Positions 1 to 64,000 of a stretch of 64,000 bases of DNA are shown here, in pieces. The stretch's first letter is position 1, and every line of letters begins with the position of its first letter. The stretch lies in the NCBI GenBank assembly GCA_015060765.1, contig SUXW01000005.1:62001-126000 (forward strand), read 5' to 3'. Source of the stretch: Bacteroides sp. GTDB lineage: Bacteria > Bacteroidota > Bacteroidia > Bacteroidales > Bacteroidaceae. The notes beneath the pieces are model-generated. The model ran no database searches, had not been told where the DNA came from, and saw only the letters and a program-made list of their open reading frames with translations. The position numbers and the translations under genes are program-made.

Positions 1-203
1 TCATTGCCGATGGTATCTTGTTGGCGATGGCTTATATGCTGATCAAATATGAACCTGAATTGGTAGGTATCATCACTTCGGAAACATTGTTGTGGGTTAT
101 GTGTTCCGTCTTTGTCTTTGGTGTAACCATTACATGGATATGTGCATATATCTCAATCAATAAGTATTTACGGATGAAAGCAAGCGAATTATATTATATA
201 TAA
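1..203 (+). CDS. ftsX: FtsX-like cell division permease, C-terminal fragment
   Basis: The reading frame is already open at the window edge (codons in phase from base 3), so only about 66 C-terminal residues are visible and the start lies outside. They hold one clear membrane segment (LLWVMCSVFVFGVTITW) and a basic tail, NKYLRMKASELYYI. In the family, FtsX is the membrane subunit of the FtsEX ABC complex, which signals across the inner membrane to murein hydrolases at the septum. The call rests on this typical end and on the next genes (DUF3098, uppP, truB, queA), a string that follows ftsX in Bacteroidales. It probably heads this operon. A TTG at 18 is an internal codon, not a start. Confidence 0.7.
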   Translation, partial: IADGILLAMAYMLIKYEPELVGIITSETLLWVMCSVFVFGVTITWICAYISINKYLRMKASELYYI

Positions 204-217
204 AAAGATATTTAAAG

Positions 218-445
218 ATGGACAGACAAAAAACGGCTTTTAATAAAGTTAATTTTATCTTGTTGGCCATAGGAATGGCATTTATCATTCTTGGCTTTTT
301 ATTGATGACGGGTCCTGGTTCTACTGAAGGTATGTTTGAACCGGACATATTCAGTGCACGGCGTATTAAGGTCGCGCCGGTTATCTGCTTTTTTGGCTTT
401 ATCTTTATGATTTATGGTATATTGAAGAAACCTAAAAAAGACTGA
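218..445 (+). CDS. DUF3098 small membrane protein
   Basis: This 75-residue protein has two hydrophobic segments, at about residues 10-30 and 51-67, separated by a short polar loop containing STEGMFEPD, and ends in a lysine-rich tail (LKKPKKD). It fits the DUF3098 family, which sits between ftsX and uppP in Bacteroidales; its function is unknown. It begins 14 bases after the ftsX stop and ends 8 bases before uppP, so it is almost certainly co-transcribed with both. An accessory envelope role is inferred from that context only. Confidence 0.75.
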
Positions 446-453
446 TTCACGGT

Positions 454-1299
454 ATGGGTATTATAGAAACGATTATTATTGCGATAGTAGAGGGATTGAC
501 AGAGTTTCTGCCTGTATCGTCTACAGGGCACATGATTATTGCACAAAACCTATTGGGAGTAGAAAGTACTGAATTTGTGAAGGCATTTACCTTTATTATT
601 CAGTTTGGTGCTATTTTGTCGGTAGTGGTGCTTTATTGGAAACGCTTCTTTAAATTGAATCATACTCCGGCTCCGGAAGGGGCAAACGGCTTGCAACGCT
701 TTTTGCATACGTTCGATTTTTATTGGAAGTTATTCGTTGCATTTATTCCTGCAGCTGTTTTGGGACTTTTGTTCAGCGATGCCATCGATGCCATGTTGGA
801 AAGTGTGGTGGTGGTAGCAGTTATGTTGGTTCTTGGAGGGATATTCATGCTCTATTGCGACAAGATTTTCAATAAAGGAAGTGAAGATACTCCATTTACC
901 GAAAAGCGGGCTTTCATGGTAGGTTTGTATCAATGTATTTCCATGATACCAGGTGTATCTCGTTCCATGGCAACCATTGTAGGGGGTATGTCACAAGGCA
1001 TGACTCGAAAGGCAGCAGCTGAGTTTTCATTCTTTTTGGCTGTTCCTACCATGTTCGGCGCTACCTTATATAAAATGTACAAACTGTTGAAAGAAGGTGG
1101 TACTGAACTGATTATGGACAATATGACTACGCTGATAGTAGGCAATGTAGTGGCTTTCATTGTTGCATTGTTGGCCATCAAGTTCTTTATCAGTTTTGTT
1201 ACCAAATACGGCTTCAAAGCATTTGGATGGTATCGTATAGTAGTAGGTGGCATTATTTTGATAATGTTGCTGATGGGGCATAATCTGACAATAATGTGA
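454..1299 (+). CDS. uppP: Undecaprenyl-diphosphatase UppP (BacA family)
   Basis: UppP dephosphorylates undecaprenyl diphosphate at the inner membrane to regenerate the lipid carrier for peptidoglycan and surface polysaccharides. At 281 residues it has the usual family length. Both catalytic signatures are visible: [14 protein letters not shown] at residues 13-26 and PGVSRS at about 166-171. The rest is a chain of hydrophobic helices. It lies between the DUF3098 gene and truB, and its TGA overlaps the truB ATG by one base, indicating translational coupling. The 3' end is certain and the ATG at 454 fits the family N-terminus. Confidence 0.95.
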
Positions 1300-2003
1300 T
1301 GAATTTCAAAGAGGGAGAAGTGTTGTATTTTGACAAGCCGCTGAAATGGACTTCGTTTGCGGTGGTCAATAAGATCAGGTATCACCTGTGTCGAAAATTG
1401 GGGGTGAAGAAATTAAAAGTGGGACATGCCGGAACTCTCGACCCCTTGGCTACCGGTGTAATGATTATATGTACGGGAAAAGCTACGAAACGGATTGAGG
1501 AATTTCAGTATCATACGAAAGAATATGTGGCTACTTTGATGCTGGGTGCAACAACCCCTTCGTTCGATTTGGAAAAAGAAATTGATGCAACGTATCCTAC
1601 GGAACACATTACTCGTGAATTGGTTGAGGAAACATTAAAGGGCTTCTTGGGAAGTATAGAGCAGATACCTCCGGCTTTTTCGGCTTGTATGGTCGATGGG
1701 AAGAGGGCTTATGACTTGGCCCGTAAAGGAGAAGAAGTCAATCTGAAACCTAAGACTTTGGTTATAGATGAAATAGAATTGTTGGAGTGTAATTTGCCTG
1801 AAATCAAGATCAGAGTGGTATGTAGCAAAGGGACGTACATTCGTGCCTTGGCCCGTGATATAGGGGTGGCATTGAATAGCGGTGCCCATTTGACGGGTTT
1901 GGTCAGAACCCGTGTGGGAGAAGTCAGACTTGATGATTGCATGCAAGTGGAAGAATTCCAGGAATGGCTGGAAAATCAGGAAATAGAAGTTATAAATAAT
2001 TAA
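1299..2003 (+). CDS. truB: tRNA pseudouridine(55) synthase TruB
   Basis: TruB makes pseudouridine 55 in the T-loop of tRNAs. The catalytic motif GHAGTLDPLATG is present, with the nucleophilic Asp near residue 48, followed by the usual KRAYDLARKGEEV segment and a RALARDIG stretch. The product is about 234 residues. I chose the ATG at 1299, which overlaps the uppP stop as TGATG; a GTG one codon earlier (1296) is in frame but less likely. It is followed 12 bases later by queA, another tRNA-modification gene. Confidence 0.95.
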   Translation: MNFKEGEVLYFDKPLKWTSFAVVNKIRYHLCRKLGVKKLKVGHAGTLDPLATGVMIICTGKATKRIEEFQYHTKEYVATLMLGATTPSFDLEKEIDATYPTEHITRELVEETLKGFLGSIEQIPPAFSACMVDGKRAYDLARKGEEVNLKPKTLVIDEIELLECNLPEIKIRVVCSKGTYIRALARDIGVALNSGAHLTGLVRTRVGEVRLDDCMQVEEFQEWLENQEIEVINN

Positions 2004-2015
2004 TCATAATTCAAT

Positions 2016-3071
2016 ATGAAGCTGTCACAGTTTAAATTCAAATTGCCGGAAGAAAAGATTGCTTTGCATCCTGCAAAGTACAGAGATGAATCCCGTCTGA
2101 TGGTGGTACATAAATCGACTGGAGAAATTGAACATAAAATGTTTAAGGATATCTTGAATTATTTTGATGATGGAGATGTCTTTATTTTTAATGATACAAA
2201 GGTTTTTCCTGCAAGATTGTACGGAAACAAAGAAAAGACAGGTGCGCGGATAGAAGTGTTCTTGTTGCGTGAGCTGAATGAAGAATTCCGTCTTTGGGAT
2301 GTATTGGTGGATCCTGCACGTAAGATTCGTATAGGCAACAAACTTTACTTCGGTGAAGATGATTCCATGGTGGCCGAAGTTATAGACAATACCACATCTC
2401 GTGGACGTACCTTGCGTTTCTTGTATGACGGTCCTCATGATGAATTCAAAAAAGCTCTATATGAACTGGGCGAACCTCCCCTACCGTCTTTCATTAATCG
2501 TCCGGTAGAGGAAGAAGACGCAGAACGTTTCCAGACTATTTTTGCAAAGAATGAAGGGGCTGTTACTGCACCTACAGCCGGTCTTCATTTTAGTCGGGAA
2601 TTGATGAAACGTATGGAAATTAAGGGCATTGATTTTGCTTATATAACCATGCATGCTGGTTTGGGAAATTTCCGCGACATTGATGTAGAAGATCTGACCA
2701 AGCATAAGATGGATTCTGAACAGATGTTTGTGGAAGCCGAAGCTTGCCGGACTGTCAATGCAGCCAAGGACCTTGGAAAGAATATTTGTGCCGTAGGTAC
2801 TACCGTTATGCGTACCATTGAAACAGCGGTGGGTACTGATGGTCATTTGAAGGAATTCGAAGGATGGACCAATAAGTTTATTTTCCCGCCTTACGAATTC
2901 TCGGTTGCGAATAGAATGGTAACTAATTTCCATTTGCCGCTTTCTACTCTGTTGATGTTGGTTTGCGCATACGGAGGATATGAACTGATAATGAATGCTT
3001 ACCAAGTGGCATTGAAAGAAGATTATCGTTTCGGAACCTACGGGGATGCCATGCTGATATTGGATAAATAA
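2016..3071 (+). CDS. queA: S-adenosylmethionine:tRNA ribosyltransferase-isomerase QueA
   Basis: QueA transfers the ribosyl part of SAM onto 7-aminomethyl-7-deazaguanine in tRNA to form epoxyqueuosine. The 351-residue length is typical. Recognisable segments are the N-terminal [43 protein letters not shown] and the C-terminal [16 protein letters not shown]. It sits tightly between truB and folK in one operon, so two tRNA-modification enzymes are co-expressed with envelope genes here. No anomaly was seen. Confidence 0.96.
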
Positions 3072-3073
3072 GA

Positions 3074-3532
3074 ATGGCAAGGGTTTATTTGGGACTTGGT
3101 TCCAACCTGGGCGATAAAGAAACGAATCTTCGTGCTGCTGTTTATGAAATGGAAAAGCGGGTGGGAAAACTGATAGCCCTTTCTGCATTTTACATTACTG
3201 AGCCGTGTGGATTTGTTTCTGACCATTCGTTTTTGAATGGAGTGTGTTGTTTTGATACAGCATTGTCGCCCACGGAACTATTGGAAGAAACACAATGCAT
3301 TGAAAGGGACTTAGGAAGGACTCAGAAATCAGTGGGCGGTATTTATAAGGATCGGATGATAGATATTGATATCTTGTTGTACGATGATTTGATTATGAAT
3401 ACATCCAGGCTGACTATTCCTCATCCACTGATGTGTGAACGGCGTTTCGTTATGGAACCCTTGGTCGAAATTGCCCCTGATGGAGTGCATCCGGTGACAG
3501 GAAAACTTTTGAAAGATTATTTGTTAACTTAA
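3074..3532 (+). CDS. folK: 2-amino-4-hydroxy-6-hydroxymethyldihydropteridine pyrophosphokinase FolK
   Basis: FolK (HPPK) transfers pyrophosphate from ATP to hydroxymethyl-dihydropterin in folate synthesis. The 152-residue protein opens with YLGLGSNLGDKETNL and carries the metal-binding segment DRMIDIDILLYDD and the following LTIPHPLMCERRFV, all family hallmarks. The ATG lies two bases after the queA stop, so the two are translationally close. It is the last member of the ftsX-to-folK run; the next gene starts 12 bases on and belongs to a different functional class. Confidence 0.95.
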   Translation: MARVYLGLGSNLGDKETNLRAAVYEMEKRVGKLIALSAFYITEPCGFVSDHSFLNGVCCFDTALSPTELLEETQCIERDLGRTQKSVGGIYKDRMIDIDILLYDDLIMNTSRLTIPHPLMCERRFVMEPLVEIAPDGVHPVTGKLLKDYLLT

Positions 3533-3544
3533 TACTATTACATC

Positions 3545-4912
3545 ATGAAAAACTATTTATTATTGGCTTTGACACTTTGTTTGATGGCTTGTGGAGCGCC
3601 CAACAAGAAAAATGAAGCGGCTCCGCTGACTTATTCCCAACAAATGGTGGAATCTCATGGATTGATCGATTTTTATTGCAATAGGAAACATCATGACAGC
3701 TTGTGTGTTACCGGTTGGGACTATGTATCGGGTTTGGTAGCCAATGCCGTATTGAAGACCTGGGCTTATTATCCGGAAAAGACTGAATATTACGATGCAG
3801 TCAAGGCATTTGCTGATTTCAGTACCAATGAAGATGGTTCCGAAATCTTGAATACCAAAGGAACTACTGCATTGCGTCCAAGTAATATAGACGACCTTCC
3901 TGCCGGCAATATTTATTTTGTACTTTATCAGGAAGAGTTGAAAAAAGGAAATACTAAGGATGCTGAACGCTATAAAAATGCAGCAACTCTAATTCGTAAC
4001 AAACTGAAATACGATCATTCCCGTATTGCTGAAGGATTGCCGGGTGCCGGCGGTTTCTTCCACAAGGCTGTATACCCCAATCAGATGTGGCTTGATGGCT
4101 TGTTTATGGGCTCTCCTATTTATGCTCAATGGGAAAATGCTTTTGGCAAAGAAAATAAAGAAGAATATGAAGGTAGTTGGCATGATATTGCTCACCAATT
4201 CATGACTATCCATAAATATACTTACAATGCCGACAAGCAATTGAATTATCATGCATGGACAGCTACCCCAGAAGATGAAAATGCATTCTGGGCACAAAAG
4301 GATGGAGCATATAAGGGCTGTAGCCAGGAATTCTGGGGACGTGGCATGGGATGGTATTTTGCTGCTTTGGTGGACGTTCTTGAAGTGATGCCGAAAGATC
4401 ACCCACACTATGGCGATGTACTTGCTATCTATCAGCAGGTAGCTGCTGGATTGAAGCGTTGGCAGGATAATGAATCGGGTGTATGGTATCAACTGCTTCA
4501 GTACAATGCTGATAAAGCTGCTGATGGAAAGGGAGATGTTGTGAATGGTGAAACATTCAATGTAGGTACTCAATCCAATTACTTGGAAGCATCTTGTTCG
4601 GGCATCTTTACTTATGCTTACTGGAAAGGAATCCGTTTGGGATTACTTGATAAGGCTGAATATGCACCTGTAGCAGAAAAGGCATATGAAGGTTTGGTAA
4701 AGACCTTTATCCGCAATCGTGAAGACGGGATGATTGATATCGTACAGACATGTGCGTCAGCTGGTTTGGGACCGGCCAAAGATCCTTCCCGTACAGGTAC
4801 TGCAAACTATTATTTGGCAGGAAAGGATGTAACTGTGGTTGAAAACGAAGGTAAGGCTATTGGTACTTTTATCCTTGCCTCATTGGAATATGAAATGAAT
4901 CATGCCGAATGA
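3545..4912 (+). CDS. GH105-type unsaturated glycuronyl hydrolase, lipoprotein
   Basis: The 455-residue product has a lipoprotein signal peptide with lipobox LMAC (Cys16), so it is probably membrane-anchored. The body resembles glycoside hydrolase family 105 (YteR/RhiN), which hydrates and removes unsaturated uronic acids from pectin or rhamnogalacturonan fragments. The segment MWLDGLFMG places the likely catalytic Asp near residue 184, and FWGRGMGWYFAALVDVLE is a typical conserved block. It follows folK by 12 bases, but no other polysaccharide-degradation genes adjoin it. Its 3' end overlaps the convergent MFS gene by 13 bases. Exact substrate is not readable from sequence. Confidence 0.82.
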   Translation: MKNYLLLALTLCLMACGAPNKKNEAAPLTYSQQMVESHGLIDFYCNRKHHDSLCVTGWDYVSGLVANAVLKTWAYYPEKTEYYDAVKAFADFSTNEDGSEILNTKGTTALRPSNIDDLPAGNIYFVLYQEELKKGNTKDAERYKNAATLIRNKLKYDHSRIAEGLPGAGGFFHKAVYPNQMWLDGLFMGSPIYAQWENAFGKENKEEYEGSWHDIAHQFMTIHKYTYNADKQLNYHAWTATPEDENAFWAQKDGAYKGCSQEFWGRGMGWYFAALVDVLEVMPKDHPHYGDVLAIYQQVAAGLKRWQDNESGVWYQLLQYNADKAADGKGDVVNGETFNVGTQSNYLEASCSGIFTYAYWKGIRLGLLDKAEYAPVAEKAYEGLVKTFIRNREDGMIDIVQTCASAGLGPAKDPSRTGTANYYLAGKDVTVVENEGKAIGTFILASLEYEMNHAE

Positions 4913-6276
4913 CGATTGGCATGCGGCATTCGGAGCATACTTAACAACATAGAAGCCAAGGAGAATATCATTGCGCACAGAAGGCATGTTTGAAATTGGC
5001 TGCTTTCTCCAAAAAAACGGAAAATAAGCGCAACCAAAGTGGCTCCTAAGGTTTGTCCTAATTGGCGGGCGGTACCAAGCATACCGCTCGCCCCTCCACT
5101 TCGGGCAATGGGTGCCGAGGTGGTAATCGTAACATTATTGGGCGTTTGGAAGAGTCCATACCCCATTCCGCAGACAAACATACGCCAAATGATTTGCCAT
5201 TTCTCTGGATCGTCGGGCAATAGATAGAGCATAAACAGACCTATGGAGAAAACACCCATACCGATTCCCCCCAATAATCCTGGATGTACATGACGTTCCA
5301 ACAATCTACTGGATAATGGAGCTGTAAGGATAGTGGCAAGTGGCCAAGGTGTCATGAGCAATCCTATTTCTATCGCATCAAAGTGCAGGATGTTCTGCAT
5401 GAAGAACGGTAATGAAACCATAGCAAGCATTTGAGCGGTAAATGAGGCTAAAGAACTACCGATTGACAATGAAAATAATGGAATTTTCAGTAGGTCGACA
5501 GGTAGGATAGGAGTCGATAACTTCTGTTGTCTGCGAATATAGAGAGTGCCAATAATCACCAACAAGACAAATTGAATGAGGATAAGCAATTGATTTTCGG
5601 AATGTGCTACTCCTTCAATAGTATAAATCAGTAGGCCGAACGTAAGTGCGTTTCCTAATGCGCTGATTTTGTCGAATTTACGTTTTTCTTTGTTAGGAGG
5701 ATTGTTGGGCAATAGTTTCCATCCCAATGCCAAAGATAAAAGACCTAAAGGGAGGTTGATGAGGAAAAGCCAATTCCATGAAGCGAAGGATAGAATCAAT
5801 CCGGCTAATGTAGGCCCGGATGCCGCGGATACAGAAATGACCATGGCATTGATGGCCATGCCCCTACCTATCATGTGCGGTGGATAAATCAATCGGATGA
5901 GGGCTATGTTCACACTCATGGTGCAGGCAGAACCGAATCCTTGTAGGATGCGGGATATGACAAGCATTTCGAAAGAAGTGGAACAGGCGCATAAGATGGA
6001 GGATACAACGAAGATGGATATTCCGGTAAAGAAGATCTTACGGTAACCATAGATATCGCCTAATGTTGCAAAAGAAAGCATTAACATGGTTATGACCAGT
6101 TGAAAGGCATTTACCACCCAAATGGCAACAGATGCTTCTACAGCAAATTCTTTGGCTAATGTAGGAAGAGCAACATTCATAATGGTGCCATTCAGCACTC
6201 CCATCATCATGGCTGCCAATACGGAAATGACAGCCAAGTACTGTTTGGGGATAAATGTTTCTTTTCTGGTATTCAT
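4900..6276 (-). CDS. MFS multidrug exporter, DHA2 (EmrB/QacA) type
   Basis: This 458-residue protein has numerous hydrophobic helices, consistent with about 14 membrane segments. Family marks are GTIMNVALPTLAKEF near the N-terminus, LGDIYGYRKIF (motif A) and the SRILQGFGSACTM helix. DHA2 members export drugs or toxic compounds by proton antiport; the substrate here is unknown. A -7 box on the minus strand (6281-6288) lies only four bases from the ATG, so the mRNA may have almost no leader. The end overlaps the convergent GH105 gene by 13 bases. It appears to be a single-gene unit. Confidence 0.88.
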   Translation of the reverse strand: MNTRKETFIPKQYLAVISVLAAMMMGVLNGTIMNVALPTLAKEFAVEASVAIWVVNAFQLVITMLMLSFATLGDIYGYRKIFFTGISIFVVSSILCACSTSFEMLVISRILQGFGSACTMSVNIALIRLIYPPHMIGRGMAINAMVISVSAASGPTLAGLILSFASWNWLFLINLPLGLLSLALGWKLLPNNPPNKEKRKFDKISALGNALTFGLLIYTIEGVAHSENQLLILIQFVLLVIIGTLYIRRQQKLSTPILPVDLLKIPLFSLSIGSSLASFTAQMLAMVSLPFFMQNILHFDAIEIGLLMTPWPLATILTAPLSSRLLERHVHPGLLGGIGMGVFSIGLFMLYLLPDDPEKWQIIWRMFVCGMGYGLFQTPNNVTITTSAPIARSGGASGMLGTARQLGQTLGATLVALIFRFFGESSQFQTCLLCAMIFSLASMLLSMLRMPHANRHSA

Positions 6277-6280
6277 GCCA

Positions 6281-6288
6281 CAAAGTTA
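6281..6288 (-). promoter_or_regulatory. -7 promoter element of the MFS exporter gene
   Basis: On the minus strand this reads TAACTTTG, matching the Bacteroidetes TAnnTTTG element. Only TGGC separates it from the ATG at 6276, so the predicted transcript begins at or within a few bases of the start codon. Confidence 0.6.
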
Positions 6289-6332
6289 GTGAAAACATCT
6301 TTATTTATAAACGAGGTATCAAGAAATATGTT

Positions 6333-6340
6333 TATCTTTG
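6333..6340 (+). promoter_or_regulatory. -7 promoter element of the metK transcript
   Basis: TATCTTTG is a perfect TAnnTTTG element. It would start transcription near 6346, just before the structured metK leader. Confidence 0.7.
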
Positions 6341-6348
6341 CACCCAAG

Positions 6349-6442
6349 AAACAGTGGAGAGATTTGAGTAGCTTGCAACCACGGAAAAAAATGCTAAAAT
6401 ACATTGACTTTCTATGTCTTCTACTCTGATGTGTCCCTGTTT
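6349..6442 (+). promoter_or_regulatory. Putative SAM-I/IV-type riboswitch upstream of metK
   Basis: The metK leader can form an outer helix, AAACAG (6349-6354) with CTGTTT (6437-6442). Inside it an arm GTGG/CCAC (6354-6357 with 6379-6382; base 6354 is shared with the outer helix) ends in GCAACCAC, followed by ATGCTAA (6391-6397), and GATG stands near the 3' end. GCAACC and the GCTAA motif are the conserved core of S-box (SAM-I) and SAM-I/IV-like riboswitches, which bind S-adenosylmethionine. The lineage-usual GGCCC/GAAACC half is shortened, so this would be a variant. No intrinsic terminator precedes the ATG at 6474, so control may be translational. Confidence 0.62.
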
Positions 6443-6473
6443 GGTTATTGGTTGATTATTAAATTATTATCAA

Positions 6474-7766
6474 ATGGGATATTTATTTACTTCTGAATCG
6501 GTGTCTGAAGGACATCCTGATAAAGTGGCCGATCAAATATCGGATGCTGTACTTGATAAATTGTTGGCTTTTGACCCTAATTCCAAGGTGGCTTGTGAAA
6601 CGCTTGTCACTACGGGACAGGTAGTCATGGCCGGTGAAGTGAAGACCGAAGCTTATGTAGATTTGCAGCGGATAGCACGTGAGGTCATCAACCGTATTGG
6701 ATATACTAAGAGCGAATATATGTTCGAAGGAAATTCTTGTGGAGTATTAAGCGCTATTCATGAACAGAGTGCTGATATTAATCGGGGGGTAGAACGAGAA
6801 GATCCAATGGAACAGGGAGCTGGCGATCAGGGTATGATGTTTGGTTATGCCACTAATGAAACGGAAAACTTCATGCCTTTGTCACTTGACTTGTCGCATA
6901 AGTTGTTGATGGTGTTGGCTGAAATACGTCGTGAAGGAAAGGAAATGACTTATTTGCGCCCCGATGCAAAAAGTCAGGTGACCATTGAATACGATGATAA
7001 CGGTAAACCGGTTCGTATTGATACCATCGTAGTGTCTACCCAGCATGATGAATTTATTTTGCCGGTTGATAATAACAAGGAAGCGCAATTGAAGGCGGAT
7101 GAAGAGATGTTGTCTCAAATCCGAAAAGATGTGATTGAAATATTGATGCCTCGCGTCATAGCTTCTATTCATAATCCGGAAATATTGAAACTTTTCAATG
7201 AGGGAATCATTTATCATGTTAATCCCACAGGTAAATTCGTGATTGGTGGTCCTCATGGTGATACAGGTTTGACCGGTCGTAAAATTATTGTAGATACTTA
7301 TGGAGGAAAAGGAGCTCATGGGGGAGGTGCTTTCTCTGGAAAGGATCCTAGTAAGGTAGACCGTAGTGCCGCTTATGCTGCTCGTCATATTGCCAAGAAT
7401 ATGGTTGCTGCAGGGGTAGCTGATGAAATGCTTGTTCAGGTTTCGTATGCTATTGGGGTAGCACGTCCGGTAAGTATTTATGTTAATACTTATGGCCGTA
7501 GTAATGTGCAACTGACTGATGGTGAAATAGCTGAAAAAATAGGCGAACTTTTTGATCTTCGTCCTAAAGCGATTGAAGAGCGTTTGAAACTTCGTAATCC
7601 TATCTATGAAGAAACTGCTTCGTATGGTCATATGGGACGTGAACCTAAGATGGTAACCAAGACATATGAATCCATGTATCGGGAGACCAAAATAGTAGAG
7701 GTGGAACTCTTTACATGGGAAAAACTGGATTATGTGGACAAGATTAAAGAAGCATTTAACCTTTAA
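6474..7766 (+). CDS. metK: S-adenosylmethionine synthetase MetK
   Basis: MetK makes SAM from methionine and ATP. The 430-residue length is typical for Bacteroidales. Motifs include [18 protein letters not shown] at the N-terminus, [12 protein letters not shown], and the [20 protein letters not shown] loop. The start is an ATG preceded by an AT-rich leader with no Shine-Dalgarno sequence. The upstream leader resembles a SAM riboswitch, which would be direct product feedback. It is followed three bases later by a LOG-family gene. Confidence 0.97.
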
Positions 7767-7769
7767 CGG

Positions 7770-8357
7770 ATGAACGACATAAAAAATGTTTGTGTATATA
7801 GTGCTTCCAGTACTAAAATAGCTTCTATATACTTCGAAATAGCAGAAGAACTGGGACACCTCCTTGCCCGTAAAGGAATCAACTTGATTAACGGTGCCGG
7901 TTCTTCCGGTTTGATGGGGACCATATCGAATGCAGCCCTGCAAGCGGGAGGAACTGTAACCGGAGTCATCCCTCGCTTCATGGTAGAGCAGGGATGGCAT
8001 CACCAAGGGCTTACTCATTTGGTTGAGACGGAAACGATGCACGAACGGAAACAGTTAATGTCCGAAATGTCCGATGGGGTGATTGCGCTGCCTGGTGGTT
8101 GCGGTACGTTGGAAGAATTACTTGAAATAATCACATGGAAACAATTGGGTATTTATTTGAAACCGATTGTCATTCTAAATGTAAATGGATATTTTGATCC
8201 CTTACTCGATATGCTTCAGAAGGCAATTGAAGAAAATTTCATGCGCGAGGAGCATCGGGCTATCTGGCAGGTGGCTGCAACTGCGGAAGAAGCTGTTGAG
8301 CAACTTTTTCAGGCACCTGCATGGAGTCGTGAGATTCGAAAATTTGCTGCGGTATGA
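7770..8357 (+). CDS. LOG family (TIGR00730) nucleotide phosphoribohydrolase
   Basis: The 195-residue Rossmann-like protein carries the family signature PGGCGTLEELLEIITW and the upstream ERKQLMSEMSDGVIAL segment. Members hydrolyse nucleoside 5'-monophosphates (the cytokinin-activating LOG reaction) or act as pyrimidine/purine nucleotide nucleosidases; the true bacterial substrate is often unclear. The gene lies three bases after metK and overlaps the next gene by four bases (ATGA), so it is part of the same transcription unit. Confidence 0.88.
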   Translation: MNDIKNVCVYSASSTKIASIYFEIAEELGHLLARKGINLINGAGSSGLMGTISNAALQAGGTVTGVIPRFMVEQGWHHQGLTHLVETETMHERKQLMSEMSDGVIALPGGCGTLEELLEIITWKQLGIYLKPIVILNVNGYFDPLLDMLQKAIEENFMREEHRAIWQVAATAEEAVEQLFQAPAWSREIRKFAAV

Positions 8358-9046
8358 CCGGAGAACCTTTGCCTTATATTATGCGTAATGATTGGTTGGT
8401 GACCACCATCCTTTTTCTTTGTTTGCTTGGAGTACTTTTTATTTTCTCAAAAGGTAGAAAGTTCTTATTGAAGCAGACCAATGGTATATTAGTCAATAAG
8501 GAACGCTCCAATTTGTTTGATGAAGCTACTTCTTCAGATACCCAATATGCTTTTTTTCTTGTTTCTCATGCTTGTATAATGCTTGTATTTTGTCTGTACA
8601 GCTTTTTTGCGAAGAGTTCTCCTGTCTTGTTCGATCGGTTTTCGCATTTTGAGTTGTTGGTATTTTCTGCAGGTTGCGTAGTTGCTTTATTCTTGTTGAA
8701 ATGGTCGGCCTATTCTTTTGTCAATTGGATCTTTTTTGAAGAAGCCAGAAACCGTTTATGGATTCAGTTCTACTTCAATATTTTTATATGGATGGGACTT
8801 TTGCTTTTACCAATCGTTCTTTTGGTTGTTTATTTTAATTTATCATTGCATTTTTCACTTTATTTGTTTGTTGGGGTGTATCTTTTTGTAAAAATAATTA
8901 TGTTTTGGAGGTGTTTTAATAACTTTTTTAATTACTTTTATGGCACTTTCCATTTAATTCTTTACCTTTGCACCCTTGAAATTTTACCCGATGTTTTATT
9001 GTGGAAAATAATCATATTAGCTAATAATTTTTTTATACAACAATAA
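8354..9046 (+). CDS. DUF4271 membrane protein
   Basis: This 230-residue, very hydrophobic protein has several membrane segments, rich in Phe, Leu and Tyr. It matches the expected position of DUF4271, a Bacteroidales family of unknown function found just before hemD. The ATG at 8354 overlaps the preceding stop as ATGA; an in-frame ATG at 8381 is an alternative start. A TAnnTTTG box inside its 3' region (8963-8970) may drive hemD. No catalytic motif is visible. Confidence 0.72.
   Translation: MTGEPLPYIMRNDWLVTTILFLCLLGVLFIFSKGRKFLLKQTNGILVNKERSNLFDEATSSDTQYAFFLVSHACIMLVFCLYSFFAKSSPVLFDRFSHFELLVFSAGCVVALFLLKWSAYSFVNWIFFEEARNRLWIQFYFNIFIWMGLLLLPIVLLVVYFNLSLHFSLYLFVGVYLFVKIIMFWRCFNNFFNYFYGTFHLILYLCTLEILPDVLLWKIIILANNFFIQQ
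8963..8970 (+). promoter_or_regulatory. Possible internal promoter for hemD
   Basis: TACCTTTG followed by CACCC has the form of a Bacteroidetes -7 element. It lies within the DUF4271 coding region, about 90 bases before the hemD start, and could uncouple hemD from metK control. Confidence 0.4.
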
Positions 9047-9057
9047 TATTTAGAGCC

Positions 9058-9807
9058 TTGAAAATAAAGAAGATTCTAGTATCTCAGCCAAAACCTGCAA
9101 CAGAGAAATCACCTTATTATGATATTGCTGAGAGATATGGAGTGGAAATGGTCTTTCGTCCGTTTATAAAAGTTGAAAGTTTGTCGGCTAAAGAATTCAG
9201 ACAGCAGAAGGTTTCAATCCTTGACCATACAGCTGTGATATTTACTTCCAGACATGCTATTGACCATTTTTTCACCTTGTGTGGAGAGTTGCGCGTAACT
9301 ATACCTGAAACCATGAAGTATTTCTGTACTTCAGAACAAGTGGCTTTATACATCCAGAAGTATGTTCAGTATCGTAAACGTAAAGTCTTTTTTGGCGCAA
9401 CTGGAAAGTTTATAGATTTACTTCCTGCAATTGTTAAACATTCATCTGAAAAATATCTCGCTCCAATGTCGGATGTTCATACCGATGAAATAAAGGATTT
9501 GTTGGACAGTAAAAAAATACAGCATACGGAAGTAGTGATGTATCGTACAGTGAGCAATGATTTTACTCCTGAAGAAAAGTTTGATTATGATATGCTATTG
9601 TTCTTCAGTCCGGCTGGTATCAGTTCTTTGATTAAGAATTTCCCGAATTTTGAGCAAAAGGATATTGCTATTGGATGTTTCGGTCCTACTACTGCAAAAG
9701 CTATTAAGGATGCAGGTTTGCGTTTGGATTTGGAGGCACCCACAGTGGAAGCGCCATCCATGACTGCAGCTTTGGATAAGTTTATAGCAGAACGAAATAA
9801 AGATTAA
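9058..9807 (+). CDS. hemD: Uroporphyrinogen-III synthase HemD
   Basis: The 249-residue product begins LKIKKILVSQPKP and contains the HemD-type segments AVIFTSRHAIDHFF and LLFFSPAGISSLI, with KDIAIGCFGPTTAKAI near the end. HemD closes and isomerises hydroxymethylbilane to uroporphyrinogen III in tetrapyrrole synthesis. The start is TTG at 9058; the next in-frame ATG is some 30 residues into the conserved fold, so TTG is preferred. No other heme genes adjoin it, which is the normal Bacteroidales arrangement. A hairpin terminator follows 21 bases after the stop. Confidence 0.85.
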   Translation: MKIKKILVSQPKPATEKSPYYDIAERYGVEMVFRPFIKVESLSAKEFRQQKVSILDHTAVIFTSRHAIDHFFTLCGELRVTIPETMKYFCTSEQVALYIQKYVQYRKRKVFFGATGKFIDLLPAIVKHSSEKYLAPMSDVHTDEIKDLLDSKKIQHTEVVMYRTVSNDFTPEEKFDYDMLLFFSPAGISSLIKNFPNFEQKDIAIGCFGPTTAKAIKDAGLRLDLEAPTVEAPSMTAALDKFIAERNKD

Positions 9808-9828
9808 TCGGATTATTTCCATTATAGG

Positions 9829-9865
9829 AGGTTTTGTGTAACTTTGTACACAAAACCTTTTTTTT
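9829..9865 (+). terminator. hemD terminator with an embedded rnpA promoter
   Basis: AGGTTTTGTGTA (9829-9840) and TACACAAAACCT (9847-9858) form a perfect 12-bp stem with loop ACTTTG, followed by a run of eight T. The -7 element TAACTTTG (9839-9846) overlaps the loop, so the same 37 bases can end hemD transcription and start rnpA transcription. Confidence 0.75.
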
Positions 9866-9870
9866 ATCTT

Positions 9871-10269
9871 ATGGAAGAAAGAAGACATACGTTCGGCAAA
9901 TCGGAGAGGCTCTGTAGCAAAATGCTTATTGAGCGCTTGTTTACTGGAGGGAACCATTCGTTTCCTGCTTTTCCTCTTCGTGCCGTATATATGTTGGTAG
10001 AACCTGATGAATTGGAATCTGATATTTCCATATTGATTAGTGTACCTAAAAAAAAGTTTAAACGGGCTGTTAAGCGCAATTTAGTGAAACGTCAGGTGCG
10101 CGAAGCTTATCGTCGTAACAAGTATCTGTTGTTGGATGCTATAAAAGTTCAAGGCGATAAAAAGGTAGCTTTAGCCTTTATATGGCTTGACAATCAAATC
10201 CATTCTTCGGATGAAGTGGAACGCAAGGTAAAAAAATTGCTTATTCATATTACCGAAAGGATACAATGA
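9871..10269 (+). CDS. rnpA: Ribonuclease P protein component RnpA
   Basis: RnpA is the protein subunit that helps RNase P RNA process tRNA 5' ends. The basic segment [20 protein letters not shown] contains the family RNR core. The product is 132 residues from the ATG at 9871. A TTG at 9844 is in frame, but it lies inside the promoter/terminator stem-loop upstream of the expected transcription start, so it is rejected. It overlaps yidD by four bases (ATGA). Unlike many bacteria, rpmH is not adjacent here. Confidence 0.92.
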
Positions 10270-10487
10270 GGAAATTATTGGTTGCCATATTGCTCTTGCC
10301 TATCCGTTTCTATCGGAACTATATCTCTCCGCTTACACCGCCTTCATGCCGTTTTGTACCTTCGTGTTCGCAATATGCTATGGAAGCTCTTCAAAAACAC
10401 GGTCCGTTCAAAGGATTGTATTTGGCTGTGCGAAGAATTCTCCGATGCCACCCTTGGGGAGGTTCTGGTTACGATCCTGTTCCTTGA
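10266..10487 (+). CDS. yidD: Membrane protein insertion efficiency factor YidD
   Basis: The 73-residue protein matches the YidD family closely: [20 protein letters not shown] near the N-terminus, [12 protein letters not shown], then [16 protein letters not shown] at the end. YidD is a small membrane-associated protein that aids YidC-dependent insertion. The ATG overlaps the rnpA stop by four bases; rnpA-yidD coupling is widespread. Confidence 0.95.
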
Positions 10488-10491
10488 TGCT

Positions 10492-11130
10492 ATGATGTAC
10501 TTTGATATACATACTCATCACAAGCCTTCTTGTCCCGATAGCACCGTTTATTCGTATGCTATGGGTGATAACCTTTCCCGTGAAGGAATTAAGCATTGTT
10601 CTGTCGGTATTCATCCTTGGTATCTTACTTCGGAAAATGCGGAAGAACAATTAAAGTGGTTGTTGCAGGAGGTACGTCGAAAAGATGTAGTGGCGATAGG
10701 AGAGTGTGGATTGGATAAACTGAGGGGGCCTTCTATGCCTTTGCAACAAACTGTTTTTAGGGAATGTGTCTTGCTTTCCGAAGAAAAGTCTTTGCCGTTG
10801 ATTGTTCATGCGGTTAAGTGTACAGAAGAGCTTATTCGTATTAAGAAGGAATTGAAGCCCCATATGCCTTGGATTATACATGGATTTCGAGGTAGGAGAG
10901 AAGTAGCATTGGAATATATTAAACACGGGTTTTATCTTTCTTTTGGTGAAAAGTTTCAAGAAGACGCATTGCGGTGTGTACCGTTCGACAGATTATTTAT
11001 AGAAACTGATGACAGTTTGCTTGCTATAACGGCGATTTATCAGAAAGTTGCGAAAAGTTACGGCATATCTATGGAATTATTGATGGAGCATATCGCAAGT
11101 AATTTTGAAAAGGTTTTGTTTCTTCGATAA
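10492..11130 (+). CDS. TatD family metal-dependent hydrolase
   Basis: This is a short (about 212-residue) TatD-type TIM-barrel hydrolase. Metal-binding marks are DIHTHH at the start, AIGECGLDKL, LIVHAVK, WIIHGFRG and FIETDDS. The family includes 3'-5' exonucleases and deoxyribonucleases, but specificity cannot be read here; it is shorter than E. coli TatD (about 260 residues). I start at ATG 10492 (10495 is equally possible), because the longer open frame to 10282 only shadows yidD. It lies five bases after yidD and is the last gene before tyrS. Confidence 0.82.
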   Translation: MMYFDIHTHHKPSCPDSTVYSYAMGDNLSREGIKHCSVGIHPWYLTSENAEEQLKWLLQEVRRKDVVAIGECGLDKLRGPSMPLQQTVFRECVLLSEEKSLPLIVHAVKCTEELIRIKKELKPHMPWIIHGFRGRREVALEYIKHGFYLSFGEKFQEDALRCVPFDRLFIETDDSLLAITAIYQKVAKSYGISMELLMEHIASNFEKVLFLR

Positions 11131-11137
11131 AGTGTCG

Positions 11138-11145
11138 TAATTTTG
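11138..11145 (+). promoter_or_regulatory. -7 promoter element of tyrS
   Basis: TAATTTTG matches TAnnTTTG and lies about 45 bases before the tyrS ATG, consistent with a short untranslated leader. Confidence 0.55.
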
Positions 11146-11189
11146 TGCCCATTAAAGTAAAAATCAAAACAATATAAAGATATCAATCG

Positions 11190-12482
11190 ATGAATTTTGT
11201 AGAAGAATTGACATGGCGCGGTATGGTGCATACCATCATGCCGGGCACCGAAGAATTGTTGGCTAAGGAACAAGTTACCGCTTACTTGGGTATCGACCCT
11301 ACTGCCGATTCACTCCACATCGGTCACCTTTGCGGGGTGATGATGTTGCGTCATTTCCAACGTTGCGGTCACAAGCCGTTGGCTTTGGTGGGAGGAGCAA
11401 CCGGTATGATTGGCGACCCTTCGGGAAAGTCGGCCGAACGTAACTTGCTGAACGAAGAAACCTTGCGTCACAACGTGAGTTGCATCAAGAAGCAATTGGC
11501 CAAGTTCCTCGACTTTGAAAGTGATGCGCCTAACAAGGCCGAGTTGGTGAACAACTACGACTGGATGAAGGACTATACATTCCTGGATTTTGCACGCGAA
11601 ATTGGTAAGCACATTACCGTAAACTATATGATGGCTAAGGACAGCGTACAGAAGCGTTTGAACGGTGAAGCACGCGATGGCTTGTCATTTACTGAATTTA
11701 CTTATCAGTTGCTTCAAGGTTACGACTTCTTGTATCTGTATGAAAACAAGAACTGTAAGCTTCAGTTGGGTGGTTCCGACCAATGGGGTAACATCACTAC
11801 CGGTACCGAATTGATTCGTCGTACCAAGGGTGGCGAAGCGTTTGCCTTGACTTGTCCGCTCATTACCAAGGCCGATGGTGGTAAGTTTGGTAAGACAGAA
11901 TCGGGCAACATCTGGCTCGATCCTAACTATACTTCTCCTTACAAGTTCTATCAGTTCTGGTTGAATGTAAGCGATGAAGATGCTGCCAAGTACATCAAGA
12001 TCTTTACATCATTGAGCAAGGAGGAAATTGAAGCCTTGATAGCCGAACATTCTGAAGCTCCTCATTTGCGTGTGCTCCAGAAGCGTTTGGCTAAGGAAGT
12101 GACTGTTATGGTACACTCGGAAGAAGATTACAATGCAGCGGTTGAAGCATCGGGCATCCTCTTTGGTAACGCTACTTCTGATGCATTGAAGAAGCTCGAC
12201 GAACAGACTTTGCTCGCTGTATTCGAAGGTGTTCCTCAATTCGAAGTGTCAAAGGAAGCTTTGACAGAAGGAGTGAAGGCCGTAGACTTGTTTGTGGACA
12301 ATGCTGCCATCTTCGCTTCGAAGGGTGAAATGCGTAAGCTCGTTCAAGGCGGCGGTGTTTCCCTCAACAAGGAAAAGCTTGCTGCTTTCGACCAAGTAGT
12401 GACTACTGCCGACTTGCTCGACGAAAAGTACTTGCTTGTTCAGCGTGGAAAGAAGAACTACTATCTGGTGATTGCAAAGTAA
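11190..12482 (+). CDS. tyrS: Tyrosyl-tRNA synthetase TyrS
   Basis: TyrS charges tRNA-Tyr. The 430-residue class I synthetase has the HIGH motif in [14 protein letters not shown] near residue 45 and the KMSKS-equivalent KFGKTESGN. The tyrosine-recognition segment [13 protein letters not shown] and [11 protein letters not shown] are present, and the last 70 residues form an S4-like RNA-binding domain ([15 protein letters not shown]). Codon use is strongly biased to AAG, GAC and AAC, as in a highly expressed gene. It has its own promoter and a strong terminator. Confidence 0.97.
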
Positions 12483-12504
12483 ACATTTTGCTTTAAAAAT
12501 ATGA

Positions 12505-12530
12505 AAAGGGGAGTTCTATACTCCCCTTTC
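12505..12530 (+). terminator. tyrS terminator
   Basis: AAAGGGGAG (12505-12513) pairs with CTCCCCTTT (12521-12529) around a seven-base loop, 22 bases after the tyrS stop. The following TTTCTTG is only moderately T-rich. It also lies just downstream of the convergent protease gene. Confidence 0.75.
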
Positions 12531-12553
12531 TTGTTGTTTAAATGGTCGGAAAT

Positions 12554-15500
12554 TTATTTTAATCTTAAATCCTTCATCAAAGTTTCCACCGCTACTTTCA
12601 ACTGGGTATCTTCACCCTTTACTACGGTAGCAGGATCGTTCAATACATGAACATCGGGTTCCAACTGGTCGTTTTCCAAATAGGTACCGTCGGCTTTGCG
12701 ATAACCCACTACAGGGATACCGAAGATTAAGCTAGGGTCTTGCATGTATTTCCACGATACGGTAGTCATGGTACCCGGTACAGGAGCACCTACCAATTTG
12801 CCCATTTCCTTGAACTTATAAACCCAAGGAGTGCCGTGTGCATTACTGTAGTTGGCTTCACATTGAACCATGATGCTGGCCTTGTTCCAACGACGGCTTG
12901 GCATGTCGCATGATTCTTGTCCACGAACGACTTGAGTAAGGTACTTCTTACCGCTGAATAAGATTTCTACATCTTCGTGCAAACGACCACCACCGTTGAA
13001 ACGGGTATCGATTACAATACCGTCACAATGGTTGTATTTACCCAGAATATCGGAATAGACGGTACGGAAGCTGCCATCGTCCATTGATTCAATATGTACA
13101 TATCCCAAACGACCGTTAGACCATCTTTCTACATCGGCGGCACGTTGCTTTACCCAACGGTTGTATAACAAGCCATTGAATGCACTATTACCGATGGGGA
13201 GCACCACTTCTTCCCAACGTTCCTTGGTGGCAGGATTGTAGAGTGATACCAAAGTCTTCTTGCGGGCCTTGTCGTTCAGCAACAAGGTATAGTCGGCTTC
13301 AGGAGTGATTTCTTGACCGTCAATCTTTTCGATAATGACACCGGCTACCATCTTGCTACGTGCATTGTCAAATGGACTTCCTTCTACCACTTCTTCTACC
13401 TTCAAGCCTTTACCGTTGTGAGACCAATCGTAAAGCAAACCTAAATTGGCGGTGCTGTATCCGGCATTACCGGCACGATAACGACCACCGGTATGCGATA
13501 CGTTGAGTTCGCCCAACCATTCGCTCAACAATTCGGCATAATCGTAATTGTTGTTGATATGTGGCAAGAACTTGCGATAGGCGGCACTCATGGCATCCCA
13601 GTCCACTCCGTGCATGTTTACGTTATAGAAACGCTTCTGTTGTTGCTTATAAACGTGGTTGAACATGGCTTCGCGTTCGGCAACCAAATCCATCTTCATT
13701 TGTGCACTATAGCTGATAGGAGAGAGCTTTCCCGATGCAGGGTCCATCTTTTGCATACGGCTACCCAACAGGAAGATGTTCTTTCCTTCCTTGTCAATTT
13801 CGAATGTACCATAACCGGCTCCCTTGCTTGCCAGTTTTACGTCCTTCTTGCGGAGGTCAATTTTCCACAAGTCCATGGCTCCTTCGAACGAAGCCAAGTA
13901 ATACAAGGTTTCGCCTTTCTTGTCGATAATGGCATCACCCAAACGTGAAGAAGTAGGAGTGAGGCGTACAATACGGTCCTGAATGCCTTTCAGTTCTACA
14001 GTAATGTCTTTGCTTTCTTCTTTCTTCTTGTCGTCCTTCTTGTCGTCCTTCTTATCGTCTTTCTTGTCTTTCTTTTCGGCTTCTTTCTTCAGCTTTTCCT
14101 GTTCCTTTTCCAATTCCTTCAGCAATTCATAGTCTTCTTTGCTGAGGCGGTATTTGTCGTAGGCATCTTGATTCACAAAGCAAAGGAATACGTCCTCCAT
14201 AGAGCCCCATGAAGCGTGATTACGCATACCGTAGCGTTCAGAAGTGAAGAGAATGGCATTACCATCCATAACCCAACGAGGGCTTCCGCTGGTATACCCA
14301 CTATTGGTAAGGTTGGTGATTTCACCGCCTTGTGCGCTTACAATACCTATATCGGAATACGGATCGTGCTTGTTGCCGATAAAACAAAGGGTAAACCATT
14401 TGCCGTCGGGACTCCAGCGATAATCAAAATATCCGGCGGTGCTATGCCATAATGAGCCGTCAGTAATTTGACGTACCTTCTTGGTATCGAGGTTCACTAC
14501 CATCAACTTGCGACGGTCTTCGATAAAGGCCAATTCCTTGCCATCAGGCGAGAATTTTGGGAAGCTGCGTTCTATTTTGCTTGAAGGAAGCAATACTTCT
14601 TCTTCAATGGTGGTGGCATTAGCAAAGTTCTGGTCGTCTTTACGAGCGATTTTAGCCAAGTACAACTGCCAGTTGCCGCTACGTTCGCTGGCGTATGCCA
14701 GTGTGCGGTTATCGGCTCCAAAGACTACTCCTTCTTCGGCTGCAGGCGTGTGGGTAATCTGTTTGGTGGTGGTATAATCTACCGAGGTCACGAACACTTC
14801 GCCGCGGCTCACGAAAGCTACTTGCTTACCATCGGGTGAAACGGCTGCTTCGTCGGGACTTGCGTTCAACTTGGCAATCTGTTCCACATCGTCGCGGGTA
14901 ATGTTGATAGCCACTTTCTGTGCCTTGCCATTTTCGCTTTGGGTGTAAATTTCTCCATCGTAGGTATAACAAAGGGTATTGTTATTGGCGATGGAAAGGA
15001 AGCGTACGGGATGTGTCTTGAACGAAGTGACTTTCTTTACTTCGGTAGGAGCATTCATCTGAAGCGAATATACGTTCATGGAACCCTTGTTGCGTTCGCT
15101 CAAAAAATATACGGTTTGTCCATCGTTGGCCAAAGACGGGTCGCGGTCTTCACCTCCTATGTTGGTCAGATTGGTATGTTTGCCGCTCTTGGCATCGTAC
15201 AACCAGATATCGCGGGTAACCGATGAAGTATGATGCTTGCGCCATTCGTCTTCAAAACCCTTGCGATCTTGGTAAAGGAACGATTGACCATCTTTCGTAT
15301 AACAAACTTGTTCGGCAGGTGTAGCGATAATTTGTGTTGTGCGACCACCCTTTACTGGTACTTGATATAATTCGTTCATGGAACTGGTAGGATAGAGGGC
15401 ACTTTCTGCTGGATCCTGAATAGCAGCCGAGAATACCACTTGCTTGCCATCAGGAGTAAAAGCCGAAGGAAGTTCGGATACAGAATTCATCGTGAGTTGT

Positions 15501-15799
15501 TTGGCACTTCCACCTTCGGCAGGCATTACAAAGATGTCGAAATTACCTTTTCTGTCGCTGGCGAAGGCTATCATTTTACCGTCGGGACTCCAAATAGGAT
15601 TACATTCATATGAATCTTGAGTGGTCAATTGGATAGCAGAACCGCCTTGTGTACTTACTCTATAAATATCGCCTTTATAACAGAATACAATGGTATTCCC
15701 GTCGGGCGAAATTTGTACGTCGCGCATCCAAAGAGACGTAATGGACTGTACGCTGGCACAGGCTAATCCCATAAGGGTACTTATCAGTATTTTTTTCAT
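12554..15799 (-). CDS. Tricorn-like S41 family protease
   Basis: The 1081-residue protein starts with an export signal (MKKILISTLMGLACASVQS). Residues to about 600 show repeated TolB/WD40-like propeller strands of the form SPDGKxIAF; a PDZ-like region follows (EEVVEGSPFDNARSKM), then a C-terminal S41 catalytic region with VIDTRFNGGG and a probable nucleophile in EANYSNAHG. Tricorn homologues degrade oligopeptides; this one is probably periplasmic. A Lys/Asp-rich linker at nucleotides about 14000-14100 interrupts it. The open frame runs on to 16003 through the tRNA, but ATG 15799 with a -7 box just upstream is the proper start. Confidence 0.88.
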   Translation of the reverse strand: MKKILISTLMGLACASVQSITSLWMRDVQISPDGNTIVFCYKGDIYRVSTQGGSAIQLTTQDSYECNPIWSPDGKMIAFASDRKGNFDIFVMPAEGGSAKQLTMNSVSELPSAFTPDGKQVVFSAAIQDPAESALYPTSSMNELYQVPVKGGRTTQIIATPAEQVCYTKDGQSFLYQDRKGFEDEWRKHHTSSVTRDIWLYDAKSGKHTNLTNIGGEDRDPSLANDGQTVYFLSERNKGSMNVYSLQMNAPTEVKKVTSFKTHPVRFLSIANNNTLCYTYDGEIYTQSENGKAQKVAINITRDDVEQIAKLNASPDEAAVSPDGKQVAFVSRGEVFVTSVDYTTTKQITHTPAAEEGVVFGADNRTLAYASERSGNWQLYLAKIARKDDQNFANATTIEEEVLLPSSKIERSFPKFSPDGKELAFIEDRRKLMVVNLDTKKVRQITDGSLWHSTAGYFDYRWSPDGKWFTLCFIGNKHDPYSDIGIVSAQGGEITNLTNSGYTSGSPRWVMDGNAILFTSERYGMRNHASWGSMEDVFLCFVNQDAYDKYRLSKEDYELLKELEKEQEKLKKEAEKKDKKDDKKDDKKDDKKKEESKDITVELKGIQDRIVRLTPTSSRLGDAIIDKKGETLYYLASFEGAMDLWKIDLRKKDVKLASKGAGYGTFEIDKEGKNIFLLGSRMQKMDPASGKLSPISYSAQMKMDLVAEREAMFNHVYKQQQKRFYNVNMHGVDWDAMSAAYRKFLPHINNNYDYAELLSEWLGELNVSHTGGRYRAGNAGYSTANLGLLYDWSHNGKGLKVEEVVEGSPFDNARSKMVAGVIIEKIDGQEITPEADYTLLLNDKARKKTLVSLYNPATKERWEEVVLPIGNSAFNGLLYNRWVKQRAADVERWSNGRLGYVHIESMDDGSFRTVYSDILGKYNHCDGIVIDTRFNGGGRLHEDVEILFSGKKYLTQVVRGQESCDMPSRRWNKASIMVQCEANYSNAHGTPWVYKFKEMGKLVGAPVPGTMTTVSWKYMQDPSLIFGIPVVGYRKADGTYLENDQLEPDVHVLNDPATVVKGEDTQLKVAVETLMKDLRLK

Positions 15800-15822
15800 G
15801 GTATATGTATTTAATGTTTTCA

Positions 15823-15830
15823 CAAAGATA
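15823..15830 (-). promoter_or_regulatory. -7 promoter element of the tricorn-like protease gene
   Basis: The minus strand reads TATCTTTG, a perfect element, 23 bases before the ATG at 15799. It confirms that the longer upstream frame is not translated. Confidence 0.65.
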
Positions 15831-15893
15831 GTTTTTTTCTGTTTGACATGAAATTTTTTGGTGAAAAGTTTGGAACTTATGGAATAAAACTTG

Positions 15894-15901
15894 TATCTTT
15901 G
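15894..15901 (+). promoter_or_regulatory. -7 promoter element of tRNA-Gln
   Basis: TATCTTTG followed by CACCG lies 28 bases before the mature tRNA 5' end. Confidence 0.65.
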
Positions 15902-15929
15902 CACCGCTTTCCAAGGAAAGACAGATGAT

Positions 15930-16000
15930 TGGATTATGGTGTAATGGTAGCACAACAGGTTTTGGTTCTGTTTGTCCAGGTTCGAATCCTGGTAATCCAA
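15930..16000 (+). tRNA. tRNA-Gln (anticodon TTG)
   Basis: The 71-base cloverleaf has acceptor arms TGGATTA (15930-15936) and TAATCCA (15993-15999), a D arm with GGTAG, an anticodon stem ACAGG/TCTGT around loop TTTTGGT giving anticodon TTG, and a T arm with GTTCGAATC. The discriminator base is A and the 3' CCA is not encoded. It has its own promoter and is followed directly by a hairpin terminator, so it is a single-tRNA unit. Confidence 0.95.
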
Positions 16001-16045
16001 CACAAAAGGGTGGAAGTATCGATGATACTTCCACCCTTTTTGTGT
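16001..16045 (+). terminator. Terminator of tRNA-Gln (bidirectional)
   Basis: A 17-bp stem pairs 16004-16020 (starting AAAAGGGTGG) with 16024-16040 (ending CCACCCTTTT) around a three-base loop. It begins immediately after the tRNA and also lies just beyond the end of the convergent channel gene at 16067. Confidence 0.85.
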
Positions 16046-16066
16046 TGTGTTTATCCGATTATTATT

Positions 16067-17155
16067 TTATGATTGGAGCATTGGATTGTTCGAAGAATAA
16101 TTGATAACAGGATCGTATTGATATAGTTTTAGATTGAAAGAGGTAACCATTGCCAATAAATGATCGAATATATCAGATTGTATATGTTCGTATTCTTTCC
16201 ATACTTTGTTGTGTAGAAAAAAGTATACTTCGATAGGAATACCGTATTGTGTAGGTTCTTTTTGACTGATAATCAAATCCATTTCATTGTTTACCTCAGG
16301 ATGCTGGTTCAGGTATCGTTCGATATAAAGACGGTATAATTGTGCATTGGTAGGTATTTCGTCTTTTTGTGGCTGATAATCCTTCATTAATGAGATACGA
16401 CGGATATTCTCCAATAAATCCGAAGTGCAGAATTGGAGTGTTGTCAAATCAAGTTTGATGGTTTTATCTACGCGTCGTCCTCCTCCTTCCTGCATTCCAC
16501 GCCAGTTTTTAAAAGGAGCGCTGATTAGCGAATAGGGAGGAACTGTGGATATGGTATTGTCCCAATTTTGTATTTTGACTGTGTTTAGACTGATTTCCTG
16601 TACGGTACCGTTAGCTTCTCCGTTGGGAAGTTGTATCCAGTCGCCCAATCGTATCATATCGTTGGCCGATAGTTGTACCCCTGCGACGAATCCTAAGATG
16701 CTGTCTTTGAATATCAACATAAGAATAGCTGCCGATGCTCCTAATCCGGCAAATAGAGTTGTGGGGGATTTGTTGATGAGTACGGAGACAATGATGATTC
16801 CTCCTAAAAAGAACAATAATACTTGAAATACTTGTATCAGTCCTTTCATAGGGCGACTTCGTTGTATGTCTTTGGTATTGTAGATGTCGAGCATTACCAA
16901 TAGCAAGGCATTTAAAATCAGTAATATACTACCTATGATATAGACTATACAAAGACGTTGGGTTATATGGAGTAATGTCTCTCCTTCAATCCATTCCAAT
17001 ATGGGAAACAGGAAGTATATCAATATTCCGGGGAATATGTATATTAGATAGGTAAATACTTTCCGTCTAACCAAAGCGTGGGCCCATTCTGGATTCATTT
17101 TCCAAATTTGGATCATGAATCGGCTTAACCAATGTTTTTTGTTTGTCATCTGCAA
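16067..17155 (-). CDS. MscS-type mechanosensitive ion channel
   Basis: The 362-residue protein has about four hydrophobic segments in the N-terminal 160 residues and a soluble C-terminal domain. The pore-helix and beta-domain signature is visible as LFAGLGASAAILMLIFKDSI, followed by IRLGDWIQLPNGEANGTVQEI. This is the MscS pattern; the large N-terminal part resembles the YbdG/MscM subgroup. Such channels release solutes on hypo-osmotic shock. ATG 17155 is used; a second Met two codons later (17149) is possible. Confidence 0.87.
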   Translation of the reverse strand: MQMTNKKHWLSRFMIQIWKMNPEWAHALVRRKVFTYLIYIFPGILIYFLFPILEWIEGETLLHITQRLCIVYIIGSILLILNALLLVMLDIYNTKDIQRSRPMKGLIQVFQVLLFFLGGIIIVSVLINKSPTTLFAGLGASAAILMLIFKDSILGFVAGVQLSANDMIRLGDWIQLPNGEANGTVQEISLNTVKIQNWDNTISTVPPYSLISAPFKNWRGMQEGGGRRVDKTIKLDLTTLQFCTSDLLENIRRISLMKDYQPQKDEIPTNAQLYRLYIERYLNQHPEVNNEMDLIISQKEPTQYGIPIEVYFFLHNKVWKEYEHIQSDIFDHLLAMVTSFNLKLYQYDPVINYSSNNPMLQS

Positions 17156-17192
17156 GTATTTTCTTACAGAACAAACAAGTATGGTTTATGTT

Positions 17193-17957
17193 TCAATAAG
17201 AAACGGAAACAGATATACCGGCTTCTTTCACTAATGCTCCAATGCGGTCCAGTTCCTCACGAGTAGCTTTTTGCAATTCCTTATCAGGTGTTTCGCGATC
17301 GATGGTGTAAATCATTACTTGGCGGGGAGCTATTTCCTTTACCGTTTCCAACCAAGGTATTACATAGGCGTCTCCCGTATTATCTACATCTTTCCCTTTC
17401 ATAAATAGAGTTTGGATGATGAGGTTGCCTTTAAAGGCTTTCATATTCCGGATAATCTCTTGCAGATCATAATGTCCGGTAGGGCGGTCTACTTTGTGGA
17501 TGTAGGTTTCATCTACGGTATCCAATTTCAAAATATTGTTATCTACTTTATTGAGTGCAGCAAAAACATCTGGTTTATGAATAAAAGTAGAATTGCTGAG
17601 TACGCTGACTTTTGCTTGGGGGAAGTAATGGTTTCGCAATTCTAAAGTATCGTCTATAATACCTGCAAAGTGGGGATGAGCTGTCGGCTCTCCGTTGCCT
17701 GCAAAAGTCAGTACATCGGGTTTCGGTCCATTGGCTTGCATATCTTTTAGCTTGTTCTCCAATGCGTTGCGTACTTGTTCACGAGTAGGAAGTTTCTTTT
17801 TAGGACGGAAATCGGCATTGAAACCACATTCGCAATAAATACAATCGAAAGTACAGAATTTGCCATCCTCTGGAAGTAGGTTGATTCCTAAGGATACTCC
17901 TAATCGGCGACTGTGTACGGGACCGAAGATGGGCGACGGATAAATGACGGTTGGCAT
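17193..17957 (-). CDS. Radical SAM protein (COG0731-like)
   Basis: The 254-residue protein begins PSPIFGPVHSRRLGVSLGIN and carries the cluster motif CTFDCIYCEC, a CxxxCxxC [4Fe-4S] site for SAM. VLTFAGNGEPTAHPHF and SVLSNSTFIHKPDVF follow, typical of the small radical SAM family related to TYW1 and wybutosine enzymes. The exact reaction is unknown in bacteria. It has its own -7 box (17984-17991, minus strand). Confidence 0.85.
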   Translation of the reverse strand: MPTVIYPSPIFGPVHSRRLGVSLGINLLPEDGKFCTFDCIYCECGFNADFRPKKKLPTREQVRNALENKLKDMQANGPKPDVLTFAGNGEPTAHPHFAGIIDDTLELRNHYFPQAKVSVLSNSTFIHKPDVFAALNKVDNNILKLDTVDETYIHKVDRPTGHYDLQEIIRNMKAFKGNLIIQTLFMKGKDVDNTGDAYVIPWLETVKEIAPRQVMIYTIDRETPDKELQKATREELDRIGALVKEAGISVSVSY

Positions 17958-17983
17958 GATGTTGTTTTTATATTAAATCGGTG

Positions 17984-17991
17984 CAAAGATA
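17984..17991 (-). promoter_or_regulatory. -7 promoter element of the radical SAM gene
   Basis: The minus strand reads TATCTTTG, 26 bases before the ATG at 17957. Confidence 0.6.
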
Positions 17992-18012
17992 AGACAATTT
18001 GAAATAATGAAA

Positions 18013-18047
18013 GACCTGAATGCATAAATTATGCATACAGGTCTTTT
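18013..18047 (-). terminator. Terminator after the NlpE-like gene
   Basis: GACCTGAATGCATAA (18013-18027) pairs with TTATGCATACAGGTC (18029-18043) with one mismatch. It has T-rich flanks on both strands and lies 29 bases beyond the NlpE-like stop. Confidence 0.65.
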
Positions 18048-18075
18048 TCTTTGTCTAAGAAGACTTCGATACTAT

Positions 18076-18564
18076 TTAGTTCTTTATCTTATTTAAATTG
18101 TAAACAGATTGGCTAATAGTTTCTTGTAGAGTAGAGTCGTTTACCAACGTGAGGGTCGTATCATTTACTATGACGAAATACATAGGTTGGTCACCGTTGT
18201 TAGGTGTAAGTTTTACGGCTGTTTTGGGCTTCTTGTTTACTACCTTATGCACTTTCTGTTGTTTACCTTTGGAGTGAAATGTTTGATGCTTTCCTGGTCC
18301 GTTAGCATCCAGATAAGTCATATCCAAAGTATATAATGTATCTAACCCATCGGTTGTAATGCCTAAGGTAAGTACATAGTTGATACCCGGTCCGTCGGCT
18401 GCAGGCAAGGTTCCTGTAAATACTTCGTCCACTTCCATAATCATCGGTTCATCCATGATCATAGCCAGACTATCTGCCATTTCTGCTTCTGCATTTTTCT
18501 TGTTATTCGATTGGCAAGAGACCAAAGCTGCTATTATAGCAGCAAACATTAGTAACTTTTTCAT
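18076..18564 (-). CDS. NlpE-like copper-resistance lipoprotein
   Basis: This 162-residue lipoprotein has a signal peptide ending in LVSCQSN, so Cys17 is the expected lipid anchor. After a linker rich in Asn, Lys and Glu come GTLPAADGPGINYVLTLGI and a short beta-rich fold ending PMYFVIVNDTTLTLVND. This is the NlpE N-terminal layout (envelope stress or copper sensing), but the CxxC motif of E. coli NlpE is not visible. It stands alone between the radical SAM gene and polA; the function is therefore inferred. Confidence 0.68.
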   Translation of the reverse strand: MKKLLMFAAIIAALVSCQSNNKKNAEAEMADSLAMIMDEPMIMEVDEVFTGTLPAADGPGINYVLTLGITTDGLDTLYTLDMTYLDANGPGKHQTFHSKGKQQKVHKVVNKKPKTAVKLTPNNGDQPMYFVIVNDTTLTLVNDSTLQETISQSVYNLNKIKN

Positions 18565-18641
18565 TTTTCGCTGGATTTTAATTAATCAATCAGCAGAATA
18601 ACAAAGGATGGAATGGAAATGTTCAACTTCAATGAAAATCA

Positions 18642-21506
18642 TTAATGTGCTTCCAACCAATTCTTTCCCCATCCGCAGTCGGCCCGTAAAGGGACTTGCA
18701 TTGGATAGGCTTTTTCCATCTCTTCGATAACAATGCGTTGTACTTTTTCTTTCTCTTCAGGGTAGACACTGAAGTTTAGTTCGTCGTGTACCTGAAGTAT
18801 CATTTGGGAACGGATATTCTCTTCTTTGAATCGTTGGTAGATGTTTATCATAGCTACCTTGATAATGTCGGCAGCACTTCCTTGGATGGGCGCATTGATG
18901 GCATTTCTTTCAGCGTATCCGCGTACTACGGCATTATGTGAATGGATGTCGGGCAAGAAGCGTTTGCGACCGAATACAGTCTCTATGTATCCGTTTTCGC
19001 GCGCTATGGCAATGCTTTTGTCCATGTATTCCTTGATTTGCGGGTAGGTTTCAAAATAGCCGTCTATCAATTCCTTGGCTTCGCTTCGTGGTACATTCAT
19101 CCGTTCGGCCAGTCCAAATACACTGATACCATAAATGATACCGAAGTTAGCGGTTTTAGCTTTGCTACGTTGTTCACGGCTGACTTCTTCCAATCCTATC
19201 TTGTAAATTTTAGCTGCGGTGGCGGCATGGATGTCGTCGCCTTCACGGAAAGCTTCCACCATGTTTTTGTCTCCGCTTAAATGTGCCATGATACGTAGTT
19301 CAATTTGTGAATAGTCGGCCGAAAAGAATTCGCAACCGTCCTCGGGTATAAAAGCCTTGCGGATTTCCTTCCCGTCTTCGTTGCGAATTGGGATGTTCTG
19401 CAAGTTTGGATTGCTGGAACTCAGTCGACCAGTTGCCGTTACTGTTTGATTGAATGAGGTATGTATCTTGCCTGTCTGCGGATTTATCAGTAGGGGAAGA
19501 GCATCTATATAGGTGCCGAGTAGTTTCTTTAATCCTCGATGTTCCAATATCTTGCCTACTATCTCGTGCTTTCCGCGTAGACTCTCGAGTACTTCTTCAC
19601 TGGTAACGTATTGTCCCGTTTTGGTCTTCTTGGCTTTAGCAATTATTTTCAGTCGGTCGAACAATACTTCACCCACTTGTTTGGGGGAGGCAATATTGAA
19701 TTCGATTCCTGCTAATTGGTGTACTTCTTCTTCAATCTGCTTCATTCGTTCCGTGAAGTGTAGAGAACTTTCTTTTAAAGCTTCAGTATCTACGCGAACA
19801 CCGTTTCTCTCCATGTAAGCGAGTACGGGCATCAGCGGCATTTCCATATCGTAGAATAAGGATGCAACTCCTTGTTCGTTGAGTTCTTTTTCCAGTATCT
19901 GTTGAAGTTGCAAAGTAATGTCTGCATCTTCGCATGCATACTTATAAATAGCTTCGGGAGAAAGATCACGCATATTGCCTTGATTCTTTCCTTTGCTTCC
20001 AATCAGTTCTTCTATTCGGATGGTTTGGTAGTTTAAATAGATTTCCGCCAAATAATCCATGTTGTGTCGAAGTTCGGGTTGTAGTACATAATGGGCAATC
20101 ATGGTGTCGAACATCGGACCGCGAACCTCTACTCCGTAGTTGGCAAGTACCAATAGATCATACTTTAAATTTTGTCCTACTTTCCTGATCTTTTCATTTT
20201 CGAAGATGGGTTGGAATTCTTTAACTATTTTTTGCGTTTCAGAAAAGTTGTTGGGTACAGGAACGTAAAAAGCTTGTTTTGCCTTGATACTAAAACTCAT
20301 TCCGACCAATTCGGCACGAATAGGGTCGGTACTTGTAGTTTCTGTATCTAAACTAAGAATTTCTGATGTAATTAAAATTTTATATAATTCTCTTCTTTTT
20401 TCTTCTGTATCAACCAGTTGATAGTCGTAATCGGTTGAATTTAAGTTCGCGAGATTTGAATATTTTTCTTCTCCTTGCCCCTCGCTCGTAAATTCTGCAA
20501 ACAAATCGCCTTGTAAATTGTCTTTTTTCTCCTTATTGGGCGTTGTTTCTCCAAAAAGCGAAAGTTGTCCGTTTGACAAATCGGGCTGATTCTTTCCTTT
20601 TTTAGGAAGAGTGTTTTCTTGGGTCATTGTTTTTTTGTCTCGATTGAATATCCGATCGATGAGCGAACGGAATTCCATTTCTTCGAAAATTTTGCGTAAA
20701 TTTTCTTCATCGGGAGTTTCTCTTTTCAATTCTTCCAATTTTAGTTCGATTGGAACATCGGTTTTGATGGTAGCCAAAAATTTGGAGAAGAGTATCGTTT
20801 CTTTGTTGGTTTCCACTTTGGTCTTGAGTGCACCTTTCAGTTCGTCGGTATGGGAAAGTAAATTTTCAATGCTTCCAAATTGAGCGATTAATTTCTGGGC
20901 TGTTTTTTCGCCAACTCCTGGACATCCTGGAATGTTGTCCGATGCATCGCCCATCAGTCCTAACATATCTATGACTTGTAGAGGGGAGGTGATGTCGAAT
21001 TTCGCTTTTACCTCTTCTATGCCCATGATGTCATATTCCTTGTCGCCATACTTGGGGCGATACATGAATATATTATCTTCCACTAATTGTCCATAGTCCT
21101 TGTCTGGAGTCATCATGTAAGTAGTGATACCTTGTCGTCCTGCTTGTTTTGCAAGAGTTCCTATTACATCGTCGGCTTCAAATCCGGGTACTTCAAGAAT
21201 AGGAATCCGATAAGCTCTGATTATATCCTTTATGATGGGTACTGATTGTCGGATAACTTCAGGTGTTTCCTCCCGTTGTGCCTTGTATTGCTCATAGGCC
21301 TCATGTCGGAAGGTAGGCCCCGAAGGATCGAAGGCTACACCGATATGGGAAGGGTTCTCTCTTTTGAGTACATCTTCCAGTGTATTGACGAATCCGAGTA
21401 TTGCAGACGTATTGAAGCCTTTGGAATTTATTCGCGGATTTTTGATGAGTGCATAGTATGCACGATATATCAATGCGTATGCATCGAGCAAAAACAGTTT
21501 GTCCAT
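18642..21506 (-). CDS. polA: DNA polymerase I PolA
   Basis: The 954-residue protein has all three PolA domains: an N-terminal 5'-3' exonuclease (MDKLFLLDAYALIYRAYYAL; AFDPSGPTFRHEAYEQYK; GFEADDVIGTLA), a 3'-5' exonuclease with LSLDTETTSTDP that keeps acidic metal ligands, and a polymerase domain with FFSADYSQIELRIMAHLSGD, KTANFGIIYGIS and the catalytic LQVHDELNF. It acts in Okazaki maturation and repair. The open frame extends 72 codons further upstream, but ATG 21506 matches the family N-terminus. A charged linker of about 60 residues lies between the first two domains. Confidence 0.96.
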   Translation of the reverse strand: MDKLFLLDAYALIYRAYYALIKNPRINSKGFNTSAILGFVNTLEDVLKRENPSHIGVAFDPSGPTFRHEAYEQYKAQREETPEVIRQSVPIIKDIIRAYRIPILEVPGFEADDVIGTLAKQAGRQGITTYMMTPDKDYGQLVEDNIFMYRPKYGDKEYDIMGIEEVKAKFDITSPLQVIDMLGLMGDASDNIPGCPGVGEKTAQKLIAQFGSIENLLSHTDELKGALKTKVETNKETILFSKFLATIKTDVPIELKLEELKRETPDEENLRKIFEEMEFRSLIDRIFNRDKKTMTQENTLPKKGKNQPDLSNGQLSLFGETTPNKEKKDNLQGDLFAEFTSEGQGEEKYSNLANLNSTDYDYQLVDTEEKRRELYKILITSEILSLDTETTSTDPIRAELVGMSFSIKAKQAFYVPVPNNFSETQKIVKEFQPIFENEKIRKVGQNLKYDLLVLANYGVEVRGPMFDTMIAHYVLQPELRHNMDYLAEIYLNYQTIRIEELIGSKGKNQGNMRDLSPEAIYKYACEDADITLQLQQILEKELNEQGVASLFYDMEMPLMPVLAYMERNGVRVDTEALKESSLHFTERMKQIEEEVHQLAGIEFNIASPKQVGEVLFDRLKIIAKAKKTKTGQYVTSEEVLESLRGKHEIVGKILEHRGLKKLLGTYIDALPLLINPQTGKIHTSFNQTVTATGRLSSSNPNLQNIPIRNEDGKEIRKAFIPEDGCEFFSADYSQIELRIMAHLSGDKNMVEAFREGDDIHAATAAKIYKIGLEEVSREQRSKAKTANFGIIYGISVFGLAERMNVPRSEAKELIDGYFETYPQIKEYMDKSIAIARENGYIETVFGRKRFLPDIHSHNAVVRGYAERNAINAPIQGSAADIIKVAMINIYQRFKEENIRSQMILQVHDELNFSVYPEEKEKVQRIVIEEMEKAYPMQVPLRADCGWGKNWLEAH

Positions 21507-21571
21507 TCTTAAAAAATCTTTGTTTTTCAGGGTAAAAGTACAAAAAAATACTGTATTCCGTGTTTTATTAT

Positions 21572-21579
21572 TACTTTTG
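21572..21579 (+). promoter_or_regulatory. -7 promoter element of the polyprenyl synthase gene
   Basis: TACTTTTG matches TAnnTTTG and lies 26 bases before the chosen ATG at 21606. Confidence 0.55.
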
Positions 21580-21605
21580 TAGTCCATTTTTGTTATTTGT
21601 TGAAA

Positions 21606-22571
21606 ATGCAAGAAATAATTCGGCCGATTGAGCAGGAGTTTGAAGTGTTTAAAGAATTGTTTGACGCTTCTCTTCAAAGCACCAATCCTTTGTTGAAGGA
21701 GGTTATTACCTATATCAAACAAAGGAGAGGAAAATTGATGCGTCCTATTTTAGTGTTGCTGACGGCCAGAGCTTTCGGTGAAATCGGTACTTCTACCTAT
21801 CATGCAGCTTCTTCTTTGGAACTTTTGCATACCGCCAGTCTGGTTCATGATGATGTAGTGGATGAAAGTGACAAGCGTAGGGGGCAGAAATCGGTTAATG
21901 CTGTTTACGATAATAAGGTTTCTGTTTTGGTGGGCGACTATTTATTGTCTACAAGTTTGAAAGAAGCCTCGTTAACGGGGAATATCAAGATAGTGAATGC
22001 CATTTCAAAATTAGGTCAGGATTTGTCCGAAGGTGAGATTGTACAGTTGTCAACGATTTCCGATTCTGTTTTTTCAGAAGAGATTTATTTTGAAGTGATT
22101 CGTAAGAAAACAGCAGCACTTTTTGCGACATCAGCCGAATTGGGCGCTTGTTCGGTTGATTCTACCGATGAAATGGTAAAAATAGCTTGTTTGCTGGGTG
22201 AGTTAATTGGTATAGCTTTCCAAATAAAGGATGATATATTCGATTATTATACTTCTGATACTTTGGGAAAACCTACAGGGAATGATATGCGTGAAGGTAA
22301 GTTGACTCTTCCTGCACTTTATGTCTTGAACGCTTTCGAAGATGATGAAATGAAGAAGGTGGCCCTCCGAATTCGTTCGTTGGAAGCTGCTCCAACAGAA
22401 ATTGATGGATTTATCCAATACGTTAAGGAGAAGGGGGGAATTGATTATGCCCACAAGGTGATGATGGATTACCGTAATAAAGCACTTGCCCTTTTGCCAT
22501 CTACAGTACCATCAGAAATAAAAGATTCCTTAACTGCTTATATCGATTATGTGATTAATCGGGAAAAATAA
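21606..22571 (+). CDS. Long-chain polyprenyl diphosphate synthase
   Basis: This trans-prenyltransferase of about 321 residues has the first Asp-rich motif in LVHDDVVDESDKRRG and the second in FQIKDDIFDYY, plus KRRGKLMRPILVLL. It probably makes the octaprenyl-type chain used for menaquinone, which the fumarate reductase encoded in this window would need; chain length is inferred, not read. I start at ATG 21606; an in-frame TTG at 21597 is possible but sits very near the predicted transcription start. It is divergent from polA. Confidence 0.87.
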   Translation: MQEIIRPIEQEFEVFKELFDASLQSTNPLLKEVITYIKQRRGKLMRPILVLLTARAFGEIGTSTYHAASSLELLHTASLVHDDVVDESDKRRGQKSVNAVYDNKVSVLVGDYLLSTSLKEASLTGNIKIVNAISKLGQDLSEGEIVQLSTISDSVFSEEIYFEVIRKKTAALFATSAELGACSVDSTDEMVKIACLLGELIGIAFQIKDDIFDYYTSDTLGKPTGNDMREGKLTLPALYVLNAFEDDEMKKVALRIRSLEAAPTEIDGFIQYVKEKGGIDYAHKVMMDYRNKALALLPSTVPSEIKDSLTAYIDYVINREK

Positions 22572-22606
22572 TGAGAGTAGCCTTTCGACTACTCTCATTA
22601 TTTTTT
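22570..22606 (+). terminator. Bidirectional terminator between polyprenyl synthase and deoC
   Basis: AATGAGAGTAG (22570-22580) pairs with CTACTCTCATT (22589-22599) around an eight-base loop. T-runs lie on both sides, so it can end both convergent genes. Confidence 0.85.
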
Positions 22607-23501
22607 AGAAGAATACCACGTTTTCACCAACGATTTCAGAAAGCAATATGTTAGCCAAGCGACTAGTTCCCAGACGGAAAAGCTTGTTATTTAACCATTC
22701 TTCGCCCAATACTTCTTTGACAATGGTATAGTAGATTAATGCATCTTTTACGGTATTGATGCCCCCTGCCGGTTTGAAACCTACCTTGCGTCCTGTTTCC
22801 TGATAATATTCTTTAATGGCTTGACACATGACAAAAGCTGCTTCTGGTGTTGCCGATATAGGTTCTTTCCCTGTAGATGTCTTGATGAAATCTGCTCCAG
22901 AGTACATCGATAATATAGAAGCAATCTTGATGTTTGATGCGGTTTTTAATGCTCCTGTTTCAAGGATTACTTTTAAATGATGTTCTCCACATACTTCCTT
23001 CAATTCTTCGATTTCATCGCACATCCCTTCATAATCACCACTTAAGAATTTGCCGACAGATATCACAATATCTATTTCATCGGCACCTGTATGAAGTGCC
23101 ATGGCTGTTTCGGCTACTTTTACTTCCATGAAAGTTTGTGAAGAAGGGAATCCTGCCGATACGCATGCTATGTTTACATGATCAGCTTCCAATGTATTGT
23201 TTACTATTTCTGCCATGTTTGGATATACGCAGATAGCGGCTACATTGTTCAAATCAGGATATTTGTCTACAAAATCATTAACTTTTTCTGTAAACTTCAT
23301 CACACTCTCTTCCGAATCGGTGCATTTCAATGTAGTCAGATCAATACAATTGAACAGTTGTTTCTTTACTTCCAGTGTGTCATTTTCTGCCCAATGATTC
23401 TCGATGATTTGTGTGGCTTTAGCCTTGATTTCATCGTCATGAAGATGAATTTGGTACTTGGCCAATGCTTCTGCATACTTATTCATTCCTTCTGTTTCCA
23501 T
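22605..23501 (-). CDS. deoC: Deoxyribose-phosphate aldolase DeoC
   Basis: DeoC cleaves 2-deoxyribose 5-phosphate to glyceraldehyde 3-phosphate and acetaldehyde. The 298-residue protein is of the longer DeoC type. The Schiff-base Lys is in ADFIKTSTGKEPISATPEA, and the second catalytic Lys in GRKVGFKPAGGINTVKDAL. The ATG at 23501 lies four bases after the MazG-like stop; a Met five codons in is an alternative. It is the last gene of the dtd-mazG-deoC unit. Confidence 0.95.
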   Translation of the reverse strand: METEGMNKYAEALAKYQIHLHDDEIKAKATQIIENHWAENDTLEVKKQLFNCIDLTTLKCTDSEESVMKFTEKVNDFVDKYPDLNNVAAICVYPNMAEIVNNTLEADHVNIACVSAGFPSSQTFMEVKVAETAMALHTGADEIDIVISVGKFLSGDYEGMCDEIEELKEVCGEHHLKVILETGALKTASNIKIASILSMYSGADFIKTSTGKEPISATPEAAFVMCQAIKEYYQETGRKVGFKPAGGINTVKDALIYYTIVKEVLGEEWLNNKLFRLGTSRLANILLSEIVGENVVFF

Positions 23502-23505
23502 ATTC

Positions 23506-23826
23506 TTATAGTTTGGGATTGTTTTTATGTCTTTCTTTATCTCTTGAGGTTTTCTTCTCCAAATTTTTTTGAAAAGCTTCTGTCAAATCAACTCCCGTTT
23601 GGTTTGCCAAGCAGATAAGTACCCATAATACATCGGCCATTTCATCGCTTAGATTATGCTTTTCGCCTTCTTTGAACGATTGATCTCCGTAGGTTCTAGC
23701 CATGATTCTTGCTAATTCGCCTACCTCTTCGGTCAATATAGTCATATTGGTCAGCTCACTGAAGTAGCGTACACCATACGTCTTTATCCAGCAATCTACT
23801 TGTTCTTGCGCTTCCTTTAGTGTCAT
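23506..23826 (-). CDS. MazG-like nucleotide pyrophosphohydrolase
   Basis: The 106-residue protein has the MazG helical metal-binding pattern: EEVGELARIMART in the first half and DEMADVLWVLICLANQTGVD in the second, giving the ExxE and ExxD ligands. These enzymes hydrolyse non-canonical or excess NTPs. It lies one base after dtd and four bases before deoC, so it belongs to a small operon handling nucleotide and tRNA quality control. Confidence 0.87.
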   Translation of the reverse strand: MTLKEAQEQVDCWIKTYGVRYFSELTNMTILTEEVGELARIMARTYGDQSFKEGEKHNLSDEMADVLWVLICLANQTGVDLTEAFQKNLEKKTSRDKERHKNNPKL

Positions 23827-23827
23827 T

Positions 23828-24280
23828 TTATTCTTTGTTTTTAGAGTCCATGCAGATGGTTACAGGACCGTTGTTGAGTAATTCCACTTTCATGTCGGCG
23901 CCGAACTTGCCGGTCCCTATTTCTTTTCCCAAACCTTCACTTAATATTTGGCAGAAATACTCGTAAAGGGGGATGGCTGTTTCGGGTTTAGCTGCATGAA
24001 TGTAGGATGGGCGGTTTCCTTTCTTATACGATGCATGAAGTGTAAACTGACTGATAACTAATATATTACCATCTATGTCCAAGATGGATTTGTTCATTAC
24101 TCCATTCTCGTCGTCGAATACACGGAGGTTGATGATCTTTTTGCAGAGCCATTCCGCATCTTCCTGATTGTCAGCTTCTTCGATGCCAACTAATATCATG
24201 AATCCTTCTTTAATAGCCGATTTGCATACCCCATCTATGGTAACAGATGCATGGCTTACCCTTTGTATAACAATTCTCAT
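23828..24280 (-). CDS. dtd: D-aminoacyl-tRNA deacylase Dtd
   Basis: Dtd removes D-amino acids mistakenly attached to tRNA. The 150-residue protein shows the two active-site motifs, SQFTLHAS and NNGPVTICMDS (the cross-subunit Gly-Pro motif), and starts MRIVIQRVSHASVTIDG. A minus-strand TAnnTTTG box (24288-24295) stands seven bases before the ATG, giving a near-leaderless transcript for dtd, mazG and deoC independent of uvrC. Confidence 0.95.
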   Translation of the reverse strand: MRIVIQRVSHASVTIDGVCKSAIKEGFMILVGIEEADNQEDAEWLCKKIINLRVFDDENGVMNKSILDIDGNILVISQFTLHASYKKGNRPSYIHAAKPETAIPLYEYFCQILSEGLGKEIGTGKFGADMKVELLNNGPVTICMDSKNKE

Positions 24281-24287
24281 AATGATA

Positions 24288-24295
24288 CAAAGGTA
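24288..24295 (-). promoter_or_regulatory. -7 promoter element of dtd
   Basis: The minus strand reads TACCTTTG, seven bases before the dtd ATG (24280). Transcription would begin at or next to the start codon. Confidence 0.55.
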
Positions 24296-24312
24296 GGAAA
24301 TATCCTTTATTC

Positions 24313-26127
24313 CTAAAGATTTTCTTTGATATTTTTAGCGGCTAATTTGCCTACTATTTTTTCCAATTCTTCTAATGGTGCGGCTTTAATCCGTGCGACG
24401 CTCTTGAATTTATTTAATAAAGCCGACTTGCGTTTTTCTCCTACTCCTGAAATATTATCCAATGCCGACGCTATTTGACTCTTGCTTCGCTTGTCTCTAT
24501 GGAAGGTAATGGCGAAACGATGCACTTCATTTTGGATATTTTCCAACAGATGAAACAACGGAGTATTTTGTTTGATACCGATAACTGATGGAGGAAATCC
24601 GTAAAGTAATTCGGAAGTTCGGTGTTTGTTGTCTTTTGCCAAACCAGCAATGGGTATATTCAGATGAAGTTCATCTTCTATTACCTCCCGTACTACTTCC
24701 ATTTGTCCCTTTCCACCGTCTGTTATAATGAGATCGGGTAGGGATGCTTGCTCTTCTATTAGGCGGGTATATCTTCTTCTTACTACCTCCCTCATGGAAG
24801 CATAGTCATCGGGCCCTTCTACCGTCTTGATATTGAATTTGCGATAATCCTTCTTGCTGGGTTTACCCATTTTGAATACTACACAGGCTGCTACTCCATT
24901 GCTCCCCGATATATTTGAATTGTCAAAACATTCGATGTGTGCGGGGATTTTATCCATGTGTAGTTGTTCTTGTATTTCTTTTAGGATTCTTACTTTTTTC
25001 TGTTCGGGATTCAGCTTTTCTGCCTGTTTCAATCGGTCCACTTTGTATTGCTTTACATTCAAAGTAGATAAATCCAGCAAATGCTTTTTCTCACCACGTT
25101 GTGGAATGGTAAAAGTGACATCCTTCATTTCAAATTCCAGTTCGAAAGGAACGATGATTTCGCGGGAAGTACTTTTATAGCGTTCTCTCATTTCGATGAT
25201 ACCCAATTGAAGTAGTTCCTCTTTACTTTCATTCAATCGCCTTTTGTATTCGAATGTGAACGCTTGGTTGATGCAACCGTTGGTTATATGCAAATAGTTA
25301 ATGTATGCAGATTCATCGTCTATTTCAATGGAGAATACATCGATGTTGTGTATGATGCGACTTACCACTTCACTTTTTGAACGATAAGCTTCGATTAATT
25401 CATACTTTTCTTTGATTAATTGTGCTTCTTCAAATCTCATTTCTGAAGCAAGCGCTTGCATCTCTTCCATTAATAAGTCGCATACTATCTGGGTATCTCC
25501 TTTCAAAATGTCTTTTATTTCTTTGATGTCTTTCAAGTATTCATCGTGCGATTGCTTACCAATGCAAGGCCCTTTACAGTTTTTTATGTGATATTCTAGA
25601 CAAATATCGAATTTTCCTTTTCGAATATTCTCAGGACTTAAGTTATGCTTGCATTTCCTGATGGGATATAAGCGATTGATTAAGTCCAATACGGCATACA
25701 TGGAAGGTAGGTGAGTGTATGGACCGTAATAAGTGGAGCCGTTACGAACAATGTTTCTTGTCTTGAAAATCCGTGGAAAGTATTCGTTGCTGATACAGAT
25801 AGACGGATATGTTTTATCGTCTTTTAACAGGACATTATACCGTGGTTTGTACTTCTTTATCAGGTTGTTTTCCAATAACAATGCATCTTCTTCCGTTTTA
25901 ACGACTATATAACGTATGTCGGCTATTTTGCTGACCAAGATACGTGTCTTTCCATTAGGATGTTCTCTATTGAAGTAAGAAGAAACCCTTCGTTTCAAAT
26001 TCTTGGCCTTCCCAACGTAAATGATGGTACCTTCGGCATTCAGGTATTGATAGATGCCGGGACTATCGGGAAGATTGGAGACTATGCCTCTCAAGTAATT
26101 CTCCACGTTGGTTTCTTCTTTCTTCAT
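24313..26127 (-). CDS. uvrC: Excinuclease ABC subunit C UvrC
   Basis: UvrC makes both incisions in nucleotide excision repair. The 604-residue protein has an N-terminal GIY-YIG domain (PGIYQYLNAEGTIIYVGKAK), a UVR motif around residues 205-240 (EMRFEEAQLIKEKYELIEAY), an RNase H-like nuclease domain with ECFDNSNISGS and LIITDGGKGQM, and a C-terminal helix-hairpin-helix (DNISGVGEKRKSALLNKF). It lies seven bases after apt in the mnmG-apt-uvrC run. Confidence 0.97.
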   Translation of the reverse strand: MKKEETNVENYLRGIVSNLPDSPGIYQYLNAEGTIIYVGKAKNLKRRVSSYFNREHPNGKTRILVSKIADIRYIVVKTEEDALLLENNLIKKYKPRYNVLLKDDKTYPSICISNEYFPRIFKTRNIVRNGSTYYGPYTHLPSMYAVLDLINRLYPIRKCKHNLSPENIRKGKFDICLEYHIKNCKGPCIGKQSHDEYLKDIKEIKDILKGDTQIVCDLLMEEMQALASEMRFEEAQLIKEKYELIEAYRSKSEVVSRIIHNIDVFSIEIDDESAYINYLHITNGCINQAFTFEYKRRLNESKEELLQLGIIEMRERYKSTSREIIVPFELEFEMKDVTFTIPQRGEKKHLLDLSTLNVKQYKVDRLKQAEKLNPEQKKVRILKEIQEQLHMDKIPAHIECFDNSNISGSNGVAACVVFKMGKPSKKDYRKFNIKTVEGPDDYASMREVVRRRYTRLIEEQASLPDLIITDGGKGQMEVVREVIEDELHLNIPIAGLAKDNKHRTSELLYGFPPSVIGIKQNTPLFHLLENIQNEVHRFAITFHRDKRSKSQIASALDNISGVGEKRKSALLNKFKSVARIKAAPLEELEKIVGKLAAKNIKENL

Positions 26128-26134
26128 AGGTGCA

Positions 26135-26659
26135 TTATAATTGCAACAAACTTTCTATTTCTACGTTTTCAGAGAATGCATTACGACCTTTAAGCTCGTT
26201 CAACTCAATAATAAAACTGATGAATGTTTGTTTGGCTCCACATTTTTTGACGAGTCGGTAAGTGGCTGCCATTGTACCTCCGGTAGCCAATAAATCATCG
26301 TGCAGCAATACTACGTCATTTTCGTTTATAGCATCTTTATGAATTTGAATGGTGTCGGTACCGTATTCCTTAGCATAAGTTTCTTCAATCGTTTCTGCCG
26401 GAAGTTTTCCCGGTTTGCGAGCCATAACAAATCCGGCATTCAATCTGGCGGCTAATGCAGCGCCTAAAATAAAACCGCGTGATTCTATGCCTACTACTTT
26501 TGTAATGCCTTTATCCTTGTAAAGTTCGTATAAGCTATCCAGCATTTCCTGTAAGCATGTTGCGCTTTTAAATAAGGTTGTCACATCATAGAATAAGATA
26601 CCAGGAATAGGGAAGTCGGGTATTTCCCTTAAATTAGCTTTAAGCAGTTCTTTGTTCAT
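26135..26659 (-). CDS. apt: Adenine phosphoribosyltransferase Apt
   Basis: Apt salvages adenine to AMP with PRPP. The 174-residue protein carries the PRPP-binding motif VVLLHDDLLATGGTMAATY and the N-terminal LREIPDFPIPGILFYDVT typical of APRT. VVGIESRGFILGAALA precedes the active-site loop. It follows mnmG after a 57-base gap that contains a parS-like palindrome. Confidence 0.96.
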   Translation of the reverse strand: MNKELLKANLREIPDFPIPGILFYDVTTLFKSATCLQEMLDSLYELYKDKGITKVVGIESRGFILGAALAARLNAGFVMARKPGKLPAETIEETYAKEYGTDTIQIHKDAINENDVVLLHDDLLATGGTMAATYRLVKKCGAKQTFISFIIELNELKGRNAFSENVEIESLLQL

Positions 26660-26693
26660 AACCAGTCTTTTATTGTTAAAGTATTAAACTCAT

Positions 26694-26709
26694 TGTTTCA
26701 CGTGGAACA
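26694..26709. promoter_or_regulatory. parS-like ParB-binding site
   Basis: The 16 bases TGTTTCACGTGGAACA are, on the other strand, TGTTCCACGTGAAACA, an exact match to the classic parS consensus TGTTNCACGTGAAACA bound by ParB/Spo0J. The site is in the apt-mnmG intergenic gap. parS sites cluster near replication origins, and mnmG (gidA) is a common neighbour. Confidence 0.78.
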
Positions 26710-26716
26710 TTTAGAC

Positions 26717-28588
26717 TTATCTGCCAAGTAAAACTAACAAGACATTGATGTCGCTTGGAGATATACCCGGTATTCTACTGGCTTGCGCCAACGTCTCCGG
26801 ATCAATCTTAACCAACTTTTGTCGGGCTTCCGTAGAAAGGGAATTCAACGAATTGTAGTCGAATTTCCCTTTGATGCGGATGCTTTCCAAACGATGAATC
26901 TTGTCGGCTATCATCCGTTCGCGGTCGATGTATCCTTGGTACTTGATGAGTACTTCGGCGGCTTCGATGATTTCCTCCTTGCGGTCGGTTATCTTATCCA
27001 GATAAGCTTTGAACGAAGGTATGTATTCAGCAATGCTTGCAATGGTTATTTGCGGACGGATAATCAAATCCATCAGTTTGCATCCGCGAGTAAGGGGAGC
27101 GGTACCCAGTTTTTCCAATGCATCGTTTATCAATGCGGCCTTGATGGAGAAATTCTTGGTGTATTCAATGATTCCTTGTACGGCTTCTCGTTTGCTACAA
27201 AGCATATTGTATCGGTCTTGTTTTACAAGGCCTAATTTGTATGCTTTCTCAGTAAGTCGCATGTCGGCATCATCTTGTCTTAACAGGATGCGATATTCAG
27301 CTCGTGAAGTAAACATGCGGTAGGGTTCGTCCACACCTTTTGTAACCAAATCGTCTATCAGCACTCCGATGTAGGCTTCATCCCGTCCTAATACGAACGG
27401 TTCTCCGCCGTGGCAATTGATGTGAGCGTTGATACCGGCTATGATGCCTTGTCCGCCTGCTTCTTCGTAACCGGTGGTACCATTTACCTGACCGGCCATA
27501 AAGAGGTTCTTTATGGCTTTGGTTTCCAATGTATGTTTCAGTTGGGTAGGATCGAAGTAATCGTATTCAATGGCATATCCCGGTCGATAGATGACCAAAT
27601 CCTTGAAAGCTGGAATCTTCTTCAACGCCTCTATTTGGATATTCATCGGGAGTGAGGAAGAGAATCCATTCAGATATAGTTCGTTGGTCGATTCCCCTTC
27701 CGGTTCCAAGAACAATTGGTGTTGTGGCTTGTCGGGGAAGGTCACGATTTTGGTTTCGATGCTGGGACAATAGCGTGGGCCGATGCTTTGGATTTGTCCG
27801 TTGAAGAGGGGGGATTCTGACAATCCTTGACGTAAGATTTCGTGTGCCTCATCGTTGGTAAAGCAAGTCCAGCATTGTAATTGCTTCAGCTTCCGTGGCT
27901 CGCTGATGAACGAGAAACGATGAAAGTCGTTCTCGCCGTCCTGTGTATCCATGTGTTCGAAATGAACGCTTCTGGCATCGATGCGAACGGGAGTTCCCGT
28001 CTTCATTCTTCCATATTCGATACCGTGTCGGGCGATGGATTCGGTCAGATGATAAGAAGCAGGTTCCGCACAACGTCCTCCAGCTAGCATCTTGGGTCCC
28101 ACGTGCATCAATCCGTTTAGGAATGTACCTGCGGTCAGGATAACACATTTGGCATGGAATGTTACGCCCCAACAAGTGATAACTCCCGTTACCTCACCGT
28201 TTTCTACCAATAGTTCTTCTACGGTATCTTGCCAGATATGTAGGTTGGGGATATTCTCCAGAATTTCTCGCCAGGCCCAGATAAACTTGCCTCGATCGCA
28301 TTGTGCACGTGGGCTCCACATGGCCGGTCCTTTCGAACGGTTCAGCATGCGGAACTGGATAGCGGTTCGGTCGGTTACCAATCCCATGTATCCCCCCAAT
28401 GCATCTATTTCTCTGACGATTTGTCCTTTGGCAATCCCTCCCACGGCAGGGTTGCAACTCATCTGTCCAATTTTGTTCATATCCATGGTAATCAGACAAG
28501 TCTTCGAGCCCAAGTTGGCCGAAGCGGCTGCGGCTTCGCATCCGGCATGTCCGGCACCAATTACAATCACATCGTACTTAAAATCCAT
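26717..28588 (-). CDS. mnmG: tRNA uridine-5-carboxymethylaminomethyl modification enzyme MnmG (GidA)
   Basis: MnmG works with MnmE to modify the wobble uridine of tRNAs. The 623-residue flavoprotein starts YDVIVIGAGHAGCEAAAA (FAD-binding GxGxxG) and has the family blocks SCNPAVGGIAKGQIVREIDA and GQVNGTTGYEEAGGQG, plus a C-terminal helical domain. The ATG at 28588 follows a minus-strand TACTTTTG box at 28611-28618. It heads the mnmG-apt-uvrC cluster. Confidence 0.97.
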   Translation of the reverse strand: MDFKYDVIVIGAGHAGCEAAAASANLGSKTCLITMDMNKIGQMSCNPAVGGIAKGQIVREIDALGGYMGLVTDRTAIQFRMLNRSKGPAMWSPRAQCDRGKFIWAWREILENIPNLHIWQDTVEELLVENGEVTGVITCWGVTFHAKCVILTAGTFLNGLMHVGPKMLAGGRCAEPASYHLTESIARHGIEYGRMKTGTPVRIDARSVHFEHMDTQDGENDFHRFSFISEPRKLKQLQCWTCFTNDEAHEILRQGLSESPLFNGQIQSIGPRYCPSIETKIVTFPDKPQHQLFLEPEGESTNELYLNGFSSSLPMNIQIEALKKIPAFKDLVIYRPGYAIEYDYFDPTQLKHTLETKAIKNLFMAGQVNGTTGYEEAGGQGIIAGINAHINCHGGEPFVLGRDEAYIGVLIDDLVTKGVDEPYRMFTSRAEYRILLRQDDADMRLTEKAYKLGLVKQDRYNMLCSKREAVQGIIEYTKNFSIKAALINDALEKLGTAPLTRGCKLMDLIIRPQITIASIAEYIPSFKAYLDKITDRKEEIIEAAEVLIKYQGYIDRERMIADKIHRLESIRIKGKFDYNSLNSLSTEARQKLVKIDPETLAQASRIPGISPSDINVLLVLLGR

Positions 28589-28610
28589 TGATTCATTTCT
28601 TTTTACCTTG

Positions 28611-28618
28611 CAAAAGTA
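28611..28618 (-). promoter_or_regulatory. -7 promoter element of mnmG
   Basis: The minus strand reads TACTTTTG, 22 bases before the mnmG ATG. The stretch from here to 28725 holds no gene; it has only an AAAAGTAA...TTACTTTT inverted repeat around 28621-28660. Confidence 0.5.
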
Positions 28619-28725
28619 GTAAAAAGTAAGATATGTTCATGTGTAAGGCTTTACTTTTCGTTTTTATTGGTTTAGATTATGTTTCTTTTCCTTGCGCATT
28701 TCTTTTTATTTTCATTTAAAATTCA

Positions 28726-28733
28726 TAGATTTG
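28726..28733 (+). promoter_or_regulatory. -7 promoter element of RNA element A
   Basis: TAGATTTG matches TAnnTTTG. The flanking TTAAA and TTCATAG bases are shared with copy B (TAGTTTTG at 50183-50190). Transcription would begin at about 28740, exactly where the paired 5' arm of the RNA starts. Confidence 0.6.
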
Positions 28734-28739
28734 CGGTGT

Positions 28740-29072
28740 CTTCACGCCGAAACCTCGGCAAGAGGTGGGGCGGTGGGGACAGACATATAGATAATGGCGT
28801 ATTCATACGCTTTGGTTTTGACCGTTCGAAGTCCTGAGAAAATTTCAATGCTGTCAAGAACAAAGCAACGAAGACGTACGTTGGGTATGTTTATAAGCAG
28901 ACCCGATTACACTTGTCAGCCCATGGTGTATCCGCTCCATAGGGCAATGAGTGTATAAGGTTACATTATATTCATATCGGCGTGAAGTTCGGAGTTGCTC
29001 GTTTCGACAGCATGGGCAATTCTCAGGCGCCTTGAACGGTGAAGCGAGCGACGAGTGGGCTTCACGTTTTTT
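28740..29072 (+). ncRNA. Structured RNA element A (unrecognised, copy 1 of 2)
   Basis: About 333 bases without a plausible ORF, similar over their whole length to 50197-50533. Helices seen by eye: 5' arm CTTCACGCCGA (28740-28750) with TCGGCGTGAAG (28977-28987); hairpin ACCTC/GAGGT just inside; GCGTAT/ATACGC; TTTGGTTTTGAC with GTCAAGAACAAA; and a hairpin with ACACTT/GAGTGT and GCCC/GGGC. The 3' domain pairs GTTGCTCG (28994-29001) with CGAGCGAC (29045-29052) and can pair CGTGAAG with CTTCACG (29060-29066) before six T. Differences from copy B keep these helices. It precedes a small ORF and a fimbrillin-like lipoprotein. I do not know its family or function; a regulatory leader or a free-standing RNA are both possible. 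Confidence 0.72.
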
Positions 29073-29103
29073 ATTTATATGTAATTGATTATCTTTTGTT
29101 TAT

Positions 29104-29128
29104 CTTCGCGATTCGGAGCCCGTCGTAC
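29104..29128 (+). promoter_or_regulatory. Conserved leader hairpin before small ORF A
   Basis: CTTCG (29104-29108) can pair with CGGAG (29114-29118), followed by the sequence GAGCCCGTCGTAC shared with copy B, where the pair is CTTCG/CGAAG. TATCTTCG at 29101 also resembles a -7 box, so it could be a second promoter instead. Confidence 0.4.
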
Positions 29129-29144
29129 TTTAAGTTATGTAATT

Positions 29145-29267
29145 ATGAAGAAAGTAGAATTTATCAAGTATGATGCTCCCGAAGTGGAAATCATTGAAGT
29201 GGAAGTGGAAAAAGGATTTGCGGCAAGTGGTAATGTTGAAGATCCTAATTATGGTGGTGGTGTTTAA
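29145..29267 (+). CDS. Small conserved VEKGFAAS peptide, cassette A
   Basis: A 40-residue acidic peptide starting MKKVEFIKYDAPEVEII and containing VEKGFAASGN, with a glycine-rich end (NYGGGV). Over 22 residues it matches 17 positions of the peptide encoded at 50605-50748. It has no signal peptide or membrane segment. The ATG at 29145 is chosen because the upstream part of the open frame lies in the conserved leader. It ends 18 bases before the lipoprotein ATG, so it is co-transcribed and may be translationally coupled. Function unknown; it could be a leader peptide or a peptide precursor. Confidence 0.65.
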   Translation: MKKVEFIKYDAPEVEIIEVEVEKGFAASGNVEDPNYGGGV

Positions 29268-29285
29268 TTGCTAAAAGGAATCATT

Positions 29286-31370
29286 ATGAAACGTTTCTCA
29301 TGGTTGTACATTCTACTGATGTTGGTAGGATGTACAGAATCGTCTATTGAAGACAACTCTATTATAGCAACCGGAGTAGAAGAATTTTATGCAACGATAG
29401 AAGGTACGAATGCACGCACTTATGTAGACGAGCAAATCCGTATGCGTTGGCATGCCGAAGACCGTATCACCATTTTCAAGAAAGAAACCTACAATCGTGA
29501 ATTTGAGTTTACAGGGAAGACAGGCGCCAATGCCGGTGGCTTCAATCAAGTGTCGGTCGATGATGAATTCTTTTCTAGTTATAAGGTCGATGCCAATTAT
29601 GCTGTTTATCCTCATTCGGCAGATACAGAATTAGATGAAACGGATTGTTTCTTTACACTTAATATGCCAGCCGAACAGACTTATGCAGAAAAGTCTTTCG
29701 GATTGAATGCCAATACCATGGTAGCGGTATCCGAATCGGGCAATTTGATGTTCAAGAATGTAGGTTGCTACTTACGTGTTCGTCTATATGGGGAGAATGC
29801 AAGTATATCTTCCGTTACATTAACGACCAAAGGAACCGAAGCTATTGCTGGTGAGGCAAAGGTTACTCCATCAATGGACGGTAACCCTACTTGCGAAATG
29901 ACAGGTATAGGTAAGAGTATAAGCCTGACATGTGATACTCCCGTCACCATCAGTTCGAATGCCGATGCACCTACCGACTTTTGGATTGTTGTACCTCCCG
30001 TTACATTGGCTAGCGGATTTACGGTTACGATAGAAAATAGTGATGGAAAGACGCAAACATACGATGTTAATCAATCCTTTACTTTTGAACGTAACAAGTA
30101 TTACGATATGGTCAGAGAAGTAGAGATAGAAAATATTCCGTTTATTCATGTGGCACAAGCAGGTACATTGTCTTCTCTAATTTCCGACGAAGATAAATAT
30201 ACAATCACTTCGTTGAAATTATCTGGGGAATTAAATGGCACGGACATTAAGTTTATTCGTGAAAATATGGCTGGTTGTTTTATAAGTTATAATACAGAAA
30301 GTTATGGTGCATTGAAAATCCTTGATTTAAGTGATGCTTCTATCGTGGAAGGAGGAGAAGCGTATTATAGTTCGTATACAACCGAGAATAATGTATTAGG
30401 AAATAGAATGTTTAATCGAAGTGCTACTCTTGAAAGTGTAATACTTCCGAAAAATATTACAACAATTGAAAGTTATGCTTTTTCTTATTGTTCAAATTTA
30501 AGTTGCGTAACTATTTTTGAGAATGTAAAATCTATTGGAGCAGATGCTTTTTTATATAGTAACTTAAGTGAAATAACTATTCCAGAAAGTGTTGAAACTA
30601 TAGAATCTGGTGCCTTTAACATGTGTAATTTAAGTGAAATAACTATTCCAGAAGGTGTTAAGACTATTGGAGATAATGCTTTTTATAATATTGAAAATTT
30701 AAAATCAGTATCCATTCCCCAAAGTGTAACCAGCATAGGACGTGAAGCTTTTGGCTATCATCGTGGAATAGATGTTTATATTAAAGATTTACGAAAATTC
30801 TTGGAAGCTTGCATTTCTGAAAATATAATTTTTACACCAAAAAATGATGGGGTTTATTATAGATTATTCCTGAATAATGTAGAGGTGAAAGATTTGATAA
30901 TACCAGAAGGTGTAACAAGAATACCCGTTTTGGCCACATGTTCAAGTTTGACATCCGTAACAGTTTCAGAAGGTGTTGATTGCAATTATTATATGGAGAT
31001 TTTTTATGATTGTATAAACTTGAAACAAGTAAATTTTCCTAATAGTTGTCAAGTAATTCCACCTGTAGCATTTGCAAAGAGTGGATTAACAACTATGATT
31101 ATAGGCAATAATGTTACTACTATTTGGTATGGAGCATTCTCGTATTGCCCGCTAAATGCATTTTATAGTTATACTCAAACGCCTCCTGCTATTGATGTTG
31201 CAACAGGTGTTCCTGATACAACTATAAACAATATGCCATCAGAAATAAGGTATTCTTTTGGGGGTGTGAACAAAGAAAATGCAACCCTTTATGTTCCTGT
31301 TGGATGTAAAACTGCATACGAAGCAAGTGATTGGGCAAATTATTTTGGAACAATTGTTGAGATGAATTAA
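29286..31370 (+). CDS. Fimbrillin-like lipoprotein with BspA-type leucine-rich repeats
   Basis: The 694-residue protein has a lipoprotein signal with lipobox LVGC (Cys16). Residues to about 290 look like the fimbrillin/Mfa-like N-terminal domain (NARTYVDEQIRMRWHAEDRI; FWIVVPPVTLASGFTVTI). From about 360 onward come BspA-type leucine-rich repeats of the form LSEITIPESVETIESGAF, ending in LYVPVGCKTAYEASDW. BspA repeats mediate binding to host proteins or other bacteria, so this is a probable cell-surface adhesin. It is the effector gene of cassette A; the LRR part is more AT-rich than its N-terminal part. The start is ATG 29286 rather than the in-frame TTG at 29268. Confidence 0.82.
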   Translation: MKRFSWLYILLMLVGCTESSIEDNSIIATGVEEFYATIEGTNARTYVDEQIRMRWHAEDRITIFKKETYNREFEFTGKTGANAGGFNQVSVDDEFFSSYKVDANYAVYPHSADTELDETDCFFTLNMPAEQTYAEKSFGLNANTMVAVSESGNLMFKNVGCYLRVRLYGENASISSVTLTTKGTEAIAGEAKVTPSMDGNPTCEMTGIGKSISLTCDTPVTISSNADAPTDFWIVVPPVTLASGFTVTIENSDGKTQTYDVNQSFTFERNKYYDMVREVEIENIPFIHVAQAGTLSSLISDEDKYTITSLKLSGELNGTDIKFIRENMAGCFISYNTESYGALKILDLSDASIVEGGEAYYSSYTTENNVLGNRMFNRSATLESVILPKNITTIESYAFSYCSNLSCVTIFENVKSIGADAFLYSNLSEITIPESVETIESGAFNMCNLSEITIPEGVKTIGDNAFYNIENLKSVSIPQSVTSIGREAFGYHRGIDVYIKDLRKFLEACISENIIFTPKNDGVYYRLFLNNVEVKDLIIPEGVTRIPVLATCSSLTSVTVSEGVDCNYYMEIFYDCINLKQVNFPNSCQVIPPVAFAKSGLTTMIIGNNVTTIWYGAFSYCPLNAFYSYTQTPPAIDVATGVPDTTINNMPSEIRYSFGGVNKENATLYVPVGCKTAYEASDWANYFGTIVEMN

Positions 31371-31404
31371 TAGAATAATAAATATAACCTTTAACTTAAA
31401 AAAT

Positions 31405-31680
31405 ATGTGTAATTTTAGTACTATCCCTGAAAGTGTTGATGCAACTTATCAATTGTATAAAACCACCAAAGGTTTAACACCTTATTATGCAAAATGTAAG
31501 AATATCCCAAAGTTCTATTTAATTGATTATGCTATTGGCGATGAAAAATGCAAAGAACTTTCCTATCCTGAATATTTAGATATGGAATTAAAACAAAAAT
31601 TGATAGAAATTCCTGCAAAGGAAGTCGATGAAGTCTTACTGAATGCTTTTTTTTCCTATATAAATACGCAAGAAGAATAA
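31405..31680 (+). CDS. Hypothetical 91-residue protein
   Basis: An ORF 34 bases after the adhesin gene, probably co-transcribed. The product begins MCNFSTIPESVDATYQLY, is mixed charged and aromatic (six Tyr), has three Cys (residues 2, 31, 55), no signal peptide and no membrane segment. I do not recognise a family. The PESV segment faintly echoes the LRR motif but the rest does not. It has no counterpart in cassette B. A predicted hairpin with a T-run (31856-31904) follows. Confidence 0.55.
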   Translation: MCNFSTIPESVDATYQLYKTTKGLTPYYAKCKNIPKFYLIDYAIGDEKCKELSYPEYLDMELKQKLIEIPAKEVDEVLLNAFFSYINTQEE

Positions 31681-31756
31681 AATAGATTCTCGAGAACTGT
31701 TAACTCCTACATTCTTTTAAATGACAGTTGAAGTATGTATGGAGATAAGAAAAAAA

Positions 31757-31783
31757 CAAAGTGAAGAGGCATACTTCACTTTG
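31757..31783 (-). terminator. Terminator-like hairpin on the minus strand
   Basis: CAAAGTGAAG (31757-31766) pairs with CTTCACTTTG (31774-31783); read on the minus strand it is followed by seven T. The nearest minus-strand gene (ybeY) ends 500 bases upstream of it. Confidence 0.45.
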
Positions 31784-31855
31784 AGAAAAAGTGTCCCCTT
31801 AAAAGGGGGTAGAACTATAAGATTTATATAGTGGGACATGCTCGTTCCAAACTTT

Positions 31856-31904
31856 CAAAGCTTTGAAGCACCCATCAAAAGGTGAATCAAAGCTTTGTTT
31901 TTTT
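31856..31904 (+). terminator. Putative terminator after cassette A
   Basis: CAAAGCTTTGA (31856-31866) and TCAAAGCTTTG (31887-31897) are complementary, enclose a 20-base loop and are followed by seven T. Each arm is itself palindromic. Confidence 0.5.
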
Positions 31905-31945
31905 CTATCCTCCTTACTACTTACAACTTTAAGTTTCAAAAAATT

Positions 31946-32049
31946 CCCTACATCCCTACATGATTTTTTATATTCTCCTGATTATCAAAACAACAAGCCA
32001 TGTAGGGAAACATGTAGGGAGCATGTAGGGAAGACTATTTCCCTACATC
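31946..32049. repeat. CATGTAGGG-type short repeat cluster
   Basis: Inverted copies CCCTACATC and CCCTACATG lie at 31946-31962. Three direct copies of CATGTAGGG start at 31999, 32011 and 32022. A further CCCTACATC is at 32041-32049. The arrangement of inverted and direct copies suggests a protein-binding or hairpin-forming site. No associated gene is recognisable. Confidence 0.7.
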
Positions 32050-32118
32050 CATCAAAGCAGAACATTAAGATATTAAAACCATAAGAATAAAGGTAAAAAG
32101 TATGATTATTTTTATGTT

Positions 32119-32202
32119 CTACAGTGTAGAACGTATAATCTACAATGTAAAACATACAATCTACAATGTAGTTTATATAAACTACGACGTAGAACGTAAA
32201 AT
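32119..32202. repeat. Four tandem 21-base palindromic repeats
   Basis: Units start at 32119, 32140, 32161 and 32182, each 21 bases long and each beginning with CTAC. Each holds a palindromic or near-palindromic core of the form CTACANTGTAG (CTACAGTGTAG, CTACAATGTAA, CTACAATGTAG, CTACGACGTAG), then an AT-rich spacer. The period of two helical turns suits repeated dimer binding on one DNA face. Confidence 0.8.
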
Positions 32203-32290
32203 TAGTTAGGTTTTAAATACTTAATTATAAGGACTTACCGGAAAAACGCATGAATTAGAATCCCTAAAAAATAGGGGTGTACGTGGCGGA

Positions 32291-32701
32291 TTATCGCATT
32301 TCGAGCGCCTTGTTTTCGGCTTCTTCCATGATTTCACGTTCGCCCGGACCTTTGTCGTTAATGCCGCATAGGTGGAGGATGCCGTGGATAATTACGCGAT
32401 GAAGCTCACGTTCGTAAGGCTGACCGAACTGTTCGGCATTGGTACGTACTGTATCGAGGCTGATGAAGAGGTCACCGCTGATGCGATTGCCTTCCGTATA
32501 ATCGAACGTGATGATGTCGGTATAGTAATCGTGCTCCAGATACTGACGGTTCACTTCCAATATTTTCTCGTCCGAACAGAAGATGTAGGCTATTTCACCC
32601 ACTTTCTTTTGGTAGGTAGCAGCTACGGCTTTGATCCATTCGGTTGTCTCTCTCTTTTTGATGGAGGGCATCTTGATGTCCTCGGATTGATATGTAATCA
32701 T
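32291..32701 (-). CDS. ybeY: Endoribonuclease / rRNA maturation factor YbeY
   Basis: YbeY is a metal-dependent RNase needed for 16S rRNA 3' maturation and ribosome quality control. The 136-residue protein has the segment DYYTDIITFDYTEGNRISGD and the metal motif HGILHLCGIND. In the usual HxxxHxxxxxH motif the last ligand is His; here it is Asp. The start at ATG 32701 is supported by a minus-strand TATGTTTG box at 32722-32729, which excludes the longer in-frame starts. It diverges from the TonB receptor gene. Confidence 0.9.
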   Translation of the reverse strand: MITYQSEDIKMPSIKKRETTEWIKAVAATYQKKVGEIAYIFCSDEKILEVNRQYLEHDYYTDIITFDYTEGNRISGDLFISLDTVRTNAEQFGQPYERELHRVIIHGILHLCGINDKGPGEREIMEEAENKALEMR

Positions 32702-32721
32702 ACGCTGGTATTTTGTTTTTG

Positions 32722-32729
32722 CAAACATA
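32722..32729 (-). promoter_or_regulatory. -7 promoter element of ybeY
   Basis: The minus strand reads TATGTTTG, a TAnnTTTG match, 20 bases before the ybeY ATG. Confidence 0.5.
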
Positions 32730-32758
32730 ATGTTTTTTGTTGGAATGGCAAAAAATGA

Positions 32759-32766
32759 TACCTTTG
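32759..32766 (+). promoter_or_regulatory. -7 promoter element of the TonB receptor gene
   Basis: TACCTTTG matches TAnnTTTG and lies 44 bases before the receptor ATG. Confidence 0.5.
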
Positions 32767-32810
32767 CTAAACCTTTTGGCGTGTAATGTATCTTTATATA
32801 AAAGAAACTC

Positions 32811-34715
32811 ATGAAAAAGAAAATGATAAGAAGATGGGCCATGCTTTTAGGTATGGCTTTATGGAGGGTACAAACCATTGATGCACAAGTTGATACAGTT
32901 ATAGCTTCAAGATCCTTGAATCTGAATGAATTGGTCGTTACAGGTGTCCGTCAGGAAACGGATGTCCGTCATCTGCCGATGACCGTATCGGTAGTAAACC
33001 GTTTGAAGATAGAACATCAGCATCATCCGTCTTTGTTGCCCATGCTTACAGAACAGGTGCCCGGCCTGTTCATTACATCCCGTGGATTGATGGGGTATGG
33101 CATTTCGGGAGGTTCGGCAGGCAATATCAGTCTGCGCGGATTAGGGGGAAGTGCGGCTCGGATGATGGTGCTGATAGACGGCCATCCTCAATACATGGGT
33201 ATTATGGGGCATCCCATCAGCGATGCGCATCAAAGTATGATGGCCGAACGGGTGGAAGTGCTCCGTGGACCGGCTTCGGTGCTTTATGGTTCGAATGCGA
33301 TGGGAGGTGTCATCAACATCGTTACACGCAAGATGCAGGAGGATGGTGTAAGGACACAGGCCAACATAGGATATGGTTCGTACAATACCTTTCAGAGTGA
33401 AGTGACCAATCGCATCCGGAAAGGAAGGTTTACCAGTATGGTAGGCATTTCCTATAATCGGACGGACGGTCATCGGGAGAATATGGACTTCCAACAATAT
33501 GGAGGGTATGCCAAGGTAGGATATGAATGGTCCGACCATTGGAAAGTGGGGGCTGATGTAAATCTGACTCAGTTCAAGGCATCGCAACCGGGGTCCTTGG
33601 AAGAACCGCTTCAAGATGCCGACCAGCGGATTACCCGAGGGATGGCTTCGGTGGTGGTAGAAAACAAGTACGATGCAACTTCGGGCTCTTTGAGCTTGTT
33701 TTATAATTGGGGGCGGCATAAAATCAATGATGGATACAATGCTTTGGCCGGAGAGACTCCATTGGACTATCGTTTCCACTCCAGTGACGAAATGGCGGGT
33801 ATTTCCTGGTTTCAGAGTTTCCAACCTTTTGAGGGCAACCGCATAACCGTAGGTGCCGATTGGTATCGCTTCGGAGGAAAGGCCTGGAATAAGTTTGTAG
33901 CAGGAAAGAAAGCAGGGGAAGAAGCCGAGATAGTGGACAAGAGTCAGAACGAAATAGCGGGTTATGTAGATATCCGGCAACACTTTGATGATTGGGTAAC
34001 CTTGAATGCCGGCTTGCGTGTGGACAATCACGACCAAGCGGGAACCGAATGGATTCCTCAGTTGGGAGCATCCATCCATCTTCCGAAGAATGCAGAAGTG
34101 AAGCTGACCGCCAGCCGTGGTTTCCGCTATCCTATTATCCGAGAAATGTTTATGTGGGGTGTGGCCAATCCCGAATTGGAAGCCGAAAGTATCTGGAATT
34201 ATGAAGTGGCTTTTTCTCAACGCTTGATGGACGACCGATTGGAATATGGCATCAACCTATTTTATATCCATGGCGACAATATGATTGCGGTTGCACCGGT
34301 AGACGGAAGGATGATGAATGTCAATACCGGAAAGATCAGGAACAAGGGAATCGAAATGCAGGCATCCTATCGGATTTCACCTTCGTGGATGCTCGATGTC
34401 AATTATAGCTATTTGGATATGGAGAATCCGGTCATTGCATCTCCTGAGCACAAAGGATATGGGGGGCTTTCTTTCCACAAGGGAAGATGGCAACTTTCTA
34501 CCGGTGTGCAATATGTAGGTGGCCTCTATAAATCGCTCAATCCGGAGGAAAAGGAAGATTATGTGCTATGGAATGTAAAGGGTTCCTATCGGGTGAGCCG
34601 GTTTTTGGATATTTGGATGAGAGGTGAAAACCTGTTGGCCCAATCTTATGAAATAATGGATGGTTACCCCATGCCGAAGGCTACTTTAATGGGAGGGGTG
34701 CGACTTCAGTTCTGA
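32811..34715 (+). CDS. TonB-dependent outer-membrane receptor
   Basis: The 634-residue protein has a signal peptide ending near IDAQ, then LNELVVTGVRQETDVRHLPM, the TonB-box and plug start. Plug-domain marks are SLRGLGGSAARMMVLIDGHP and VEVLRGPASVLYGSNAMGGV. The rest is a beta-barrel rich in alternating aromatic residues, ending GGVRLQF with a terminal Phe. It lacks the SusC-type N-terminal extension and no SusD partner follows, so it is probably an iron-siderophore, heme or cobalamin-type importer; the substrate is not readable. It is divergent from ybeY. Confidence 0.92.
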   Translation: MKKKMIRRWAMLLGMALWRVQTIDAQVDTVIASRSLNLNELVVTGVRQETDVRHLPMTVSVVNRLKIEHQHHPSLLPMLTEQVPGLFITSRGLMGYGISGGSAGNISLRGLGGSAARMMVLIDGHPQYMGIMGHPISDAHQSMMAERVEVLRGPASVLYGSNAMGGVINIVTRKMQEDGVRTQANIGYGSYNTFQSEVTNRIRKGRFTSMVGISYNRTDGHRENMDFQQYGGYAKVGYEWSDHWKVGADVNLTQFKASQPGSLEEPLQDADQRITRGMASVVVENKYDATSGSLSLFYNWGRHKINDGYNALAGETPLDYRFHSSDEMAGISWFQSFQPFEGNRITVGADWYRFGGKAWNKFVAGKKAGEEAEIVDKSQNEIAGYVDIRQHFDDWVTLNAGLRVDNHDQAGTEWIPQLGASIHLPKNAEVKLTASRGFRYPIIREMFMWGVANPELEAESIWNYEVAFSQRLMDDRLEYGINLFYIHGDNMIAVAPVDGRMMNVNTGKIRNKGIEMQASYRISPSWMLDVNYSYLDMENPVIASPEHKGYGGLSFHKGRWQLSTGVQYVGGLYKSLNPEEKEDYVLWNVKGSYRVSRFLDIWMRGENLLAQSYEIMDGYPMPKATLMGGVRLQF

Positions 34716-34762
34716 TGTGGTAAAAAAGAGGTGTCTTTATTGGCTTATTGAAATATATTTAC

Positions 34763-34770
34763 TATATTTG
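34763..34770 (+). promoter_or_regulatory. -7 promoter element of the carboxypeptidase-regulatory-like gene
   Basis: TATATTTG matches TAnnTTTG, 36 bases before the ATG at 34807. Confidence 0.5.
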
Positions 34771-34806
34771 TAACAAGCATGGTTTGCTTGGATAAAAGAA
34801 TATAAT

Positions 34807-36066
34807 ATGAAACGAGTCGTATTGTATGGGATCATTGGATTTCTTCTGCTTGATTTCATGGGAATTGCCGTAGTAAAAGCGCAGGAAGTGAAGAGCAGAG
34901 TAATCAGTGGCATAGTCAGGAACAGAGACAACCGGAAAGAATTGGAAAATGTCAATGTTTCTGTAGTGGGAAGTAATGTAGGTACGGTTACCAATAAAGA
35001 CGGTGTGTTCTCCTTGAAAGTTTCGGAAGAAGAGATAAGCAAGGGAATTCTTGTTTCGCACATAGGTTTTTTGAATGTCCGTTTGTCTGTAGAGGAACTG
35101 AAAAGACGGGGTAACGGTTTGGTTGTTTGGATGAATCCTACCTCACAAGTACTGCAAGAAGTGAATGTTTATGGAGGAAGTCCCCGTGAATTGGTAGAGA
35201 AAGCCATATCTAAAATAGCGGTGAATTATGCCGACAAAAGTAACCTATATACGGCTTTTTATCGGGAAACGGTACAGAAAGGTCGCCGGTACATTGGAGT
35301 GGCCGAGGCGGTTATGAATGTCTATAAGTCGGATTATAGTTATCGTAATACGGCAAGAGACCGTTCTCAATTGGTGAAAGGAAGACGGTTGGTCAGCCAA
35401 CGGGCTAAAGATACATTGTCGGTGAAATTGGCGGGTGGCCCTGCTACTCCTATTTATTTGGATGTAGTCAAGAATGGTGCGGATTTATTGGATATCAGTA
35501 ATCTGGATTATTATGATTTTGTAATGGAAAAGCCGGCAAGTTTAGATAACCGAATGCAATATGTCGTGAGCTTCTACCCAAGTGCGTCGTTGAGTTATGC
35601 TTTGTACATCGGCCGTTTTTATATTGACCAGGAAACGCTTGCTTTTACTCGCATAGAATTCGAAATGGATATGTCCAACAAGACCAAAGCTACCTCTACT
35701 ATTTTGCAGAAGAAACCTTTCGGTCTCCGTTTCCGTCCGATTGAAGTCAGCTATCTGGTAACTTATCGGCAACAGAATGGAAAAACTTATCTTAACTACA
35801 TTCGGAATGATGTCCGTTTTAAATGCGATTGGAAAAAACGTTTGTTTTCCTCTGTTTATACAACGACTTCGGAAGTAGTGATGGTTGATAGGGAAGAAGC
35901 GCCGGCCAACGGAATCAAATCCAGGGATTCATTTAAGCATTATCATGTTTTTGACGATGTGGTAGATGAGTATTGGGAACCCGATTTTTGGAAAGACTAT
36001 ACAATTATCGAGCCTACAGAATCGTTGGAATCGGCAGTAGAAAAGCTACGGAAACGGAATAGATAA
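34807..36066 (+). CDS. CarboxypepD_reg-like domain surface protein
   Basis: This 419-residue protein has a signal peptide (cleavage near VVKAQ) and a CarboxypepD_reg-like beta-sandwich at about residues 33-120 (VISGIVRNRDNRKELENVNV; VTNKDGVFSLKV). The remaining 300 residues form a conserved Bacteroidetes region of unknown role, with Tyr/Arg-rich strands such as YTAFYRETVQKGRRY. The family is usually annotated only by the first domain; a periplasmic or outer-membrane location is likely. It follows the TonB receptor but has its own promoter. Confidence 0.75.
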   Translation: MKRVVLYGIIGFLLLDFMGIAVVKAQEVKSRVISGIVRNRDNRKELENVNVSVVGSNVGTVTNKDGVFSLKVSEEEISKGILVSHIGFLNVRLSVEELKRRGNGLVVWMNPTSQVLQEVNVYGGSPRELVEKAISKIAVNYADKSNLYTAFYRETVQKGRRYIGVAEAVMNVYKSDYSYRNTARDRSQLVKGRRLVSQRAKDTLSVKLAGGPATPIYLDVVKNGADLLDISNLDYYDFVMEKPASLDNRMQYVVSFYPSASLSYALYIGRFYIDQETLAFTRIEFEMDMSNKTKATSTILQKKPFGLRFRPIEVSYLVTYRQQNGKTYLNYIRNDVRFKCDWKKRLFSSVYTTTSEVVMVDREEAPANGIKSRDSFKHYHVFDDVVDEYWEPDFWKDYTIIEPTESLESAVEKLRKRNR

Positions 36067-36223
36067 CGGGTATTTGGGGTTCTGTTTGTAAACGAATGTT
36101 AAATAATTATAATTAGAAAACAAAACTTTCGTGTTCGTTACCGAAGTTTTTCATATAATTTGCATCTTTGCATCGAAAACATTAGATTTTTTCATAGTTA
36201 AGGTTTAGGTTAAAAATTAAGGG

Positions 36224-36256
36224 GGAAGACAGCTGCGAAGCTCTCTTCCTTTTTTT
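36224..36256 (+). terminator. Intrinsic terminator with GCGA tetraloop
   Basis: GGAAGA (36224-36229) pairs with TCTTCC (36244-36249), and inner AGCT (36231-36234) pairs with AGCT (36239-36242) around loop GCGA; seven T follow. It lies 158 bases after the preceding stop, with a CATCTTTG promoter-like box at 36163-36170 between, so it may end a short RNA rather than the upstream gene. Confidence 0.75.
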
Positions 36257-36290
36257 GTGTCTTTTTGTTGGCGTTTTGTGGATTTATTCA

Positions 36291-36298
36291 TAACTTTG
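36291..36298 (+). promoter_or_regulatory. -7 promoter element of the small membrane-protein / CoA-transferase operon
   Basis: TAACTTTG matches TAnnTTTG and lies 25 bases before the ATG at 36324. Confidence 0.6.
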
Positions 36299-36323
36299 AC
36301 AACTCATACCTAAATACTCAAAT

Positions 36324-36686
36324 ATGGAAGATATTTTTCAGATTTTAGTCTTTGTCGCTTTTGCGGTTCTGAGCTTTCTGCCTGCTTTGAATAAAGGCAA
36401 GAAAGATTCAGATTCCCAATCGCAGCCTCAACCTTTCCTTTCAGAAGAAGAACTTGAAGAGGTTTTCCCTGCTTGGGTCGAAGACGAAGTGCCGGCTCAA
36501 TCTTCCCCACAAAAGATAAAGGAAAAACAGGAACTGAACAGGCAGGTATTGTCTGAAGAAAATTGCGAAAAGGTGTCTTCCAAAGAAAAGCCAGCCGGAG
36601 TGGATAAGAAAATACGTCTGAACTCGCGAAGTGAAGCAAAACGTGCCTTTATCTATTCGGAAATATTCAATCGGAAATATTCATAA
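36324..36686 (+). CDS. Hypothetical small membrane-anchored protein
   Basis: The 120-residue product starts with one hydrophobic segment (residues 4-21, IFQILVFVAFAVLSFLPA) followed by a charged, Gln/Ser/Glu/Lys-rich low-complexity tail. No signal peptidase site is evident, so it is probably a single-pass membrane anchor with a disordered cytoplasmic tail. The C-terminal SRSEAKRAFIYSEIFNRKYS is a more ordered-looking, basic segment. I recognise no named family. It ends 13 bases before the CoA-transferase and shares its promoter. Confidence 0.65.
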   Translation: MEDIFQILVFVAFAVLSFLPALNKGKKDSDSQSQPQPFLSEEELEEVFPAWVEDEVPAQSSPQKIKEKQELNRQVLSEENCEKVSSKEKPAGVDKKIRLNSRSEAKRAFIYSEIFNRKYS

Positions 36687-36699
36687 AAAACATACTATC

Positions 36700-38196
36700 A
36701 TGGGATTCAACATTATTTCGGCAGCAGAAGCTGCCCATTATATCAAACATGGTTATAATATCGGCCTCAGCGGCTTTACACCGGCTGGTACCCCTAAAGC
36801 GGTTACTCCGGAAATAGCTAAAATAGCCGAAGCGGAACATGAAGCAGGTCGTCCTTTCCAAATTGGAATCTTTACGGGAGCTTCAACGGGTGACGCTACC
36901 GACGGTATCCTTTCACGTGTAAAGGCAATCCGGTATCGGGCTCCTTATACAACCAATGCAGATTTCCGTAAGGCGGTTAACAATGGAGAAATAGCATACA
37001 ACGATATTCATTTGTCACAAATGGCGCAAGAAGTGCGTTATGGATTTATGGGTAAGGTGGATGTGGCTATTCTGGAAGCGTGTGAAGTAACTCCCGACGG
37101 TAAAGTGTATCTTACAGCGGCAGGAGGTATCTCACCTACTATCGCTCGCTTGGCCGATAAGGTCATCATTGAGTTGAATGCTGCCCATAGCAAGAACTGT
37201 ATGGGATTGCATGATGTATACGAACCGCTCGATCCTCCTTATCGTCGTGAAATACCTATCTTCAAGGCAAACGACCGCATTGGTGTTCCTTATGTGCAAG
37301 TAGATCCTAAAAAGATTATCGGTATTGTTGAAGTGAACAAGCCTGATGAAGCTCGTGCATTTACTGCGCCCGATCCTATTACGGATAAAATTGGTCAGAA
37401 TGTAGCAGATTTCTTGATGGCCGATATGAAACGAGGAATCATTCCTTCTTCATTCTTGCCATTGCAAAGTGGAGTAGGTAACATTGCTAACGCTGTTTTG
37501 GGGGCTTTAGGTCGTGAAAAAAGCATTCCTGCATTTGATATGTATACAGAAGTGCTTCAGGATGCGGTAGTCGACTTAATCAGAGCAGGTCGTGTAAGAT
37601 TTGGAAGTACTTGTTCTTTGACTGTTACCAATGATTGTCTGCAGGGTATTTATGATGATATAGATTTCTTCCGTGACAAGATTGTAATGCGTCCTTCTGA
37701 AATTTCCAATTCGCCGGAAATTGTTCGTCGATTGGGTATCATCTCCATGAATACCGCTATTGAAGCGGATATTTATGGTAATGTGAACTCTACTCATATT
37801 ACAGGAACAAAGATGATGAACGGTATTGGTGGATCGGGTGACTTTACTCGTAATGCCTATATTTCTATCTTCTCGTGTCCTTCAGTGGCTAAGGAAGGTA
37901 AAATCAGTGCTATTGTGCCTATGGTTTCTCATCACGATCATACAGAACACGATGTGAATGTCATTATTACCGAACAAGGTATAGCCGACCTTCGTGGAAA
38001 GAGTCCGGTAGAACGTGCACAGACCATCATCGAAAATTGTGCACATCCGGATTACAAGAATATTTTGTGGGATTATGTGAAGATGGCTTCCAAAGGACAA
38101 ACACCACACAACGTAGCTGCCGCTCTTGGTATGCATGATGCATTGCTTAAGAAGGGAGATATGCGTTTGGTGGATTGGGCTGATTATTGTAAATAA
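36700..38196 (+). CDS. Acetyl-CoA hydrolase/transferase family CoA-transferase
   Basis: The 498-residue protein belongs to the family of succinyl-CoA:acetate (or propionate) CoA-transferases and acetyl-CoA hydrolases. Marks are GLSGFTPAGTPKAVTPEI near the start, SLLPLQSGVGN-like FLPLQSGVGNIANAVLGALG, and the C-terminal NGIGGSGDFTRNAYISIF and VNVIITEQGIADLRG. In Bacteroidales such enzymes link succinyl-CoA to acetate or propionate in the succinate-propionate pathway, which fits the fumarate reductase encoded at 54.4 kb. The start ATG 36700 replaces a 23-codon longer frame that overlaps the previous gene. Confidence 0.87.
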   Translation: MGFNIISAAEAAHYIKHGYNIGLSGFTPAGTPKAVTPEIAKIAEAEHEAGRPFQIGIFTGASTGDATDGILSRVKAIRYRAPYTTNADFRKAVNNGEIAYNDIHLSQMAQEVRYGFMGKVDVAILEACEVTPDGKVYLTAAGGISPTIARLADKVIIELNAAHSKNCMGLHDVYEPLDPPYRREIPIFKANDRIGVPYVQVDPKKIIGIVEVNKPDEARAFTAPDPITDKIGQNVADFLMADMKRGIIPSSFLPLQSGVGNIANAVLGALGREKSIPAFDMYTEVLQDAVVDLIRAGRVRFGSTCSLTVTNDCLQGIYDDIDFFRDKIVMRPSEISNSPEIVRRLGIISMNTAIEADIYGNVNSTHITGTKMMNGIGGSGDFTRNAYISIFSCPSVAKEGKISAIVPMVSHHDHTEHDVNVIITEQGIADLRGKSPVERAQTIIENCAHPDYKNILWDYVKMASKGQTPHNVAAALGMHDALLKKGDMRLVDWADYCK

Positions 38197-38226
38197 AGTT
38201 CTAGTTAAACTATAATATTATTGTCC

Positions 38227-40818
38227 ATGAAAAACAAATTTCTGTATTTATTTGTATCCCTCGTCTTGTTGAGTGGTTGCAATAACCAACCGGCTTATCA
38301 AAATAGTAATCTTTCACCCGAAGAACGTGCTGAAGATTTGTTGAAGCAGTTGACTCTTGAAGAAAAGATTACCTTGATGATGGATTATTCCAAATCTGTT
38401 GACAGATTGGGAATCAAAACGTACAATTGGTGGAATGAAGCTTTGCATGGTATTGCCCGTAGTGGCTTGGCTACCGTGTTCCCGGAACCGATTGGTATGG
38501 CTGCCGCTTTTGATGAAAAGACATTAGAGGAAGTGTTTATTGCAGCTTCGGATGAGGCTCGTGCCAAGAATACCAAAGCGGCTAAAGAAGGAACAATCGA
38601 CCGCTACGAAGGGCTGACCATGTGGACACCTAATGTCAATATCTATCGTGATCCACGTTGGGGAAGAGGTATTGAAACTTATGGTGAGGACCCGTACCTG
38701 TCTTCTGTTTTGGGCTTGAGTGTGGTCAAAGGATTGCAATGTTTGGATGAGAACGAAAAATACGACAAGCTTCATGCTTGTGCCAAGCACTTTGCCGTGC
38801 ATTCAGGACCGGAATGGAACCGTCATGAATTTGATGCAGCCAACATCAAACCGCGCGATTTATACGAAACTTATTTGCCGGCATTCGAAACGTTGGTTAA
38901 GGAAGGTAAAGTAAAGGAGGTGATGTGTGCTTATAACCGTTTTGAGGGTGATCCTTGTTGTGGTAGCGATCAACTCCTGATGCACATCCTTCGTGAAGAA
39001 TGGGGATACGAGGGCATTGTCGTTTCCGATTGTGGTGCTATCAATGACTTTTATAAAGAAAGGGGTGGACATAAAACTCATCCGGATGCAGCCAGCGCAT
39101 CGGCCGATGCTGTGTTGAGTGGTACGGATTTGGAATGCGGAAGTAGCTATAAATCGCTGATGGAAAGTGTTGAAAAGGGGCTGATTAAGGAAGAAGATAT
39201 TGACGTATCTGTCAAACGTTTGCTTAAGGCCCGTTTCGAATTGGGTGAAATGGATGATTTGGAAGAAGTTTCTTGGTCCAAGATTCCTTATTCAGTCGTG
39301 GCTTCGGCCAAGCATGATTCCTTGGCTTTGGACATCGCTCGTAAGTCTATTACATTGTTACAGAACCAAAATGGCATCCTTCCTTTGCAAAGAGGTGGAA
39401 AGACCATTGCGGTAATGGGACCTAATGCCAATGATTCTGTCATGCAATGGGGTAACTACAACGGTACTCCTGCTTATACAACTACTATTTTGCAGGGTAT
39501 TCAGGCCGCAGCAGGTAAGGATGATAAGGTTATCTATGTACCAGGATGTAGCTGGGTAGAAAAGACGCTTATCAGCAGTGTGTACAATCAGTGCAAATCT
39601 GAAAATGGAATTGGATTTACTGCTACTTATTGGAACAACAAGAATTTTGAAGGTGAACCTGTAGCTACAATGCAGATGGAGAATCCGTTCAACTTGTGTA
39701 CCATGGGGGCAACCGTTTTTGCACCGGGTGTGAACTTGACTGATTTTTCTGCTACTTACAAGAGTGTATTTACTCCTAAAGAATCGGGTGATGTCGTATT
39801 CGAAATGTACACTTGTGGTATGGGTGACCTTTTGATTGACGGTGAAAAAGTGAAAGGATTCAAGAATAATCACGGTGGACGTTCAACAAACTACACTATG
39901 AAAGCTGAAGCAGGTAAGTCGTATAATATAGAACTACAGTTCAAATATAATCAAGGTGCTGCGCAGTTGAACTTCGATTTAGGATTCAAGGAAGAAGTAA
40001 ACATCCCGAAAGTTGTTGCCCAAGTAAAGGATGCCGATGTAGTTGTCTTTGCCGGAGGTATCTCTCCACGCTTGGAAGGTGAAGAAATGGGTGTGAACTT
40101 ACCGGGATTCAAAGGTGGCGACCGTACGGATATTGAACTTCCTGCTATACAACGTAATTTGTTGAAAGCATTGGCTGCTGCTGGCAAGAAGGTGGTATTG
40201 GTAAATTGCTCCGGTTCTCCAATCGGTTTGGTTCCTGAAACAAAATCCTGTCAAGCTATTGTACAGGCATGGTATCCGGGACAAGCTGGTGGACAAGCTG
40301 TTGCCGATGTATTGTTTGGTAACTATAATCCGTCGGGTAAATTGCCGGTTACTTTCTACAAGAATGTAGACCAGCTTCCTGATTTCGAAGATTACAATAT
40401 GACAGGCCGTACATATCGCTATTTCCAAGGTGAGCCTTTGTTCCCATTCGGACATGGCTTGAGCTATACCACATTTGTTTATGGTGATATCCAACTTCCG
40501 GAATCGGCCAAGACAGGTGAGACTATCAAAGTAACGGTTCCTGTAACTAACGCAGGAAAAGTTTGCGGAGATGAAGTTGTACAGCTTTATATCAAAAAGC
40601 AAGGAGATGCTGATGGTCCTATCAAGACTTTGCGTGCATTCAAGCGCGTTCATATTCCTGCCGGTGAAACCGTAAACGTTGAATTGGAATTGACTCCAAA
40701 ACAATTGGAATGGTGGAATCCTGAAACCAATACGATGTGTAACGTAGTTGGTAATTATGATGTTATGATTGGAACCAATTCCCAAGATTTGAAAGTAAAG
40801 TCCATCGCATTACAATAA
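38227..40818 (+). CDS. Glycoside hydrolase family 3 lipoprotein with PA14 insert
   Basis: The 863-residue protein has lipobox LSGC (about Cys15). The GH3 N-terminal barrel runs to about residue 330, with NWWNEALHGIAR, DPRWGRGIETYGEDPYL and the nucleophile region IVVSDCGAI. A PA14-like insert is at about 450-590 (FTATYWNNKNFEGEP), and a fibronectin III-like C-terminus ends the protein. This layout matches beta-glucosidase or beta-xylosidase enzymes; the substrate is uncertain. It is not inside a SusC/SusD locus. ATG 38227 is chosen; the longer frame begins at a TTG two codons earlier. Confidence 0.9.
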   Translation: MKNKFLYLFVSLVLLSGCNNQPAYQNSNLSPEERAEDLLKQLTLEEKITLMMDYSKSVDRLGIKTYNWWNEALHGIARSGLATVFPEPIGMAAAFDEKTLEEVFIAASDEARAKNTKAAKEGTIDRYEGLTMWTPNVNIYRDPRWGRGIETYGEDPYLSSVLGLSVVKGLQCLDENEKYDKLHACAKHFAVHSGPEWNRHEFDAANIKPRDLYETYLPAFETLVKEGKVKEVMCAYNRFEGDPCCGSDQLLMHILREEWGYEGIVVSDCGAINDFYKERGGHKTHPDAASASADAVLSGTDLECGSSYKSLMESVEKGLIKEEDIDVSVKRLLKARFELGEMDDLEEVSWSKIPYSVVASAKHDSLALDIARKSITLLQNQNGILPLQRGGKTIAVMGPNANDSVMQWGNYNGTPAYTTTILQGIQAAAGKDDKVIYVPGCSWVEKTLISSVYNQCKSENGIGFTATYWNNKNFEGEPVATMQMENPFNLCTMGATVFAPGVNLTDFSATYKSVFTPKESGDVVFEMYTCGMGDLLIDGEKVKGFKNNHGGRSTNYTMKAEAGKSYNIELQFKYNQGAAQLNFDLGFKEEVNIPKVVAQVKDADVVVFAGGISPRLEGEEMGVNLPGFKGGDRTDIELPAIQRNLLKALAAAGKKVVLVNCSGSPIGLVPETKSCQAIVQAWYPGQAGGQAVADVLFGNYNPSGKLPVTFYKNVDQLPDFEDYNMTGRTYRYFQGEPLFPFGHGLSYTTFVYGDIQLPESAKTGETIKVTVPVTNAGKVCGDEVVQLYIKKQGDADGPIKTLRAFKRVHIPAGETVNVELELTPKQLEWWNPETNTMCNVVGNYDVMIGTNSQDLKVKSIALQ

Positions 40819-40843
40819 GATAAGACCTTTGTATACAATAGAC

Positions 40844-40877
40844 AAGTCCGTCTTTCTAATAAAAGGGAGGCGGACTT
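40844..40877 (+). terminator. Terminator after the GH3 gene
   Basis: AAGTCCG (40844-40850) pairs with CGGACTT (40871-40877), and the stem extends inward through several G-T pairs. The downstream flank is ATTTATTTTTG. It separates convergent genes. Confidence 0.65.
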
Positions 40878-40895
40878 ATTTATTTTTGTTCTAAT

Positions 40896-42128
40896 TTATC
40901 CGAAAAACAAATAGCAGATGAAGATAGCCGAAATGATTCCTGCTGCATCGGCTATCAAACCGCAAGGAACGGCATGGCGAGTTTTGGCAATACCTACGCT
41001 ACCGAAGTAAACGGCCAATATATAAAATGTGGTATCAGTAGAGCCTTGGAAGATACAAGCCAGTCGACCTACAAAAGAATCGGCACCATAAGTAGTCATG
41101 GCGTCTACCATCAAGCCTCGGGCACCACTTCCACTTAATGGTTTCATAATGGCTGTAGGGAGACCGCCAACGAAATCACTGTTGATACCACAGAGTTGCA
41201 CTCCTTTTTCAATACCACCTATCAGATAATCCATCGCACCTGAAGCACGGAATACTCCGATGGCTACCAGGATAGCTACCAAATAAGGGATGATGCGGAC
41301 AGCAGTGTTGAATCCTTCTTTGGCTCCTTCCACAAAAGCATCGTATACGTTCACTTTCTTGCGGATGCCGGCCAAAATGAATCCTATGATAATCAGAAAA
41401 AGGAAAACATTGGCGAATGTGGTGGAAAACATATCAATTTCCGTGCGGCTCAAAGTTTGGAAGAACCAAATGATGACGGCCACTAAAAGGCTCATCCCCC
41501 CGAGAAAAAAGAGGATGGTTCGGTTCAATAGATTAATACGCTGATAAATGCTGACAACAATGATACCTGCCAATGTAGAAAAGAAGGTTGCCAGCAGGAT
41601 AGGAACAAATACATCGGTAGGTTGGGAAGCTCCCATTTGTGCCCGATATACCATGATGCTGATAGGAATGAGTGTCAATCCGGAGGTATTCAGCACCAAA
41701 AACATTATCATCGGATTGCTGGCCGTATCTTTCTTGGGGTTTAGTTCCTGCAGCCCTTCCATAGCCTTCAGTCCCAAAGGAGTGGCGGCATTGTCCAGGC
41801 CTAACATATTGGCTGCTAAGTTCATGAAGATACTGCCCGTTACGGGATGCCCTTTCGGAATATCCGGGAAGAGTTTGCTGAATATCGGACTTAATATGCG
41901 CGAAAAAAGAGCGATGACACCTCCCTTTTCACCTATTTTCATAATGCCAAGCCAAAGAGAAAGAACTCCTGTCAGTCCCAATGATATTTCGAAAGCGGTT
42001 TTCGAAGAACTGAAGGTAGAGTTGATGATTTCGGGAAACACTTCGGTATCACCCCAAAATACTAACCGTATCACGGCTACTACAAAAGCAATCAGAAAAA
42101 AAGCTATCCAAATATAATTGAGTACCAT
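40896..42128 (-). CDS. Nucleoside recognition (Gate) domain membrane protein, SpmA/SpmB-like fusion
   Basis: This 410-residue membrane protein has two Gate-type halves: an N-terminal SpmA-like half (LGLTGVLSLWLGIMKIGEKG; NLAANMLGLDNAATPLGLKA) and a C-terminal SpmB-like half (IIPYLVAILVAIGVFRASGA; FQGSTDTTFYILAVYFGSVG). In Firmicutes the two are separate spore-maturation genes; in Bacteroidetes the fused form is widespread and its substrate is unknown. Nucleoside or other small-solute transport is inferred from the family name only. It is divergent from the antiporter gene, with a 98-base gap holding a long inverted repeat. Confidence 0.82.
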   Translation of the reverse strand: MVLNYIWIAFFLIAFVVAVIRLVFWGDTEVFPEIINSTFSSSKTAFEISLGLTGVLSLWLGIMKIGEKGGVIALFSRILSPIFSKLFPDIPKGHPVTGSIFMNLAANMLGLDNAATPLGLKAMEGLQELNPKKDTASNPMIMFLVLNTSGLTLIPISIMVYRAQMGASQPTDVFVPILLATFFSTLAGIIVVSIYQRINLLNRTILFFLGGMSLLVAVIIWFFQTLSRTEIDMFSTTFANVFLFLIIIGFILAGIRKKVNVYDAFVEGAKEGFNTAVRIIPYLVAILVAIGVFRASGAMDYLIGGIEKGVQLCGINSDFVGGLPTAIMKPLSGSGARGLMVDAMTTYGADSFVGRLACIFQGSTDTTFYILAVYFGSVGIAKTRHAVPCGLIADAAGIISAIFICYLFFG

Positions 42129-42180
42129 AAGTTACTTGTTTGAGTATCGTTCGTTTAGCAAAAATACAAATTATTAAATA

Positions 42181-42226
42181 AAAAAGCGTACATTTGCAGG
42201 CAAATAACTGTAAATGTACGCTTTTT
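42181..42226. repeat. Perfect 15-bp inverted repeat before the antiporter start
   Basis: AAAAAGCGTACATTT (42181-42195) and AAATGTACGCTTTTT (42212-42226) are perfect inverted copies with a 16-base spacer, ending right at ATG 42227. The first arm contains TACATTTG (42189-42196), a TAnnTTTG element. It may be an operator or a bidirectional terminator-like hairpin in this divergent intergenic region. Confidence 0.7.
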
Positions 42227-43186
42227 ATGTTGAATACATTTTTATTAATAGGCGGACTCGCCTTGATTTTGATTGGTGCCAATGCATTGACTGATGGAGC
42301 AGCAGCTGTAGCAAAACGTTTTAAAATCTCCGACCTTGTAATTGGTTTGACGATTGTAGCCTTTGGAACTTCTGCCCCTGAATTGGTCATCAGCTCTATG
42401 GCTGCATTGGGCGGCAGTGCCGACATGGCCATCGGTAACGTAGTGGGTAGTAACATATTCAATGTACTGATGATTATCGGGGTAACTGCCATGGTGATGC
42501 CCATCAAAGTGGGGAACGGTACTCTCAGCAAAGAGATTCCTCTGGTGATTCTTGCTTCATTTGCCCTTGCTTTCTGTGCCAATGATATATTGCTCGATGG
42601 AGATAATGCCAATATCATCAGTCGCATTGACGGATTGATACTGCTTTGTTTCTTCCTCATTTTCATGCGATATACCTTTGCCATAGCCCGTAACGGCGGC
42701 GATGAAGGCGAAGGAGAAAAAATCAAGGAAATGCCTATCTGGAAGTCGGCTTTGTTCATCGTGGGAGGTCTGGCTGGACTGGTATTCGGCGGACAATTCT
42801 TTGTCGATGGTGCCAGTGGCATTGCTTCGGCACTCGGTGTCAGTGAATCCATCATTGGCTTGACCATTGTGGCTTGTGGTACTTCGCTCCCCGAACTGGC
42901 CACTTCGGTAACAGCTGCCTTGAAAAAGAATTCGGGTATTGCCATCGGTAATGTGATCGGCAGCAACCTGTTCAATATATTCTTTGTATTGGGATGCAGT
43001 GCTACCATCTCTCCGCTTCCGATGGGAGGCATCAACAATGTGGATATGCTGGTGCTCATCGGTTCGGCCATCCTCTTCTGGCTGGTGGGCTGGTTCTTCA
43101 AGAAGCGTACCATTACCCGTGTAGAAGGAGCCTTGTTGGTAGTGTGCTACATCGCCTATACCGCCTTCCTTATTTCGCAACAATAA
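42227..43186 (+). CDS. Na+/Ca2+ antiporter, CaCA family (YrbG-like)
   Basis: The 319-residue protein has about ten membrane segments and the two CaCA alpha repeats: GTSAPELVISSMAAL with GNVVGSNIFNVL in the first half, and GTSLPELATSVTAAL with GNVIGSNLFNIF in the second. These form the ion-binding core of sodium/calcium exchangers. The ATG at 42227 is preferred over the longer frame, because the upstream part is the inverted repeat and promoter. The GNAT-like gene follows 12 bases later. Confidence 0.9.
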   Translation: MLNTFLLIGGLALILIGANALTDGAAAVAKRFKISDLVIGLTIVAFGTSAPELVISSMAALGGSADMAIGNVVGSNIFNVLMIIGVTAMVMPIKVGNGTLSKEIPLVILASFALAFCANDILLDGDNANIISRIDGLILLCFFLIFMRYTFAIARNGGDEGEGEKIKEMPIWKSALFIVGGLAGLVFGGQFFVDGASGIASALGVSESIIGLTIVACGTSLPELATSVTAALKKNSGIAIGNVIGSNLFNIFFVLGCSATISPLPMGGINNVDMLVLIGSAILFWLVGWFFKKRTITRVEGALLVVCYIAYTAFLISQQ

Positions 43187-43198
43187 CATTCAGATACT

Positions 43199-44326
43199 AT
43201 GGGAATAACCATCAAGAAAGTTGAGACCTCGAAAGAACTGAAGCAGTTCATCCGCTTCAATTACGAGATGTACAAGGACAATCCGTACTCCGTACCCGAT
43301 TTGTATGACGACATGCTGAACACCTTCAGCCGTAAAAAGAATGCCGCCTTCGATTTCTGTGAAGCCGACTATTTCATGGCCTACAAGGATGGAAAGCCGG
43401 TGGGACGGGTAGCGGCCATCATGAACAATCGTGCCAACGAGACTTGGAACAAGAAGGAAGTGCGCTTCGGATGGATAGACTTCATCGACGATGCCGAAGT
43501 GTCCGATGCCTTGCTGAAGACCGTTGAGGCGTGGGGTAAGGAACGGGAGGCTACTGAAATTGTAGGACCACTTGGCTTTACCGATTTCGATGCCGAAGGG
43601 ATGCTGGTCGAAGGCTTTGACCAACTGAGCACCATGGCCACCATCTACAACCATCCTTATTACCCCGAACACATGGTGAAGCATGGATACGAAAAGGATG
43701 CCGACTGGGTGGAATTCAAGATATACATCCCTGATGCCATCCCCGACAAGCACAAGCGCATCTCCGAAATCATCATGCGCAAGTATGGCTTGAAGATTGT
43801 GAAGTGCACGTCGAAAGACATCAAGAAATACGGACAGGCTATCTTTGATTTGATGAACGAAGCATATAGCCAACTGTATGGCTATTCGGCTTTGTCGCCC
43901 AAGCAAATCAAACAATACATCAAGATGTTCCTCCCTATACTCGATCTCCGTATGGTGACATTGGTGGTCGACTCGGAAGACCAGGTAATTGCAGCAGGTA
44001 TTTCCATGCCATCGCTTAGTGAAGCCTTACAAAAGGCCAAGGGTCGTTTGTTGCCTTTCGGTTGGTATCATTTGCTGAAAGTTATCTTTATGAAGAAATA
44101 TCCCAAGGTGCTCGACCTTCTGCTGGTAGCCGTGAAGCCTGAATATCAGAATAAGGGAGTCAATGCCCTGTTGTTCTACGATTTGATTCCGGTCTATCAG
44201 AAGATTGGCTTTGAATATGCCGAAAGTAATCCGGAACTGGAATTGAATGGTAAGGTGCAGGCTCAATGGGAGTACTTTAAGACCGAGCAGCATAAGCGCC
44301 GTCGTTGTTTTAAGAAAAACATATAA
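43199..44326 (+). CDS. GNAT-like N-acetyltransferase domain protein
   Basis: The 375-residue protein has no signal peptide. The first 110 residues contain ADYFMAYKDGKPVGRVAAIM and the C-terminal 180 residues LLLVAVKPEYQNKGVNALLF, which resembles the GNAT acetyl-CoA-binding signature (Q/RxxGxG/A, here QNKGVNA). The family is a common Bacteroidetes protein annotated only as N-acetyltransferase-like; its substrate is unknown. It shares an operon with the antiporter (12-base gap) and ends with a strong hairpin. Confidence 0.7.
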   Translation: MGITIKKVETSKELKQFIRFNYEMYKDNPYSVPDLYDDMLNTFSRKKNAAFDFCEADYFMAYKDGKPVGRVAAIMNNRANETWNKKEVRFGWIDFIDDAEVSDALLKTVEAWGKEREATEIVGPLGFTDFDAEGMLVEGFDQLSTMATIYNHPYYPEHMVKHGYEKDADWVEFKIYIPDAIPDKHKRISEIIMRKYGLKIVKCTSKDIKKYGQAIFDLMNEAYSQLYGYSALSPKQIKQYIKMFLPILDLRMVTLVVDSEDQVIAAGISMPSLSEALQKAKGRLLPFGWYHLLKVIFMKKYPKVLDLLLVAVKPEYQNKGVNALLFYDLIPVYQKIGFEYAESNPELELNGKVQAQWEYFKTEQHKRRRCFKKNI

Positions 44327-44358
44327 AAAGAATGAGGCTGTACAGCCTCATTCTTTTT
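44325..44358 (+). terminator. Bidirectional terminator between GNAT-like and DUF4836 genes
   Basis: AAAAAGAATGAGGCTG (44325-44340) pairs perfectly with CAGCCTCATTCTTTTT (44343-44358). T-rich flanks lie on both strands, serving the two convergent genes. Confidence 0.88.
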
Positions 44359-44370
44359 TATTTTATGCTA

Positions 44371-45897
44371 TCATTGTGCCATGGCGGCTCCTATACCGAT
44401 GGCAATCAGTTGTTCCAAAGAGTTCTTGCTCTTGTTCACTAATGTTAGTTCACTACTGGTTTCCAATTTGTTTTCCATTTGCATCGTGAAAGTTTCCAAT
44501 TGTTTCAGGATAGAAAGCGCCATCGCTGCTTCCCGATTGCCCGAGAACTGTGCCAACAATTGGTTCTTGCTGATGGCTTGAAAGTCGATGCCCACGCCGC
44601 CTTTGGCTAAAGCCTTACCCATGGCTGTACCTTTCCAGTTCTTGTCCCATGCACGGATACTACCGCTTGCCAAGCATTGGTCATAAAGCGCTTGGGTAGA
44701 AACAACTACCACATCGTCTACATAAGAAACACAATAGCCCATGTTGGGGATGACAAACATATCTCCTTCTTCCGAGATTTGCATCATTTCCTTAACCTTA
44801 TTGAATAAAGTGCGGTCTTTGCATTCTACGGCCGCTACGATACCTGGTATCATGGCATTGTTGGGGTCTTCGTAAACGCCCATCAGAATATCACCATGAA
44901 CATTGTCGATGAGTTCGGTAGAGATTCCATATTCTTGGAGGATTTGTTCTATCTGTTGCCGTTCATTTTCTCCCAAATACCTCAAACATTCAGAATAATT
45001 CTTGATGGCGAAATTGAGACCCAAGTAACTGTTTTCAGGTAACAGACCAATCAATTTGTCGGTTGGTTTCACATAAAACTCGTCTATGTATTTCTTGGCT
45101 TCTTCAGATGGATAGACTTTCATGTCACCCACTACTTTTCCAGTTTCGAAGTTGAGGCTTCCATATACACACATGTCCTTCATGTATTCCATCAGTTGTG
45201 GAGAAATGCTGGCCGGTGTATTCATGCTTTTTTGTGCTTCGAGAGTAGCATTCATGATCCATTCATAATCCATGAACATGGAGAAATCCTTGTCGCTGGT
45301 TGCAAATTCGGCAAAATTTTCATTGGCAAGTATGCTTTCTTCTGCTTTTTGACTAACCAATGTATTGGCATTTTCTCCAAATGCCAATACAATCCGACTA
45401 TCATTGTATGCTACATTGATTTCGTCTTCTGGAATGTGTACTTCCCGTATACCATTTGTCTCACTTAGTGTGATGGATGGTTCGCTTTCTACCACTCCTT
45501 TCATCAGTTCGTCGAATTTCTTTACGTCACTGATGGCCATAACGCCAACAACCGATGGTTTGGGGTTAGCACTCAAATTTTCTAAATTGACGGCAATGGC
45601 TAAAGGCTTCTTGAGGTCAATACCTGCAGCAGAAGGGTCGTTCTTGATTTCGTTGAATTTGTCCTTTAGTGCGTCGGGCACATGTTGGTCGGCTTGCATC
45701 AGCATACCACTTACCATGGGGTTGTCCAAGATGTTTGACTTGGTTACCAATTGTGCTGTATTGAACTTAAATACCAAGGACGATTCACCGGGTAGGGAAC
45801 TCAAATAATTTTCTTTTTCAGAAGAACAAGAAGAAAGCATTCCGATGATTATCAATGTCATCAGACTACTGATTAGAAGTGATTTAATCTTTTTCAT
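44371..45897 (-). CDS. DUF4836 family lipoprotein
   Basis: The 508-residue protein has a lipoprotein signal with MLSSCSSEKE (Cys about 24). The body, starting YLSSLPGESSLVFKFNTAQL, matches the pattern of DUF4836, a Bacteroidales family of unknown function with Leu/Ser-rich periplasmic domains. MAISDVKKFDELMKGVVE and FVIPNMGYCVSYVDD are typical segments. It is a single gene convergent with the GNAT-like gene and divergent from the topoisomerase gene. A minus-strand TACTTTTG box (45928-45935) precedes it. Confidence 0.78.
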   Translation of the reverse strand: MKKIKSLLISSLMTLIIIGMLSSCSSEKENYLSSLPGESSLVFKFNTAQLVTKSNILDNPMVSGMLMQADQHVPDALKDKFNEIKNDPSAAGIDLKKPLAIAVNLENLSANPKPSVVGVMAISDVKKFDELMKGVVESEPSITLSETNGIREVHIPEDEINVAYNDSRIVLAFGENANTLVSQKAEESILANENFAEFATSDKDFSMFMDYEWIMNATLEAQKSMNTPASISPQLMEYMKDMCVYGSLNFETGKVVGDMKVYPSEEAKKYIDEFYVKPTDKLIGLLPENSYLGLNFAIKNYSECLRYLGENERQQIEQILQEYGISTELIDNVHGDILMGVYEDPNNAMIPGIVAAVECKDRTLFNKVKEMMQISEEGDMFVIPNMGYCVSYVDDVVVVSTQALYDQCLASGSIRAWDKNWKGTAMGKALAKGGVGIDFQAISKNQLLAQFSGNREAAMALSILKQLETFTMQMENKLETSSELTLVNKSKNSLEQLIAIGIGAAMAQ

Positions 45898-45927
45898 TTG
45901 ACGTTAGGATTAAAATTATACATTATA

Positions 45928-45935
45928 CAAAAGTA
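45928..45935 (-). promoter_or_regulatory. -7 promoter element of the DUF4836 gene
   Basis: The minus strand reads TACTTTTG, 30 bases before the ATG at 45897. Confidence 0.5.
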
Positions 45936-46001
45936 TATATTCTTTTTAAAAAAACGTTCCTTTTTTCTTCTTGTTTTTTTGTACACTTCCCAAATTCTGA
46001 T

Positions 46002-46009
46002 TAATTTTG
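46002..46009 (+). promoter_or_regulatory. -7 promoter element of the topoisomerase B gene
   Basis: TAATTTTG followed by CCC matches the Bacteroidetes element, 40 bases before the ATG at 46050. Confidence 0.55.
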
Positions 46010-46049
46010 CCCAAAGTGCCTATGTTTAGGCAGATAGTAGTCAATATCC

Positions 46050-47975
46050 ATGGAAGAATACAATAATTTGGAACTACCTTTGAATGAGGCGGTAAATCCT
46101 GTAGAATATAACGAAGACAACATACGTCATCTCGATGATATGGAGCATATCCGTGTACGTTCAGGGATGTACATCGGTCGTTTGGGAGATGGACAACAAA
46201 GTGACGACGGTATCTATGTACTTCTGAAAGAAGTAATGGACAATAGCATAGATGAGTTCAAGATGGGTGCCGGAAAGAAAATTGAAGTGACTATTGAGGA
46301 CGATTTGCGTGTAACTGTACGTGACTATGGACGTGGTATTCCACAAGGGAAACTCATTGAGGCGGTTAGTAAATTGAATACTGGTGGTAAGTATGATTCC
46401 AAAGCTTTCAAGAAGAGCGTGGGTTTGAATGGGGTCGGTATTAAAGCGGTGAATGCGTTGAGCAGCCGTTTCGAAGTGGCAAGTTATCGCGATGGGAAAG
46501 TGCGTAGGGCTACTTTTGAAAAGGGACAGTTGACGAGTGATGTAACCGAAAACAGTACAGAAGAAACGGGTACTTATATCTTCTTTGAACCCGATGATAC
46601 TTTGTTCCTCAATTATAAGTTCCAAAGTCAGTTTGTAGAAACGTTGCTTCGCAACTATACTTATCTGAATACGGGATTGACTTTCCTATACAACGGGCAG
46701 AAGATTCTTTCTCGTCATGGCTTGGAAGATTTGCTGAAAGACAATATGACCGCCGAAGGTCTCTATGATATTGTACATTTGAAAGGGGAAGACATTGAAA
46801 TAGCCTTTACCCATACCAACCAATACGGTGAGGAATACTATTCGTTTGTCAACGGGCAGCATACTACTCAAGGAGGTACTCATCAGAGTGCTTTGAAGGA
46901 ACATATCGCCCGTACTATCAAGGAATTCTATAACAAGAACCAAGAGTTTGCCGATATCCGTAACGGTATTGTAGCCGCTATAGTCATTGATGTAGAGGAA
47001 CCTATGTTCGAGAGTCAGACCAAGACCAAACTCGGTTCCAATAATATGTGGCCGGCCATTCCGCAGGAAAATAAACCGGCAGGTCCCAGTATCAACAAAT
47101 ATGTGGGCGATTTCATTAAAACAGAAGTCGACAACTACCTACATAAGAATCCGATTGTAGCCGAAACCATGCTGCAGAAGATTCAAGAATCGGAAAAGGA
47201 ACGGAAAGCCATTGCAGGTGTAACAAAATTGGCACGCGAACGGGCCAAGAAAGCCAATTTGCATAACCGTAAATTGCGCGATTGCCGTTTCCACTTGAAC
47301 GATGTGCGTGGTAATCGTCAAGAAGAAAGTTGCATTTTCATTACCGAGGGCGATTCGGCCAGTGGTTCCATTACCAAAAGTCGTGATGTAAATACACAAG
47401 CGGTATTCAGTCTTCGTGGTAAACCCCTTAACTCATACGGGCTCACCAAGAAGGTGGTGTACGAAAATGAAGAGTTCAACTTGTTACAAGCGGCTTTGAA
47501 CATTGAGGATGGTATGGAAGGGCTTCGTTACAATAAAGTGATTGTAGCGACCGATGCCGATGTGGACGGTATGCACATCCGCTTGCTGATGATTACTTTC
47601 TTCCTCCAGTTCTTCCCCGATTTGATTAAGAAGGGCCACGTGTACATCCTACAGACACCACTTTTCCGTGTGCGTAATCGTAAGAAAGGAGTGTACGAAA
47701 CCATCTATTGCTATACTGATGAAGAACGGTTGGAGGCCATTGAAAAGCTCAGTCCGAATCCGGAAATTACCCGATTCAAAGGGTTAGGTGAAATTTCTCC
47801 CGATGAATTCAAGAATTTCATTGGTCCTGATATGCGTTTGGAACGGGTGCGCCTGAAGAAGACCGATGCGGTAAAGGAATTGCTGGAATTCTATATGGGT
47901 AAGAATACCATGGAACGTCAGAACTTTATCATCGACAATCTGGTTGTAGAAGAAGATATCACAAAAGAAGAATGA
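46050..47975 (+). CDS. parE: DNA topoisomerase IV subunit B (type II topoisomerase ATPase)
   Basis: The 641-residue GHKL ATPase subunit shows [27 protein letters not shown] (ATP-binding Asn), [12 protein letters not shown] and [14 protein letters not shown], then a Toprim domain with [12 protein letters not shown] and [16 protein letters not shown]. These define a GyrB/ParE protein. The gene is called parE rather than gyrB because coaD and a CtpA-like protease follow it, an arrangement usual for Bacteroidales topoisomerase IV B. It unlinks daughter chromosomes with ParC, which is not in this window. It overlaps coaD by four bases. Confidence 0.9.
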
Positions 47976-48424
47976 GAAAAGCAATATTCCCCGGTACGTT
48001 CGATCCTTACACTTTGGGGCATCACTCCATTGTGAAGCGTGCGTTGACCTTTATGGACGAAGTGGTTGTCGGTATTGGTATCAATGAAGGTAAGCATTGT
48101 CTGCTTCCGGTAGAGAAACGGGTAGAGATGATTCAGCGACTTTATGCCGATGAGCCTCGGGTGAAGGTGGTGGCCTATAGCGGGCTGACCGTAGATTTTG
48201 CCAAGGAACAGGATGCCGGATTCATCGTACGTGGCATCCGTAGCGTCAAGGATTTCGAATACGAAGAAAGTATTGCCGACATCAATAGGAAATTAAGTGG
48301 CATTGAAACAATTTTTCTATTCACGGAACCCGAACTTTCGTCTGTCAGTTCGAGTGTAGTCAGGGAGTTGTTACATTATGGCAAGGATGTAAGCATGTTT
48401 TTGCCGGAAGGAATGGAGATTTAA
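47972..48424 (+). CDS. coaD: Phosphopantetheine adenylyltransferase CoaD
   Basis: CoaD transfers AMP to 4'-phosphopantetheine, the penultimate step of coenzyme A synthesis. The 150-residue protein has the nucleotide-binding motif [18 protein letters not shown] (T/HxGH) and the C-terminal [11 protein letters not shown] (ISSTxVR type). [12 protein letters not shown] is the usual middle block. The ATG overlaps the topoisomerase stop as ATGA. The CtpA-like gene starts two bases after it. Confidence 0.96.
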
Positions 48425-48426
48425 GT

Positions 48427-50028
48427 ATGAAAAGAACAAAATTTATAGCGGGCTTGCTTGCCTGCTTTTTTTCTATCGGCTTGGTACAAGCGCAAAAGAA
48501 CAAGAATTATGGCAAATCGGCAGCCCGTAAGTTGCAAATAGCAGAGTTTGCCATCGCTAATTTGTATGTAGATAGTGTGGATGAACGGAAATTGGTGGAA
48601 GATGCCATCGTGGGAATGTTGAAGAATCTGGACCCACATTCCACTTATTCCAATCCCGAGGAAGTGAAGAAAATGAACGAACCTTTGGAAGGAAAATTCG
48701 AAGGCATTGGTGTGCAGTTCAATATGGCCGAAGATACCTTGTTTGTTATTCAGCCCGTTTCGGGAGGACCTTCAGAAAAGGTGGGGATTTTGGCCGGCGA
48801 CCGAATCGTAGCTGTCAACGATACCGCCATTGCAGGCGTGAAGATGAGTCAGGAGGATATTATGCGCCGTTTGAGAGGGCCGAAGGGAACCAAAGTTCAT
48901 TTGAAGGTAGTACGTCGGGGAGTGAAGGAGCAATTGCCGTTTACGGTAACACGCGACAAGATTCCGGTATATAGTCTTGATGCTTCGTATATGGTAGACA
49001 AACGAATCGGTTATATTAAGATCAACCGTTTTGGGGCCACTACCCATGAAGAGTTCATGAAGGCTTTCCGTACATTGAAGGAACGAGGCATGAAGGATTT
49101 GATTCTTGACTTGCAGGGCAATGGAGGCGGTTATTTGAATATTGCCATCGACTTGGCCAACGAGTTTCTTGATAAAGGCGAACTGATTGTTTATACCGAA
49201 GGAAGACGCAATCCTCGGAGCGAGTTCCTGGCAAAAGGCGATGGTAAGTTCCAGAAAGGCAGATTGGTAGTATTGGTCGACGAATTTTCTGCATCGGCCA
49301 GTGAAATTGTATCGGGAGCTGTTCAGGATTGGGACAGAGGAGTTGTTGTGGGCCGCAGAACTTTTGGCAAAGGACTGGTTCAACGTCCGATTGATTTGCC
49401 CGATGGCTCTATGATACGTCTTACGATAGCTCGTTACTATACTCCTGCAGGACGATGCATCCAGAAGCCTTACGAAAGTATTGAACAATACAATGCCGAT
49501 CTGATCGAACGTTACAATAGCGGTGAGATGATGAGTGCCGACAGCATTCATTTCCCCGATTCATTGAAAACGCAGACATTGAAGTTGGGACGTACTGTGT
49601 ATGGCGGTGGGGGTATTATGCCCGATTATTTCGTCCCGGTAGATACTACACTTTATACCGATTATCATCGTAAATTGAGCAATAAAGGCATTTTGTTGAA
49701 AACTCATTACAAACTGATAGATGCCCATCGTGAGGAATGGAAAACCACTTATAAGGACTATACATCATTCAATAAGAAGTTCGAACTTTCGGACAATTTG
49801 ATGCAGCAACTTATAGACGAGGGTACAAAGGCAGGCGTAGAGTACAACGAAGAACAATATCATAAATCAGAATCGCTGATGAAATTGCAACTCAAAGCGC
49901 TCATAGCCCGCGACCTTTGGGATATGAACGAATACTACCAAACCATCAATGCGGTGAATGAAAGTGTAAAGAAAGCCGTAGAATTGCTGGAACGTGATGA
50001 TTTCGAAAGTCTTTTGATGAAGAAATAA
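48427..50028 (+). CDS. S41 carboxyl-terminal processing protease (CtpA-like)
   Basis: The 533-residue protein has a signal peptide cleaved near LVQAQ. A PDZ domain is at about 85-185 (GIGVQFNMAEDTLFVIQPVS), and the S41 catalytic part carries FSASASEIVSGA (nucleophilic Ser) and VGRRTFGKGLVQ (catalytic Lys). Such proteases trim periplasmic proteins. About 150 residues of helical, charged C-terminus follow. It lies two bases after coaD in a three-gene unit with the topoisomerase. No clear terminator follows; the next 150 bases are AT-rich without a gene. Confidence 0.92.
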   Translation: MKRTKFIAGLLACFFSIGLVQAQKNKNYGKSAARKLQIAEFAIANLYVDSVDERKLVEDAIVGMLKNLDPHSTYSNPEEVKKMNEPLEGKFEGIGVQFNMAEDTLFVIQPVSGGPSEKVGILAGDRIVAVNDTAIAGVKMSQEDIMRRLRGPKGTKVHLKVVRRGVKEQLPFTVTRDKIPVYSLDASYMVDKRIGYIKINRFGATTHEEFMKAFRTLKERGMKDLILDLQGNGGGYLNIAIDLANEFLDKGELIVYTEGRRNPRSEFLAKGDGKFQKGRLVVLVDEFSASASEIVSGAVQDWDRGVVVGRRTFGKGLVQRPIDLPDGSMIRLTIARYYTPAGRCIQKPYESIEQYNADLIERYNSGEMMSADSIHFPDSLKTQTLKLGRTVYGGGGIMPDYFVPVDTTLYTDYHRKLSNKGILLKTHYKLIDAHREEWKTTYKDYTSFNKKFELSDNLMQQLIDEGTKAGVEYNEEQYHKSESLMKLQLKALIARDLWDMNEYYQTINAVNESVKKAVELLERDDFESLLMKK

Positions 50029-50182
50029 ATTGTATCGTTACGCATTGATATATAGATGGTTGAATGTGCGTGACAGATGTGAATGATGTTTTTGGCTTTT
50101 TTTCAAAAATCAAATGAATCTGTTTTGATTCCTTTCTTTTTTATTTCTAATTTAATTGTTTCTTTTTTTCAATTTAAATTCA

Positions 50183-50190
50183 TAGTTTTG
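50183..50190 (+). promoter_or_regulatory. -7 promoter element of RNA element B
   Basis: TAGTTTTG matches TAnnTTTG and corresponds to TAGATTTG before element A. Transcription would begin at about 50197. Confidence 0.6.
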
Positions 50191-50196
50191 CAATGT

Positions 50197-50533
50197 CTTC
50201 ATGCCGACACTTCTTCATGAAGTGCTGGGTGGTGGGGACAGACATATAGATAATGGCGTATTCTTACGCTTTGGTTTTGACTACTCGAAGTCCTGAGAAA
50301 ACTTTCAATCAATGTCAAGAACAAAGCAACGAAGACGCACGTTGGGTATGTTTATAGACAACCTAAGTTATGCTTGTTAGCCGAAGGTGTATTTATGCCA
50401 TAGGCAATAAGTGTATATAGGTGTAATCTATACGTATCGGCGTGAAGTTCGGAGTTGCTCGTTTCGACATTGATGGGCAATTCTCAGGCGCCTTGAGTAG
50501 TGGAGCGAGCGATGAGTGGGCTTCACGTTTTTT
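50197..50533 (+). ncRNA. Structured RNA element B (unrecognised, copy 2 of 2)
   Basis: This is the second copy of the element at 28740-29072. The 5' arm is CTTCATGCCGA (50197-50207), pairing with TCGGCGTGAAG (50437-50447) with a G-U in place of a G-C. The next hairpin is CACTTC/GAAGTG where copy A has ACCTC/GAGGT: both arms have changed and pairing is kept. TTTGGTTTTGAC/GTCAAGAACAAA and GCGTA/TACGC are retained. The 3' domain pairs GTTGCTCG (50454-50461) with CGAGCGAT (50506-50513), and CTTCACG (50521-50527) precedes six T. The internal variable hairpin keeps GCC/GGC. It precedes small ORF B and a second fimbrillin-like lipoprotein. Confidence 0.72.
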
Positions 50534-50564
50534 ATTTATATGTATTTGGTATACTTTTTTTTAA

Positions 50565-50587
50565 CTTCGATGCGAAGCCCGTCGTAC
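50565..50587 (+). promoter_or_regulatory. Conserved leader hairpin before small ORF B
   Basis: CTTCG (50565-50569) pairs with CGAAG (50573-50577), followed by CCCGTCGTAC, matching the same position in cassette A. TAACTTCG at 50562-50569 may alternatively be a -7 box. Confidence 0.4.
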
Positions 50588-50604
50588 ATTCAATTAATAA
50601 GATT

Positions 50605-50748
50605 ATGGTTATGTTTGAATTGTTGAATGCAGAGGCTATGTACGAAGCTCCGCTTGTAGAAATGATTGAAGTCCAAGTAGAAAAAGGTTTTGCGGCCTCG
50701 AACAATGAGGGAGGACTGGAAGATTATGGAAATAATGGTTCAATTTAA
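50605..50748 (+). CDS. Small conserved VEKGFAAS peptide, cassette B
   Basis: A 47-residue acidic peptide whose core YEAPLVEMIEVQVEKGFAAS parallels the cassette A peptide; 17 of 22 aligned core residues are identical. The N-terminus (MVMFELLNAEAM) differs and the C-terminus is Gly/Asn-rich (GGLEDYGNNGSI). No signal peptide or membrane segment is visible. Starts at 50605 and 50611 are both possible. It ends 16 bases before the lipoprotein ATG. Function unknown. Confidence 0.65.
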   Translation: MVMFELLNAEAMYEAPLVEMIEVQVEKGFAASNNEGGLEDYGNNGSI

Positions 50749-50764
50749 TGTAGACAACAGGTAT

Positions 50765-52528
50765 ATGAAGACAAGAATATCACTCCGATTGCTACAAACT
50801 TATTTTGTAGGTGCAATGGCTCTTTTGGTCGGTTGCCAACAAGAGATGACAGAACCTGAAATCAATCAGGATAACAATAGGGAAGTGCCCGTAGTGTTGA
50901 CGGCTCGACAAGGAAGGGGAACTGATGCAAGAACCACTTATACTCCTTCTACTCCGGAAAATGATGGTAGTATTGCTATGGGGGTAAAATGGGATGGAAG
51001 TGAAATGTTACCCTATACGTTTTACGATAGTGAAGGCGTACATTTGTATTATTTGTTTCCCGTAGAAAACTCTATAAGTAATGATGGAAAATCGCAAGAC
51101 TTTGAGGGGACTATCATTAAGAATGATGGAGAAAACGCTCAATGGCATTGGCTTTTTTGTCCTCTCCCATCGGAAAATGGAATCACTCAGGACGATACTG
51201 AAAAGACATTGACTGTGAGATACCCGATGAATAATCAGGTACAAGATTGTACTCCAGGTAACGAAACCAAACATTTGGCTGCTTATGATATAATGACAAA
51301 ATTAAACAATCAAGTGGAATCGGGAAATGCTACCATTTCACTTGAACATCATACATCCCTTCTTTACATGGACTTTACTTTGCCGGAGAATAAAGCTATC
51401 AGTAAAATTAAGCTGACATCCGATAAGGCTATTTTTGGTACAGAGTACAAAATGGAGTTTAAGTTACTGGGTTCATCCCTTTCTTCGGGTACGGATGATG
51501 ACAAGATGGCAACTACCATGGAATTGACTTTGCAAAACGATGCAGCAGACAATTCTGTAAAGGGTTACTTGATGTTAACTCCCTATGGAATTCCTACCTC
51601 TTATGCGGTAAATATATCTGCTGAAACAATAGCCGCAGATGGTACGGTTTATCAGTCGGGAACCACTACCATTAATATTGCTTCAGGTTATTTGTTTGAG
51701 CCGGGTAAGTGTAAGACCATGAAACGTACATTGCAGAAAGTTGTATTGCCTATGGGGGACAAAACCGCAGCGCAAGCCGTAAAGGGTGACTTTGCCATGG
51801 CAGACGGAACATTCATCTCGAAAGATGCCACTTTGTCCGATGAACAGATTGCCAATGTAAGAGGTGTTGTTTTTTGGACAGAAAATGAAGATGGTAATGC
51901 TACATTGGCTTCGGACTTGGTGATGGCTGGTGATTATTCTAACTGTACTCATGGCTTGATTGTATCAGTAAAGAATATTGCAAGTGTTCCTTGGCAGAAT
52001 ACCGCTGATAAGGTGTCTACATTCCAAAACAATAGTCCAATATATGCTCCCAATGGTTCTTCGTATAAGTCTATAGTCTCAGGTACCGGTTCAACGGATC
52101 TTGTTAATTATATTTTAGGCTATCAGAATACACAAATATTGAAGGCATATAACGAACAATGTACTACTGCCAATAAAGTCCTTCCTTTATCTAAACTTGA
52201 AGAATGGGTTGAAGGGGGTAATGAGGCGCCTGAAAATACTACTGGTTGGTACATTCCTTCGGGAAAGGAATTGCACATGCTTTCGTATAAGGATGTGGAT
52301 AATGTAGGAGATTATGACAATGCAGGTGCTGAAACTATGACTGAAGTCAATCGGTCAATTGCTAAAGTTAATGGGGACCAACTGGGCTCTGCATGTTGGT
52401 CTTCTACGGAATATGCTTCAGATTATGCAGAATTTGATTATGCTTTTGCTATATTATTTGACTATGGTTTTTTATCATATGATTTAAAAATTTGTAGTAG
52501 TAATGTTCGTGCCGTTTGTGCATTCTAA
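50765..52528 (+). CDS. Fimbrillin-like lipoprotein with Lcl/DUF1566-type C-terminus
   Basis: The 587-residue lipoprotein has lipobox LVGC (Cys24). The N-terminal part (about 25-340) has fimbrillin-like beta-rich sequence (DARTTYTPSTPENDGSIAMG; SGYLFEPGKCKTMKRTL). The last 100 residues show the Lcl/DUF1566 pattern: TGWYIPSGKELHML, ACWSSTEYASDYAEFDYAF and a final VRAVCAF. Such domains occur at the tips of Bacteroidetes fimbriae and in collagen- or glycan-binding proteins, so a surface adhesin is likely. It is the cassette B counterpart of the BspA-repeat lipoprotein. ATG 50765 is chosen; an earlier frame overlaps the small ORF. Confidence 0.8.
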   Translation: MKTRISLRLLQTYFVGAMALLVGCQQEMTEPEINQDNNREVPVVLTARQGRGTDARTTYTPSTPENDGSIAMGVKWDGSEMLPYTFYDSEGVHLYYLFPVENSISNDGKSQDFEGTIIKNDGENAQWHWLFCPLPSENGITQDDTEKTLTVRYPMNNQVQDCTPGNETKHLAAYDIMTKLNNQVESGNATISLEHHTSLLYMDFTLPENKAISKIKLTSDKAIFGTEYKMEFKLLGSSLSSGTDDDKMATTMELTLQNDAADNSVKGYLMLTPYGIPTSYAVNISAETIAADGTVYQSGTTTINIASGYLFEPGKCKTMKRTLQKVVLPMGDKTAAQAVKGDFAMADGTFISKDATLSDEQIANVRGVVFWTENEDGNATLASDLVMAGDYSNCTHGLIVSVKNIASVPWQNTADKVSTFQNNSPIYAPNGSSYKSIVSGTGSTDLVNYILGYQNTQILKAYNEQCTTANKVLPLSKLEEWVEGGNEAPENTTGWYIPSGKELHMLSYKDVDNVGDYDNAGAETMTEVNRSIAKVNGDQLGSACWSSTEYASDYAEFDYAFAILFDYGFLSYDLKICSSNVRAVCAF

Positions 52529-52578
52529 CTATCCTTGCATCAAGATATGAAGTTAACGCGTCGCTAATCTAATAAAAT

Positions 52579-52618
52579 AGCCTTCCCCATGCAATAAGTA
52601 TAGGGAAGGCTTGTTTTT
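52579..52618 (+). terminator. Terminator after cassette B
   Basis: AGCCTTCCC (52579-52587) pairs with GGGAAGGCT (52603-52611), followed by TGTTTTTT, 50 bases after the lipoprotein stop. Confidence 0.8.
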
Positions 52619-52649
52619 TATAGATATAATAATTATGTTTATAATAAAA

Positions 52650-53513
52650 TTATAACTCGCTATAAGCCGGACTGAATGTATCGCCCTCGTTGATGTTGCC
52701 GCTTCTCAAGCCTTTTTTAAGCCAACGAACTCGTTGGGCGGAAGTACCGTGGTTGAAGGCGTCGGGTACGGTGTAGCCTTGGGCTTGTTTCTGTAAGTAA
52801 TCATCGCCAATCTTTGAGGCTACGTTGAGTCCTTCTTCAATGTCACCGTCTTCCAACGAACCGAACATGGCATTGTCGTGGTAGGCCCAGATGCCGGCAA
52901 AGAAATCGGCTTGGAGTTCCAGACGCACACTGATACGGTTGCTTTCCTTTTCACTTACACGGCTCATCTGGCTATGGGCGTCGTTCAGAATCCCTAATAG
53001 ATATTGTACATGGTGTCCCACTTCGTGGGCAATAACGTAGGCATACGCAAAATCACCGTCGGCACCTAATTGTTGTCTCATCTGGCTAAAGAATGAAAGG
53101 TCGATATATACGCTTTGATCGGCCGAGCAGTAGAAGGGACCCGAGGATGAAGTGGCTCCACCGCAACCACTCTGTACGCTTCCGGTAAACAAGACCAAAC
53201 GAGGGGGCTCGTAAGTGCGTCCCATCTTTTTGAATTCCTTTGCCCAAACATCTTCTGTTCCTGCTAAAATCTGTCGGGAAAATTTAGCTAATGCTTCTTC
53301 TTCGGCCGTTGGTTCGTAGGCTGTTTCCTGTCCGGCCGACATCATGCTGCCCAAATCGGCATTGTTCAATACACTCAGCGGGTTTCCGCCCATCAACCAG
53401 GTTATCAAAGCGGCTACTACCAATCCGCCGATACCTATACCTGCTTTCTTTCCTCCGCCCATTCGGCGGCGATCGTCCACGTTGGAACTTTCTCTTCTTC
53501 CGTCTAATCTCAT
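52650..53513 (-). CDS. Neutral zinc metallopeptidase (YpfJ family)
   Basis: The 287-residue protein starts MRLDGRRESSNVDDRRRMGG, has one membrane segment near residues 25-42 (GIGIGGLVVAALITWLM), and carries the zincin motif AHEVGHHVQ with SGCGGATSSSGPFYCSADQS upstream. This is the YpfJ/putative neutral zinc peptidase pattern; natural substrates are unknown. The ATG at 53513 is preferred to a 19-codon longer frame because the MRLDGRR start is typical and a minus-strand CAAAGATA lies shortly upstream. Confidence 0.88.
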   Translation of the reverse strand: MRLDGRRESSNVDDRRRMGGGKKAGIGIGGLVVAALITWLMGGNPLSVLNNADLGSMMSAGQETAYEPTAEEEALAKFSRQILAGTEDVWAKEFKKMGRTYEPPRLVLFTGSVQSGCGGATSSSGPFYCSADQSVYIDLSFFSQMRQQLGADGDFAYAYVIAHEVGHHVQYLLGILNDAHSQMSRVSEKESNRISVRLELQADFFAGIWAYHDNAMFGSLEDGDIEEGLNVASKIGDDYLQKQAQGYTVPDAFNHGTSAQRVRWLKKGLRSGNINEGDTFSPAYSEL

Positions 53514-53594
53514 GATAGGATTGAATTTATGTTTTTCATGTTTGCAAAGATAAGATAAAAATCTTTGCATTTCGATTTTGTAGATAGAAAAAGG

Positions 53595-54191
53595 TTATTC
53601 AAACAAAATCTTGTTCAACCATTTGTTGATGTATATATTGGCAAAGGCGCATCCTACTCCGATGGCGGCACCTGCCAATACGTCGCTGGGATAGTGTACA
53701 CCTTGGTTCATGCGGGCAAAACCTACACCGCATGCCCATACGGCCGATGGTGCAATAACGTACCATTTAGGGTAGGTGATGGAAAGTGAGGTAGCCAGTG
53801 AAAATGCTGCGGCTGTATGTCCCGAAGGGAAGGAAGGACTGTTTTCGGGTCCCTCTACCCGATGAATCTCATTGGGATACTTTACATAAGGGCGTGGTCG
53901 GTCGACTATATGCTTCAATCCGTAAGTGATTCCTACGGCTTCGATGACCGAAGTCCCGATGTAAATGGCATCTTTCAATAGCGGCTGGTCTTTCTTAATT
54001 AAAGCATAAACTCCCATGGCTGTCGGTACGCCTATTGGAAGAAGGATGCCACTATCCGACAATCCTCGGCTCAAATCGTATACATGCCAACTGTTGATGG
54101 TCTTCAATGTATTGATATCCCAATTTTGTGCTTGGGTATGGCAATTGGCCAAGCAACAGAATATGAAAGCGAGTATCCAGTTTCTCATCAT
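53595..54191 (-). CDS. PAP2-family phosphatase
   Basis: The 198-residue protein has a signal-like N-terminus and several hydrophobic segments. The acid-phosphatase motifs are visible: KHIVDRPRPYVKYP (KxxxxxxRP), PSFPSGHTAAAFS (PSGH) and ARMNQGVHYPSDVLAGA (SRxxxxxHxxxD). These enzymes remove phosphate from lipid substrates such as undecaprenyl diphosphate or phosphatidate; the specific lipid is unknown. The N-terminal NCHTQAQ could be a signal-peptidase site. A single-gene unit. Confidence 0.9.
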   Translation of the reverse strand: MMRNWILAFIFCCLANCHTQAQNWDINTLKTINSWHVYDLSRGLSDSGILLPIGVPTAMGVYALIKKDQPLLKDAIYIGTSVIEAVGITYGLKHIVDRPRPYVKYPNEIHRVEGPENSPSFPSGHTAAAFSLATSLSITYPKWYVIAPSAVWACGVGFARMNQGVHYPSDVLAGAAIGVGCAFANIYINKWLNKILFE

Positions 54192-54313
54192 TGTATCTAT
54201 TTACTTTTATAACAGGAACAAAGGTAATGTTTTTTGGTTTTGTATAATTAAGAAGTTTCTTATAATTAAAGAAATATTTCCATAAATCGCTTGTATTATC
54301 GGCAGAATTGCTT

Positions 54314-54321
54314 TACTTTTG
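54314..54321 (+). promoter_or_regulatory. -7 promoter element of frdCAB
   Basis: TACTTTTG followed by CAC matches TAnnTTTG. It lies 73 bases before the frdC ATG, leaving a leader of about 67 bases that is AT-rich before the ATG. Confidence 0.6.
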
Positions 54322-54393
54322 CACAAGGTGTATCTTGCCTTGTTGTGTATGTATATCAATAATATTAATTAAATAATTTAAAATCAATCATTT

Positions 54394-55077
54394 ATGTGGT
54401 TAAGTAATTCATCTATTGGTAGGAAAGTGGTGATGAGCGTTACCGGCCTCGCCCTTATCCTGTTTCTGACATTTCACATGGCGATGAATCTTGTTGCAAT
54501 CTTCTCTGCAGAGGCTTATAACATGATTTGTGCGTTCTTGGGAGCTAACTGGTATGCATTGGTTGCTACAGCCGGACTTGGTTTCTTGGTTGTAGTTCAT
54601 ATTGTGTATGCTTTCTGGTTGACGATGCAGAACCGTCGTGCCCGTGGTAGCGAACGCTATGCTGTGAACGCCAAGCCGAAAGGTGTGGAATGGGCTTCTC
54701 AAAACATGCTTGTTTTGGGTATCATTGTATTGTTGGGCTTGGGCTTGCACTTGTTCAATTTCTGGGCTAAGATGCAGTTGCCGGAAGTGCTCCACATGTT
54801 GGGTATTCATGCCGACGTAACTTATGCTACCGATGGCGTTTACCACATTCAGAACACTTTCTCTTGCCCGGTTTATTCTATCCTTTACCTGGTATGGTTG
54901 GCTGCTTTGTGGTTCCACCTTACTCACGGTTTCTGGAGTGCATTGCACACTTTGGGATGGAACAACAAGATCTGGTTCGAACGTTGGAGAGTGATTGGTA
55001 ACATCTATTCTACTATCGTAGTGCTTGGTTTTGCTGTTGTAGTATTGTATTATTGGTTGTGCGGTGGATGCTGCTAA
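54394..55077 (+). CDS. frdC: Fumarate reductase / succinate dehydrogenase cytochrome b subunit
   Basis: The 227-residue membrane anchor has five hydrophobic segments and His residues in FLTFHMAMNLVAIF, VVHIVYAFWL, LGLGLHLFNFWAK and FHLTHGFWSALHTLGW that can bind two hemes. This is the diheme B-type anchor typical of Bacteroidetes and Wolinella fumarate reductases, which transfers electrons from menaquinol. It is first in the frdCAB operon. Codon bias is strong, as in highly expressed genes. Confidence 0.92.
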   Translation: MWLSNSSIGRKVVMSVTGLALILFLTFHMAMNLVAIFSAEAYNMICAFLGANWYALVATAGLGFLVVVHIVYAFWLTMQNRRARGSERYAVNAKPKGVEWASQNMLVLGIIVLLGLGLHLFNFWAKMQLPEVLHMLGIHADVTYATDGVYHIQNTFSCPVYSILYLVWLAALWFHLTHGFWSALHTLGWNNKIWFERWRVIGNIYSTIVVLGFAVVVLYYWLCGGCC

Positions 55078-55110
55078 TCTGATTTCCTAACATTTAACAG
55101 AAAGAATATT

Positions 55111-57069
55111 ATGGCTACTATAGATTCTAAAATTCCTGAAGGCGCATTAGCCGAAAAATGGACCAATTATAAAGCTCACCAAAAATTGGTGAATCCAGCC
55201 AACAAGCGTCGTCTCGACATCATCGTAGTTGGTACTGGTTTGGCAGGTGCTTCTGCAGCTGCTTCTTTGGGTGCTCTTGGTTTCAAAGTATTGAACTTCT
55301 GTATCCAAGACTCTCCACGCCGTGCTCACTCTATCGCTGCACAGGGTGGTATCAACGCTGCCAAGAACTATCAGAACGACGGTGACTCTGTATATCGTTT
55401 GTTCTACGATACTATCAAGGGTGGTGACTACCGTGCTCGTGAAGCGAACGTTTACCGTTTGGCTGAAGTTTCTAACGCTATCATCGACCAGTGTGTAGCT
55501 CAGGGTGTTCCTTTCGCTCGTGAATACGGCGGTTTGCTCGACAACCGTTCATTCGGTGGTGCTCAGGTATCCCGTACATTCTATGCCCGCGGTCAGACCG
55601 GTCAGCAGTTGTTGTTGGGTGCTTACTCTGCATTGAGCCGCGAAGTTCAACGTGGTAACGTGAAGTTGTACACTCGTTATGAAATGTTGGACGTAGTATT
55701 GGTAAAGGATAGCGAAGGTGTAGAACGTGCTCGTGGTATCTTGGCTCGTAACTTGGTGACTGGTAAGATTGAACGTTTCGCTGCTCACGCTGTAGTTATC
55801 GGTACTGGTGGTTACGGTAACACTTACTTCCTTTCTACTAACGCTATGGGCTGTAACGGTTCGGCTGCTATGCAGTGCTACCGCAAGGGTGCTTACTTCG
55901 CTAACCCATGTTTCGCTCAGATTCACCCGACTTGTGTACCTGTACACGGTGACAAGCAGTCTAAGTTGACTTTGATGTCTGAATCATTGCGTAACGACGG
56001 TCGTATCTGGGTTCCTAAGAAATTGGAAGACGCCAAGGCTCTCCAAGCTGGTACCAAGAAGCCGACTGACATTCCTGACGAAGACCGTGACTTCTACTTG
56101 GAACGCCGTTATCCTGCATTCGGTAACTTGGTTCCTCGTGACGTGGCTTCTCGTGCTGCCAAGGAACGTTGTGATGCCGGTTATGGTGTAAACAACACAG
56201 GTCTCGCTGTATTCTTGGACTTCAAGTACGCTATCGACCGCTTGGGCGAAGATGTAGTTCGTGCTCGTTACGGTAACTTGTTCGACATGTACGAAGAAAT
56301 TACAGACGAAAATCCATATAAGACTCCGATGATGATCTTCCCGGCTATCCACTATACAATGGGTGGTATTTGGGTTGACTACGAATTGATGACTTCTATC
56401 AAGGGTCTCTTCGCTATCGGTGAAGCCAACTTCTCTGACCACGGTGCAAACCGTTTGGGTGCATCGGCTTTGATGCAAGGTTTGGCTGATGGTTACTTTG
56501 TATTGCCTTACACTATCCAGAACTACTTGTCAGACCAAATCCAGGTTCCACGCTTCTCTACAGATTTGCCTGAATTCGAAGAAGCAGAAAAGGCTTTGAA
56601 GGCTCGTATCGAAAAGTTGATGAGCATCAAGGGTACACGTTCTGTTGATTCTATCCACAAGGAATTGGGTCACGTAATGTGGGACTTCGTAGGTATGGGA
56701 CGTACTAAGGAATCTTTGACTACAGCTATTGCCAAGTTGAAGGAAGTTCGCAAGACATTCTATAGCGACCTCCGTATCCCTGGTAACGCTGAAGACTTGA
56801 ACATTGAACTCGAAAAGGCATTGCGCCTCGAAGACTTCATCGGTATCGGTGAATTGATGGCTTACGACGCATTGAACCGTGAAGAATCTTGCGGTGGACA
56901 CTTCCGTGAAGAACATCAGACTCCAGAAGGTGAAGCTCTCCGTCACGATGACAAGTTCTCGTATGTAGCTTGCTGGAAGTACACAGGCGAAGGTAATGAA
57001 CCTGAACTCATCAAGGAAGACTTGAACTACGAATTTACTAAGGTTCAAACCCGTAACTATAAGTCTTAA
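55111..57069 (+). CDS. frdA: Fumarate reductase / succinate dehydrogenase flavoprotein subunit
   Basis: The 652-residue subunit binds FAD through [18 protein letters not shown] and has the covalent-FAD His region in [18 protein letters not shown]. Active-site blocks include [24 protein letters not shown] and [16 protein letters not shown]. It reduces fumarate to succinate during anaerobic growth, or the reverse. It lies 33 bases after frdC and 19 before frdB. Codon use is heavily biased toward GGT, CGT, AAC and AAG. Confidence 0.95.
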
Positions 57070-57088
57070 TCATTAAAAAGAAGTAATC

Positions 57089-57844
57089 ATGGATAAAAAT
57101 ATAAGCTTTACACTGAAAGTTTGGCGTCAGAGAGGTCCGAAGGAAAAAGGTCATTTTCAGACTATCCCTGTGAAAGATATGCCAGGCGATACTTCATTCC
57201 TCGAAATGTTGGACATCGTGAATGAAGAATTGATTAACAAGGGTGAAGAACCTATCGTATTCGACCACGACTGTCGTGAAGGTATCTGCGGTATGTGTTC
57301 ATTGTACATCAATGGTCATCCTCACGGTCCTGCAACAGGTGCAACTACTTGTCAGATTTACATCCGTCGTTTCAACGATGGCGATACCATTACCGTTGAA
57401 CCATGGCGTTCGGCAGGTTTCCCGGTTATTCGCGACTTGATGGTTGACCGTGGTGCGTACGACAAGATTATGCAAGCTGGTGGTTATGTATCAGTAAATA
57501 CCGGTGGTGTTCCCGATGCGAACTCTATTCCTATTCCTAAGCCGGTAGCTGATGAAGCGATGGATGCTGCTGCATGTATCGGTTGTGGTGCTTGTGCTGC
57601 TGCTTGTAAGAACGGTTCGGCTATGTTGTTCGTTTCTGCTAAGGTTAGCCAGTTGGCTTTGTTGCCACAAGGTAAGGTGGAAGCAGCTCGTCGTGCCAAG
57701 GCTATGTTGGCTAAAATGGATGAACTGGGCTTCGGTAACTGTACTAATACTCGCGCTTGTGAAGCCGAATGTCCGAAGTGTATTTCCATCAGCAATATTG
57801 CTCGTTTGAACCGTGAGTTCATTGCCGCTAAGCTGAAAGACTAA
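57089..57844 (+). CDS. frdB: Fumarate reductase / succinate dehydrogenase iron-sulfur subunit
   Basis: The 251-residue subunit carries the [2Fe-2S] cluster in [18 protein letters not shown] with a fourth Cys in GATTC. The N-terminal side of the [4Fe-4S]/[3Fe-4S] region is [14 protein letters not shown], and the second half is [17 protein letters not shown]. It passes electrons between the cytochrome and the flavoprotein. It is the last gene of the operon and has a strong terminator. Confidence 0.95.
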
Positions 57845-57879
57845 GTTTGAAACAGCCATCGGTTGGCTGATTGTATAAT

Positions 57880-57927
57880 GTGTCATTCTGAATATGGTGA
57901 AAACAAATTCAGAATGACACTTTTTTT
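57880..57927 (+). terminator. Terminator of frdCAB
   Basis: GTGTCATTCTGAAT (57880-57893) pairs perfectly with ATTCAGAATGACAC (57907-57920) around a 13-base loop, then seven T. It also lies just downstream of the convergent dprA. Confidence 0.9.
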
Positions 57928-57936
57928 ATTCCTATT

Positions 57937-59049
57937 TTATTCCAAGATTCGATAGATTCCTCCGGCCATAGCGCGGACTACTCCTTTCATTTCCAATTCA
58001 AAGAGTAAAGCGCTCATCCGGTTTATTGGAATATTAGCCTCTATGACCAATTGATTGATTTGGATGCCTTCGGCCTGTTTTTGCAATAGGTTTACAACCA
58101 ATTGTTCGTCTGCATTCAATTCGGGGAACAATTGACGTTGGATATGAGGTTGGGTAGGGGTGGCCGACCATCCCATACTATTTATAAAATCTTCTGCCGA
58201 AGTGATAAGGGCTGCTCTGTTGTCTCTAATAAGTTTGTTACAACCAGCCGAGTATTCATCAGAGATTCTTCCAGGAAAGGCAAAACAGTCCCTATGATAA
58301 CTTTCCGCCAGCTCGGCAGTAATGAGTGCTCCTCCTTTGCTGGCCGATTCAACAACAATGGTAGCATCGCTCATGCCGGCTACGATACGGTTTCGTTTGA
58401 CAAAATTTTGTCGGTCGGGATTGGTCCCGCTCATGAATTCGGTAAGTAATCCGCCTTGTCCCAACATATCGATAGCAGTTTTTCTATGAGTGGAAGGATA
58501 GATTCTGTCCAATCCATGTGCCAATACACCGATGGTATTGAAACCATTCTGAAGGGCTGCCCGGTGAGCGTGGATGTCGATGCCGTATGCCAGTCCGCTA
58601 ACGACGAGGATATCAGGACATAGTTGGGACAAGTCTTTTAAGAATTGCATGCAAATATCCTGTCCATAAGGTGTAGCGTGTCGGGTTCCCACTATGTTGA
58701 TAACCCGTAATGCATTCATGTCGGCATTTCCTCGATAGAATAATAAGAGTGGGGCATCTTCACATTCTCGTAAACGAGAAGGGTAGGAAGGGTCGTTGAT
58801 GGAGATACATTGGATGTGATTCTTTTCTGCATAGCGCAGTTCCTCTTCGGCCCGTTGGAAAGCTTCGGGAGCATCCAATACCTGGACTAATCGTTCAGTC
58901 ACTCCAGGTACGAGTTGTGATAATTGCATCCTATGTTGGAACACTTCGGTTGCATTACCCATGGCTTTGACTAAATTGTGCGCGCCAACCAAACCCAAGC
59001 CGGGAATGCGTGTCAGCGCAAGTGTGTAAAGTAATTCGTCTTGTTTCAT
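57937..59049 (-). CDS. dprA: DNA processing protein DprA (Smf)
   Basis: The 370-residue protein has the Rossmann DprA core: VINIVGTRHATPYG, VVSGLAYGIDIHAHRAAL and GVLAHGLDRIYPSTHRK. RNRIVAGMSDATIVVESASKGGALITAEL is the classic signature (split here by position: residues about 220-250). An N-terminal helix-hairpin-helix and a C-terminal winged-helix domain flank it. DprA loads RecA on incoming single-stranded DNA. It lies 21 bases after the thioesterase gene in one unit. Confidence 0.94.
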   Translation of the reverse strand: MKQDELLYTLALTRIPGLGLVGAHNLVKAMGNATEVFQHRMQLSQLVPGVTERLVQVLDAPEAFQRAEEELRYAEKNHIQCISINDPSYPSRLRECEDAPLLLFYRGNADMNALRVINIVGTRHATPYGQDICMQFLKDLSQLCPDILVVSGLAYGIDIHAHRAALQNGFNTIGVLAHGLDRIYPSTHRKTAIDMLGQGGLLTEFMSGTNPDRQNFVKRNRIVAGMSDATIVVESASKGGALITAELAESYHRDCFAFPGRISDEYSAGCNKLIRDNRAALITSAEDFINSMGWSATPTQPHIQRQLFPELNADEQLVVNLLQKQAEGIQINQLVIEANIPINRMSALLFELEMKGVVRAMAGGIYRILE

Positions 59050-59070
59050 GATGGTAAAATCAAGGAGTTA

Positions 59071-59478
59071 TTAATTTTGAATGAATCCGGCGAATTTTTC
59101 ATCAAGTAATTTGCTTTCACCTAATCGACCGTCGATGAGGCAAACAGTTTCTACTGATGCTTTGATGACCATTTTCAGATCGGGTAATCGGAAGATGTCT
59201 TGATAAAACACATATTTGATGCCTTCTTTCTTGAGGTAAAGTTTAGAGATGAATTCATCCCCACTTCGCAAGGGGGTCTTGAAAGCCATGGTCAGGCGTG
59301 CTACAACCGGGTCTACTCCTTCTTCGTGGAGCTTGGCAAAACTGATTCCTTCCGAGTTGAGAAATTCATGACGAGTATGTTCCAGATAATGCTGGTAATT
59401 GGCATTGTTTACTATGCCTTGAAGGTCACACTCATAGTCGCGTACCTTCATCTTGAGCTCGTAAATATATTTTTCCAT
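59071..59478 (-). CDS. Acyl-CoA thioesterase, 4HBT hotdog fold
   Basis: The 135-residue hotdog-fold protein starts MEKYIYELKMKVRDYECDLQ and has the 4HBT motif VNNANYQHYLEHTRHEFLNS with the catalytic Asp-equivalent region near DLQGIVNN. Family members cleave acyl-CoA (for example YbgC-like short-chain thioesterases); the substrate is unknown. A minus-strand TACCTTTG box (59483-59490) stands four bases before the ATG, so the transcript is predicted to be nearly leaderless. dprA follows in the same unit. Confidence 0.88.
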   Translation of the reverse strand: MEKYIYELKMKVRDYECDLQGIVNNANYQHYLEHTRHEFLNSEGISFAKLHEEGVDPVVARLTMAFKTPLRSGDEFISKLYLKKEGIKYVFYQDIFRLPDLKMVIKASVETVCLIDGRLGESKLLDEKFAGFIQN

Positions 59479-59482
59479 GTAG

Positions 59483-59490
59483 CAAAGGTA
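59483..59490 (-). promoter_or_regulatory. -7 promoter element of the thioesterase-dprA unit
   Basis: The minus strand reads TACCTTTG, then CTAC, then ATG at 59478, so transcription should begin at or near the start codon. Confidence 0.55.
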
Positions 59491-59536
59491 ACGGATTTAT
59501 TTGTATAATCCGCTACCTTTAGGCAAAAATGTAAAG

Positions 59537-60124
59537 TTAATCTTCCGAGAGTTCTTCTATTTGTGTCAGGATATCATCGGCCATGCGTTGTGTCTTTAGG
59601 TATTGATAGCTACCGATAATCACTCCCAATACAAGTCCAATTGTCATTCCACCCAGGATACTTTGTAATTCTTCGCCCTGAAAATGTTGGCTTACTTCAT
59701 AGGCAAACCAACCGATGAATACGATGATAAAGGGAATGCCGATAAACTTTAACCAGTTGGAGTAAAATCTCTTGAGCATCAAGGTGTCTTTTCGTGCCTT
59801 AATCAAATCGCCGTACACAAATTCATCCGGACGGAAATGGCTGTGGATGTAGTAATTATATCCGATAGCCAATGCTAGCATACAGCATACAAATAGGCAG
59901 AATCCTGTTGACAACCCTACCAGATTGGGCATCACCCAGATAAAATAAGGTATCCCGATGAGTGAAACAACGCTCTCTATGATGGCTTTCCGGCGTAAAG
60001 ACGACGCTTTCTCCTTCATGGAACGTCGTATCAGTCGTTCGTTTACGATGGTTTCTTGTTCCAACTTTTTGTTCAACAAAGCGAGTTGGGCTTTCATTTC
60101 TTCAAATTCATTATATCTTTCCAT
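59537..60124 (-). CDS. Membrane protein downstream of the ECF sigma factor
   Basis: The 195-residue protein has a charged N-terminus (about residues 1-45, likely helical), then about four hydrophobic segments (ESVVSLIGIPYFIWVM; FCLFVCCMLALAIGYNYY; FIGIPFIIVFIGWFAY; GGMTIGLVLGVIIGSY). I recognise no named family. Its position 13 bases after the sigma-factor stop makes a sigma-regulating (anti-sigma-like) role plausible, but no zinc-binding anti-sigma motif is visible. This is inference only. Confidence 0.6.
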   Translation of the reverse strand: MERYNEFEEMKAQLALLNKKLEQETIVNERLIRRSMKEKASSLRRKAIIESVVSLIGIPYFIWVMPNLVGLSTGFCLFVCCMLALAIGYNYYIHSHFRPDEFVYGDLIKARKDTLMLKRFYSNWLKFIGIPFIIVFIGWFAYEVSQHFQGEELQSILGGMTIGLVLGVIIGSYQYLKTQRMADDILTQIEELSED

Positions 60125-60137
60125 TTTCGTGCTGTTT

Positions 60138-60617
60138 TTAATTGTTAGACATCTGTTTCAGTTCTTCCTTAATTCGGAAGAGGCGGACGGAAACATTCTT
60201 TACCGAGATTCCTACGATGGCAGCTATCTCTTCATAGCTCATGCTTTCCAGCCAAAGAAGTACGATGGCGCGGTCGAAAGGTTTCAGTCGATGGATGCGG
60301 TCGTATAGCATCTTGATTTGCTTGGTGTCGTTGTCCTTGTCTTCAAAGAGGTTGATTTCCATCGACAGGGGAACGGTTGCGGAGCGCTTCTTTTTCCTTT
60401 CTTGAGAGATGCAGGTATTGAAGCTTACCCTCCATATCCATGTGTCGATTTTACTCTTTCCCTCGAAGGAGCTGTATCCTTTCCACAAGTTAATCAATAC
60501 TTCCTGAAAGAGGTCGTTTACCTCGTCGGAATCCTTGGAGAACATGAAGCACACGGTATAGATGGTGTTCTTATGTTCCCGAACCATTTGCGCAAATGCG
60601 GTTTCCATTGTTTTCAT
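60138..60617 (-). CDS. ECF-type RNA polymerase sigma factor
   Basis: The 159-residue protein has region 2 (YTVCFMFSKDSDEVNDLFQE; NLWKGYSSFEGKSKIDTWI) and region 4 with a helix-turn-helix (FDRAIVLLWLESMSYEEIAA; GISVKNVSVRLFRIKEELKQM). This is a SigJ/ECF-group sigma factor likely responding to an envelope signal. Starts at 60617 and 60608 are both possible. The neighbouring membrane gene 13 bases downstream is the probable partner. A minus-strand TATCTTTG box is at 60672-60679. Confidence 0.9.
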   Translation of the reverse strand: MKTMETAFAQMVREHKNTIYTVCFMFSKDSDEVNDLFQEVLINLWKGYSSFEGKSKIDTWIWRVSFNTCISQERKKKRSATVPLSMEINLFEDKDNDTKQIKMLYDRIHRLKPFDRAIVLLWLESMSYEEIAAIVGISVKNVSVRLFRIKEELKQMSNN

Positions 60618-60671
60618 CTTTCTTTTCCGAATATTTTTTACCCGTTAGACGCACGAAGTTTGGAATAACTA

Positions 60672-60679
60672 CAAAGATA
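60672..60679 (-). promoter_or_regulatory. -7 promoter element of the ECF sigma operon
   Basis: The minus strand reads TATCTTTG, 54 bases before the sigma-factor ATG. Confidence 0.5.
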
Positions 60680-60746
60680 ATCGAAAATCTATCAAAAAAT
60701 ATAGTATTACCGCCATTTTACTGGGTGGGGTTTCTTTAGAATTCTT

Positions 60747-60754
60747 TATCTTTG
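60747..60754 (+). promoter_or_regulatory. -7 promoter element of fucO
   Basis: TATCTTTG followed by TCC matches TAnnTTTG, 33 bases before the fucO ATG. Confidence 0.6.
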
Positions 60755-60787
60755 TCCAAACTCATCAATTAAATTAAAGATAATACC

Positions 60788-61942
60788 ATGATTAACAGAT
60801 TTGTGTTGAACGAAGTATCTTACTTCGGACCGGGTGCACGTGAAGTGCTTCCACAAGAAATCAAGCGTTTGGGATTGAATAAGGCATTTGTTGCTACCGA
60901 TAAGGATTTGATCAAGTTCGGTGTGGCCGACAAGGTGCTCAAGGTGCTCGAAGTGGCCAATATCCCTTATGAAATCTTCAGTGAAATCAAACCGAATCCT
61001 ACCGTGAGCAACGTAAAGGCAGGTGTTGAAGCCTTTGCCAAGTCGGGTGCCGACTTTATTCTGGCCATTGGTGGTGGTTCTTCCATCGATACTTCCAAAG
61101 CTATCGGTATCATTACCAACAATCCTGAATTCAGCGATGTAGTGTCTCTCGAAGGTGTGGCTCCTACCAAGAAGAAATCCGTGCCCATCATTGCATTGCC
61201 CACTACTGCCGGTACAGCTGCCGAAGTGACCATCAACTACGTGATTACTGACGAAGAAAACCAGAAGAAGATGGTGTGCGTTGACCCCAACGATATTCCA
61301 GCCATCGCTATCGTCGATGCCGAATTGATGTACACCTTGCCGAAGAGCCTGACTGCTGCCACCGGTCTCGATGCCTTGACACATGCCATCGAAGGTTTGA
61401 TTACCAAAGGGGCTTGGGAAATGAGTGATATGTTCGAAATCAAGGCTATCGAAATGATTGCCCGTCACTTGGAAACAGCCGTATTCGAACCTACCAATGC
61501 CGAAGCCCGCAACGGTATGGCTGTAGCCCAATACATCGCTGGTATGGCATTCTCTAACGTAGGTCTTGGTGTGGTTCATGGTATGGCCCATCCACTTGGT
61601 GCTATCTTCGATATTCCTCACGGTGTGGCCAATGCATTATTGCTCCCTACTATCATGGAATTCAACATGCCATCTGCATTGCCTAAGTATGTAGACATTG
61701 CCAAGGCCATGAATGTCTATAAGGATGGTATGACTCAAGAAGAAGCTGCTCAGGCAGCTGTCGATGCCGTGAAAGCCCTTTCTATCAAGGTAGGTATTCC
61801 ACAACACTTGTCAGAACTTGGCATCAAGGAAGAAGACCTTCCACGCTTGGCTGCTTCTGCCATTGCTGATGTTTGTACACCGGGCAATCCACGTGAAGTG
61901 ACCGAAGAAATCATCCTTGAACTTTATAAGAAGGTATATTGA
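60788..61942 (+). CDS. fucO: Lactaldehyde reductase / iron-containing alcohol dehydrogenase FucO
   Basis: The 384-residue protein belongs to the iron-dependent alcohol dehydrogenase family. Cofactor motif AIGGGSSIDTSKAIGI is present, and metal ligands lie in AATGLDALTHAIEG and VVHGMAHPLGAIFDIPHG. FucO reduces lactaldehyde to 1,2-propanediol during fucose or rhamnose fermentation. The match to FucO rather than a generic alcohol dehydrogenase is by overall layout. It has its own promoter and a strong terminator; codon bias is strong. No fucose operon adjoins it. Confidence 0.88.
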   Translation: MINRFVLNEVSYFGPGAREVLPQEIKRLGLNKAFVATDKDLIKFGVADKVLKVLEVANIPYEIFSEIKPNPTVSNVKAGVEAFAKSGADFILAIGGGSSIDTSKAIGIITNNPEFSDVVSLEGVAPTKKKSVPIIALPTTAGTAAEVTINYVITDEENQKKMVCVDPNDIPAIAIVDAELMYTLPKSLTAATGLDALTHAIEGLITKGAWEMSDMFEIKAIEMIARHLETAVFEPTNAEARNGMAVAQYIAGMAFSNVGLGVVHGMAHPLGAIFDIPHGVANALLLPTIMEFNMPSALPKYVDIAKAMNVYKDGMTQEEAAQAAVDAVKALSIKVGIPQHLSELGIKEEDLPRLAASAIADVCTPGNPREVTEEIILELYKKVY

Positions 61943-61950
61943 TAGCTTTA

Positions 61951-61978
61951 AAAGGGGAGTGTCATCACACTCCCTTTT
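61951..61978 (+). terminator. Terminator of fucO
   Basis: GGGAGTGT (61955-61962) pairs with ACACTCCC (61967-61974) around loop CATC, flanked by an A-run and TTTT. It overlaps the last bases of the convergent DUF2851 gene. Confidence 0.82.
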
Positions 61979-63242
61979 ATCTTCTCTTCAGATATTCATA
62001 ACCGAAGCGGCAATATAGGCATTTCTTCTTGTCGCAATACTCTTTCTTCAGTTGGATAAGCGCCTGACTGTCTCCTGCATGTTGGGCGGTAAGTCCGCAT
62101 TGTTTCCATAAACGGATGATGTAATTGTTCTCGGGTTTCAATGTTTCGAGGAAATTGAGGGCCCGCGCACAGAGGGTATCGTTGCCTCTGTGCATGCCGT
62201 ATGCGTAGAGGAAGGTTACTACGGTATTGATGATGAGCAAATCGAGGGATGAATCACTGAGTGTCTTAGGGTACGCGGGTGATAGTCCACCGAAAGAATA
62301 ATGAGTGAGCCAATATTCCGAAGCGCCTCCTCGAAGTAGGTCGCGTATTTCTTTCAACGTTTCCAGTTCCATGAGTTTGGAAAGCAGGTTGTATTCCCGA
62401 TAATACAGACAGGCTAATTGGGCGATGCGTATGTGTGGGAAATTGTTGGGGCGTAAGCGAAGGAAACGCCATATATTGGCATCCATGGGGGAAAGTTGGA
62501 ATTTATGAGCCAAATATTGGTATTCTCTTTTCAGCTTCAAATAGTATTCATCTCCATCGGGATCTTCCAGAATGCCGGCTTGTCCGAAGAACAAGGCCTC
62601 TACTTGAAAAAGGTTGTCGCGATGTTTGTCCACGGCCCGTAATGGAACTCGTTTGGCCCAATATTCAAAAGCTTCGCCATTTACACCAAAGCCGAAATTT
62701 CGGGCTAATGTGATAAAGAATGCATCTTCCCAATGGTTGTTGCATAGCTTGAGCCGTTCGCTAAGTTGGGCGGATTTTTGCTCCATACGTTCCACTTGCA
62801 AAGCCGACATCCACGAATGGACGGTAAACGAAGGAAGTGAGGGAATCACTCGATAGCAAGGGGGATAACTGTCAGTAACCAACAACTCCTTGTAGTTTTG
62901 CTTGAGGGATTCGGGACACTCCAATTGAAGTTGGGGAATAGGCAAACCATTGCTTCGGACCACCTCAGTATCGATGGAAGAGGCTACGTGCAGAATAACG
63001 GAATCGTAAGCACGGTCGGCATCGTGACCGTGTCTATACCAATCGGACGATTGATGGTGAATCTCTACGTTACCTACCCATAACACGCCATCCAATTTGA
63101 TCTTGGCATTGAAAAAATCGGGACCGGCATGAGGATTGCTCAAGCCAGTATCAATAATCTCGACAAGTTGTCCTGTCGATGTTCTCAACTCTTTTAGAGG
63201 CAGAATTTTGTGTTTCCACACATAATGCAATAGCTGTTCCAT
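61977..63242 (-). CDS. DUF2851 family protein
   Basis: The product is about 421 residues from ATG 63242. It has the family blocks VGNVEIHHQSSDWYRHGHD and DTGLSNPHAGPDFFNAKIKL, with a C-terminal Cys-rich stretch (YCDKKKCLYCRFG). DUF2851 is a Bacteroidetes family of unknown function. A minus-strand TATTTTTG box at 63267-63274 places the transcription start near 63260, so the upstream start at 63269 is excluded; 63251 is an alternative. It ends within the fucO terminator. Confidence 0.82.
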   Translation of the reverse strand: MEQLLHYVWKHKILPLKELRTSTGQLVEIIDTGLSNPHAGPDFFNAKIKLDGVLWVGNVEIHHQSSDWYRHGHDADRAYDSVILHVASSIDTEVVRSNGLPIPQLQLECPESLKQNYKELLVTDSYPPCYRVIPSLPSFTVHSWMSALQVERMEQKSAQLSERLKLCNNHWEDAFFITLARNFGFGVNGEAFEYWAKRVPLRAVDKHRDNLFQVEALFFGQAGILEDPDGDEYYLKLKREYQYLAHKFQLSPMDANIWRFLRLRPNNFPHIRIAQLACLYYREYNLLSKLMELETLKEIRDLLRGGASEYWLTHYSFGGLSPAYPKTLSDSSLDLLIINTVVTFLYAYGMHRGNDTLCARALNFLETLKPENNYIIRLWKQCGLTAQHAGDSQALIQLKKEYCDKKKCLYCRFGYEYLKRR

Positions 63243-63266
63243 TGTTAACATCGTGTAAATGTTCGA

Positions 63267-63274
63267 CAAAAATA
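63267..63274 (-). promoter_or_regulatory. -7 promoter element of the DUF2851 gene
   Basis: The minus strand reads TATTTTTG, 24 bases before the chosen ATG; it decides against the longer start. Confidence 0.4.
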
Positions 63275-63295
63275 AGAGTTTCAGCCGAAAAACGC

Positions 63296-63303
63296 TATCT
63301 TTG
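63296..63303 (+). promoter_or_regulatory. -7 promoter element of dapB
   Basis: TATCTTTG followed by TACCC matches TAnnTTTG, 21 bases before the dapB ATG. Confidence 0.6.
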
Positions 63304-63324
63304 TACCCAAATAATTATACAACA

Positions 63325-64000
63325 ATGAAAATAGCATTAATTGGATATGGAAAAATGGGCAAGGAAATCGAAAAGATTGCTGTAGCCCGTGGACATGAGA
63401 TAGTAAGCATCATTGATATAGACAATCAACAAGATTTTGAATCGGATGCGTTCAAGAGTGCCGATGTGGCCATTGAGTTTACCAATCCTATGGTAGCCTA
63501 CAACAACTACATGAAGACTTTTGCGGCTGGTGTAAAGCTTGTGTCAGGCAGTACCGGTTGGTTGGAAGAGCATGGTGAAGAAGTGAAGAAACTTTGTACC
63601 GAAGGGGGAAAGACTTTGTTCTGGTCGTCTAACTTCAGTCTAGGTGTAGCTATCTTCTCGGCCGTAAACAAGTACCTGGCCGGTATTATGAACAACTTCC
63701 CCGGTTATGAGGTTTCTATGGTAGAGACGCATCACGTGCATAAACTGGATGCACCGAGTGGTACAGCCATCACGTTGGCAGAAGGATTGCTCGATAATCT
63801 GGCCCGTAAGTCAAAGTGGGTGAAAGGAACATTGACGGCTCCCGATGGTACGGTAAGCGGTACAACCACTTGTGGGGCCGACGAAATTCCGGTCAGCTCC
63901 ATTCGCGAAGGTGAAGTGCCGGGTATCCATACCATCACTTATGAGTCGGATGCCGATAACATTATCATTACGCACGATGCTAAGAACCGAAAGGGATTTG
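63325..64000 (+). CDS. dapB: 4-hydroxy-tetrahydrodipicolinate reductase DapB, 3'-truncated by the window
   Basis: The first 225 residues are visible. The protein starts MKIALIGYGKMGKEIEKIA (dinucleotide-binding GxGxxG) and has VSGSTGWLEEHGEEVKKL, FWSSNFSLGVAIFSAVNKYL, and the catalytic ETHHVHKLDAPSGTAITLAE with its His and Lys. DapB reduces the dihydrodipicolinate precursor in the diaminopimelate/lysine pathway, supplying peptidoglycan. The frame is still open at base 64000. Only about 25-30 residues of the usual 250 are missing. Confidence 0.95.
   Translation, partial: MKIALIGYGKMGKEIEKIAVARGHEIVSIIDIDNQQDFESDAFKSADVAIEFTNPMVAYNNYMKTFAAGVKLVSGSTGWLEEHGEEVKKLCTEGGKTLFWSSNFSLGVAIFSAVNKYLAGIMNNFPGYEVSMVETHHVHKLDAPSGTAITLAEGLLDNLARKSKWVKGTLTAPDGTVSGTTTCGADEIPVSSIREGEVPGIHTITYESDADNIIITHDAKNRKGF

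Follow-up and report, generated by a model that had tools for sequence, protein, structure and literature searches.

Two closely similar elements lie in the window, which is the whole 64,000-nt stretch of Bacteroides sp. DNA analysed here (contig SUXW01000005.1, positions 62,001 to 126,000). Copy A extends from the start of its 5' strand at 28740 to the end of its U-run at 29072 and copy B from 50197 to 50533, exactly where a first-pass annotation made from the letters alone had placed them. The close similarity proposed there is borne out by 85% identity of copy B to copy A across query positions 3-346. Both copies also stand in the order described there: a TAnnTTTG motif, the element, a U-run, a conserved leader, a VEKGFAAS micro-ORF and a gene for a lipoprotein-type protein. 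The hairpin pairs that it listed as differing between the copies, ACCTC/GAGGT in A and CACTTC/GAAGTG in B, are found in the sequence. Two kinds of feature absent from that annotation, alternative pairings of the terminator and a hairpin 3' of it, are included in the following lists.

Copy A:
28726..28733, + strand: promoter -7 element TAGATTTG (TAnnTTTG), by motif
28740..28750, + strand: 5' strand CTTCACGCCGA; possible partner is the terminator lower 5' arm or a local G-rich strand
28752..28766, + strand: 5' hairpin with stem ACCTC/GAGGT, read from the sequence and present in computed folds
28807..28822, + strand: strand 1 ACGCTTTGGTTTTGAC, the 5' side of hairpin 1:2 (sequence, folds)
28823..28852, + strand: loop of hairpin 1:2, with outer-helix CGTTC, kissing segment and spacer segment
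28833-28840, + strand: kissing segment CCTGAGAA within the loop of hairpin 1:2
28853..28870, + strand: strand 2 GTCAAGAACAAAGCAACG, which has strand 1 or strand 3 as possible pairing partner
28977..28987, + strand: terminator lower 5' arm TCGGCGTGAAG (sequence, folds)
28993..29008, + strand: strand 3 AGTTGCTCGTTTCGAC, the terminator upper 5' arm (sequence, folds)
29009..29038, + strand: terminator loop, with spacer partner AGCAT and outer-helix partner GAACG
in 29014-29027, + strand: kissing partner TTCTCAGG, in the terminator loop
29039..29052, + strand: strand 4 GTGAAGCGAGCGAC, the terminator upper 3' arm (sequence, folds)
29057..29072, + strand: terminator lower 3' arm and U-run (alignment, folds)
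29108..29126, + strand: post-terminator hairpin, whose loop TCGGAGCCC complements the terminator 3' arm over 8 bp (row L001)
29145..29267, + strand: VEKGFAAS micro-ORF, 40 aa
29286..31370, + strand: downstream gene, lipoprotein-type, with a weak fimbrillin-like match and BspA-type LRR repeats

Copy B:
50183..50190, + strand: promoter -7 element TAGTTTTG, by motif
50197..50207, + strand: 5' strand CTTCATGCCGA
50266..50281, + strand: strand 1 (sequence, folds)
50282..50313, + strand: loop of hairpin 1:2, with outer-helix TACTC, kissing segment (50292-50299) and spacer
50314..50331, + strand: strand 2 (sequence, folds)
50437..50447, + strand: terminator lower 5' arm (sequence, folds)
50453..50468, + strand: strand 3 (sequence, folds)
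50469..50499, + strand: terminator loop, with spacer partner ATTGAT, kissing partner in 50475-50488 and outer-helix partner GAGTA
50500..50513, + strand: strand 4 (sequence, folds)
50518..50533, + strand: terminator lower 3' arm and U-run (sequence, folds)
50568..50584, + strand: post-terminator hairpin with CGATG/CGTCG stem and CGAAGCC loop, matching the terminator 3' arm over 7 bp (row L002)
50605..50748, + strand: VEKGFAAS micro-ORF, 47 aa
50765..52528, + strand: downstream gene, lipoprotein-type by its N-terminus, no Pfam fimbrillin match

The description of the downstream proteins as fimbrillin-like applies weakly to the first and not to the second. Protein A matches Mfa_like_1 at 25.1 bits, slightly below the Pfam cut-off of 27, and also contains leucine-rich repeats of the BspA type. 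For protein B, Pfam gives no fimbrillin match at E 0.01, and its sole match is a weak one to Lcl_C. Direct repeats spaced 66 nt (30493-30683) lie where the copy A protein gene encodes the BspA-type repeats. Downstream of this gene is an inverted repeat with 50-nt arms that are 70% complementary (31712-31761 / 31893-31942).

The stretches 28740-29072 and 50197-50533 are two copies of one structured RNA that has no named family, as had been supposed when the element was first noticed. At the element, no Rfam 15 family scores at or above gathering, whether in the window or in 16 relatives, and a relaxed scan of 28500-29300 gives two chance-level matches only. The window matches above gathering are to tRNA and SAM-II, both located elsewhere; the SAM-II riboswitch (6348-6407, + strand, 59.4 bits) is upstream of an ORF at 6474-7766. 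Bacteroides-1 RNA (RF01694) is likewise an unexplained Bacteroides RNA but differs in having 82 positions. It has no match at the element; of the four genomes searched, G010 and G000 contain matches to it in other places, and G004 and G030 contain none. A 2017 list is said to hold 224 candidate RNAs. Among the literature matches listed, none was recognised as this element from the opening of its abstract. Fragments of the element may be among the 3161 candidate structured RNAs from human microbiomes that are mentioned in an excerpt of PMC8040213.

Relatives of the element are widespread in the Bacteroidaceae. Searches with blastn find them in 19 of 60 genomes, the window's own included, all in a single genus, and an iterated profile search yields full-length elements of approximately 300-340 nt. 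A pattern scan of species genomes returned at least 118 stretches. Among the 80 listed, most carry Bacteroidales names, including Bacteroides, Phocaeicola, Prevotella, Segatella, Leyella, Parabacteroides, Mediterranea, Muribaculaceae, Paludibacteraceae and Tidjanibacter; L116 bears the title Clostridium, and L119 only 'uncultured bacterium'. Of 140 full-length elements, 21 without an anchor within three mismatches were dropped, and removal of four near-duplicates reduced the remaining 119 to 115. A diversity filter passed 100 of these, and the first 90 were used to build a covariance model, R1, which represents the 3' half of the element in 111 positions.

The search of other Bacteroidales genomes with such a model, which the first-pass annotation had proposed, finds matches in many Bacteroidaceae and in the wider order. 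R1 matches occur in at least 88 of 149 Bacteroidaceae genomes, representing 15 of 16 genera with a maximum of at least 16 per genome. When the order Bacteroidales is sampled, at least 41 of 246 genomes have them. Across 296 genomes drawn from the phylum, the only matches are in the window's own genome. These genome counts are lower bounds obtained with strict filters, with 25 (Bacteroidaceae), 15 (order) and 12 (phylum) candidates scored per genome.

The window's own genome has eight R1 matches. Four of them (A, B and the ones on L179 and L182) are followed by a VEKGF-type micro-ORF and then by a gene with a lipoprotein-type N-terminus, in a neighbour check that left out the copy in L181. On two contigs, copies on opposite strands are only about 5 kb apart (G484:C14, 46069 + and 51384 -; G573:C13, 178503 - and 183904 +). 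An origin from phages or plasmids was considered and rejected, as blastn against 'phages' and 'plasmids' gave no match; two IMG/VR contigs carry the motif. These contigs (L172 and L173), which bear the element, may be phage or host DNA either way.

A promoter motif marks the 5' end of the element. TAnnTTTG is present in the 65 nt around this end in 120 of 136 elements, and in 103 of them it falls inside one 12-nt span, compared to a background of 87 in 2855 windows of 65 nt. The RNA should therefore begin at its 5' helix. Among the 84 of 100 loci with a TAnnTTTG anchor, a complement of at least 8 bp to the 5' strand is present in the terminator lower 5' arm in only 47 (score z 7.6) and in a local G-rich strand in 31 (z 8.9), relatedness being uncontrolled in both counts. 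A promoter of the downstream gene's own, between the U-run and the following hairpin, was rejected on inspection by eye only.

At its 3' end the element carries an intrinsic terminator located before the gene, with hairpin arms and U-run evident in the 90-sequence alignment. In the 91 of 100 loci with recognisable terminator arms, strands 3 and 4 keep 7.99 of 8 standard pairs even though strand 4 varies, a value uncontrolled for relatedness. Minimum-energy folds of the growing transcript, which ignore pseudoknots, contain hairpin 1:2 in 99 of 100 loci once strand 2 is complete. Pairing of strand 2 with strand 3 is predicted in 68 of the 100 when strand 3 has been made, and in 90 when the U-run is reached. 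Forcing hairpin 1:2 costs a mean of 6.7 kcal/mol (0 to 16.3; 91 loci). For copies A and B, the minimum-energy fold is one without the terminator, and the long terminator hairpin is predicted when 1:2 is forced.

At the U-run, the minimum-energy folds of 2 out of 91 loci contain the large terminator's lower stem, and those of 42 do so with 1:2 forced. A small hairpin within strand 4 (at least 5 pairs) appears in 23 and 43 of these folds, respectively. This small hairpin could itself terminate transcription, also in the state in which strands 2 and 3 are paired. As a general terminator it was rejected, with 6.12 of 7 pairs versus 5.84 when arms are swapped; the class seen most often has an A.C mismatch in it. 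The large terminator is preferred because folds of divergent members (see below), by eye, lack the small hairpin as a main feature. Given these counts, either state may be the terminating one in part of the loci, and we infer the polarity of the switch from the predicted folds.

These four strands are reminiscent of trp-type attenuation, in which a terminator (3:4) that is compatible with hairpin 1:2 competes with an antiterminator (2:3) upstream of the regulated gene. The element differs from trp-type attenuators in several respects. It has no conserved leader peptide, its hairpin loops also pair with each other, a hairpin complementary to the terminator lies beyond it in many loci, and it precedes many unrelated genes. 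A short ORF over strand 1 that might encode a leader peptide was looked for, and the 70 loci listed have no ATG frame in common. A coding origin was rejected as well, as the distances from strand to strand fall in all three frames (115 loci). The longest open frames in the element have a mean length of 70 aa on the forward strand and 63 aa on the reverse, compared to 51 in shuffles.

The loop of hairpin 1:2 and the loop of the terminator are complementary over three segments: an outer helix, a kissing segment and a spacer helix. This loop-loop pairing can extend into the pairing of strand 2 with strand 3. In the window, the outer helix is CGTTC/GAACG in copy A and TACTC/GAGTA in copy B. The kissing segment of copy A is CCTGAGAA with TTCTCAGG; elsewhere it is TTCGCA with TGCGAA, among others, and its complementarity has a z score of 21.4 relative to swapped partners (115 loci, with relatedness uncontrolled).

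Contrasts between sister loci, which control relatedness in part, reveal very strong compensatory change. In 45 disjoint sister pairs, 109 cells of the outer helix in which both bases changed keep their pairing and one is broken on both sides; one-sided changes keep the pair in 5 cells and break it in 10. Sliding the register by one base leaves 4 kept, 60 both broken and 91 one-sided broken, and outer-helix cells are paired in 98% of cases in register versus 29-33% when slid. The spacer helix behaves similarly across 57 sister pairs, with 97 double-changed cells kept and 4 both broken, and with one-sided changes kept in 9 and broken in 10. When the spacer register is slid by 3, 2 and 1, the numbers kept are 7, 4 and 12 and those both broken are 40, 44 and 41; at a slide of 3, another 105 are broken on one side. 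The proposal that differences between the two copies preserve base pairing is upheld by these contrasts. Homologues across many genomes with compensatory change also bear out its corollary, that this is a selected RNA and a chance repeat is unlikely. An alternative pairing that would exclude the terminator, as expected of an attenuator, is evident at the level of sequence only.

Elements found in several copies per genome might instead be mobile or repeated DNA with no function as RNA, and one degenerate remnant in the window's own genome could be taken to fit this idea. This remnant (L003, contig C4, approximately 1500-1569, - strand) is a lone strand 1-2 hairpin, with the rest of the element absent. 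However, double changes that preserve pairs in a fixed register contradict such an explanation, as do lengths that vary without regard to frame and the presence of a promoter motif in front and a gene behind. We consider it scarcely credible.

The divergent members of the class keep the predicted alternative pairings with different letters. This set of 22 comprises 20 low-scoring matches to the model and two divergent copies from the window's own genome, and their strand 3 has only 8-14 of 18 letters in common with the canonical strand 3. When strand 3 and its loop are compared to the 265 nt upstream, the best duplex is lower in energy than in all 50 dinucleotide shuffles for 20 of 22, a test of the strand 2:3 duplex that accepted a partner anywhere in these 265 nt. 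In 19 of 22, hairpin 1:2 is built from 10 or more enclosing pairs (mean z -2.20). The terminator region has a mean z of -3.87 and in 10 of 22 lies lower than every shuffle. In minimum-energy folds judged by eye, the upper stem of the terminator is found in 21 of 22 and both upper and lower stems in 18 of 22. The pairing of strands 3 and 4 alone is not significant for individual loci, as just 2 of 22 lie lower than every one of 100 shuffles, but is so for the group, with a mean of -20.5 versus -14.1 with partners swapped. The fixed segment used in this group test missed strand 2 in some loci, including L182 and L183, and therefore only the means with swapped partners are used.

In many loci a further hairpin is found beyond the terminator, mostly 25-50 nt past the U-run, with stem letters that vary freely. 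Its loop matches the 3' arm of the terminator in the same locus over at least 6 bp in 72 of the 97 loci (of 100) that have enough downstream sequence, and 25 of the 97 have no such match. Relatedness is uncontrolled in this test. Swapping arms among loci gives 49 matches (maximum 57 in 40 runs), which is high because terminator arms are alike among loci, and shuffling the region gives 34 (maximum 42 in 20 runs). This candidate latch is 3' of the terminator and therefore cannot itself decide whether termination occurs there. To our knowledge, complementary loops in two hairpins together with a latch after the terminator are unusual for an attenuator.

From these pairings we favor the interpretation that the element is probably a cis-acting leader RNA of approximately 330 nt that has no leader peptide and functions as a bistable transcription attenuator. 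Its synthesis would start just 3' of TAnnTTTG. Full pairing of the loops (approximately 20 bp) should be incompatible with both hairpin stems because it would keep the ends of each loop far apart, such that the two stems should not both persist alongside it and two states would exist. In the OFF state, the local hairpins would form, the terminator would be made and a short RNA would be released. In the ON state, the long-range duplex would occupy strand 3 and the terminator loop, blocking the terminator and allowing the operon to be transcribed. The hairpin downstream may then act as a latch in the read-through RNA, holding the free 3' arm of the terminator and maintaining the long-duplex state.

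The outcome would be decided by timing in the interval between synthesis of strand 3 and strand 4. Since hairpin 1:2 would form first and need to be displaced before strand 4 appears, this decision should depend on the speed or pausing of RNA polymerase or on a factor that binds one of the hairpins.

The same architecture might be read as a small RNA, approximately 330 nt long, that acts in trans and whose neighboring gene is incidental. A promoter motif and terminator of its own and several copies per genome are what such an RNA would have. However, the gene start is close, a median of 75 nt beyond the U-run and at most 130 nt away in 96 of 119 cases. Furthermore, the loop of the post-terminator hairpin fits the terminator of its own locus better than those of other loci, a match that is meaningful only in read-through RNA. 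A trans-acting function is thus improbable. The FopS sRNAs of B. thetaiotaomicron are described in excerpts of PMC11697453 as trans-acting RNAs of approximately 65-70 nt with a single-stranded 5' seed. As far as those excerpts go, they resemble the element in forming a multi-copy Bacteroidaceae RNA family with an intrinsic terminator; the aligned elements, at approximately 300-340 nt, do not share the combination of 65-70 nt length, 5' seed and terminator.

The genes located downstream of this probable attenuator are diverse. A first gene was found for 129 of the 140 full-length elements, and 10 of the 140 had less than 400 nt of downstream sequence. Removal of short frames and near-duplicates reduced the 129 first genes to 119, and four (L173, L089, L038 and L075) were excluded by hand from the protein tally, which covers 115. 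Pfam matches for these 115 comprise 70 families, and the top family, BspA-type repeats, accounts for only 5. Others are MmeI-type methylase (4), fimbrillin (3), and DUF4007, LytTR and PAPS reductase (2 each). A single scan of ten proteins identified NusG (UpxY-like), protein kinase, VWA and EcoRI methylase domains. The PADLOC models SspB, BrxP, DndC and methyltransferases have 1-3 members each, where only the family names are matched and a function in defence is putative. A crude lipobox test is positive for 29 of 119 first genes, compared to 10.2% of 323 other long frames, and for 23.3% of the 90 first genes of at least 200 aa.

The cassette of RNA, micro-ORF and fimbrillin-like gene that was first proposed is too narrow a frame for this distribution. 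A VEKGF-type micro-ORF lies within 450 nt of the element in only 7 of 140 full-length elements, and the element is a Bacteroidales RNA class rather than a fimbrillin cassette. Because first genes are highly diverse and these micro-ORFs are few, it looks, from its neighbors, like a general leader of accessory genes, among which surface and defence functions are prominent and others are present. The mixed regulon suggests that the switching signal is a cue from general physiology and not the metabolite of a pathway.

Strongly conserved nucleotides and an expression platform based on a terminator are also what might be expected if the attenuator were a riboswitch, in which a small molecule binds to the conserved core. 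A metabolite riboswitch should control genes of one pathway, though, and the 70 Pfam families among the 115 first genes share no common pathway. We find this version doubtful, and its ligand would possibly be a general signaling molecule.

Another reading is that the long-range fold serves as a processive antitermination RNA, binding RNA polymerase (a putative interaction) such that its own terminator and later ones in long accessory operons are read through while the latch keeps the fold intact. The fold is large and conserved, the latch would preserve its active form, and the first genes for UpxY, fimbrillin and members of defence families resemble the targets of known antitermination systems. 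However, local control is already accounted for by the element's own terminator and the strands that compete with it, and we regard this mechanism as rather unlikely. Phage HK022 put is an antitermination RNA, and the element is similar to put and to the Bacillus EAR (epsC) RNA in being a leader RNA with a complex fold. It is unlike both in carrying its own terminator, in having no Rfam match, and in that its action on RNA polymerase is putative. According to excerpts of PMC2864571, EAR occurs upstream of exopolysaccharide genes and has antitermination activity.

Four elements (L020, L021, L040 and L041) precede UpxY-like proteins that are similar to one another as judged by eye, and the NusG domain is confirmed for L020. 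This is a point of likeness to the UpxY/UpxZ control of capsule operons, but that system is based on proteins and most elements precede other genes. The choice of surface structures and defences in gut Bacteroidales is explained mainly by promoter inversion and UpxY/UpxZ proteins. An RNA switch before such genes in 88 of the 149 sampled Bacteroidaceae genomes would add a layer of control that is absent from Rfam 15. Tentatively, a single RNA class spread over the order Bacteroidales, with as many as 16 copies or more in a genome, might give the operons for capsule, fimbriae, lipoproteins and phage defence a shared duplex-exchange switch whose latch keeps the antiterminated fold, possibly acting on RNA polymerase throughout the operon.

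A few elements have unusual 3' ends. Five (L012, L123, L142, L148 and L173) have no proper U-run and carry GAACC in its place, directly after CACGCTT, CACGTCTT or CACGTC. Further on, these elements have GATACCAT together with GTTCCC or GTTACC. What appears, by eye, to be the 3' end of a convergent gene for an HTH-type regulator comes next in L012, L148 and L173.
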